Of a stretch of 30,192 nt of DNA, positions 1 through 30,192 are shown piece by piece; within the stretch, counting starts at the first letter, position 1; every line of letters begins with the position of its first letter. This stretch comes from a virus. Under the pieces are notes generated by a model that was not told the origin of the DNA, ran no database searches, and saw only the letters and a program-made list of their open reading frames with translations. The stretch covers positions 1 to 30,192 of IMG/VR virus record IMGVR_UViG_3300028608_000057. One strand, 5' to 3'. The translations under genes were made by a program, and so were the position numbers.

Positions 1-1
1 C

Positions 2-823
2 AAGCGCGGTGGCAAGGCCCGTGAGCGCGCCGTCATCCTGGCCGACAACGACGACGAGGTGCTGTGCGCCATCGACGCCGACCAGGTCGACGCGCGGGTG
101 ATCGCGGCCGAATGCCAGGACGCCGAGTACATGAAACTGTTCGCACCCGGCATGGACCTGCACAGCGAGGTAGCGTTCCGCGTCTGGCCGGGCGAGCAGC
201 AGCACGGGCCGGACTGCCACATCGCGGCCAAGCCGGGCTGTGGCTGCGGCGTGGTGGCGAAGTGCCACTGTGAGAAGCGGGACCAGGCGAAGGTCTTTGG
301 CCACGGCTTCTCGTACGGTCTCGGCGCGAAGGGCATGGCCCTTCAGCACGGTGTGGATGTGGAAGTGGCCGACCGCTTCATCCTGGGCATGACCGAAGCC
401 TTCCCGCGCTTGGCCGAGTGGAAGGGCGAGGTGCGCGAGCTCGCCGGTGTACTGGGGTACGACGAGAAGGCACCCGCCAACGACCGGTACCGGATCCTGC
501 ACACCTGGGCGGGCCGCCCGATCCGGGTCGAACGTGAGCGGGCGTACACGCAGGCGACGGCGCAGCTCGGCCAGGGCGGTACGCGGGACGTGATGGCCGA
601 GGCGATGCTCAGAATGCCGAAGGCCTACCGGCACCGGATCCGCGCCGTCATCCACGACGAGTTCCTGATCAGCCTGCCGCAGGAAGGCGCCCAGGACGTG
701 GCCCAGTCCATCGCTGACGGCATGGCGTTCACGCTGAAGGGTGTGGATATCACCTTCGGTTGCTCGCGCGTCAGCCGGTCCTGGGCGGGCTGCTACGGCG
801 AACAGTACGAGGTAGCTGCGTAG
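2..823 (+). CDS. DNA polymerase I (family A), C-terminal part, 5' end outside window
   Basis: This is the palm and fingers part of a replicative phage family A polymerase; the reading frame is open to the left edge. Motif A is visible as DADQVDARVIA (about 74-106) followed by DLHSEVA. Motif B is RDQAKVFGHGFSYG, with the conserved Arg at 278-280, Lys at 290-292 and YG near 317-322. Motif C is IHDEF, with His-Asp-Glu at 653-661. So the catalytic aspartates and the dNTP-binding Lys/Tyr are intact. Unusual: between motifs A and B there is a Cys-rich stretch (215-271) of the form CX7CX1CX5CX1C with neighbouring His, which common Pol I enzymes lack. The gene ends in TAG and is followed at once by a perfect hairpin. 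Family assignment is firm; the upstream domains cannot be judged. Confidence 0.95.
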   Translation, partial: KRGGKARERAVILADNDDEVLCAIDADQVDARVIAAECQDAEYMKLFAPGMDLHSEVAFRVWPGEQQHGPDCHIAAKPGCGCGVVAKCHCEKRDQAKVFGHGFSYGLGAKGMALQHGVDVEVADRFILGMTEAFPRLAEWKGEVRELAGVLGYDEKAPANDRYRILHTWAGRPIRVERERAYTQATAQLGQGGTRDVMAEAMLRMPKAYRHRIRAVIHDEFLISLPQEGAQDVAQSIADGMAFTLKGVDITFGCSRVSRSWAGCYGEQYEVAA

Positions 824-830
824 GTAGTTT

Positions 831-863
831 CACGGCGGGGGTTGCATCGCAACCCCCGCCGTG
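831..863 (+). terminator. Hairpin after the polymerase gene
   Basis: A perfect 15-bp inverted repeat (831-845 with 849-863) with a 3-nt loop lies 7 nt after the polymerase stop. There is no T run, as is usual for actinobacterial terminators. The -35-like TTGCAT of the next promoter lies inside the hairpin. Confidence 0.7.
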
Positions 864-870
864 CCATGCT
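842..870 (+). promoter_or_regulatory. Putative promoter for the 903-1822 genes
   Basis: TTGCAT (842-847), 17 nt, CATGCT (865-870), followed by GGTGATG. The -10 region CATGCTGGTG resembles the CATACTGGTG found at two other hairpin-promoter sites (5975 and 8915). The start codon is 33 nt downstream. Assignment is by pattern only. Confidence 0.5.
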
Positions 871-902
871 GGTGATGCAACCAACCGCGAGAGGAAATTG
901 AC

Positions 903-1238
903 ATGGGCTTCTGGTCCGAGTTCAAGAAAGCCGGGCGCGACATGTACCGGATCCCCGAGGGGACGACGGCGACCCGCTTCCTGGCGTCCCTGCCGAAGGA
1001 CTACGTCCAGTACGTCCGGGGTGAGGCCGTGTCGGCCGCCTACAGTGCGCGCCGGACGAAGGGGCTTCAGGCCGTCATGGACTTCCAGCAGATGGGCGGC
1101 GCCACCCGCGAGCGGCTCGAAGAGTCGCGCGGCGGCGAGCTGCCCCGGGACTACCACAAGACGAAGGCGGCGGCCCACAAGGCACTGGACGACTTCCCCG
1201 AGATCAAAGCCTGGATCGACTTGAACGCGATCAGCTGA
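903..1238 (+). CDS. Hypothetical helical protein, 111 aa
   Basis: I do not recognise the family. The protein begins MGFWSEFKKAGRDMY and is rich in charged residues and predicted helix, with no membrane segment and no cysteine. The start is set by GAGAGGAAA about 7 nt before the ATG. It is the first gene of a unit that begins with its own hairpin-promoter right after the DNA polymerase gene, so it is probably expressed with the replication genes. The next gene starts about 50 nt downstream with its own ribosome site. Confidence 0.8.
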   Translation: MGFWSEFKKAGRDMYRIPEGTTATRFLASLPKDYVQYVRGEAVSAAYSARRTKGLQAVMDFQQMGGATRERLEESRGGELPRDYHKTKAAAHKALDDFPEIKAWIDLNAIS

Positions 1239-1291
1239 TCATGGCCCTCGCCTTCACCCCACTCGAAGCAGCAACCGGAAGGATCCATACC

Positions 1292-1822
1292 ATGTCTGAG
1301 CACCTCGTCCCCGTCACCCAAGAGCTGCGCACCGCGCTGGCCGCCACGTCCGTGCTGCTCGACGCGATCGAGCGGCGGACCCGCAAGGTCAACGACAAGG
1401 ATGCGTTTCACGACGTCGCCCTTCAGCTCGAAGGGCTCACCGTCGCCGTGCTGTCGGCCACGTCCACCACGTCTCTGCTCGCGCCCGAGCCGGTTGGTGC
1501 CCGGATCAATGTGGCGTCCGGTACCGAGCTGGCCAAGCGGATCACGCAGTCCGTCACGTACCTGCGCGGCGAGGCGACGTCGGTCCTGAATCGGGGCGGC
1601 CTCAGCCAGTACGACCGCAGCCAGACTGAGGACGCGATCGTCTACCTGAAGACCCTCTACGAGCTCGTCACCGGCGCCGTCGTCTACCAGGCCACGGCCG
1701 ACCTGAAGCGCCTGCGGAATGAGGACGTGGCCGCCCTGGTTGGCGCGGCCGACCGTCTTGCGGACGTGGCGGCGGTAGCGCTGGCCAAGGACAAGCCCGA
1801 GCAGGTCATGCCGAACTTCTAG
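1292..1822 (+). CDS. Hypothetical protein, 176 aa
   Basis: No family recognised. The frame is open from an ATG at 1241, but that codon has no ribosome site; GGAAGG lies 9 nt before the ATG at 1292, so I start there (MSEHLVPVTQEL). The sequence is Ala/Leu-rich and looks mostly helical, without Cys and without a clear membrane segment. Its TAG stop overlaps the stop of the opposing small HTH gene, so the two genes converge tail to tail with no room for a separate terminator. Confidence 0.8.
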   Translation: MSEHLVPVTQELRTALAATSVLLDAIERRTRKVNDKDAFHDVALQLEGLTVAVLSATSTTSLLAPEPVGARINVASGTELAKRITQSVTYLRGEATSVLNRGGLSQYDRSQTEDAIVYLKTLYELVTGAVVYQATADLKRLRNEDVAALVGAADRLADVAAVALAKDKPEQVMPNF

Positions 1823-2010
1823 CAGCGCAGCAGCCACTCGCGGGGCAGGCGGGCCAACTCGGCCACCTGCCCCGCTGTCACGCGTACGTACCGGCCCCGG
1901 ATCCGGTAACGGTCGAGCAGTCCGTGATCAATCAGCCGGTCGACCCCGGCGAGCGGGATACCGAGCTGCTCAGCAGCTTCTTGCCGGGTCAGGAACCCAT
2001 CCGATGTCAT
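1819..2010 (-). CDS. Small helix-turn-helix (excisionase/MerR-like) protein, 63 aa
   Basis: The sequence MTSDGFLTRQEAAEQLG, then a turn, a second helix with VDRLIDHGLL, and a wing-like RIRGRYVRVTAGQV match the helix-turn-helix plus small wing of excisionase/MerR-type DNA-binding proteins. It is probably a DNA-binding regulator or recombination directionality factor; no integrase is seen here. It is the only - strand gene in the early region. A longer frame runs to 2094, but the domain begins at 2010; no clear ribosome site precedes this ATG. TACCAT lies 6 nt before it, so the message could be leaderless. The gene faces the nuclease gene at 2084, and the 73 bp between them should hold both promoters. 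Confidence 0.7.
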   Translation of the reverse strand: MTSDGFLTRQEAAEQLGIPLAGVDRLIDHGLLDRYRIRGRYVRVTAGQVAELARLPREWLLRC

Positions 2011-2083
2011 GCGTCCATGGTACAGTTGCTTCAGCATGACAGGATCGCATAGCGACCGGTGCTCAGCGAGAGGCAGCAGCAGC
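2011..2083. promoter_or_regulatory. Divergent intergenic region between the HTH gene and the nuclease gene
   Basis: This 73-bp gap separates two genes transcribed away from each other. On the - strand TACCAT (2018-2013) sits just before the HTH start. On the + strand TACAGT (2020-2025) is a possible -10. GAGAGG at 2069-2074 is the ribosome site for the nuclease gene. It is a natural place for the HTH protein to act as an autoregulator, but no operator repeat is obvious. Confidence 0.4.
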
Positions 2084-3280
2084 ATGAACGACACAGATCA
2101 GGGCAAGCTGGATGACGACTTCGACACGGCTGGCGGCATGGACATCTACGGCCGGTCCAAGCCTACCGACATGACCAACGACGGGCCGGACGACGACTTC
2201 GACACGGTCGACGACTTCGATTCGCCGAGCGACGTGGCCCCCGCCCCGCCGGTGCAGAAGAACGACCCGATGCGGCCGCAGGCCAAGCGTGGCAGGTACA
2301 CCGCGCCCCACCCGCTCACCGGCAAGTCAAAGTCCTGGCGCCGCGTGAGCAACTTCAAGGACGTGGCCGAGGACAAGTACCACCTGAACCTGTGGGTTGG
2401 CCGCAACATCGCCAAGGGCGTCGCCATCCTGGCGCAGTCCCCGGACCGCCCCGGCTTCATCGACGACCTGGCCCGCCGCGACGTCAAGCTGGACCGGACC
2501 CGGCTGAACAACATCACCAGCGCGGCGCAGGATGCGGCCGAGGCGTACAAGATGTCCGACGAGGGCACCGCGCTGCACAAGTCGACCGAGCTCGTCGACC
2601 ACGCGGGCGGGGACCTGAACCGGGCGCCGGTGCACCACCGCAAGAAGATCCGCCTGTACCTGGACGCGCTGGCCGCCTACGGGATCCGTATCGTCCCCGG
2701 CATGATCGAGCGCTTCACCGTCTCGCTCAAGTACGACGTGGCCGGGACGTTCGACCGCATCTGCCAGCTGCCGGACGGTTCGTACGTGATCGTCGACCTG
2801 AAGACGGGTGACGACCTGGACCTGTCGATGCCGGGTATCTCGGCGCAGCTCGACTGCTACGAGAACGGCGTGAACACGCACGGCGTCTGGGATGGCATGC
2901 GGTACGACCAGCGGATCAAGGTACGGGATGACTACGGCATCGTCATCCACCTGCCGTCGACCCGCGACGAGGTCCACGTGATCAAGGTGAAGCTCGACAA
3001 GGGGCGTGCCATCAACGCAGCCAACCTGCATGTGTTCGAGGCGCGGAAGATCAAGGCGAAGGACGTGGCCAGCCCGTTCGTCGCCGAGGACTTCGCCTTC
3101 GACCGCAAGGCTGCGGACTTCCATTGGATCGAGCAGCTGAACGCCTGCCACACGATCCCGGAAATGCTGGACGTGGCCAACCGGGCACGGTCCTTCGGGC
3201 AGTGGAACGAGCGCCTCGCAGGCGAGGCGAGGAAGCTGTCCGCCGAGCTGACGGCCGCGAGCCAGGTGATGGGGTCGTGA
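2084..3280 (+). CDS. Cas4/RecB-like PD-(D/E)XK exonuclease, 398 aa
   Basis: A nuclease likely acting on DNA ends in phage recombination or replication. The core shows GTALHKSTE (His165, Glu169), typical of RecB/Cas4-type nucleases, then GTFDR (Asp224) and IVDLKTG (Asp238-Leu-Lys240), the metal and catalytic residues, followed by a QLDCYENG helix (Gln255) like the family's QxxxY motif. The Cas4 Fe-S cysteine cluster is not evident. The first 60 residues look disordered and acidic, with repeats DDDFDT (10-15), DDDFDT (36-41) and DDFDS, like the acidic tails by which SSB proteins recruit partners. I start at ATG 2084 after GAGAGG; the frame is open from 2009. It overlaps the next gene by 4 nt (GTGA) and is probably co-expressed with it. 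Confidence 0.85.
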   Translation: MNDTDQGKLDDDFDTAGGMDIYGRSKPTDMTNDGPDDDFDTVDDFDSPSDVAPAPPVQKNDPMRPQAKRGRYTAPHPLTGKSKSWRRVSNFKDVAEDKYHLNLWVGRNIAKGVAILAQSPDRPGFIDDLARRDVKLDRTRLNNITSAAQDAAEAYKMSDEGTALHKSTELVDHAGGDLNRAPVHHRKKIRLYLDALAAYGIRIVPGMIERFTVSLKYDVAGTFDRICQLPDGSYVIVDLKTGDDLDLSMPGISAQLDCYENGVNTHGVWDGMRYDQRIKVRDDYGIVIHLPSTRDEVHVIKVKLDKGRAINAANLHVFEARKIKAKDVASPFVAEDFAFDRKAADFHWIEQLNACHTIPEMLDVANRARSFGQWNERLAGEARKLSAELTAASQVMGS

Positions 3281-3492
3281 CCACCGTCTGGACGTACGTG
3301 GTCGACGGCCTCACGCCTGACGGCCGGACGGCGATCGGTTACCGGCTGACCTGTAGCCCGGCAGGTTACGCCGAACCGGACATCCGCGAATGGCACGAGC
3401 GGGCGGCGGTCAGCAGGCTCAGGCGCGAGTGCCCTGGCGTCAGGGACGTTACGGGGATCTGGATTCCTGAGACCTTCCCGGACGAGGGCTAG
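3277..3492 (+). CDS. Small hypothetical protein, 71 aa, GTG start
   Basis: No family recognised. It begins GTG ACC ACC GTC TGG, overlapping the nuclease TGA in a GTGA junction, which indicates translational coupling. The protein (start TTVWTYVVDG, end WIPETFPDEG) looks like a small beta-rich domain with one Cys. A hairpin follows 6 nt after the stop, so this is the last gene of the nuclease unit. Confidence 0.75.
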   Translation: MTTVWTYVVDGLTPDGRTAIGYRLTCSPAGYAEPDIREWHERAAVSRLRRECPGVRDVTGIWIPETFPDEG

Positions 3493-3497
3493 GCTCT

Positions 3498-3531
3498 GAC
3501 CTGCGGCTGAGTTGACACTCTGCCGCAGGTC
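3498..3531 (+). terminator. Hairpin with TTGACA in its loop
   Basis: Ten-bp stem (3498-3507 with 3522-3531) with a 14-nt loop. The loop holds a consensus TTGACA (3512-3517), which fits the terminator-promoter arrangement elsewhere in this region. The best -10 is unclear: CATAGA at 3539-3544 has a 21-nt spacer. Confidence 0.6.
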
Positions 3532-3765
3532 ATGAGACCATAGAGGCCTCGCAAGGGACCGCGAAGCTAGCGCTGGAAGTCCTCTGCGAGACCGGCGGCG
3601 GTACCCGTTGTCCAGCTTTCAGCGGCGGACCCTGGTCCGTAACTCGGCTGGCTTTCGGTATCCCTGCCGAGACCGGTGGCGGACACGAGACAGCCGCAAG
3701 GCGCGAGGATCGTCCGCCGCCGGTCACCACCAACCAAACATGCAGCAGCAACAGGAAGAGGAATC
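3532..3765 (+). other. Long structured leader of the 3766 gene
   Basis: About 235 nt without a convincing gene. It has a long imperfect hairpin (CTCGCA at 3548-3553 with TGCGAG at 3585-3590 and inner pairing) and two direct copies of an 18-nt sequence with core CGAGACCGG(C/T)GGCGG, at 3587 and 3668, 81 nt apart. It ends with the leader GCAGCAGCAACAGGAAGAGG (from 3742), which recurs at 4587. It may be a regulatory 5' leader or small RNA; function unknown. Confidence 0.4.
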
Positions 3766-4377
3766 ATGGCCCGCGACGAATTCGACAGCGCCGGTGAGTA
3801 CGTCAACATCAGCGAGCTGCTCGGCAAGCTCGTGCTCTTCACCCCGCGCAAGCGGGTCGAAGGCATCAACACCGTTCACGGCGACAAGGACGCAGTGCTC
3901 GCGGACCTCGTCGTTCTGGATGGCGAGGACGGATGGGACGAGTACGAGGACGTCATGATCTTCCAGGGCAAGCTGATCGCCGCCCTGAAGCGCCGGATCA
4001 CGGTCACGAAGTCCATGGATCGCAACCCGGTCACCGGTGTCGTCACGCACTTCGAGACCACCACGGTCCGGCGCCTGCTCGGAGTCATCGTCAAGGGTCA
4101 GGCACAGCGGGGCCAGAACGCCCCGTACGAGCTCGGCCCGGCCACGGACGAGCAGAAGGCTCTGGCGCGCAAGTACAGCGACAAGAACCCCACCCCGGCC
4201 CCCGAGAAGGTGGCTGTCGGCCAGTACATCGACACCGGCAACAGCGCCCCGGCACCGGCGGCCACCGCGCCGTCCCAGGCGCCGTCCACGGGCACCGACG
4301 AGTTCGCCCCGAAGGCGGACGAGCCGACCCCGTTCACCCCGTCGGCGGACGACCCCTGGGCCGCTGACGCCCAGTAG
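3766..4377 (+). CDS. Probable ssDNA-binding-like protein with acidic tail, 203 aa
   Basis: Residues 1-130 look like a compact beta-rich domain (ISELLGKLVLF, VLADLVVLDG, VMIFQGKLIAAL, LLGVIVKGQA). Next comes a Pro/Ala-rich linker and an acidic C-terminal tail with DEFAPKADEP and DDPWAADAQ. An OB-like core, a flexible linker and an acidic tail is the layout of single-strand DNA-binding proteins, and the nuclease just upstream also carries acidic Asp-Phe repeats. The SSB role is inferred from layout and context. The frame is open from 3676, but AGGAAGAGGAA places the start at 3766. The gene has its own long leader and a strong hairpin after it, so it is probably a single-gene unit. Confidence 0.6.
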   Translation: MARDEFDSAGEYVNISELLGKLVLFTPRKRVEGINTVHGDKDAVLADLVVLDGEDGWDEYEDVMIFQGKLIAALKRRITVTKSMDRNPVTGVVTHFETTTVRRLLGVIVKGQAQRGQNAPYELGPATDEQKALARKYSDKNPTPAPEKVAVGQYIDTGNSAPAPAATAPSQAPSTGTDEFAPKADEPTPFTPSADDPWAADAQ

Positions 4378-4385
4378 CAGGGCTG

Positions 4386-4422
4386 CCGGGGCCCGACCGA
4401 CTTCCTCGCGGTCGGGCCCCGG
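4386..4422 (+). terminator. Strong hairpin terminator
   Basis: Perfect 14-bp GC-rich stem (4386-4399 with 4409-4422) with a 9-nt loop, 9 nt after the stop of the SSB-like gene. Confidence 0.75.
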
Positions 4423-4426
4423 CCAA

Positions 4427-4533
4427 GCGGTGGCCTGGGGACTCGTGACGTAGTCGCGAGTGGTGTGGACGGTTGCTGGACGTACGCCAGCAGTTTCAAC
4501 GACCACCGGCCGGTTCGATTCCGGCCCGCCGTA
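4427..4533 (+). other. tRNA-like cloverleaf fold (degenerate or atypical tRNA)
   Basis: A canonical T arm is present: GCCGG TTCGATT CCGGC (4509-4525). A 5-bp stem with 7-nt loop (4475-4491, GCTGG ACGTACG CCAGC) has the exact size of an anticodon arm, with GTA in anticodon position. A third hairpin lies at 4441-4461. GCGGTGG (4427-4433) can pair, with two wobble pairs, with CCGCCGT (4526-4532) as an acceptor stem, followed by A and then CGA rather than CCA. At 107 nt it is too long, base 33 is C instead of T, and no normal D arm is seen, so it is not a standard tRNA. Confidence 0.3.
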
Positions 4534-4611
4534 CGAAGGCCCGGCCGACTACACACCGGCCGGGCCCACCCATCGACACCCATCACGCAGCAGCGACAGG
4601 AAGAGGAACCC

Positions 4612-4809
4612 ATGCAGCAGCGAAGGCTCGACGTGAGCACCGGCGCAGGCGGCCAGGTGGCCGTTCACCGGCGCCGCTTTGACGTCCACATGGATGAGTG
4701 CGTCAAGTGCCAGGGACAGGGGCCCGACCGGACCATGTGCGCTGAGGCTGAGATGCTGTGGCGCACCGTGGTCAACGTCGCCCTGAACATCCGCCGGACG
4801 CAGTCATGA
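4612..4809 (+). CDS. Small Cys-containing protein, 65 aa
   Basis: No family recognised. It begins MQQRRLDVSTGAGG and has a basic N-terminal half, then HMDECVKCQGQG and a third Cys (TMCAEAEM), so CX2C plus Cys/His could bind one zinc. The start is set by AGGAAGAGGAA 4 nt before the ATG; the 22-nt leader at 4587-4608 matches that of the SSB-like gene at 21 of 22 positions. It overlaps the next gene by 4 nt (ATGA). Confidence 0.75.
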   Translation: MQQRRLDVSTGAGGQVAVHRRRFDVHMDECVKCQGQGPDRTMCAEAEMLWRTVVNVALNIRRTQS

Positions 4810-5735
4810 GGCGCCACGACAGCGGCTGGCGGGACGCGAACCTGACCGCGTGGCACGGCGAGCACGGCCATGACGCCCCTGCCGCAGGGATGCACCTGCC
4901 GATGATCGAGTACGACCACGGTAAGCCGGTCGGCGTCATCGGCTACCTGCGCCGTGTCGACTCGTATCCGGGCGGCACGTCGGTCGTGGCCGCCTACGAA
5001 GCCTTCGGTGCCCTCTTCAGCCTTGACGACGTCCAGCTGCCGTTCCTGACGGCCGCCTACGACCCGCGCAGCTGGTCGTTCCAGCTCTTCCCCCACAACG
5101 GGGCGGCCGTCCGACTGATCGGCGGCACCGGCTGGCGCCCGGTCACCGAGTACCAGTTCGCCCAGTACCTGTACGACATGCGGGGCCGGTACATGCCGGA
5201 CCTGAAGCCGTACGGGATCGACTTCTCTCGGGCCCCGTGGATGAACGGCGGCCACGGCAACCCCGAGGTCACGCCCGAGGCGTGGCCGGGTGAGCTCATG
5301 TCCCAGCGGCGCCGGAACTACGAACCGGTGTCCAGTGTCCGCATGTCCTGGCGGAACCCCTGCCTGGACGTGGACCTGGCCGTGGTGGACGGGGACAGCC
5401 GTCTCGCCCTGGTCGTCGACTACAAGGCGCCTGCCGCCAACTTCACTGAAGGCAGCACGAACATGCAGGCGCTGTCCAGGCTGCGCACGCAGTACAGCGG
5501 CGGGGGCCTGTCCGCCGTGCCCGCCATGGTGGCGCAGTACAAGGCGGGTGAACCGGGCTGGTCGTTCCGGGTCCGCTGCCTGAACGCGACTGCCCGCGAC
5601 CTGCTCGCGTACGCTCTCGGTGCCGACAGCTCGTCGAGCACGGACACGCTGGCCCGCGCGATTGCCGGGGAAGAGTGGATCGACCTGGGCGAGCAGGCTT
5701 GGGTCAACGTCCTGAACTGCGCGAGGGACCTGTGA
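4806..5735 (+). CDS. Possible PD-(D/E)XK-fold protein, 309 aa
   Basis: Residues 186-207 read as a beta-hairpin with CLDVDLAVVDG and LALVVDYKAP: Asp190, 14 residues, then Asp205-Tyr-Lys207, which fits the D-(X)n-(D/E)XK core of restriction-like nucleases. The rest (for example YDPRSWSFQLFPHNG and FAQYLYDMRGRYMPDL) I do not recognise. Gene order among replication genes supports a DNA-processing role, but the motif is short and nuclease activity is an inference. ATG at 4806 overlaps the previous stop (ATGA), and the stop overlaps the next start (TGATG), so this is the middle gene of a coupled trio. Confidence 0.6.
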   Translation: MRRHDSGWRDANLTAWHGEHGHDAPAAGMHLPMIEYDHGKPVGVIGYLRRVDSYPGGTSVVAAYEAFGALFSLDDVQLPFLTAAYDPRSWSFQLFPHNGAAVRLIGGTGWRPVTEYQFAQYLYDMRGRYMPDLKPYGIDFSRAPWMNGGHGNPEVTPEAWPGELMSQRRRNYEPVSSVRMSWRNPCLDVDLAVVDGDSRLALVVDYKAPAANFTEGSTNMQALSRLRTQYSGGGLSAVPAMVAQYKAGEPGWSFRVRCLNATARDLLAYALGADSSSSTDTLARAIAGEEWIDLGEQAWVNVLNCARDL

Positions 5736-5908
5736 TGAAGGTGACCTACCAGGCGCTGTCCGGCGCCGCGTCCATCGCCTACCTGGGCAGCGACGACGAG
5801 GACGTACCGGACGACCGGACCGAGGTTCTCAGAGGCTTCGACAAGTACACCTACCAGCAGGTGACCGTCCGCCTGACCGAAACGGGTTGGGTGCAGATCG
5901 AGGTGTAG
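5735..5908 (+). CDS. Small hypothetical protein, 57 aa
   Basis: Begins MKVTYQALSG and ends in a beta-like VRLTETGWVQIEV; it has an acidic centre (SDDEDVPDDR). No known family and no Cys. The ATG shares one base with the previous TGA (TGATG), so translation is coupled. A perfect hairpin 11 nt after the stop closes this unit. Confidence 0.75.
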   Translation: MKVTYQALSGAASIAYLGSDDEDVPDDRTEVLRGFDKYTYQQVTVRLTETGWVQIEV

Positions 5909-5919
5909 CCGCAGCTCAA

Positions 5920-5948
5920 AGGCCCCTGGAAGAATCTTCCAGGGGCCT
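5920..5948 (+). terminator. Hairpin terminator
   Basis: Perfect stem of 13-14 bp (5920-5933 with 5935-5948) just after the 57-aa gene and immediately before the -35 of the next promoter. Confidence 0.75.
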
Positions 5949-5950
5949 AC

Positions 5951-5980
5951 TTGCGTGAGCCTATAGGCGTGTTGCATACT
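5951..5980 (+). promoter_or_regulatory. Putative early promoter, CATACTGGTG type
   Basis: TTGCGT (5951-5956), 18 nt, CATACT (5975-5980) followed by GGTG. The site at 8891-8920 has the same spacing, the same CATACTGGTG and the same CTACTTG sequence joining it to a hairpin, which makes a real promoter more likely than a single match would. Confidence 0.6.
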
Positions 5981-6018
5981 GGTGTCACACCGCAGGAAGC
6001 AACCGGAAGGCAGACACC

Positions 6019-6372
6019 ATGAACCCCAACGCCCGCACCGCCCGTCAGATCGTCAAGGCCCGCCGGATCGAGAACGCTGCCGCCAAGAAGCCGCACACCC
6101 TGGCCAGCCACGCGCGTCGAGCCGGGGTCACCGAGCAGGACGCGTCCGGTGTCGCCGGTGCGCTGCGGTCCAAGGGTCGGGCCTGCGGGATCACCGGTCA
6201 GGCGGCCCGCATGTTCCGCCGGAACGCGGCCGGGCAGAAGCTGTGGCGTCAGCCGGTCAAGGGTGCGCGCCGCTACAGCGTGACCGAGCTCGGCGCCCTG
6301 GCCACCGCGTACAACCCGCGCGCGCCGAAGTTCGTGGCCGCCCGTGAGCTGCTGCTCGCCTACGCCAGCTGA
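6019..6372 (+). CDS. Basic putative DNA-binding protein, 117 aa
   Basis: Strongly basic (many Arg/Lys), with a possible winged-helix layout: helix HTLASHARRAGV, helix TEQDASGVAGALRSKGRACG, and a wing-like KLWRQPVKGARRYSVTEL before a C-terminal helix. This suggests a nucleic-acid-binding regulator; the family is not identified. GGAAGG lies 9 nt before the ATG. It is the first gene after a hairpin-promoter, and a UUCG-loop hairpin separates it from the WhiB gene, so the ratio of the two messages may be set there. Confidence 0.75.
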   Translation: MNPNARTARQIVKARRIENAAAKKPHTLASHARRAGVTEQDASGVAGALRSKGRACGITGQAARMFRRNAAGQKLWRQPVKGARRYSVTELGALATAYNPRAPKFVAARELLLAYAS

Positions 6373-6384
6373 TCGAGACCCACC

Positions 6385-6408
6385 GGGCGGGGGCTTCGGC
6401 CCCCGCCC
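6385..6408 (+). terminator. UUCG-loop hairpin before the WhiB gene
   Basis: Perfect 10-bp stem (6385-6394 with 6399-6408) closed by a TTCG tetraloop, 12 nt after a stop codon and only about 7 nt before the ribosome site of the WhiB gene. It could be a partial terminator or an mRNA-protecting hairpin. Confidence 0.6.
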
Positions 6409-6431
6409 ACCACCGAGGAAGGACAACCGCC

Positions 6432-6827
6432 ATGAGTATCCGCGTCATCGAATTCCGGCCCAAGGGCGAGCACGAGTGGACCGAATGGTCCCAGTGCGCC
6501 CAGCCCGGCAGTCCGAACATGTTCCCGTCCGACCAGGACCGCGACGGAACGAAGGCCGCGCAGGACCTGTGTCAGTCCTGCGCCGTCCGGCCCGAGTGTC
6601 TGGCCGAGGCCATCGAACGGGGCGAGCAGTACGGTGTGTGGGGCGGCCTGACGACCGCGCAGCGCGCGTCGCTGCGACGCTCGGCCACCCGGAAGGGCTT
6701 GACCGGCCTGACGGCGCAGCAGCTGGCGGCCCTGGATGCCGCGCCGGTGGCCCTCGGGCCGGACGTCCGCAAGGTGGTCAAGGGCCGCAAGGTCGACACC
6801 GTGGCGCCGCTGGGCGGTGTTCTGTGA
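6432..6827 (+). CDS. whiB: WhiB-like iron-sulfur transcription factor, 131 aa
   Basis: All four cluster ligands are present: Cys22, Cys47, Cys50 and Cys56 (DLCQSCAVRPECL, CX2CX5C), followed by GVWGG (68-72), the turn that contacts the host sigma factor. The C-terminal part with RRSATRKG and VVKGRK is basic and suits DNA binding. WhiB proteins bind a [4Fe-4S] cluster and act with the principal sigma factor; phage copies can repress host whiB genes and affect septation and superinfection (known for mycobacteriophage TM4). Here it may redirect host transcription or serve the phage's own early promoters. GAGGAAGG is its ribosome site. Its TGA overlaps the next ATG by one base. Confidence 0.95.
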   Translation: MSIRVIEFRPKGEHEWTEWSQCAQPGSPNMFPSDQDRDGTKAAQDLCQSCAVRPECLAEAIERGEQYGVWGGLTTAQRASLRRSATRKGLTGLTAQQLAALDAAPVALGPDVRKVVKGRKVDTVAPLGGVL

Positions 6828-7498
6828 TGCAGCTGCGGCCCTACTCGGGCGACGAGGCGTCCTGCGTCAAGTGCGGGTGGCCCGAGGCGGACACAGAGTA
6901 CGTGGCACCGGACCAGCGCATGACGCTGGACGGTGGCCGGTGGACGACGAAGGACGAGTTCCTGCTGCGGACCTGCATGTGCTGCAAGTACGCGTGGCCC
7001 GAAGCCTGCCGGGACGCTGCGCCAGTGGCCGAGACCCCGCAGGACGACAGCCGCTGCCCTGTAACAGACGGGGCGGGACAGTGCGACGGCCACCGGGACC
7101 ACGCGGGCCCTCATGCGTACCTCGTCCCGGCAGGCCCCGACGTGGCCCCGGTGGCCGAGGCCCCGCATGGGGGCCCCCGCTGCCCGGCCGTCGGTGAAAC
7201 CGGACGGTGCGAACACAGCAGGGCCCACACGGGTCCGCACCGGTTCCTTTCGGCGGGTCTCGTCGGGGACACCGGCCGCTGCCCGTCGGTGAGCAACGGC
7301 AATCAGTGCGTCTGGCCCAAGGGCCACCCGGCAGATCACCGCGACGGCCTCTCTGAGACGTGGACCGACATGACGGCACGGTTCCTTGGCCGCTGCACGT
7401 CCATGAACCTGAGCGACCCGTGTGTGAAGGAACAGGGTCACAAGGGCAACCACACCTACGGCGGCCGTGAGTGGTCCAGCACCGGCGGTACGGTGTGA
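6827..7498 (+). CDS. Multi-zinc-finger protein with four CX8CX5HX3H repeats, 223 aa
   Basis: After an N-terminal module with Cys13-X2-Cys16 and Cys50-X2-Cys53 (zinc-ribbon-like), four tandem repeats follow with identical spacing: C77/C86/H92/H96, C119/C128/H134/H138, C152/C161/H167/H171 and C190/C199/H205/H209. Repeats 1-3 start RCP; 1 and 2 end in GPH. Each repeat can bind one zinc, so the protein may hold five metals. Repeats 1 and 2 are joined by near-duplicated linkers (PVAETPQDDSRCP and PVAEAPHGGPRCP), a sign of internal duplication. Role unknown: nucleic-acid binding, protein binding or metal storage are possible. It overlaps the WhiB stop (TGATG) and the next gene (GTGA). Confidence 0.85.
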   Translation: MQLRPYSGDEASCVKCGWPEADTEYVAPDQRMTLDGGRWTTKDEFLLRTCMCCKYAWPEACRDAAPVAETPQDDSRCPVTDGAGQCDGHRDHAGPHAYLVPAGPDVAPVAEAPHGGPRCPAVGETGRCEHSRAHTGPHRFLSAGLVGDTGRCPSVSNGNQCVWPKGHPADHRDGLSETWTDMTARFLGRCTSMNLSDPCVKEQGHKGNHTYGGREWSSTGGTV

Positions 7499-7635
7499 CC
7501 CCCGAAAAGCCCGAGTGCGACCGCTGCAAGGACTCGGGGATCGACCCCGAGGACAGCTACCCGTCCGAGGGCCCGAGCGAGTACAGCATGGGCGAACCGG
7601 CCGCCCTGGAACCGTGCCGGGACTGTTACGAGTGA
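7495..7635 (+). CDS. Mini zinc-knuckle protein, 46 aa, GTG start
   Basis: Begins GTG ACC CCC GAA at a GTGA junction with the previous stop. It contains CDRCKDSG near the start and PCRDCYE at the end, so two CX2C pairs can form one zinc site, as in the DnaJ Cys-rich repeat or a small rubredoxin-like knuckle. It is small but well framed: coupled start, clean TGA stop and a terminator directly after. Probably an accessory of the WhiB/zinc-repeat unit; no function can be named. Confidence 0.65.
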   Translation: MTPEKPECDRCKDSGIDPEDSYPSEGPSEYSMGEPAALEPCRDCYE

Positions 7636-7641
7636 GGCGCG

Positions 7642-7669
7642 AGGACCCCCGCATATTGACGGGGGTCCT
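7642..7669 (+). terminator. Hairpin terminator overlapping a promoter
   Basis: Ten-bp stem (7642-7651 with 7660-7669), 8-nt loop, then TTTG. The -35 TTGACG (7656-7661) of the next promoter starts in the loop. Confidence 0.75.
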
Positions 7670-7685
7670 TTGCTGTACCTAGGAT
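7656..7685 (+). promoter_or_regulatory. Putative promoter for the 7692 gene, possibly leaderless
   Basis: TTGACG (7656-7661), 18 nt, TAGGAT (7680-7685). The ATG at 7692 lies at the expected transcription start, so the message may be leaderless. Alternatively AGGA at 7681-7684 acts as a ribosome site from a transcript starting further upstream. Confidence 0.55.
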
Positions 7686-7691
7686 GTCCCC

Positions 7692-8303
7692 ATGAGCAAG
7701 AAACGCAGCAACTACCTGCACCCCAAACACGAAGAGATGGCGGCCATGCTGCTCGCCGGGGCGAAGAACACCGAGGTCGTACGGGACCTGAAGGTCGACC
7801 GGCGCGCCGTGTCCCGCGCCCGCGAGATCATCGGCCTCGGCCGGTCGCACGGCAACAGTACGTCCCGCGAGGACAAGGTCAAGTTCTACAGTTTCGCCCG
7901 CGCGGACGGGCACACCGGCTGGTACGGCCGCAAGGCCACCAGCGGGGCGCCGGTGATCCGGCAGAACGGTGTCGAGATTCCGGCATCGCATGTGGCCTTC
8001 GAGCAGTTCCACAAGCGGCGGCCGGTCGGCATCGTCAAGGCCGTCTGTGGATACCCCGACTGCCTGACGCCGGGCCACGCCGACGACGAGCTCGGCCGCC
8101 GGAAGCTGCGCATGCAGGAACGCGCGCTGCACGGGCTGGACCCGGTTCCCTGGGACGTCTGCCCGAAGGGGGCCCACCCCTGGGACACGGCCGGTCGGTT
8201 CGAACCGGACCTCACCCCGTACTGCAAGACGTGCAACACCGAACGGGCCCGTCGGGTCCGCGATGACGCCAGGAACGCGAAGAAGGAAGAGGCATCGTCA
8301 TGA
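7692..8303 (+). CDS. HTH plus degenerate HNH-like zinc protein, 203 aa
   Basis: The N-terminus (12-50) has a helix-turn-helix with AGAKNTEVVRDLKVDRRAVSRAREIIGL. The centre has the frame of actinophage HNH proteins: His100, then Cys119-X4-Cys124-X4-His129 (VCGYPDCLTPGHADD), comparable to the CX-NPXCXNPXHL zinc/HNH motif. The C-terminus adds Cys157, His162, Cys178 and Cys181, likely another zinc site, and a basic tail. It could be a homing-type nuclease or an HNH-derived DNA-binding regulator; the catalytic His-Asn pair is not clearly complete. It is the first gene of its unit, with its own promoter. Confidence 0.7.
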   Translation: MSKKRSNYLHPKHEEMAAMLLAGAKNTEVVRDLKVDRRAVSRAREIIGLGRSHGNSTSREDKVKFYSFARADGHTGWYGRKATSGAPVIRQNGVEIPASHVAFEQFHKRRPVGIVKAVCGYPDCLTPGHADDELGRRKLRMQERALHGLDPVPWDVCPKGAHPWDTAGRFEPDLTPYCKTCNTERARRVRDDARNAKKEEASS

Positions 8304-8392
8304 TCAAGGTCAGCCTCGTCAAGGACAACAACTGCAAGCGTCCGCCCCACTATCCGCCGCACTGCGGCTGCCCGGCCGGGGTGACGCAGTGA
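8300..8392 (+). CDS. Micro-protein, 30 aa
   Basis: MIKVSLVKDNNCKRPPHYPP, followed by HCGC and a short end. ATG overlaps the preceding TGA (ATGA), GGAAGAGG lies upstream, and the stop overlaps the next gene's GTG. The coupling on both sides supports translation despite the small size. It has three Cys and two His, so it could bind a metal. No family is recognised. Confidence 0.5.
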   Translation: MIKVSLVKDNNCKRPPHYPPHCGCPAGVTQ

Positions 8393-8718
8393 GTGAGCCG
8401 CAGATCTGTCTGGCGTGCGGGTGGTCTACCACGGTCTACGCGAGCCTGGTAGCGCACATACTGCTTGCCCACCCCGAGGGCGCTGAAGAGACGTACACCC
8501 CGGTCGACCGGCGCGCCTGCCACAGCACCCGCCACTGTGCAACCCACGACTTCTGCCACCGCTGCCAGCCGGACCTGACCGTGGCCAGCCGGTACCTGAC
8601 GAAGGCTGTCAGCGCCGCCCGGATCCCGGACGTGCAGAAGGGCACGGCGTACGCCCAGCTGGCCGCCGTCATCCTGGCGCTGGCGCCCCCGCTTGCGGAA
8701 ACGGCGGTGCCGTCATGA
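8389..8718 (+). CDS. C2H2 zinc-finger protein, 109 aa, GTG start
   Basis: Residues 7-28 form a classical C2H2 finger: Cys7-X2-Cys10-X12-His23-X4-His28 (CLACGW at the start, HILLAH at the end). A second Cys/His cluster follows (ACHSTRHCATHDFCHRC), enough for another zinc. The C-terminal half is helical (LTVASRYLTKAVSAAR, YAQLAAVILALA). C2H2 fingers are uncommon in bacteria and their phages, and three such proteins occur in this window (with 8949 and 23224). It is probably DNA- or RNA-binding. The GTG start at 8389 overlaps the previous TGA; the frame is open further upstream, but coupling favours this start. Confidence 0.8.
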   Translation: MSEPQICLACGWSTTVYASLVAHILLAHPEGAEETYTPVDRRACHSTRHCATHDFCHRCQPDLTVASRYLTKAVSAARIPDVQKGTAYAQLAAVILALAPPLAETAVPS

Positions 8719-8852
8719 TGACCGTGGCCGAGCTAATCGAGAAGCTGAGCAAGATCGATCCGACGTACGAGGTGCTGGACACGGTGACCGGCGACGAGAA
8801 GGACATCCTGGACGTCATTGCCTTCCATGACGAGCGGGTCGTGTACGTCTAG
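8715..8852 (+). CDS. Small hypothetical protein, 45 aa
   Basis: Begins MMTVAELIEKLSKIDPTYEV, a pattern frequent in small phage proteins (T-V-x-E-L-I-x-x-L-x-x-x-P), and ends in DVIAFHDERVVYV. It looks like a small alpha/beta protein of unknown role. It overlaps the previous TGA (ATGA) and a hairpin follows 4 nt after its stop, so it ends the unit that begins at 7692. Confidence 0.7.
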   Translation: MMTVAELIEKLSKIDPTYEVLDTVTGDEKDILDVIAFHDERVVYV

Positions 8853-8856
8853 CCGG

Positions 8857-8889
8857 TAGGGGTCCCGAGGAAATGTCTCGGGACCCCTA
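8857..8889 (+). terminator. Hairpin terminator
   Basis: Perfect 13-bp stem (8857-8869 with 8877-8889), 7-nt loop, directly before the next promoter's -35. Confidence 0.75.
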
Positions 8890-8890
8890 C

Positions 8891-8920
8891 TTGTGTGTGG
8901 CTGCAACCCCATGTCATACT
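8891..8920 (+). promoter_or_regulatory. Putative early promoter, CATACTGGTG type
   Basis: TTGTGT (8891-8896), 18 nt, CATACT (8915-8920) followed by GGTGGAACACCGC. It has the same design as the site at 5951-5980, including the CTACTTG link to the hairpin and ACACCGC(G)AGGAAG in the leader. Confidence 0.6.
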
Positions 8921-8948
8921 GGTGGAACACCGCGAGGAAGGAAGCACC

Positions 8949-9509
8949 ATGACGTCACTCAAGTGCCCGTTCTGTTTCGAGACGAGGCCGAACGCCAACC
9001 GGCTTCAGCTGCACGTCGACGGGACCCACCGTGACCGGGGTAACCGGGTGTACCGCGACCTGGCGGTCAGCTCGGCCCGCACCGTCCAAGACGTTGTGCT
9101 GCCGAAGGCCGAGCCGAAGCCGGTCCCCTGCATCTGCGGGATCGACCTGGTTCTGCTCGACGAGGACCGCGAGTACCCGCTCTGGTCCCACAAGGTTCCC
9201 GCGCCCCGGTGCCGCAACGCCATTCCGGCGGCGGGCATGCCGACTGCCAAGGACCGTGACGACCTGGCCGAGCGCCTCGCCGAGAACGGCCGCGCGCTGG
9301 CTGTCGCCGGTGAGCAGATGGCCGGGATCCGGTCCAAGCTGGACGAGGTGGACGCGCGCATGGCCGCGCTCGACGCGCAGCTCACGTCCCCGCCGGTCGT
9401 CCGTCGCGCCACGCTGAACGAGGTGTGGGACAGGCTGATCGACGAAGGCTGCATGTCCGGGGCCGCGATCGTGATGGGGATGATCAGGAACATCGGGGAC
9501 GAGTCGTGA
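8949..9509 (+). CDS. C2H2 zinc-finger protein with coiled coil, 186 aa
   Basis: The N-terminus is a classical C2H2 finger: Cys6-X2-Cys9-X12-His22-X4-His27 (CPFCFETRP and LQLHVDGTH). A second likely zinc site follows (PCICGIDL with WSHKVPAPRC). The C-terminal half has a coiled-coil-like heptad region (LAERLAENGRALAVAGEQMAG, IRSKLDEVDARMAALDAQL) that could make it a dimer, then a short helix. It is probably a DNA-binding regulator or adaptor. GAGGAAGGAAG sets the ATG at 8949. It is the first gene after a hairpin-promoter, and its TGA overlaps the next GTG. Confidence 0.8.
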   Translation: MTSLKCPFCFETRPNANRLQLHVDGTHRDRGNRVYRDLAVSSARTVQDVVLPKAEPKPVPCICGIDLVLLDEDREYPLWSHKVPAPRCRNAIPAAGMPTAKDRDDLAERLAENGRALAVAGEQMAGIRSKLDEVDARMAALDAQLTSPPVVRRATLNEVWDRLIDEGCMSGAAIVMGMIRNIGDES

Positions 9510-10027
9510 GCGGCCGGACGTACGACATCGAACGGCGCCCCAAGGTGTCCCCGGACGTCATCGCGCGGCAGCGGGCCGACAGGCTCGGCCCGCTGGACCG
9601 GGAACGGTTCATGCAGGCGTACTGGTTCGGGCAGAAGCATGCCGAGCAAGGCCGCGACCCGTACCTTCAGTACCGTCACGCGCTGGACACTGACGACTCG
9701 GCCACCGTCGCCGGTCTGATCGAGGGCACCACCAGCGTTTCGCGCCAGGTCACCGCACCGCAGCTGACCGAGGACGGGGCGCCGGTCCGGGTCCCGCGTA
9801 AGCACAAGCTGGGCGAGCACGAGATCACCGTGCTCATTGACGTGGCGCTCGGCCTGACGGCGCAGCAGTGCGCGGACAAGCACGGTGCCAGCCTGAATAC
9901 GGTCCTGCACCGGCTGCGGGTCGCACGCCAACGCATGAAGGCGACGAGCAACGTACAGGCCGTCACGCTGGCACTGCTCGCCGGTGAGTTCACCCTGACA
10001 GACATCCGCGAGAGGAAGCACTCATGA
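9506..10027 (+). CDS. LuxR/GerE-type helix-turn-helix protein, 173 aa, GTG start
   Basis: The C-terminal region (about 105-165) follows the LuxR/sigma-region-4 pattern: LGEHEITVLIDVALGLTAQQCADKHG, then a recognition helix SLNTVLHRLRVARQRM and NVQAVTLALLAGEF, matching the ELSxREREVL...GLxxxEIA...V..HL..I..KL..xxR..A pattern. The N-terminal half (FMQAYWFGQKHAEQG) is unidentified and no receiver domain is seen. It is probably a transcription regulator acting with the zinc-finger protein encoded directly upstream. GTG at 9506 overlaps the previous TGA; the stop overlaps the next ATG (ATGA). Confidence 0.8.
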   Translation: MSGRTYDIERRPKVSPDVIARQRADRLGPLDRERFMQAYWFGQKHAEQGRDPYLQYRHALDTDDSATVAGLIEGTTSVSRQVTAPQLTEDGAPVRVPRKHKLGEHEITVLIDVALGLTAQQCADKHGASLNTVLHRLRVARQRMKATSNVQAVTLALLAGEFTLTDIRERKHS

Positions 10028-10440
10028 TCTACTTCGGCAGGAACGAGACGCAGATGCTCGATCACATGCAGGACACCATGTGCGACCGGATCGCCTGTGA
10101 CGGTGACGAGTACGAGCCTGAGGACAGCAACACTGTCGAGAAGATCGCCCACATGAGTCTGGCCAAGACGGGCCAGCTGGTCGTCACCGGCGAGCTGCTC
10201 GACGGGGATGCCCAGCTGGCCCTGTACCGCCAGGTTGTCGAGGCCGAGCTCGACGCATGGGTGCCGAACGCCAGCCAGCGCCTGCTGTACCGGGCCGCGC
10301 GGGCCCTGGACCTGTATGGCCGTGAGCAGCTGGAACCTGACCACGGCGACGAGCCGGGGATGCACGCACTGTTCCGCAGCTACGTGGGCCAGGTGTGGGT
10401 CATGCAGTGCTCGACCTGCAACCGTCTGTTCCGGGCATGA
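10024..10440 (+). CDS. Hypothetical acidic protein, 138 aa
   Basis: No family recognised. It begins MIYFGRNETQMLDHMQ, has an acidic region (CDGDEYEPEDSN), a helical middle, and ends in VMQCSTCNRLFRA, so a CX2C pair and an earlier Cys pair (MCDRIACDG) might bind zinc. ATGA overlaps on both sides place it inside the coupled run from 8949 to 10544. Confidence 0.75.
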   Translation: MIYFGRNETQMLDHMQDTMCDRIACDGDEYEPEDSNTVEKIAHMSLAKTGQLVVTGELLDGDAQLALYRQVVEAELDAWVPNASQRLLYRAARALDLYGREQLEPDHGDEPGMHALFRSYVGQVWVMQCSTCNRLFRA

Positions 10441-10544
10441 GCGTCCTGCTGGAAGTCCTGTTCTGGGCGAGCGCACCGGCCACCGGCATCCTGCTCGCGT
10501 GGCTCGACGTCAAGTACGTGATGAACCGGAAGGCGAGGAAGTGA
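10437..10544 (+). CDS. Small single-span membrane protein, 35 aa
   Basis: MSVLLEVLFWASAPATGILL, then AWLDVKYVMNRKARK. A hydrophobic segment of about 20 residues is followed by a positively charged end, so one membrane span with the C-terminus inside is likely. ATG overlaps the previous TGA (ATGA). Role unknown. Confidence 0.6.
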   Translation: MSVLLEVLFWASAPATGILLAWLDVKYVMNRKARK

Positions 10545-10545
10545 C

Positions 10546-10665
10546 ATGGACGACGAAGCGATCGACCCGTATGCCTGCATCGACGGCGACGGCGAGGAAT
10601 GGCCCGAGCACCGCGAGGGGTCTTATGGCGAGTGCCGCCGTTGCGGTGCCGTCTTGAGCGACTGA
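10546..10665 (+). CDS. Small Cys/His protein, 39 aa
   Basis: Starts one base after the previous stop, with GGCGAGGAAG upstream. Cys11, His22, Cys30 and Cys33 (ACIDGDG, PEHREG, ECRRCGAVLSD) give one plausible zinc site. Last + strand gene of the early region; the symmetric hairpin follows 12 nt later. Confidence 0.6.
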   Translation: MDDEAIDPYACIDGDGEEWPEHREGSYGECRRCGAVLSD

Positions 10666-10677
10666 CCCGAACGGCCG

Positions 10678-10710
10678 AGGACCCCCGAGGAACGATTCCT
10701 CGGGGGTCCT
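10678..10710. terminator. Bidirectional terminator between convergent early and late genes
   Basis: Perfect 14-bp stem (10678-10691 with 10697-10710) with a 5-nt loop, located between the last + strand gene (ends 10665) and the last - strand gene (ends 10725). It is symmetric and can serve both directions. Confidence 0.8.
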
Positions 10711-10724
10711 CGCGTGCTGGAACG

Positions 10725-10988
10725 TTACTTCCCAGCCATGTACGCCACGACGGCGACAACGGCGCTCACAACGCCGCTGAGGGCCGCGAGGGGAACCATG
10801 GGCCAGCGCCTTGCTTCGAGCGCCGTCACGCGCGCGTCCAGGTCGGCCACCTGCTTCGTGGTCGTTTCCTGAGACTGGACGATCTGCCCCAACGTCCCCT
10901 TGATCTCGGCAAATCCGGTGGTCATCTCACCCCGCAACCTGGCCAGCTCAGCGGCCACGTTCAGGCCATCCCCCGGTGGCATAGTCAT
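10725..10988 (-). CDS. Membrane protein with coiled coil, holin-type, 87 aa
   Basis: The N-terminal 60 residues form a likely coiled coil (VAAELARLRGEMTTGFAEIK, QETTTKQVADLDARVTALEA). One hydrophobic segment follows (MVPLAALSGVVSAVVAVVAYM) and ends in GK. This layout is common among small actinophage membrane proteins next to lysis genes, often called second holins or anti-holins. It is probably a lysis partner of the two-span protein encoded just upstream. GAGG lies 8 nt before the start. A possible separate promoter precedes it. Confidence 0.75.
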   Translation of the reverse strand: MTMPPGDGLNVAAELARLRGEMTTGFAEIKGTLGQIVQSQETTTKQVADLDARVTALEARRWPMVPLAALSGVVSAVVAVVAYMAGK

Positions 10989-11007
10989 GGTCAGTACCTC
11001 ACTGTCA

Positions 11008-11036
11008 GTTATATCAGGCGAACGGGTTTCACAGAA
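11008..11036 (-). promoter_or_regulatory. Putative promoter for the last lysis gene
   Basis: Reading the - strand: TTCTGT (11036-11031), 17 nt, then TATAAC (11013-11008), preceded by TGA, giving an extended -10 (TGATATAAC). It is AT-rich in a GC-rich setting and lies 20 nt before the 87-aa gene. The -35 is weak. Confidence 0.45.
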
Positions 11037-11048
11037 GGTGATAGTCCG

Positions 11049-11279
11049 TTACGGCCGATCACGGGTGTCGACGGCCAGCGCGCTGGCGAAGTTGCCCTTG
11101 AACCTGGCCACCGCGCCGTACAGGACGGCGAGCACCGGCGGGAAGGCGGCGACGGCCGCCGCCTTCCAGGCAGCCAGGTCCAGCACGTCGAACCCCGCCG
11201 CCGAGACGAGGCCGAGGAACCCCACCACGTAGGTCACGAGAGCGAGCTCGGCCAGGGACTTGAAGAACGTACGATTCAC
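11049..11279 (-). CDS. Holin, two membrane spans, 76 aa, GTG start
   Basis: Two hydrophobic segments (about 12-30 LALVTYVVGFLGLVSAAGF, and 38-58 WKAAAVAAFPPVLAVLYGAVA) are joined by a short acidic loop, and the C-terminus is charged (RFKGNF, DTRDRP). This is the usual form of a class II-like phage holin, which makes membrane lesions that release the endolysin. It lies directly downstream of the endolysin gene. GGAAGGAA sits 6 nt before the GTG. Confidence 0.8.
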   Translation of the reverse strand: MNRTFFKSLAELALVTYVVGFLGLVSAAGFDVLDLAAWKAAAVAAFPPVLAVLYGAVARFKGNFASALAVDTRDRP

Positions 11280-11294
11280 GGTTGATTCCTTCCG

Positions 11295-12542
11295 TCAGTT
11301 CTTGAGTGTGAAGAGGCCCGACCTGGCGGCCAGGATCGAGAGCGACGTCTTGCCGGGGATCCCGTCGGCGTCCGCACCCCGGTAGTTGAGCGAGCGCTGG
11401 AAGGCGCGGTACGCGTCGCGGGTCTTTGTGCCGAGCGACCCGTCGACCCACGCCGCAGGCAGGAACCCCAGCTTGGCAAGCGCCTGCTCGACGAGCAGCG
11501 CTTCGGCCTCGTACGTGGCGCCGCCCTGCGGCAGGGACGGATCCCGGCGCGCGGCGGCCGCGATGTGGGCCACGGACACAACCGGCTTGGCAGCGACGGC
11601 CGGGATGTTCTTCCCCTTGCCGGTGACCAGAAGGTTCCAGGTCTTGGGGCCGGGGATGCCGTCGGCGTCGCTGCCCGTCCAGCCCTGGGCCTGCTGGAAC
11701 GCGCGCGTCGCGTCACGGTCGGCGTTGGACCACGTCGGGCCGGGGCCGTCCTCGTAGAACCGGCTGCCGCCACGGGCAACGAGCATCTTGCCCAGCTTCG
11801 TCACGTCGGCGTTCTTCGTGCCGGGGCCGAACCGTCCGGCGCCCGGATACGGCGCTGCCGAGGGCTTCGCGGGGGTGGTCGGCTTCGTCGGCACGTTGGG
11901 CTTCGTGCCGCCCTTGATCGGCGTGGCGTTCGGTTTGCCCGCGAGGATCGCGTCGATGCGGACCCGCATGGCCGACCAGTCGACGCCCTTCGGGTCGCTC
12001 TTCCAGTCGGACCAGTCCATGTGCCGCAGCACGCTGTCCACCGACCAGCCGTAGTGGCGGCAGACCGCAGCGCAGGCACGCGCGATGGCTTCGAGCTGAA
12101 CCTCGGGCCACGGGTCCTTGCCGTCGCCCAGGTTCACGCACTCGTACCCGACGAAGTGGGCGTTGCCATCCACGTCACCCGGCGAACCGTCATGCTCGGT
12201 GGGGCGCGGCAGCGGGTAGCGCTCGGCCTTGATCGCGGCCAGCACGTCGGGGTCACCGCCGCCCGCGTGGTTACAGCGGCCCCACCCGATCAGGTCGATC
12301 GACCCGTCCTTCTGGATGAGCACCTGGCACAGCGGGCCGGGCAGACCCTCGTAGCCGTTGGTCACGACGTCGACGGCACCGGCAGCGCGGCCTGCCGTGT
12401 GGTGCACCATTACGCCGTACAGGGGGCCCCAGTCCCCCTTGTGGTTGCGGTTGCGGGTCCGCCACCCATCGGTTTCGCGTACGGTCAGCCCCTCGTCCCG
12501 AAGGCTGCCGAGGAACTGTGCTGCTGTCATAGGACTGGCCAT
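11295..12542 (-). CDS. Endolysin: amidase_2 plus two peptidoglycan-binding domains, 415 aa
   Basis: The enzyme cleaves the bond between N-acetylmuramic acid and L-alanine in the host wall. The N-terminal amidase domain (about 20-215) shows GVMVHHTAGR (His47-His48), GRCNHAGGG with the metal-type His, GYECVNLGDG, and VLRHMDWSDWKSDPKGVDW with the conserved His and Lys. A Pro/Lys/Thr-rich linker follows (TKPNVPTKPTTPAKP). The C-terminus has two peptidoglycan-binding repeats: ATRAFQQAQGW...GIPGPKTW and AYRAFQRSLNY...DGIPGKTSL. I start at ATG 12542 after GGAAGGA; the frame is open further up, but the upstream part is shadow sequence. No signal peptide, so export relies on the holin. Confidence 0.95.
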   Translation of the reverse strand: MASPMTAAQFLGSLRDEGLTVRETDGWRTRNRNHKGDWGPLYGVMVHHTAGRAAGAVDVVTNGYEGLPGPLCQVLIQKDGSIDLIGWGRCNHAGGGDPDVLAAIKAERYPLPRPTEHDGSPGDVDGNAHFVGYECVNLGDGKDPWPEVQLEAIARACAAVCRHYGWSVDSVLRHMDWSDWKSDPKGVDWSAMRVRIDAILAGKPNATPIKGGTKPNVPTKPTTPAKPSAAPYPGAGRFGPGTKNADVTKLGKMLVARGGSRFYEDGPGPTWSNADRDATRAFQQAQGWTGSDADGIPGPKTWNLLVTGKGKNIPAVAAKPVVSVAHIAAAARRDPSLPQGGATYEAEALLVEQALAKLGFLPAAWVDGSLGTKTRDAYRAFQRSLNYRGADADGIPGKTSLSILAARSGLFTLKN

Positions 12543-12609
12543 GTCCGTCCTTCCTGTTCCGGGTCTGGCCAGTCTACGTAGCTTCCCGAGGGGTGGCGAC
12601 AACGGCTGC

Positions 12610-13374
12610 TTAGCGGAACATCTCGACGACCACCAGGCCGCCGCCGCCTGCCGACCCCGCGTTGACCCCGTTGAAGACGGCCGGTCCACCCGCGCCGCCG
12701 CCGTACCGCTGACCGAGGTTGTTGCCGGACCCCAGGTCACCCTGAATGGGGGTGCCGACCCCCATCAGACCGGCCGCGCCGCCAGTGCCCCGGATCCGCT
12801 CGTTGGCGTTCAGCTGGATCCCGGCCCCGCCGATCTGCCCCAGCATGCCGAGGTCACCGACGTTGCCACCGCCCGGAACGCCGCCGTTGGCGACGACCAC
12901 ACCTGCGCCAACCGCAACGGCACCGAGGCTGCCGCCACCGCCACCGGCGACGACCAGGGCGCCGAAGCTGGACGCGCCACCGGCGCCACCGTCACCGTTG
13001 GCCGCCGCACCGGCGGTGCCACCGGCGCCAACGGTCACTGTCACGGACGCGGCCAGGGGGTCGACGTCGAGCCACGACTCGGCGTAGTTGCCGCCCGCAC
13101 CGCCGCCACGGGCGACGCCCACACCGGCACCGGCGGTCGCACCGGCGCTGCCGCCGCCGCCGCCGACCACGCGCACCTTGATCCACTGGACACCGGGGAA
13201 GGACGCCTTGTTCCAGGCCGCGACACCAGGTGTCGCAAAGACCACTTGACCCATGGGCGCCGGACGGTTCCCGAGGACGAGTGGGTCCCCGGCTGTCCCG
13301 GTCCCGGTCATCGTCAGCGCGCTGTTCGGGTCGATCGTGATGAGCGGCAGAATGCCGCAGCTGCAACGAGCCAT
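12610..13374 (-). CDS. Glycine-rich tail tip protein, 254 aa
   Basis: From about residue 70 on the protein is dominated by GGGG/GAGG runs spaced by short beta-like segments (VTVTVGAGG, ALVVAGGGGG), typical of the glycine-rich domain of minor tail or receptor-binding proteins. The N-terminus has ARCSCGILPLITIDPNSAL, then NKASFPGVQWIKVRVVGGGGG, the usual entry into such domains. Virion surface role, probably host recognition. It is a paralogue of the gene just upstream (13386-14123). Start ATG after GAGAGG. Confidence 0.8.
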   Translation of the reverse strand: MARCSCGILPLITIDPNSALTMTGTGTAGDPLVLGNRPAPMGQVVFATPGVAAWNKASFPGVQWIKVRVVGGGGGSAGATAGAGVGVARGGGAGGNYAESWLDVDPLAASVTVTVGAGGTAGAAANGDGGAGGASSFGALVVAGGGGGSLGAVAVGAGVVVANGGVPGGGNVGDLGMLGQIGGAGIQLNANERIRGTGGAAGLMGVGTPIQGDLGSGNNLGQRYGGGAGGPAVFNGVNAGSAGGGGLVVVEMFR

Positions 13375-13385
13375 GTCAAGGCCTC

Positions 13386-14123
13386 TCAGAAGATCAGTTC
13401 AACAAGGACGAGGCCAGCGGACCCCATGCCGCCGGTCTGGTTCGAGGCCGCGCCGATACCGACCGCCGCCGCGCCCGCACCGCCGCCGCCACGGCCGACC
13501 GCGTTCGGGCCGGTGCCGTTGTTCGAGCGGGCCGGGCCGCCGGTGCCGTACGCGCCGCCCGGGTCGCCGCCCCGGCCGGACGTCGCGGCCAGGTTGGACA
13601 GGCGCAGGGCCGAGTGACCGGGCCCACCGGGAACGGTGACCTGGCCGACGCCAACGCTGGCGCCAGCGCCACCTACCACGGTCGACGGGGTCGTTCCGGA
13701 CGTCATGGTGTACGGGCCGCCGCCGCCGCCGAGGGACTGCACGTGCGGGCCGAAGCTGGACGGGTTGCCAGACGCACCGTCCGAGTTGCCGACACCGCCC
13801 GCACCGCCGACGCCGACGGTGACGATCTCGATTGCCGCGAGGACTGCTGCGTCGATGATCGATTCCGAGTAGCCACCGCCACCGCCGCCGCCCGAGACGG
13901 CCGCCTCACCGTTGTTCGCGATCGATCCGCCGCCGCCGCCGCCCGCACCGATCACCCGGACCCGGACCCGGGCAAGGCCGGGGTAGTTGGCCTTGATGAA
14001 CTGACTGTTGCCGGTGGCGCTGAATACCACCAGCTGACGCAGCCCCATCGACCCGGGGACCATGCTCAGTTCCCCGCTGGGAAGGATTGTGAAGTAGTTA
14101 CTGTCCACGCATACGCGCGCCAT
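13386..14123 (-). CDS. Glycine-rich tail tip protein (paralogue), 245 aa
   Basis: Same build as the 254-aa neighbour: start MAR(V)C, an N-terminal segment with ILPSGELSM, then FIKANYPGLARVRVRVIGAGGGGGG, followed by glycine-rich repeats (GGGGGGGYSESIIDA, GAYGTGGPARSNN) and the same ending GSAGLVLVELIF versus GGGLVVVEMFR. The two genes are a tandem duplication that has diverged; 11 bp separate them. Probably a second tip or receptor-binding subunit. Confidence 0.8.
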   Translation of the reverse strand: MARVCVDSNYFTILPSGELSMVPGSMGLRQLVVFSATGNSQFIKANYPGLARVRVRVIGAGGGGGGSIANNGEAAVSGGGGGGGYSESIIDAAVLAAIEIVTVGVGGAGGVGNSDGASGNPSSFGPHVQSLGGGGGPYTMTSGTTPSTVVGGAGASVGVGQVTVPGGPGHSALRLSNLAATSGRGGDPGGAYGTGGPARSNNGTGPNAVGRGGGGAGAAAVGIGAASNQTGGMGSAGLVLVELIF

Positions 14124-14126
14124 GGG

Positions 14127-14570
14127 TCAGAGCCCTTCCGTCGTCGGTTGCTCGGGCAAGTCTACGGGCGGCTGCTCTTCTGCCGGGGCCGGGAACGCCG
14201 CGACGTGCAGCGTCGCACCGGGCCACGGCGTGCCGTCGCAGTGCCACACCCGGAACTCGGCCCGCGTTGCACTGGCTGCCTTGAGCGTCGCAATGAGCGG
14301 CACGTCCGCAACGGGCGTAGCAACGATCATCGGCACCCCGCCCTGGTCCGCGTAGTCCCAGCGTGCTTCCCCCACTTCATTGCAGGTGAGCACGGCTGCA
14401 ACGGGCGCTGCAACGGGCCCCGGGGGGCCTGCAACGCCTGCTTCACCGGGCGGGCCGGGGATCATGGTGCTGCGACGGGTGGTGCTGCGGGCAGCCCTGG
14501 CCGTTGCGCGCAGCACACCGCCCACCGGGTTGCCGGGGATCCGGCGCATCGGACTGTTGCGAACGGCCAT
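14127..14570 (-). CDS. Collagen-like minor tail protein, 147 aa
   Basis: Residues about 35-60 contain a short collagen-like run (MIPGPPGEAGVAGPPGPVAAP), often found in phage tail fibres as a trimeric stalk. The N-terminus is basic (RRIPGNPVGGVLRATARAAR) and the C-terminal part is a beta-like domain ending in a Pro/acidic tail. It probably links the tail hub to tip proteins. The ATG shares one base with the upstream TGA (TGATG); a GTG one codon earlier is also possible. Confidence 0.75.
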   Translation of the reverse strand: MAVRNSPMRRIPGNPVGGVLRATARAARSTTRRSTMIPGPPGEAGVAGPPGPVAAPVAAVLTCNEVGEARWDYADQGGVPMIVATPVADVPLIATLKAASATRAEFRVWHCDGTPWPGATLHVAAFPAPAEEQPPVDLPEQPTTEGL

Positions 14571-15622
14571 CACGTCACCGCCAGTGTGTCGCCCGTTGCG
14601 GTCACCTGCAACGTGATCTGTTCCTGCCCGGGGGTGGCGTCACTGCCGCCGCTCTCGGTCACCTGCAACCCGGTGATCTTCAACCGCTGTGAGACATCCC
14701 GGCACGTCGCCGTCGTGGTGATGTCAACACACCAGCCGGGGACCAGGCTGGCCGCATCGATCGCTGCGTCCGGCGACAGGGTGAGACTCTGCGTGTCAAT
14801 GTGGACCGGCACGATCGCCGAGGATGCCAGCTTGGCAACGGCCGCTTCCTGGGCGGCCGCCGTGGTCGTAATGCTGGTCTGCTCTGAGTAGAGTTCCAGC
14901 AGCCCGTAGTAGTCGTTCGTGCCGCCAGCCTCGCCGACCACGCCCGACTCATCGGACCCGGCGACGATCTGCCGGGTCACCAGGTTCGAGCCGTCCTCTG
15001 TCACTGAGAGGCCGTCCGGCAGGTCGGTGTCCGTCAGGCGCCCGACCACTTCGCAGAAGTCATCGGGCATGATCACGATCGTGTTCCCTACGGCGGTGAA
15101 GTCGATCCCGGTGTCCGCCAGGTCCCGCAGGTGGTCTGCCGTCTGGCCGATGTTCTGCGGGTAGGCCCGGCCGCCGGTGACGCCGCTGGGACCGATCACC
15201 ACGATCTCGTGTCCCGGGTCGTCCGGGAAGAACGCATCCTCGATGAGCAGCTGCGCGATGGCCGTCAAGTCGGTGCCGGTGAAGTTGAAGTCCTGATGGG
15301 GGACCCGCCGGTCGAGCAGGCCGACCAGGTCGACGGCCTGTACGGTCATCGACTCGACGTCCCACCTGGGGTTCAGGACGAACCCCGACCACATCAGCGA
15401 GACGCCACGGTAGATGTTCAGCCGGTGCCGCCACGACCGGACGCCGCCCAGCTGGTTGCAGCACTCGGCGTCCGACACGCCGATGGTCACCGAGGCCGAT
15501 GAGGAATCGTTCAGCACCCGGTTGTACTCGACCTCGGTCAAGAGGCCGCCGGAACTGATCACCCGCCCCTCGCGGTCCGTAATGGTGTAGCTGTGGCTCT
15601 TGCACCCGAGAGGGATTGTCAT
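14570..15622 (-). CDS. Minor tail protein, Gp37-like hub, 350 aa
   Basis: The N-terminal part (SYTITDREGRVISSGGLLTEVEYNRVLND, then RHRLNIYRGVSLMWSGFVLNPRW) and the middle (VDLVGLLDRRVPHQDFNFTGTDL, AQLLIEDAF) match the pattern of siphoviral Gp37-like tail proteins, which belong to the tail hub and resemble the gp27/Tal ring. The C-terminal region has LVPGWCVDITTTATCRDVSQRLKITGLQV, typical of that family's last domain. Expected at the tail end, attached to the Dit-like protein encoded just upstream. ATG 15622 overlaps the upstream TGA; GTG 15625 is an alternative. Confidence 0.8.
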   Translation of the reverse strand: MTIPLGCKSHSYTITDREGRVISSGGLLTEVEYNRVLNDSSSASVTIGVSDAECCNQLGGVRSWRHRLNIYRGVSLMWSGFVLNPRWDVESMTVQAVDLVGLLDRRVPHQDFNFTGTDLTAIAQLLIEDAFFPDDPGHEIVVIGPSGVTGGRAYPQNIGQTADHLRDLADTGIDFTAVGNTIVIMPDDFCEVVGRLTDTDLPDGLSVTEDGSNLVTRQIVAGSDESGVVGEAGGTNDYYGLLELYSEQTSITTTAAAQEAAVAKLASSAIVPVHIDTQSLTLSPDAAIDAASLVPGWCVDITTTATCRDVSQRLKITGLQVTESGGSDATPGQEQITLQVTATGDTLAVT

Positions 15623-16947
15623 CACAGCCCCTTTCCGGTGATCTCAATCGAGACGGTCGCGTCCTCGGCAGGCGGGAAGTTCGAGTCCGTTTCGATGCAG
15701 ACGCAGTACGAGGCGCAGGTGAGCGCGTTCACGGTGAGCGGCGCGCCGTCCGAACTGCCGTAGACCGTCGTGGCGGGAACGCACCTGCCGACGCAGGTAA
15801 GCGTGGCCTGACCGGTCCGGCCGTCAACGATGACTTGCGAGTTGGGCGGGATGTACGTGATGTAGATGTCGGTGGTGGGGTTGCACAGCATGCTGTCCGC
15901 CGTCGAGTCGCAGGGCAGCGCCGGGTTGGGGTTCTCGTAGAACGTGACCCGGACGTTGCGAAGCGGCGCGCCGCCCGAGTCCACCGTGACGATGGGCAGG
16001 TCTTCCGACCACCGGGGCCGGTCGGTCAAGTCGATGCTGTAGCAGGCACGTTCGGGCACGAGCGGCGTGCAGAACACCGTCTCGGGTGCGGACGGCTGCG
16101 GCGGAACGACCTGGGGGTGCAGCGGGTCCTGGCACTGCTCGGGGTCGGTGCAGTCCCGGAAGAGGCAGGGCTCGCCTTCACACACCCCGTCCGACGCGTC
16201 AAGGCACCACTCGACGCAGTCGCCCTGTCCGGACATGGGCACGGTGACGTCCAGCACCGGCGCCGGATCGGTCCACGCCCAGGGAATCCCGGCGACGAGC
16301 ACGAACTCGACTTGAAGGATGTCCGCGCCCGAGCAGCCGCCGGTCGAGCAGCTTCCGCCGCCGGTCGCGTTCCTGGCTACCACGGTGGGTCCCGAGACCA
16401 GCGCGGTCCGGACGAAGTTCCGCCGGTGCTTGGCGTTGAACTGCTCGGGGGTCAGGCCGGGCTCGGGGCAGCAGGCGTACATCGACAGGCAGGTCCCGCC
16501 GCAGCCGTCACCGGCGCAGCTGTTCAGCACCTCGGTGAGGTAGTGCATGCCGTAGTCCACGCCGCAGCAGGACGTCCCGAGCAGCAGGCCGGTGACCGTG
16601 ATGGTGCGCGGCAGGTCCCTCGCCGGGCCGAACACGCCGCCGCCGCCGACCACGTTGGTCACGTTGCGGGCGCGCGGGTTGTCGTCGAGCCCTTCGATCG
16701 AGAGCGGCAGGAACCCCAGGAACTTGGCCGACTGGTCTACGTCCACGTCGTACCAGGGCGCCGGATCTGCTGTCGGGGTGTCGTACGGCTCGTCCCCGAG
16801 GACGGCCGCCGTCAGCGTCTCGCAGTTGCAGATGTTCGGGCCGGTGTCGAAGGGGGACCCGACGTTGGTCAGGTAGGCCTGCAACCGGGCGGTGTTCCAC
16901 AGTTCCCCGGTGCCGCTCTCGGCGTAGTCAGTCAGCATGGGCCACAC
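15622..16947 (-). CDS. Cys-rich Dit-like minor tail protein, 441 aa
   Basis: The region around 80-140 (AKFLGFLPLSIEGLDDN, RTITVTGLLLGTSCCGVDYGMHYLTEVL) resembles the N-terminal ring domain of Dit-like distal tail proteins. What is striking is the cysteine content: 26 Cys in 441 residues, many in pairs or clusters (NSCAGDGCGGTCLSMYACCP, DCVEWCLDASDGVCEGEPC). These probably form disulphides or bind metal in the mature virion. The C-terminal third has beta-sandwich-like segments (NVRVTFYENPNP, TDIYITYIPPNS). The GTG at 16947 has a weak GCGAG ribosome site; ATG at 16938 is an alternative. It overlaps the end of the 67-aa gene. Confidence 0.75.
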   Translation of the reverse strand: MWPMLTDYAESGTGELWNTARLQAYLTNVGSPFDTGPNICNCETLTAAVLGDEPYDTPTADPAPWYDVDVDQSAKFLGFLPLSIEGLDDNPRARNVTNVVGGGGVFGPARDLPRTITVTGLLLGTSCCGVDYGMHYLTEVLNSCAGDGCGGTCLSMYACCPEPGLTPEQFNAKHRRNFVRTALVSGPTVVARNATGGGSCSTGGCSGADILQVEFVLVAGIPWAWTDPAPVLDVTVPMSGQGDCVEWCLDASDGVCEGEPCLFRDCTDPEQCQDPLHPQVVPPQPSAPETVFCTPLVPERACYSIDLTDRPRWSEDLPIVTVDSGGAPLRNVRVTFYENPNPALPCDSTADSMLCNPTTDIYITYIPPNSQVIVDGRTGQATLTCVGRCVPATTVYGSSDGAPLTVNALTCASYCVCIETDSNFPPAEDATVSIEITGKGL

Positions 16948-17131
16948 AGCCGTTCTCGCAGGCGTTCACGGTCTTCTCGGCCCTCGGGGGCCACGGGCCC
17001 GCCACGACGTCTGAGAGGGGCGTACAGGGCCGCGCACGGGTGCGCCCTGGCGGCGGGTACGCGCCGGACGGGCTGACGATCCCCAGCACCTGGTACAGCC
17101 GGTGCTTGATCAGGCGCAGCAGCTTGCGCAT
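16928..17131 (-). CDS. Small basic protein, 67 aa
   Basis: MRKLLRLIKHRLYQVLGIVS is an amphipathic, basic helix; then a Pro/Arg-rich segment (AYPPPGRTRARP) and a short end with two Cys (NACENGCVAHAD). GAGGAAGGG stands 7 nt before the ATG, the strongest ribosome site nearby. No family recognised. It is the first gene after the non-coding island and its hairpin, and overlaps the Dit-like gene by 20 nt. Confidence 0.65.
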   Translation of the reverse strand: MRKLLRLIKHRLYQVLGIVSPSGAYPPPGRTRARPCTPLSDVVAGPWPPRAEKTVNACENGCVAHAD

Positions 17132-17167
17132 TCGGGTCCCTTCCTCGGTGGTAGGTCCAGCTTACCG

Positions 17168-17206
17168 GGGCGTCGCCCAGGCCTTCGGCAGGCCTGGGCG
17201 ACGCCC
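17168..17206 (-). terminator. Strong hairpin inside the late operon
   Basis: Perfect 16-bp GC-rich stem (17168-17183 with 17191-17206) with a 7-nt loop. It lies between the inverted-repeat element and the 67-aa gene. Being symmetric it could act on either strand; on the - strand it would limit read-through from the head genes into the tail tip genes. Confidence 0.65.
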
Positions 17207-17207
17207 T

Positions 17208-17461
17208 CGGCAGAAGTGCGGCAGAAACGAATGGGACATCGTTGCAGGTCAGGCCGTTACGGCAGAAACTTCCAGAAACTATGAGGGTCCCTATGTATGT
17301 GCACCACGGGGTACACCCCTACCTCACGCGCGGGCACGCGCGTATGTGTAACTGCCACACCCTGTGTGTTCACCCATAAGGGCCCTCATAGTTTTCCCGT
17401 GAAAGTGCCGCAGCCGCCTGACCTGCATGTTTGTCCGGCTCGTTTCTGCCCACTTCTGCCG
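17208..17461. repeat. Non-coding island with two ~95-bp imperfect inverted repeats and iterons
   Basis: Arm B (17208-17301, + strand) and arm A (17461-17371, - strand) are copies of one sequence facing inward around a 69-bp spacer. Shared blocks: CGGCAGAAGTG(C)GGCAGAAACG, then TGCAGGTCAGGC, then AAACTATGAGGG(T/C)CCC. GGCAGAA-type motifs are repeated: 17209, 17219, 17261, a variant at 17271 in arm B, and two in arm A. The 17132-17478 gap has no credible gene. Possible roles: a replication origin or a protein-binding regulatory site, or the remnant of an inserted element with terminal inverted repeats. Confidence 0.75.
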
Positions 17462-17478
17462 CAGGTCAGTCGCGCGCC

Positions 17479-17856
17479 CTACAGTGCGTCCCGCAGCGCC
17501 CTCGTCAGGAACGGATCGCCCCTATATCCCGGGTGGTTCACCTCGCGGGCAAAGACGACTCGGCCCCCGACTTCGAACCGAAGCCAGCCACCCGCCCGGC
17601 GCGGCCGGATCGGGTGGCGGCGCGATCCGTTGTGAACCAGGATTGAGTGGACGTTCGTGCTGATGACCTTGATCGACTTGTCCCGGTACGGCCCGACGAT
17701 GATCCCTTCCGGGATGCTGCCGTGACCGGCTGCGTACTGGCGGGCCAGGTCGGCCACCTGTTCCGCCTTGCGGGTCAGCAGCCGCTCACCCGCCCCGCCA
17801 GGGCGCGTCAGGATCCGCTGGAACGCCGTCAGGTCCAGCTGGACGGTTGCGGGCAT
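17479..17856 (-). CDS. HK97 gp10-like head-tail/tail completion protein, 125 aa
   Basis: The region SIKVISTNVHSILVHNGSRRHPIRPRRAGGWLRF, then VVFAREVNHPGYRGDPFLTRALRDAL, follows the pattern of HK97 gp10-type neck proteins: a beta-rich core with G-S-R-x-H-x-I and a final N/HPG...PFL..AL. It completes the connection of head and tail. ATG at 17856 overlaps the upstream TGA (TGATG); the longer frame is discarded. It is the last gene before the non-coding island. Confidence 0.75.
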   Translation of the reverse strand: MPATVQLDLTAFQRILTRPGGAGERLLTRKAEQVADLARQYAAGHGSIPEGIIVGPYRDKSIKVISTNVHSILVHNGSRRHPIRPRRAGGWLRFEVGGRVVFAREVNHPGYRGDPFLTRALRDAL

Positions 17857-18506
17857 CACGGGCCCACAGGCGGCGGCTCGGGCGGGCAGGGCAAGCATCC
17901 GTCGATAGCGACCGTGACCTCAGTCCTGAAGCCGATGCAGCCGCCCGACGGGCCGATCATGTTCGTGTCGCCCATGGCGTACCGGCGGCCGCTACGACGG
18001 ACCTCGGTGTCAGTCGCCGGGTAGCAGCAGGCCACCGCCCGCTGCACCGCCAGCATGTCGGCACTCAGCTGCATCGACACCGCGCTGAGCGCCTCGCCGG
18101 ACGGCGGGCATCCCTCGGCCGTCGGCCCCGGGATACAGCGGAACACCGTCACGTACAGGTCGAGCGCGTTGATCTGCGGCAGCGCGCAGCCCTTCAGGTC
18201 CCGGACGGCGGCCGCGCCGCCGATCGCGTTCGAGAACCGACGGGGGAAGGTCTGGTAGTCGGTCGCGAACATCCTGTTGATGTGGACCGTCAGCTGCCCG
18301 GGGTAGTCGCCGGGCTGCATCTCACACCCGCCGTCGCACGCGTCGGCAGCGGGCTGGCCCGGTGAGACGAACTTCCGGCAGGGACAGCCCAGGAAGCCGG
18401 GCAGTTCGACCGGGATCAGGTCCATCGACTCACAGACGCAGTCCAGCAGCGCCTGCTGGTGTTCGTGCAGGGCCAGCAGGCTCAGCGGCGTGTTCAGGTT
18501 CGGCAT
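17856..18506 (-). CDS. Cys-rich head-tail connector/tail terminator-like protein, 216 aa
   Basis: The position between a gp6-like connector and a gp10-like gene and the length suggest a connector or tail terminator; the sequence itself is not diagnostic. It has 14 Cys (6.5 percent), several in pairs (LDCVCES, GCPCRKF, DACDGGCEM, VACCYP, GCLPCPP), a content very unlike typical actinophage proteins. ATG overlaps the upstream TGA (TGATG), and its own TGA overlaps the next gene in the same manner. Confidence 0.65.
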   Translation of the reverse strand: MPNLNTPLSLLALHEHQQALLDCVCESMDLIPVELPGFLGCPCRKFVSPGQPAADACDGGCEMQPGDYPGQLTVHINRMFATDYQTFPRRFSNAIGGAAAVRDLKGCALPQINALDLYVTVFRCIPGPTAEGCPPSGEALSAVSMQLSADMLAVQRAVACCYPATDTEVRRSGRRYAMGDTNMIGPSGGCIGFRTEVTVAIDGCLPCPPEPPPVGP

Positions 18507-19378
18507 CAGATTCCCGTCCCGCTGTACCAGATGCGCGGCGGCCGGGGGCTGTCCGGCGAGACGACCCGCATGGCGCGCGGCAGCCCGGACGGGTTGACCG
18601 CGTGGATGAACTGGTCGACGATCTCGATCCCGGTCCGGCCGTCGCTGAGCAGCTGCTGCGGCGAGGCGAACTCAAGTTCGACGCCCTGGCGCGACAGGCG
18701 CGACAGGTTCTGCGGCGGTGCAACGCCACAGCCACAGCCGTTGCAGCCTCGGATGTAGTGCGCCGCCAGCGCAGACAGGGCTGCAACGCCCAGGGCCGAC
18801 AGCGGGATCCCGGTCCGGTAGACCACCGTGAACGTGTTCGGTTGGCCGGGGATCAGGGACATGTCCTGGCAGCTCGGCCAGCACGTGCCGCCCTCGGCAT
18901 CCTCGGGCGTCGCGGACGAGCGGACCAGGAAGCGGCCGTCGAGCACGCCGTACGTCAGCGGGTCGACGACCTCGCCGTCAACGTCCACCGAGACGATGTC
19001 GTAGATGGGCCCCGGCAGGTAGACCTCACACAGCTCGGGCCCACAGTGGCAGGTCGACGTGCAGCCGCACAGCGAAGCGTTGTACATGCGGCCCTGGGAC
19101 ATGAACGGGACGAACGGCCCGCTGAACTGGAACCCCGCGCCGAGGAACTGGCCCTGGTTGAACAGGTACCCGTACGACTCGGCGCAAGTCTTCCGGCACG
19201 GCCGGACGGTGACCGGGCAGCTCGGGCCGAACCGGTTGCCGGTCAGTGCGAAGAGCAGCTCAGCGGCGACGAGACGCCACCGCTCGATCACCTCGGGCGG
19301 TGTGTTGTCGGGGATGTCCATGCAGGACTGGTCGAGCGTCCACCCGTCCAGACTGCACAGACCGGACTGCAACGGCAT
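18506..19378 (-). CDS. Cys-rich head-tail connector (gp6/adaptor-like), 290 aa
   Basis: It begins MPLQSGLCSLDGWTLDQSC. The segment ERWRLVAAELLFALTGNRFGPSCP is typical of adaptor-type connectors (L-x-x-A-x-x-x-L-x-x-L-T-G-R-x-F-G). VYLPGPIYDIVSVDVDGEVVDPLTY and VVYRTGIPLSALGVAALSALA also fit the family. It contains 15 Cys, with clusters SLCGCTSTCHCGPELC and RGCNGCGCGV. It should sit under the portal. GAGGAAGGAA precedes ATG 19378; a longer frame to 19423 is less likely. Confidence 0.75.
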   Translation of the reverse strand: MPLQSGLCSLDGWTLDQSCMDIPDNTPPEVIERWRLVAAELLFALTGNRFGPSCPVTVRPCRKTCAESYGYLFNQGQFLGAGFQFSGPFVPFMSQGRMYNASLCGCTSTCHCGPELCEVYLPGPIYDIVSVDVDGEVVDPLTYGVLDGRFLVRSSATPEDAEGGTCWPSCQDMSLIPGQPNTFTVVYRTGIPLSALGVAALSALAAHYIRGCNGCGCGVAPPQNLSRLSRQGVELEFASPQQLLSDGRTGIEIVDQFIHAVNPSGLPRAMRVVSPDSPRPPRIWYSGTGI

Positions 19379-19419
19379 GACGGTTCCTTCCTCGCGGGTG
19401 GCGGTTGCGTTGCTGCGTC

Positions 19420-19455
19420 GCAACGACGGTGCAACCGAAGTCGCACCGTCGTTGC
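19420..19455 (-). terminator. Hairpin between major tail and connector genes
   Basis: Perfect 13-bp stem (19420-19432 with 19443-19455), 10-nt loop, right after the stop of the probable major tail gene (19464). It would lower transcription past an abundant-product gene or protect its message. Confidence 0.65.
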
Positions 19456-19463
19456 AGCGTGCC

Positions 19464-20156
19464 TTACGGGGCCAGGGCCGGGACCGTCGAGTAGTCGCAC
19501 AGCGGGTCCGGGACCGGCGGGGCCACGGTGGTGATCTGCATGCGCCGGTGGCAGGTGTCGCCCAGCGGGGTCAGCATCGGGCCGGGGGTACCCGGTGCCG
19601 CGCCGTTCAGGACGACGTCGTACGGGCCGACGCCCCACCGGCCGCCTGCGCGGGTCGAACCGACGAGCTGGAACGTGACCTGCTCGGACCCGATCTCAAG
19701 GTCCGAGATGTAGGCGTTGGTGACCCACGGCATCAGCGTGTACAGGTACTTCTGCACACCGGTCTCGGTGCAGCTCTGGCCGATCAGCTCGGTCCAGAAC
19801 TCAAGGGCGAAGCCGCCCTGGCAGTTGATGTTGCACGAGTCGTTGCCGACGGGCGCGCCCAGGTTGTCCACGACGATCGGCTGGTTCGTCAGGACGTCGG
19901 TCAGCTCGGGCGACACCTGGAAGAAGTTGAATTCCAGGTCGTAACCGAGAAGGGCCGGGCAGCCACGCTTCACACCGCACAGCGACCCGTTGGCCGCACG
20001 GTAGATGACGTCGTCCTGCTCGTCGATGTTGGGGTTCATTGCGACCGAGGCGACGCACTCGCTGACGAACGCGTTCTCGCCCACGACGGGCAGCCCGCAG
20101 TTGTCGACGCGGGTCACACGGACCACGTCAAGGTTGGCAATCAGATCACAGCTCAC
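19464..20156 (-). CDS. Probable major tail (tube) protein, Cys-rich, 230 aa, GTG start
   Basis: The sequence SCDLIANLDVVRVTRVDNCG, then AMNPNIDEQDDVIYRAANGSLCG, and GYDLEFNFFQVSPELTDVLTN looks like actinophage tail-tube proteins: early beta strands, an EFNFxQ-type strand, and GVQKYLYTLMPWVTNAYISDLEIGSEQVTFQLVG further on. Ten Cys are present. Its own late element upstream and a hairpin behind it fit a highly expressed structural gene. GGAAGGG precedes the GTG. It lies upstream of the connector genes in transcription order, which is unusual for siphoviruses. Confidence 0.65.
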   Translation of the reverse strand: MSCDLIANLDVVRVTRVDNCGLPVVGENAFVSECVASVAMNPNIDEQDDVIYRAANGSLCGVKRGCPALLGYDLEFNFFQVSPELTDVLTNQPIVVDNLGAPVGNDSCNINCQGGFALEFWTELIGQSCTETGVQKYLYTLMPWVTNAYISDLEIGSEQVTFQLVGSTRAGGRWGVGPYDVVLNGAAPGTPGPMLTPLGDTCHRRMQITTVAPPVPDPLCDYSTVPALAP

Positions 20157-20183
20157 GGCCGAGACCCTTCCTGTCAGGTGGGG

Positions 20184-20218
20184 CTCGGCCTATCGCCAGC
20201 AGCTACGGGACCAGGATA
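20184..20218 (-). promoter_or_regulatory. Late element upstream of the major tail gene
   Basis: On the - strand: TATCCT (20218-20213), 6 nt, then a 23-bp block (20206-20184) identical to that before the capsid gene, with core GTAGCTGCTGGCGATAGG. I read TATCCT as -10 and the block as the start of the transcript. The start codon is 28 nt downstream. No clear -35. Confidence 0.55.
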
Positions 20219-20239
20219 CCCGTCGGTCAGGCAGGTTCC

Positions 20240-20599
20240 TTAGGTGAAGATCCACCCGTTGATAGTGGCCGAGCTCGCCCCTGCGGCGCCTGCCGTGAAC
20301 TGAAGCGTGACGGCGTTTCCGGGCGGGGCCTTGACGATGATCTCGAAGTCGCTCGACGCAGCAGCAGCAGCGGCCAGCAGGCCGGACACCGTGATCCGCG
20401 CGACGACCGTTCCGGCCGCCGGTGCGGCGTTGGTGCCCTGGACGGTGACGACCGGGGTCGACGTGCCGAGGACCGCGACGGCGGCCGACAGCCCGATGTT
20501 GGCGGTCAGGGTGTGACCGGCGGGGACCGTGGCCAGCAGGCCGGAAGCGGTCAGCGCGTTGCCGATGATCTGTTCTTGGGACGGGCTGCCGGGAAACAT
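20240..20599 (-). CDS. Ala/Val-rich putative virion decoration protein, 119 aa
   Basis: MFPGSPSQEQIIGNALTASG, then alternating beta-type segments (HTLTANIGLSAAVAVLG, TPVVTVQGTNAAPA, AVTLQFTAGAAGASSATINGWIF). It looks like a small beta-sandwich, as in capsid decoration or fibre proteins. No Cys, in contrast to its neighbours. ATG overlaps the upstream TAA (TAATG), which fixes the start at 20599. Structural role is inferred from its place among virion genes. Confidence 0.65.
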   Translation of the reverse strand: MFPGSPSQEQIIGNALTASGLLATVPAGHTLTANIGLSAAVAVLGTSTPVVTVQGTNAAPAAGTVVARITVSGLLAAAAAASSDFEIIVKAPPGNAVTLQFTAGAAGASSATINGWIFT

Positions 20600-21138
20600 T
20601 ACGCTTCGCTCCAAGCGATGCTGACGTTCCAACGCTGGTCGACGTCGCCGGTCTCAGTCCTGAGAACCGTGCCTTCGCCAGGAAGCAACGTGAGGGGCCC
20701 GCCCGCGACTGCGGCCGGGATTTGGTGGACGAACGGCGCAGACTGCTTCGCCACGCCGAGGACCGGCGGTGAGTTGAACCAGGACGCCCCGAGCGTCGCG
20801 GCCGGGTTGTTGATGAAGATCTGCCCGGCCTGCGTCGGCATGTTCGACCGGACCTTGCCTGTGGCCGACGCCGGTTCCAGCGTGCCGCCGCTGATCAGCG
20901 TGGCCAGCCAGCCGCGCATCGGGTCGACGGTGGCCGTGATGTCACCGACGATCACCGAGCTGATGAAGACACCAGCAACGACGATGGTCCGGCCGCTGCC
21001 CAGGGGGTTGAAGAGGGCCAGGAAGTTGTTCGCGGTGGCCACACCCGGTGTCTGTGCGCGGCTGTAGACGTACCCGCCCCGGAACACCGGGTTGGTCACC
21101 GGGTACGTGCCGACCGCCCCGTTGATGTCTGAAGACAT
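20599..21138 (-). CDS. Putative virion protein, 179 aa
   Basis: MSSDINGAVGTYPVTNPVFR, then beta-like segments (RTIVVAGVFISSVIVGDITATVD, FINNPAATLGASW) and a C-terminal strand with RWNVSIAWSEA. Its C-terminal part (PLTLLPGEGTVLRTETG) looks like the beta-sandwich seen in head fibre or appendage proteins. No Cys. ATG 21138 has GGGGTG just upstream; GTG 21144 is an alternative. Family not identified. Confidence 0.65.
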   Translation of the reverse strand: MSSDINGAVGTYPVTNPVFRGGYVYSRAQTPGVATANNFLALFNPLGSGRTIVVAGVFISSVIVGDITATVDPMRGWLATLISGGTLEPASATGKVRSNMPTQAGQIFINNPAATLGASWFNSPPVLGVAKQSAPFVHQIPAAVAGGPLTLLPGEGTVLRTETGDVDQRWNVSIAWSEA

Positions 21139-21146
21139 GGTCACCC

Positions 21147-21830
21147 CTAGCCGTACATCAGGGTGGCGGTGACGGTCCCGCCACCGGCCACGTTCTCGGT
21201 GACGACACCTCGGTACCAGCGGAACGCGCCGCCGGTCAGTGAGATGTACTGGTTGACCCCGGTGGCGAGCATGGCGCTCGACGCAATCCGGGTCCAGTTC
21301 GTCCCGTCCTGGCTGCCCTGAAGGGCGACGACACCGTTGGTCACCGTGCCGTTCGGTTGGACGAACAGGGTGACGTTCGAGCGGGCCGCCGTGAAGTCGA
21401 CCGTGGTTCCGTCGCCGGTGGTGACGGCGGTCAGCGTCGCTGCGGCGACGGTGGATCCGCCGATCCCCACCGGTACAGTGCTGATGACGTTCACGTCGAA
21501 CGGCTCGGCCAGCTGGTTCGTGACCAGCACGTTGACCGGGTCCGGGCTGATCAGGTTGACGTCGAACGGCTCGGCCAGCTGGTTGGTGACGAGGACGTTG
21601 ACGGGGTCGGGACTGATCAGGTTGACGTCGAAGGGCTCGACCAGCTGGTTGGTCACCAGCACGTTCAGCGGGTCGGGACTGATGACGTTCACGTCGAACG
21701 GCTCGGCCAGCTGGTTCGTGACGTTCACGTTCAGCGGGTCCGGGCTGACGATGTTAACGTCCTGGATCTCGCCAGGTCCGTCCGGTTCGCACGGCTGCGG
21801 GTCGAAACCGCCGACCGGCTGCTCACTCAT
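21147..21830 (-). CDS. Repeat-containing head fibre-like protein, 227 aa
   Basis: The middle has four tandem 22-residue repeats plus a partial fifth, of the form DVN(V/L)ISPDP(L/V)NVLVTNQL, then AEPF. The alternating hydrophobic pattern suggests stacked beta-turns, as in fibrous beta-spiral shafts, with a C-terminal beta-sandwich head (VTLFVQPNGTVTNGVVALQG, WTRIASSAMLATGVNQYISL). It may be a trimeric fibre or spike on the capsid, because it lies close to the capsid genes. The first 18 residues hold a single Cys. ATG 21830 overlaps the end of the previous gene by 8 nt; the upstream part of the open frame is shadow. Confidence 0.75.
   Translation of the reverse strand: MSEQPVGGFDPQPCEPDGPGEIQDVNIVSPDPLNVNVTNQLAEPFDVNVISPDPLNVLVTNQLVEPFDVNLISPDPVNVLVTNQLAEPFDVNLISPDPVNVLVTNQLAEPFDVNVISTVPVGIGGSTVAAATLTAVTTGDGTTVDFTAARSNVTLFVQPNGTVTNGVVALQGSQDGTNWTRIASSAMLATGVNQYISLTGGAFRWYRGVVTENVAGGGTVTATLMYG
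21493..21756 (-). repeat. Four tandem 66-bp repeats within the fibre-like gene
   Basis: Units start at 21493, 21559, 21625 and 21691 with exact 66-bp spacing and high identity (core ACGTCGAACGGCTCGGCCAG). They encode the 22-residue protein repeats, so number changes would keep the frame. Confidence 0.9.
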
Positions 21831-22206
21831 CGGACGGCCCGCCAGACGTGGCCTCGGCCAGCAGGACGACCTGCTCGACGTCGGAAGGCTTGCGGGTGTA
21901 GGCGCCAGACGTGGCCTTCTTGGCCGGGCGCTTGCGCGCCTTGCGGGCTGGCTCAGTGCGCGCCGGTGCCTCGGCGGCCGGTGCCGTCGTGGCGGACACC
22001 AGAGGCTGCGCCTGGGCGACGTCGTACGGGAACCCGTCCACGTACCCACCTTCGAGCAGTTCGGGCGGCAGAACGGCGTACAGGTCGACGGGAACGTCCC
22101 AGCCGGTGGCGCTTGCGGTCTGAAGCGGTGGCGTCTGGGCGAGCCCCCAGGCAGCGAACCCCGGACGCTGCTCGTGTGCCGGTTCGACGTGGATGTACTC
22201 GATCAC
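21823..22206 (-). CDS. Hypothetical protein with basic linker, 127 aa, GTG start
   Basis: Begins (GTG) IEYIHVEPAHEQRPG, with a folded N-terminal half (GWDVPVDLYAVLPPELLEGG) and a low-complexity Ala/Arg/Lys segment (PARKARKRPAKKATSG) before a short helix. The basic stretch could bind DNA or a capsid surface. GGAAGGAC precedes the GTG at 22206. Located between capsid-type genes; role unknown. Confidence 0.7.
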   Translation of the reverse strand: MIEYIHVEPAHEQRPGFAAWGLAQTPPLQTASATGWDVPVDLYAVLPPELLEGGYVDGFPYDVAQAQPLVSATTAPAAEAPARTEPARKARKRPAKKATSGAYTRKPSDVEQVVLLAEATSGGPSDE

Positions 22207-22236
22207 GGTCAGTCCTTCCCCGTTAGCAGTGAGTGA

Positions 22237-23094
22237 TCAGGCGCAGCAAGGCGACAGGGTGACCCGGACGGCGGCGGCCTTGCAGCAGTCGACCTCGGGA
22301 ACGAACGTCGACTCGGCCAGCGCGGTCCGGTCGTTCAGCGACGTGTTGACGCCCTGCCATTCCTGGTCGATGACGTCGATGATGGCGTCCCGCCGGATCC
22401 GCATGGCCGGGGTGGCGTACAGCCACATCTCACCGGCAGGCGCCACCACACCGGCGGCGGGGCGCAGCGCGGGGCCGACGTTCGCGGTGTACCCGCCGCC
22501 GAGGATGACCTTGTTCCCGCCCCAGGTGGTCAGGCAGTCGTATGCCGGGTCGAACTGGTGGTGCTTACCCATCAGCGAAGCGGCACCGACCGGGACATGG
22601 ATGAGGCCCTGGCCGCCGTACTCGGTGGCCAGCCACGATTCCAGGACGCCGATGCCGGACACGAGGTGCAGCGCACCGCTGCCCGGGGTCAGGTCGTTGC
22701 CGAACGCCAGCCACGACAGGCCGCGCCGCATGAACCACTCTTCCAGGACGGCCTGCTCGCCCAGGCGCACCTGCTCGCGGGCGGACGCCTGCGCCTCATC
22801 GAACGGGAAGCCGACGACCGAGCACTCAACCTTGGCGTACGCGGTGACCGGTTCGAAGGTGCACCACTCGGCGCGGCTGACAACCTTGGCTGCCGGGTTG
22901 GTCCAGCCGTCCGCCGGATCCGGGCAGTCCTGCCACGGGTTGGCCGGGGCGCAGGCGTAGGCCGGAAGGTCGGTGCCGTTCAGCTGGTGGATGTCGTTGG
23001 CGTTGACGATCTCGACACAGCCGCCGAGCAGCCCGTGAGGGGACGGGGTCGACGCGATGGGGGCCACCTGGGCCCGCAGTCCTGCGTTGGGCAT
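22237..23094 (-). CDS. Putative capsid-associated structural protein, 285 aa
   Basis: Starts MPNAGLRAQVAPIASTPSPH after GAAGGGG; the longer frame to 23445 crosses the zinc-finger gene and is rejected. Segments DEAQASAREQVRLGEQAVLEEWF, HVPVGAASLMGKHHQFD and EMWLYATPAMRIRRDAI resemble capsid or tube subunits in actinophage genomes. Ten Cys are present, including a VDCCKA pair and SPCCA at the very end. It could be a second head protein or part of a connector; I cannot name the family. Confidence 0.65.
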   Translation of the reverse strand: MPNAGLRAQVAPIASTPSPHGLLGGCVEIVNANDIHQLNGTDLPAYACAPANPWQDCPDPADGWTNPAAKVVSRAEWCTFEPVTAYAKVECSVVGFPFDEAQASAREQVRLGEQAVLEEWFMRRGLSWLAFGNDLTPGSGALHLVSGIGVLESWLATEYGGQGLIHVPVGAASLMGKHHQFDPAYDCLTTWGGNKVILGGGYTANVGPALRPAAGVVAPAGEMWLYATPAMRIRRDAIIDVIDQEWQGVNTSLNDRTALAESTFVPEVDCCKAAAVRVTLSPCCA

Positions 23095-23145
23095 GGTGGC
23101 CCCTTCTGTAGGTGGTGACCTGCCTATGGTATCTGGCCGGTCCGG

Positions 23146-23172
23146 CAGAGGGGTTGCGGTGCAACACCTCTG
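23146..23172. terminator. Hairpin upstream of the zinc-finger gene
   Basis: Twelve-bp stem with one mismatch (23146-23157 with 23161-23172) and a 3-nt loop. It contains the -35 of the + strand promoter, as at the other hairpin-promoter sites. Confidence 0.55.
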
Positions 23173-23182
23173 CATGTATGGT
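23154..23182 (+). promoter_or_regulatory. Putative promoter of the zinc-finger gene
   Basis: TTGCGG (23154-23159), 17 nt, TATGGT (23177-23182). Start codon 42 nt downstream. The leader has GCAACCG and GAAGGAAG blocks as in the early-region leaders. Confidence 0.5.
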
Positions 23183-23223
23183 CGTCCTTGTAAGCAACCG
23201 CACCGAAGGAAGTGAGGACACCC

Positions 23224-23448
23224 ATGGGTAAGCGCCGTTCCCACCGAAGCCAGCGACGGTTCATGGACAACGCGAAGGACGCGATCACGGCGCCCGCGCT
23301 GCTGGTTGCCGAGCTGAAGCTGTACGGCTTCACCGCCGTCATGGCGACAGGTGGTGACAAGGTCGCCCAGGTCAAGTGCGACCGGTGCGGGCGCCACGTC
23401 CACCACGGCACGGTTCAGGCCGTCCGTGATCACGCGGCCACCCACTGA
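23224..23448 (+). CDS. Small C2H2-type zinc-finger protein on the opposite strand (moron-like), 74 aa
   Basis: MGKRRSHRSQRRFMDNAKDA is strongly basic; the C-terminus is a zinc finger with Cys52-X2-Cys55-X14-His70-X3-His74, the last His being the final residue. It is probably DNA-binding. It is the only + strand gene within the - strand structural region, with its own promoter, GTGAGG ribosome site and terminator. That makes it look like a moron: an added unit expressed independently of the late operon. It resembles the early-region zinc-finger proteins in type and leader, so it may have come from that region by duplication. Confidence 0.75.
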   Translation: MGKRRSHRSQRRFMDNAKDAITAPALLVAELKLYGFTAVMATGGDKVAQVKCDRCGRHVHHGTVQAVRDHAATH

Positions 23449-23455
23449 CCCAACG

Positions 23456-23487
23456 AGGAAGGGCCCCGCCGAAGCGGGGCCCTTCCT
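23456..23487. terminator. Bidirectional terminator between the zinc-finger gene and the capsid gene
   Basis: Perfect 14-bp stem (23456-23469 with 23474-23487) with a 4-nt loop, 8 nt after the + strand stop and 38 nt after the capsid gene end on the other strand. Confidence 0.8.
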
Positions 23488-23524
23488 GCGTCAGCCTATC
23501 GGCGAACCGACCGGCCCGGTCACC

Positions 23525-25225
23525 TTACGGAACCGGGACGCAGATGTCGACGGTGTTGCGCGCACCGACCTCACCGTTGGGGCAGACCGCCACGGTGACA
23601 GCACGGGCGAGGCCCATGCGGTCGATCAGGGCGACGGCCTCTTCCGAGAAGATCTTCTCGTCGTTGGTCGCGACGGTGACGCTGTCGATGATGACACCGA
23701 GGTTCACCTCGGGGCCACGGCCGATCTGGAAGTTGCCTGCCGGGTAGATCAGGAACGTGACCTCGTCCGGCCACGTGGTGGCCGGGGTGACCGCACCGAT
23801 CTCGGCCGGGACGGCCGGGGGAAGGCCACGGGCCCACTGGACGCGCACGCCCAGGTTGGCGAACGATGCCTGGATGTCCGCCGCCGTGACCTCGGACATG
23901 TCCTTGCCTTCCTGGCGCGCCAGGTCGGACAGCATGAGGTTCTTCGACCACCAGGGCAGGACGACTTCGAGCTGCGTCGAGTCGCACAGGTTGTGCCGCT
24001 CGATCATGTCGGCCGCCTGAAGGGCGATCGCCTCGTAGATCGCCGAGTACGCAGCGAAGGACGGGCGGACCGTCACTTCGAGCGTCGCGGCCGAGTCAAG
24101 CGCGGCCTGGTACATGGCCTGCTTGATCCGGATCTCGTGCGCGATCATCGCGTTGCGCACGTACCAGTCGACCATCTCGGGGAAGAAGCGCTGCGTCAGG
24201 ATGCCGACCGACAGGCAGACGCCGACCGCGATGGCACGGACGTCGATCGGGGCCGGGCAGGGGATGACGTAGCACGGCTTCTCGGGACCGGCAGGCTGCG
24301 TCGCGGCCGCGATGTCCTGCGCCTCGGTCCAGGTCCACGTGAGGGCCGCGACGTCCAGGGTCGGCGTACGGAAGAACCTCAGACCGCCACGGTTGAGCTG
24401 CACCTCGGGCGCGTCCCAGAGCATGTCCGGGCACGCGATGTCGGTGATGTCGTAGATCGTCTCGGACGGGGCACACCAGCCGCCGGACGCGACCAGGTCC
24501 TGACCGGCCAGCCGCTTCTGGTCCGAGGACCGCGTGAGCGCAGACGTACCCTCAGGGGCCGAGGACGAGTCGGTGATGACGAGATCCTGCGGGAATGGCA
24601 GCCGGTAGGACGCCACCATGCCGGTGCCGCCACCGGCAGTCTTCAGACCCTGCGAACGGCGCATGGCGCCCTCGGTGATCTGAGCCAGGTCGATTTCCTG
24701 GCCCGGCCGGTAGCCCGGCACGTCGACCGAGGCGACGATCTCGATCTCGCGGGACTGCTCGGCCGGAAGGTAGCGGGACAGGTTGTTGCCACCGGCGCCG
24801 CCGGACTGACGGGCGCGGACGGCGGCCAGGTTCATCGACCGGCGGGACGAAGCGGTGACGACCTGCGTCGGCTCGATCACCTTGGCCGACGCCTCGACCT
24901 CGGCCTCGGCCTCAGCCTCGTCCTCGGTGGACTCGCCCCCAGCTGCCGACGCCTCGACCTCGGCCTCGTCCTCGCCGAACGTCTCGGCCATCAGCGCGTC
25001 AATCTCGGCGGCCGTCTCGGCCGCCGCCGTGATGCGGCTGTCCTGCTCTTCCTTCAGGTCCAGGATGACCTTCTTCAGCGAGCGAAGGACCGGCACCGTC
25101 TTGCCGGTCGCGGTGTCCGAGCTCGCGATCTTCTTCATCTCACGCGCAGCGGCGGTGAGGTGCTGCTCGATGTCCTCGTCGGACAGAGTGCCCAGGTCGT
25201 CGGGCAGTTCGTACGTGTCAGCCAT
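23525..25225 (-). CDS. Major capsid protein with N-terminal scaffold-like domain, 566 aa
   Basis: The N-terminal ~120 residues are helical and very acidic (LDLKEEQDSRITAAAETAAE, then runs of E-A-E-A), like the delta domain that guides HK97-type assembly and is removed by the prohead protease. The rest shows HK97-fold features: EIVASVDVPGYRPGQEID, LFFRTPTLDVAALTW-like strands, and an E-loop/P-domain region with MYQAALDSAATLEVTV and GVRVQWARGLPPA. Eight Cys are present. No separate scaffold gene is seen, in line with the fusion. ATG 25225 follows a weak ribosome site; the late element lies 31 nt upstream. It should be the most abundant virion protein. Confidence 0.85.
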   Translation of the reverse strand: MADTYELPDDLGTLSDEDIEQHLTAAAREMKKIASSDTATGKTVPVLRSLKKVILDLKEEQDSRITAAAETAAEIDALMAETFGEDEAEVEASAAGGESTEDEAEAEAEVEASAKVIEPTQVVTASSRRSMNLAAVRARQSGGAGGNNLSRYLPAEQSREIEIVASVDVPGYRPGQEIDLAQITEGAMRRSQGLKTAGGGTGMVASYRLPFPQDLVITDSSSAPEGTSALTRSSDQKRLAGQDLVASGGWCAPSETIYDITDIACPDMLWDAPEVQLNRGGLRFFRTPTLDVAALTWTWTEAQDIAAATQPAGPEKPCYVIPCPAPIDVRAIAVGVCLSVGILTQRFFPEMVDWYVRNAMIAHEIRIKQAMYQAALDSAATLEVTVRPSFAAYSAIYEAIALQAADMIERHNLCDSTQLEVVLPWWSKNLMLSDLARQEGKDMSEVTAADIQASFANLGVRVQWARGLPPAVPAEIGAVTPATTWPDEVTFLIYPAGNFQIGRGPEVNLGVIIDSVTVATNDEKIFSEEAVALIDRMGLARAVTVAVCPNGEVGARNTVDICVPVP

Positions 25226-25255
25226 GGGGTGGCCTGTCCATTTCTGTGAAAGGGA

Positions 25256-25304
25256 CTCGGCCTATCGCCAGCAGCTACCAGACATGATAGCTGCTGGCGA
25301 TAGG
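25256..25304 (-). promoter_or_regulatory. Late element with palindrome upstream of the capsid gene
   Basis: The 23-bp block (25278-25256) is identical to that before the major tail gene. Here TATCAT (25289-25284) stands 5 nt before it as a possible -10. In addition a perfect 17-bp inverted repeat (25261-25277 with 25288-25304) surrounds the site. It could be a promoter plus operator, or an mRNA 5' hairpin. Confidence 0.55.
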
Positions 25305-25322
25305 TAGTCCGGGGTGGGTTGC

Positions 25323-25511
25323 TTAGGGCGTCTCGCCCGGGGCGTAGATCGTGGCGACACCCGGGGCGTACTTCCCCATCAGGGTGTTGGCCGCTGACGA
25401 GCTCGTCGTCTCGTATACCTTGCGGCCGTTGACGTAGACGCGGTATGTCCCGGCGACGGCGGCCGCGACGGCTGACGCGGTGCCCCGGTTCTTGTTGCAG
25501 GCGCAGCCCAT
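25323..25511 (-). CDS. Small protein with MGCAC start, 62 aa
   Basis: Begins MGCACNKNRGTASAVAAAVA and continues TYRVYVNGRKVYETTSSSAA; this short form, Cys-rich start followed by a beta-hairpin with RVYVNGRKV, is common next to capsid genes of actinophages, but its function is not known to me. GAAGGGGAC precedes the ATG. It lies between the protease fusion and the capsid gene, 4 nt after the former. Confidence 0.75.
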   Translation of the reverse strand: MGCACNKNRGTASAVAAAVAGTYRVYVNGRKVYETTSSSAANTLMGKYAPGVATIYAPGETP

Positions 25512-25515
25512 GCGC

Positions 25516-28500
25516 TCAGTCCCCTTCGGTTCCGGTGCTGTCGACGTCCAGCTTATCCGCCAGGGCGAGCAGCTCGGCCAGCTCGGCGTCCTCGGCAGCC
25601 TTGCGCTGCTCGGCGCGCCCCATGGACGCAACCAGCGCGTCGGCCAGCCGGTCGTAGTCGATCTCGGGCGCCACCACTGCCACCGTGGCGGAAGCTGTCT
25701 GCTCGGCCGCCTGACGCACTTCCTCGGCGGTCACGACCTCGTCGATCTCGGCCAGCGTGGCCGCCGCCGTGAGGGCCATCTGGGACCGCTCGATCACCGC
25801 GCTGGCGAGCAGCGGGGACGAGTGCCCCGGCACCGGCACGCCGAGGACGGCGCGCAGCTGCCAGTTCCCGGACGGGCCCTTCTTCATGTGGTAGCTGGGC
25901 TGTGTCCCCTTGAAGACGACCCGGTCCCATTCGGACAGCCACGGCGCGGCCGCCCCCGAGAACCACATGCCGCGCTCGTTCATGCCGACGGTGACGATGC
26001 CAGCCACGGTGCGGGTGTCGTCGAACTGGCACGCCGACGTCTCACACTCGGCGCTGTCCCTGTGGTGGCCGACGTTCATGGTGTAAGCACCGGCCTTGAC
26101 AGTGCTGCCGTCGTCGAGCGAGAAGCGCTGACGCAGGAAGTGGCTGGTGTCGATCCGGCCGAGGCTGTCGATCGTGATCTTCTTCGCGTACCCGGCGTGC
26201 GGTTCGCCAGCCTGGGCGACCCACCCGAAGATCCGGCCGTTGGCGTAGTTCACGCCCGGCCCACCAGGCGGCAGCTCTTCCAGCGTCGGCTCACGGAACC
26301 ACGCGGCAGGCATGGGCGGGATGTCCGCCATCGCCTTCCACGCGCTTGCCTGCATGTCGTCCATGTCGTCCTCACCCGTCTCTTCGGCCACGTGCGCGGC
26401 GACCGCTTCCAGCTTGGCCGACACCGCGTCCCTCTCGTCCTCGGGGATGTTCACCCCGCCGCGCGCGCCGTGCAGCGCGCCGAGCGCGGCCGCCACCCCG
26501 GCCGGGATGATGACCAGCTGACCGTCGTCGATGTCGGCGTACCCCAGCTTGTAGGCGGCCTTCGTCGCGGGGTCCGCCGAGTCGTCCCGGTAGGCGAACG
26601 CCCTGCCGATCTTGTCCGTGTCGCCGTCGGCCCACTCGAAAACCCGCGTGGCTGCGGCATCGCCGTCCCACGTCTCGTCCCGGTCGGCCACCGGCAGGTC
26701 CACGGCGCCGGTGGCCGACGCAACGAGCGTCTCGGCTTCGATGTCCACCTGCTCGACAGACGCAACGACCGTCGCAGCCGTCTTTGACGGTCCTGTGTAC
26801 TGACCACGTGTCAGCCTCACCAGATCACCCTTCCTTGCAGCACGTGCCAGATGCCGCCGGACGGCGACGATCGGAACTTTCAGCAGCTTCGCCAGCCGCG
26901 CCGCCGACATGGGGTTGACGGACTTGCGGACCTGGCGTACAACCCGATCGTAGTCGGACGCTGCCGCACCGGCAGTCAGCCGTTCCCCGGCCGAGGCGAA
27001 GAAGGACGGGTCGTCGAGCACGATCCGCGCGTTCGCGTAGGCCGGGATCGTGACCAGCGTGGCGCCCCGGATCCGGCCCCGCGTGATGCGGACCAGGTAG
27101 TCGCCGGACCTCTGCGACTCGACCACCACACCGTCCGCCAGGTCCGGGTCACCGGCGGCCGCTTCCAGCTCGAACAGAGTGCCCGGCACGGTGCCGTCCG
27201 GTCCGGCGGTGAAGGTGACCTTGCGGGACTCGGACATGAAGCCGGTGGCCCCGGCGGCGAGCTCGGACTCGGTCTCGCCCGTGAGGCTGAAGCCGCCGTC
27301 CGGGTGCATGAACAGTGACGCGGTGAGCAGCCGCGTGCGGTACGTCTCGGACGCGCCGGGGGTGGCGTCGACCATCTCAAGGTCCACGTCGTCCAGGTCC
27401 ACCGAGACGCCCAGCGGGGCCTTCTGCGCGAGCAGCATGGCCGCCTCAGCGCCAGCCTGCTGGGACACGTACAGCTTGCCGTGGCCGGGGATCCTGTCCC
27501 CGTCCCGGCCGATGCCGTCGATGCACCCGGCCAGCTGCGCGCCTTCGTGGCCGCCCATCATCTCGTCGGCGTACTGAAGCGGCCACGGGCCGGGGCCGTC
27601 CCAGTACAGCGCGCCGGGGGCAAACACCCTGCCGTCGCCGGTCTGCTGGTTCTCGAAGGCGAGCGCCGTCTCGTCCGGCGTGGACCAGGTGACCACCGGG
27701 TGCGGGTCGTACTCGGCCTTCTCGACAGCCATGTCGTCCGGGTAGATCGTCTCGTCCAGCGCGACGACCTGACCCTGGTCCGGGTCGGGCAGTAGTGGGT
27801 AGTCGGTGTACTCACCGGCGAACGCGACCCGCAACCGGTCGAAGGTGACGGGCCCGACCCGGTCGGTCATGGACTGCACGTCCGCCTCGCCGTACGCCCC
27901 GCAGACGTGCGGCGACCAGGGGGTGTACTGCGGCGGCATGCGGTCTACGTGGTCCTGATCTTCGAGCTGCCACGTCACCTCATGGTGGGCCCCGGCCAGG
28001 TCCGGGCCGTCCGTCTCACGGTCGTCCCCGATGTTCCAGACCCACGCGGGACTGTCGCCCTGAGGATTCCACTGGGCGACACCGAACGCACGGGCGCTGA
28101 CCGGGGCCAGCCACCCGGCAGCGCGCTGCATGGCGTACCGGACCGAGTCGCGGGACTCTTCCGGCCAGTCGGCAGCGTCGCCCAGGTAGTACAGCGTCAT
28201 GTGCAGCTGGTCCGCCACCTCACCGCCGATCAGGGCGAGACGCTCGGCGTCCGCCTTGCTCGGCATCAGGGCGATCATGGCGCCGGTGTGCACATCAGCG
28301 GCGGCTGACAGGTCGTCCTCGTCCACGTCGGTCCTCTCACTGGCGACGGCCGTCCGCATGATGCACCGGCAGTTAATCGTCAGGTCGGCCGGGGCCGTCG
28401 GGTCCCCGGGGTACTGCATGGGCGTGCCGCCCACGTCGAACGGATCATCGATCAGCTGAAGCTGGGCGTTCGCGTCTCTGTGTGCGATCCTGACGCGCTC

Positions 28501-29082
28501 GTCGTTGCGGGTGACCCACTGCTTCACCAGCGGCCGGTCCGGGCCCGTGAGCGCCTGCGCGGCGGCCAGCGTGCCCGCGTTGAACGCCCGGGTCGCCTCG
28601 GTCGCGGCGATGCGCTGCGCCCGGGTCGGCCCAAGCTGCGTGCCGTCATCGTCGAACAGGGTGGTCATCCGCCGCTTCAGCTGCGCCGTGGTCTCACCGG
28701 CGGCCACGCCCTCGGCCAGGGACTGCACAGCGGCTGCGGACAGCCGGTCCCCGACCTGGTCCAGCAGGCCGCGCGTCGCTTCCAGGTACGGGGTCAGGAC
28801 GTCATCCTGCTGCGTGAGCGGCGGCACCGGCTCGTCGAGATCCTCGGCCGTGACCCGGGCGCCCCGGGCGGCGATCGCCCGCAGGCGGGTCATGATCGAG
28901 CCGACCCGGCGACGCCACATGGCACCGATCCGGCTGACGCTGAACGTCGCGGCCGTCAGCTCGGTCGACCGGTCCACGGCAAAGGCGAAGTCCTGCGCGG
29001 TCAGCGTGAGCGCCGCCTGCACGTCCTCGCGCAGGTCTGCTTCCAGTTGGTCGAGCAGCGCTTCCAGCTCGTCGTCGGTCAT
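25516..29082 (-). CDS. MuF-like / 2H phosphoesterase / prohead protease fusion, 1188 aa
   Basis: Domains in order: MuF-like head morphogenesis (about 110-246), with TEATRAFNAGTL, RNDERVRIAHRDANAQ and the closing LTINCRC; a 2H phosphoesterase-like domain (about 266-400), with LHMTLYYLGD (His294-X-Thr296) and a second site SPHVCGAY (His392-X-Cys394) in which Thr/Ser is replaced by Cys; a prohead protease-like domain (about 465-690), with GHEGA, KAPLGVSVDLDDVDLE and RIRGATLVTIPAYANARI; a small winged-helix-like part (725-765); a YKLGYADIDDGQLVIIP domain (about 800-900); and a second protease-like region (about 935-1095, MNVGHHRDSAE, GMNERGMWFSG), then a coiled C-terminus. It should ride in the prohead and process the capsid protein. 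The ATG overlaps the portal stop. Confidence 0.85.
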   Translation of the reverse strand: MTDDELEALLDQLEADLREDVQAALTLTAQDFAFAVDRSTELTAATFSVSRIGAMWRRRVGSIMTRLRAIAARGARVTAEDLDEPVPPLTQQDDVLTPYLEATRGLLDQVGDRLSAAAVQSLAEGVAAGETTAQLKRRMTTLFDDDGTQLGPTRAQRIAATEATRAFNAGTLAAAQALTGPDRPLVKQWVTRNDERVRIAHRDANAQLQLIDDPFDVGGTPMQYPGDPTAPADLTINCRCIMRTAVASERTDVDEDDLSAAADVHTGAMIALMPSKADAERLALIGGEVADQLHMTLYYLGDAADWPEESRDSVRYAMQRAAGWLAPVSARAFGVAQWNPQGDSPAWVWNIGDDRETDGPDLAGAHHEVTWQLEDQDHVDRMPPQYTPWSPHVCGAYGEADVQSMTDRVGPVTFDRLRVAFAGEYTDYPLLPDPDQGQVVALDETIYPDDMAVEKAEYDPHPVVTWSTPDETALAFENQQTGDGRVFAPGALYWDGPGPWPLQYADEMMGGHEGAQLAGCIDGIGRDGDRIPGHGKLYVSQQAGAEAAMLLAQKAPLGVSVDLDDVDLEMVDATPGASETYRTRLLTASLFMHPDGGFSLTGETESELAAGATGFMSESRKVTFTAGPDGTVPGTLFELEAAAGDPDLADGVVVESQRSGDYLVRITRGRIRGATLVTIPAYANARIVLDDPSFFASAGERLTAGAAASDYDRVVRQVRKSVNPMSAARLAKLLKVPIVAVRRHLARAARKGDLVRLTRGQYTGPSKTAATVVASVEQVDIEAETLVASATGAVDLPVADRDETWDGDAAATRVFEWADGDTDKIGRAFAYRDDSADPATKAAYKLGYADIDDGQLVIIPAGVAAALGALHGARGGVNIPEDERDAVSAKLEAVAAHVAEETGEDDMDDMQASAWKAMADIPPMPAAWFREPTLEELPPGGPGVNYANGRIFGWVAQAGEPHAGYAKKITIDSLGRIDTSHFLRQRFSLDDGSTVKAGAYTMNVGHHRDSAECETSACQFDDTRTVAGIVTVGMNERGMWFSGAAAPWLSEWDRVVFKGTQPSYHMKKGPSGNWQLRAVLGVPVPGHSSPLLASAVIERSQMALTAAATLAEIDEVVTAEEVRQAAEQTASATVAVVAPEIDYDRLADALVASMGRAEQRKAAEDAELAELLALADKLDVDSTGTEGD

Positions 29083-30192
29083 GCCGCCGCCACCTTGATC
29101 TGAGCCAGCATCCTGGGGACGTTGTCGAAGGCGTGAGTCTGCCCGCTGATGAGCAGCGCGGTGACGTACTCGTTCAGGGCGCCAGCCAGCGCCAGCGGGT
29201 CCAGCCCGTAGCGCTGCGCCACGTCCGGCACCCGGACCCACGCATCGTCGAGCAGCTTGTACGCAGCGACGTTCTCGCGCATGACCGGGTGCCGGAAGTG
29301 GACCATGCCGGTGGCAACCAGTTCCCGCGAGGATCCCCGGTTGGCGCGGGGAACCAGCGGTGTGTTCATCATCTTCCGGGACGCCCCGAGCAGCGCGCCC
29401 CAGACGAGGCCGTCGACAGCCTCGGCCAGCGCGGCGGACGTATCGGCAGTGAAGCTGTCCAGGACCGCAGAGGAAGCGGCCACGGTCATCGGCGGGAAGG
29501 CAGGCGGCGCTTCGGTCTCGCTCACAGGCAGGTCGTCCTCTGTGGTCGTCGGGGTCTCGTCCTCATCAGGCATCGTATCGGCCGAGCTCGGCGCGTCCTT
29601 CTCGGTGAAGCCGAGCTCGCGGCGTGCGGCGGACCCGCTGATGAGCCCTTCCTTGTACGCTTCCAGCGCGCTGGCGCTCTTGTTGCTGGACGAACGCAGA
29701 CCGGCCGTGTCGTACCAGACCATCCACTCACCGGCGTCCGGCTCACCCTCGGCTTCGAGCAGCGGCTGAAGCCACTCGTCGGTGAGCGCCTGACAGATGA
29801 GCGCGAGGCGCGGCTCGGCGCCCATCCGCAGCGCCTCGGCGGTCAGCGCCCAGGCACCCCAGTGGTTGCTGTCCCCGAGGCCGAGCAGCACCTCGGCCGG
29901 AACGTCGGCACCGATCGCGAACCGGCGGATCGCCTCGTCGCGCAGCTGAAGGGCCATCGCGTCGAACTCGGACGTGAACTGAAGCCACTTGACCCCAGAG
30001 ATCAGGTCACCGGGGACTTCCAGAACGATCGGCACCGTGGCGGCCGCCGACTCGGGCTCACGGATTGCCGTGCTGGCGACTTCGATGAACGTGTCAAGCA
30101 GCGAGTCCTCAGCGCCGTCCTGGCCGGGCTGCGTGGGGAAGCGCGCGCCGGACGGGATGAGCAGGATGCCGCGCCCCGTAATGCGGGACCGG
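29079..30192 (-). CDS. Portal protein, C-terminal part, 5' end outside window
   Basis: The frame is open to the right window edge (370 residues visible). RSRITGRGILLIPSG and the core DEAIRRFAIGADVPAEVLLGLGDSNHWGAWALTAEALRMG, then ALTDEWLQPLLEAEG, are typical of siphoviral portal proteins (the P-A-E-V-L-L-G and N-H-W-x-A-W pattern). SGSAARRELGFTEKDAPSS is the usual wing-to-crown end, followed by an acidic Thr/Pro linker and a C-terminal extension (residues after about 225) with DSFTADTSAALAEAVDGLVWGALLGASRKM. The portal forms the ring through which DNA is packed. Its TGA overlaps the fusion gene's ATG. Confidence 0.9.
   Translation of the reverse strand, partial: RSRITGRGILLIPSGARFPTQPGQDGAEDSLLDTFIEVASTAIREPESAAATVPIVLEVPGDLISGVKWLQFTSEFDAMALQLRDEAIRRFAIGADVPAEVLLGLGDSNHWGAWALTAEALRMGAEPRLALICQALTDEWLQPLLEAEGEPDAGEWMVWYDTAGLRSSSNKSASALEAYKEGLISGSAARRELGFTEKDAPSSADTMPDEDETPTTTEDDLPVSETEAPPAFPPMTVAASSAVLDSFTADTSAALAEAVDGLVWGALLGASRKMMNTPLVPRANRGSSRELVATGMVHFRHPVMRENVAAYKLLDDAWVRVPDVAQRYGLDPLALAGALNEYVTALLISGQTHAFDNVPRMLAQIKVAAA

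Follow-up and report, generated by a model that had tools for sequence, protein, structure and literature searches.

Three dyad-symmetric intergenic elements as candidate replication origins in Woodruffvirus-like Streptomyces phages

Introduction

To our knowledge, in most phages whose replication has been mapped, it begins at a single origin or at a few dissimilar ones. In the satellite phage P4, a single fusion protein combines primase and helicase, and each genome has more than one cis site (ori plus crr). The stoperators of cluster A and R4-like actinophages, for their part, consist of a genome-specific short box that is repeated in intergenic DNA. SaPI and PICI origins are composed of two iteron sets that flank a central stretch, with iterons that differ between lineages, and these elements encode a primase-helicase of the D5/P4 type (PMC6092414, which also mentions the P4 alpha protein and its ori site). 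For the archaeon Sulfolobus, two reports describe three origins per chromosome, with repeated protein-binding boxes flanking a central region (PMC3091651, PMC4010727).

Here, we analyse an intergenic element in a DNA fragment of 30,192 bases (the window), which, based on matches of the flanking genes, derives from a Woodruffvirus-like Streptomyces phage of actinophage cluster BG. The matching phages of this cluster and its kin are Xkcd426, Geonosis, Abt2graduatex2, YDN12, TP1604, phiSAJS1 and Mischief19. Prolate siphovirus particles and circularly permuted genomes are reported for cluster BG phages (PMC5511901, PMC5773734), and Geonosis has been described as virulent (PMC11536984). No integrase, as would be expected alongside an attP site, is named in the annotations of the relatives examined. 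The two cluster BG announcements leave the element unmentioned, the word 'repeat' is not found in the Geonosis paper, and the open-access literature searched, which leaves out most subscription journals, contains no description of it.

Results

Architecture of the element in the window

The first-pass annotation of the window had described a large inverted repeat with boxes kept in both arms. Gapped self-complement alignment confirmed this structure in its original place, with arms at 17198-17312 and 17359-17473 that are separated by a spacer of 46 nt. Its dyad alignment score is 79, whereas 5,000 Markov-resampled segments averaged 16.9 and reached 32 at most, and it is the sole structure of its kind in the window, with the runner-up scoring 35. 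A repeat search resolved the inverted pairs 17220-17264/17406-17450, 17276-17304/17366-17394 and 17208-17218/17451-17461. Both arms keep the iterons CGGCAGAAGTG and CGGCAGAAAC, the box TGCAGGTCAGGC and the box AAACTATGAGGG(T/C)CC, whereas the stretches between them differ. The features of the element and its neighbourhood are as follows:

15622..16947, minus strand: 441-aa minor tail protein (phrog_838, E 5e-105)
16928..17131, minus strand: small hypothetical protein, downstream gene
17198..17312, plus strand: left arm of the dyad element (gapped self-complement alignment)
17208..17229, plus strand: two tandem outer iterons, CGGCAGAAGTG CGGCAGAAACG, mirrored in the right arm, their words confined to the element
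17243..17254, plus strand: left universal box TGCAGGTCAGGC, with the core CAGGTCAG (paired in 44/44 elements)
17260..17269, plus strand: third iteron of the left arm, CGGCAGAAAC (direct repeat)
17276..17291, plus strand: left inner box AAACTATGAGGGTCCC (inverted repeat; same box in copy 1 of the window phage on contig L144)
17326..17342, no strand: GC-rich core ACGCGCGGGCACGCGCG at the dyad centre (GC averaged over 44 elements)
17359..17473, minus strand: right arm of the dyad element (gapped alignment and inverted repeat pairs)
17380..17394, minus strand: right inner box GGGCCCTCATAGTTT (inverted repeat)
17416..17427, minus strand: right universal box GCCTGACCTGCA (inverted repeat; pairing in 44/44 elements)
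17441..17461, minus strand: two outer iterons, CGTTTCTGCC CACTTCTGCCG (inverted repeat)
17479..17898, minus strand: HK97 gp10-like tail completion/Neck1 protein, upstream gene (phrog_5, E 9.7e-6)

The orientation of the late-operon setting proposed earlier has to be corrected: the operon lies on the minus strand, such that the gp10-like gene is upstream of the element, which is followed downstream by the small gene and the minor tail gene (17131-15622). Relatives annotate the counterpart of the gp10-like gene as a tail assembly chaperone or connector, and the minor tail protein matches its relatives at 56-58%. Two further repeats were noted in the window. A perfect 17-bp stem with a 5-nt loop (GGGCGTCGCCCAGGCCT; 17168-17206) lies directly next to the left arm, within the leader of the following gene, and, lacking a T-run, is not a classical terminator. 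Further along the late region, positions 21480-21761 comprise 4.3 copies of a 66-bp tandem repeat, corresponding to 22 codons per unit.

The element itself is intergenic. Its six reading frames are broken by stops or contain only short, overlapping chance frames, and annotated relatives have a gap at the corresponding sites, except in YDN12, in which copy 1 (see below) is annotated as overlapping a small hypothetical ORF, so that its description as a non-coding island is upheld. Within the window, all three occurrences of GGCAGAAAC and both occurrences of GCAGAAGTG fall within the element. By contrast, seven of the 12 window matches of the short motif GGCAGAA lie outside of it and are scattered, which limits specificity to the longer iteron words. 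Thus, the iterons noted in the first-pass annotation do recur in both arms, but GGCAGAA itself is not specific to them.

Three copies at conserved positions in each genome

The multiplicity of the element was first seen in a box search of complete relatives, which returned three clusters per genome. A scan for dyad symmetry that was blind to the boxes detected exactly three elements in each of seven complete genomes, with scores of 61-197 and all other structures at 39 or below (for three of the seven, the scan covered the first 50 kb only). Overall, three dyad elements, always intergenic, were present in 9/9 complete or near-complete relatives checked, comprising seven database phages and two IMG/VR contigs (the near-complete genomes G002 and G003), and many more elements were found in IMG/VR relatives. 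The finding survived the comparison with relatives that had initially been suggested as a check on it.

Copy 1 is located in the gap before gp10-portal. Copy 2, which corresponds to the window element, separates the gp10-like/chaperone gene from the minor tail genes, and copy 3, in each genome seen, is flanked by the primase-helicase gene on one side and a divergent gene on the other. The distances between copies amount to 21-41% of the circular map. For the window phage, copy 1 was predicted from its relatives to lie just past the right end of the window. The IMG/VR contig L144, which overlaps window positions 28125-30192 at 99.6% identity, carries this predicted copy, with boxes of the window type.

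No convincing element was detected in distant relatives matching in the minor tail gene, which reach about 50% identity at best, or in some short contigs of closer relatives, and no relatives of the primase were found in the bacterial genome collection. The IMG/VR sequence G008 contains matches to CAGGTCAG but no dyad in the stretches examined. This sequence, which is related to the group in the minor tail gene, comprises 75,402 bases with a 23-bp tRNA-like direct repeat at both ends (L128, L129) and is apparently a tRNA-integrated prophage.

An inverted repeat that occupies a non-coding gap and occurs several times per genome could also represent a mobile, MITE-like insertion with terminal inverted repeats, and the ends of an inserted element were among the roles initially considered. 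However, the elements reside in the same gene gaps in relatives whose primases are 64-83% identical, their sequence varying while their position is kept, and the complete genomes scanned contain no further copy. Copies at non-homologous sites with target duplications, reflecting the variable sites of a transposon or MITE, were not seen either, making this the least probable of the readings considered here. The properties of a protelomerase telomere site, which would require a linear genome with fixed hairpin ends, do not fit, because the genomes are reported to be circularly permuted (PMC5511901, PMC5773734) and contain three sites each.

A fixed plan with variable iterons

A typical arm consists, from the outside to the centre, of at least two iterons, the CAGGTCAG box, usually another iteron and the inner box. 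Allowing for at most one mismatch, all 44 elements measured contain the CAGGTCAG box as a pair, with its two members facing inward in 37, outward in 6 and in tandem in 1 of them. The iterons, on the other hand, fall into at least four unrelated kinds across phages: GGCAGAA in the window phage, Xkcd426 and cluster BG, TTCCCGCG in phiSAJS1 and many IMG/VR relatives, GCATGCTCAGTGAA in Mischief19, and a further one in L076. The iterons turn over while the plan stays, in agreement with the original proposal that several boxes are conserved, as opposed to a single recent duplication. Iteron words occur almost exclusively in the elements, including 17/17 occurrences of TCCCGCGAA in phiSAJS1, and are not dispersed genome-wide like the boxes of operators or stoperators. 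In the elements examined, they are mirrored, such that two iteron sets flank a central region, as in origins of the PICI/SaPI type. The AT-rich central melting region of such origins, however, is not observed. Averaged over the 44 elements, the GC content reaches 86% at the centre, drops to 46-49% at 40-50 nt and to 46-54% over 40-60 nt on either side and is about 66% outside, so that AT-richer DNA is found only 40-60 nt off centre. The GC core is absent from some class B and D elements.

Within an arm, the iterons are direct repeats or palindromes, a layout as would be expected for DNA-binding proteins. This arrangement also bears on the idea of an RNA-level device, in which a long transcript hairpin would attenuate or process the late mRNA. 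The predicted fold is indeed very stable (z = -12.7), as for any inverted repeat. Yet arm mismatches on the sense strand comprise 148 G.U and 139 A.C pairs (p = 0.64), indicating that RNA pairing is not what is kept; moreover, copy 3 lies between divergent genes, and no Rfam family was matched at gathering score. A function of the element at the RNA level thus appears highly improbable.

Concerted evolution, exchange and rearrangement

Between phages, the outer iterons are replaced wholesale, while within one genome, all copies and both arms change together. The nearest match is another element of the same genome, rather than the same site elsewhere, for 24 of 32 elements, and the remaining ones come from closely related phages. 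Copies 1 and 3 of Abt2graduatex2 are identical at 292/292 positions in opposite orientation, and flipped matches also connect copies 1 and 2 of Xkcd426 (263/276) and copies 1 and 3 of Mischief19 (316/334). The frequency of flipped matches within genomes indicates that copies exchange sequence and are retained in either orientation. Homogenised and often inverted paralogues, in turn, suggest that the element is functional in both orientations, as a bidirectional origin may be.

The left half of the phiSAJS1 genome is rearranged, yet its elements continue to be found ahead of the gp10-portal block and the minor tail block. Compared with Xkcd426, the blocks tape measure-gp9 and major tail-chaperone are swapped, with two of the four breakpoints located at copies 1 and 2. 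This swap could have arisen from a single recombination event between copies 1 and 2 and subsequent reinsertion.

These breakpoints, together with the roughly even spacing of the copies, their occurrence in either orientation and their frequent intragenomic exchange, are also consistent with a structural or segregation node, at which a phage DNA-organising complex would anchor or pair the genome for segregation, recombination or packaging. One protein that might contribute to such a complex is the membrane-like gp76, which is conserved in every complete relative tested and combines hydrophobic N-terminal segments with a conserved C-terminal BldC/excisionase-like HTH (in Xkcd426, it is encoded at L018:10730-11740; the phiSAJS1 record splits it into two frames). 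However, gp76 is a candidate with no direct link to the boxes, the recombination may merely result from the presence of repeated DNA, and the gene for an FtsK-like protein, an obvious partner, is largely missing from phiSAJS1. We therefore consider a node of this kind improbable. The loss of the FtsK-like gene, which is present in other members and reduced to a C-terminal remnant in phiSAJS1 (L021/L022), also led us to reject the idea of KOPS- or clt-like sites used by an FtsK-like translocase, since phiSAJS1 keeps the elements.

Candidate initiator and reader proteins

The primase-helicase encoded next to copy 3 matches D5_N and DUF5906 as well as chain 7ola, a solved DNA primase that we take to be the SaPI5 primase-helicase. 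Its gene is adjacent to copy 3 in each genome seen but not to copies 1 and 2. The protein is a candidate for the cognate initiator. Its C-terminal HTH-like segment hardly varies across the iteron classes, suggesting that its possible target is the universal CAGGTCAG box and not the variable iterons, which should be read by another protein. An AlphaFold model of this segment in gp53 of Xkcd426 displays the order of helices and strands of a winged helix, albeit at low confidence (pLDDT 59.5) and too weakly for a fold search.

No iteron reader was identified among the candidates gp54 and gp43. The N-domain of gp54, whose gene lies beside copy 3, does not track the iteron class, as Xkcd426 (GGCAGAA) resembles L035 (TTCCCGCG) in this region; its AlphaFold model, which is of moderate confidence, shows a domain composed of a beta-sheet and a helix and has no match in the PDB. 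The core gene with the sharpest identity drop between iteron classes is gp43 (25-45% outside cluster BG). Judging from its sequence, however, its product looks like a PD-(D/E)XK nuclease and not like an iteron binder; in Xkcd426 (L017:38359-39282), this core hypothetical protein has a D-x-D...V-D-Y-K pattern. In Mischief19, copy 2 is adjoined by an oppositely oriented XRE-type HTH gene, gp28 (L019:29517-29981). A Mischief19-type iteron lies directly upstream of this gene, which is possibly autoregulated or encodes a local iteron reader.

Discussion

Our results characterise the element as a cis-acting, dyad-symmetric candidate protein-binding site that occurs three times per genome, in similar copies at intervals of roughly one third of the genome. 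Its mirrored iteron array, the small number of sites, their indifference to orientation and the location beside a primase-helicase gene most closely resemble an iteron origin. At a probability of about one in two, we favour the reading that each copy is a bidirectional iteron-type origin worked by the P4/SaPI-type primase-helicase of the phage. We infer all of the binding and replication steps involved: a phage protein would read the genome-specific iterons on both arms, and the universal CAGGTCAG boxes would be recognised by a conserved factor, possibly the winged-helix-like domain at the C-terminus of the primase-helicase; two helicase hexamers would then be placed in mirror image, the AT-richer shoulders beside the GC core would melt, and forks would depart both ways.

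Several observations speak against this proposal. The exact centre of the element has a GC content of 86% and thus lacks an AT-rich unwinding region, two of the copies sit in late operons, and the candidates examined did not yield an iteron reader. In addition, GC skew, which had been suggested as a means of locating the replication start, does not serve as evidence for three origins: coarse 3-kb values were suggestive, but a percentile test was unsupportive, with no consistent switch at the three sites (mean percentiles of 0.16-0.85 by flank and site, and 0.27-0.59 for copy 1) and with copy 3 coinciding with a gene-strand switch.

The strongest rival is a bidirectional operator-promoter, with one phage regulator acting at three symmetric regions to drive or repress outward transcription. 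Indeed, every copy heads a transcription unit, namely gp10-portal for copy 1, the minor tail genes for copy 2 and the divergent primase and helicase operons for copy 3. Moreover, reverse genes, where present, begin at the element, as seen for Xkcd gp9 and for gp28 of Mischief19, the HTH protein with an iteron upstream. On the other hand, a scan of positions 16900-17700, whose models cover not all promoter types, returned no sigma-70-like site, and the arms are much longer than a usual operator, with iteron words that, unlike scattered operators, occur almost nowhere else. Importantly, copies beside early (copy 3) and late (copy 1) genes can be 100% identical, so that a role at the DNA level fits better than timed promoters. 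Among the roles proposed in the first-pass annotation, an origin is preferred and an operator, while possible, appears unlikely.

Carrying the origin reading further, three equivalent dyads might divide a virulent phage genome of ~60 kb and fire together, maybe anchored to the membrane by the HTH membrane protein. The iterons and their reader would turn over fast, the CAGGTCAG box and the mirror plan would stay fixed, and flipped ectopic exchange would keep the copies in step. We regard this larger scheme as tentative and would lean against it as a whole. If true, three equivalent, co-evolving mirror sites in each member of a phage group would constitute a compact model for multi-origin firing and for the replacement of an origin code, comprising iteron and reader, without loss of function, and they could provide Streptomyces genetics with a phage-driven replicon. 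Even if the element proves to have a regulatory or structural role, a cis element that is present in triplicate, evolves in concert and is common to a whole phage group appears undescribed in the literature searched.

The element differs in instructive ways from the systems it resembles. It has flanking iteron sets, a D5/P4-type primase-helicase and lineage-variable iterons in common with SaPI/PICI origins, but forms a mirror dyad of about 250-360 bp with an extra universal box and a GC-rich centre, and it occurs in three copies per genome rather than once next to rep. Similar to P4, a fused primase-helicase is combined with more than one cis site per genome, whereas here there are three equivalent copies in a phage of 56-68 kb. 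Repeated boxes around a centre and three sites per circular map are also described for Sulfolobus, although the initiator family is unrelated and the centre is AT-rich there and GC-rich here. With stoperators, the element shares the use of a genome-specific short intergenic box, but its boxes are found almost exclusively in three large dyads and not dispersed as single sites, and Geonosis is described as virulent (PMC11536984). The iteron-origin type as such is thus known, while its triplication, mirror plan and concerted turnover are unusual.
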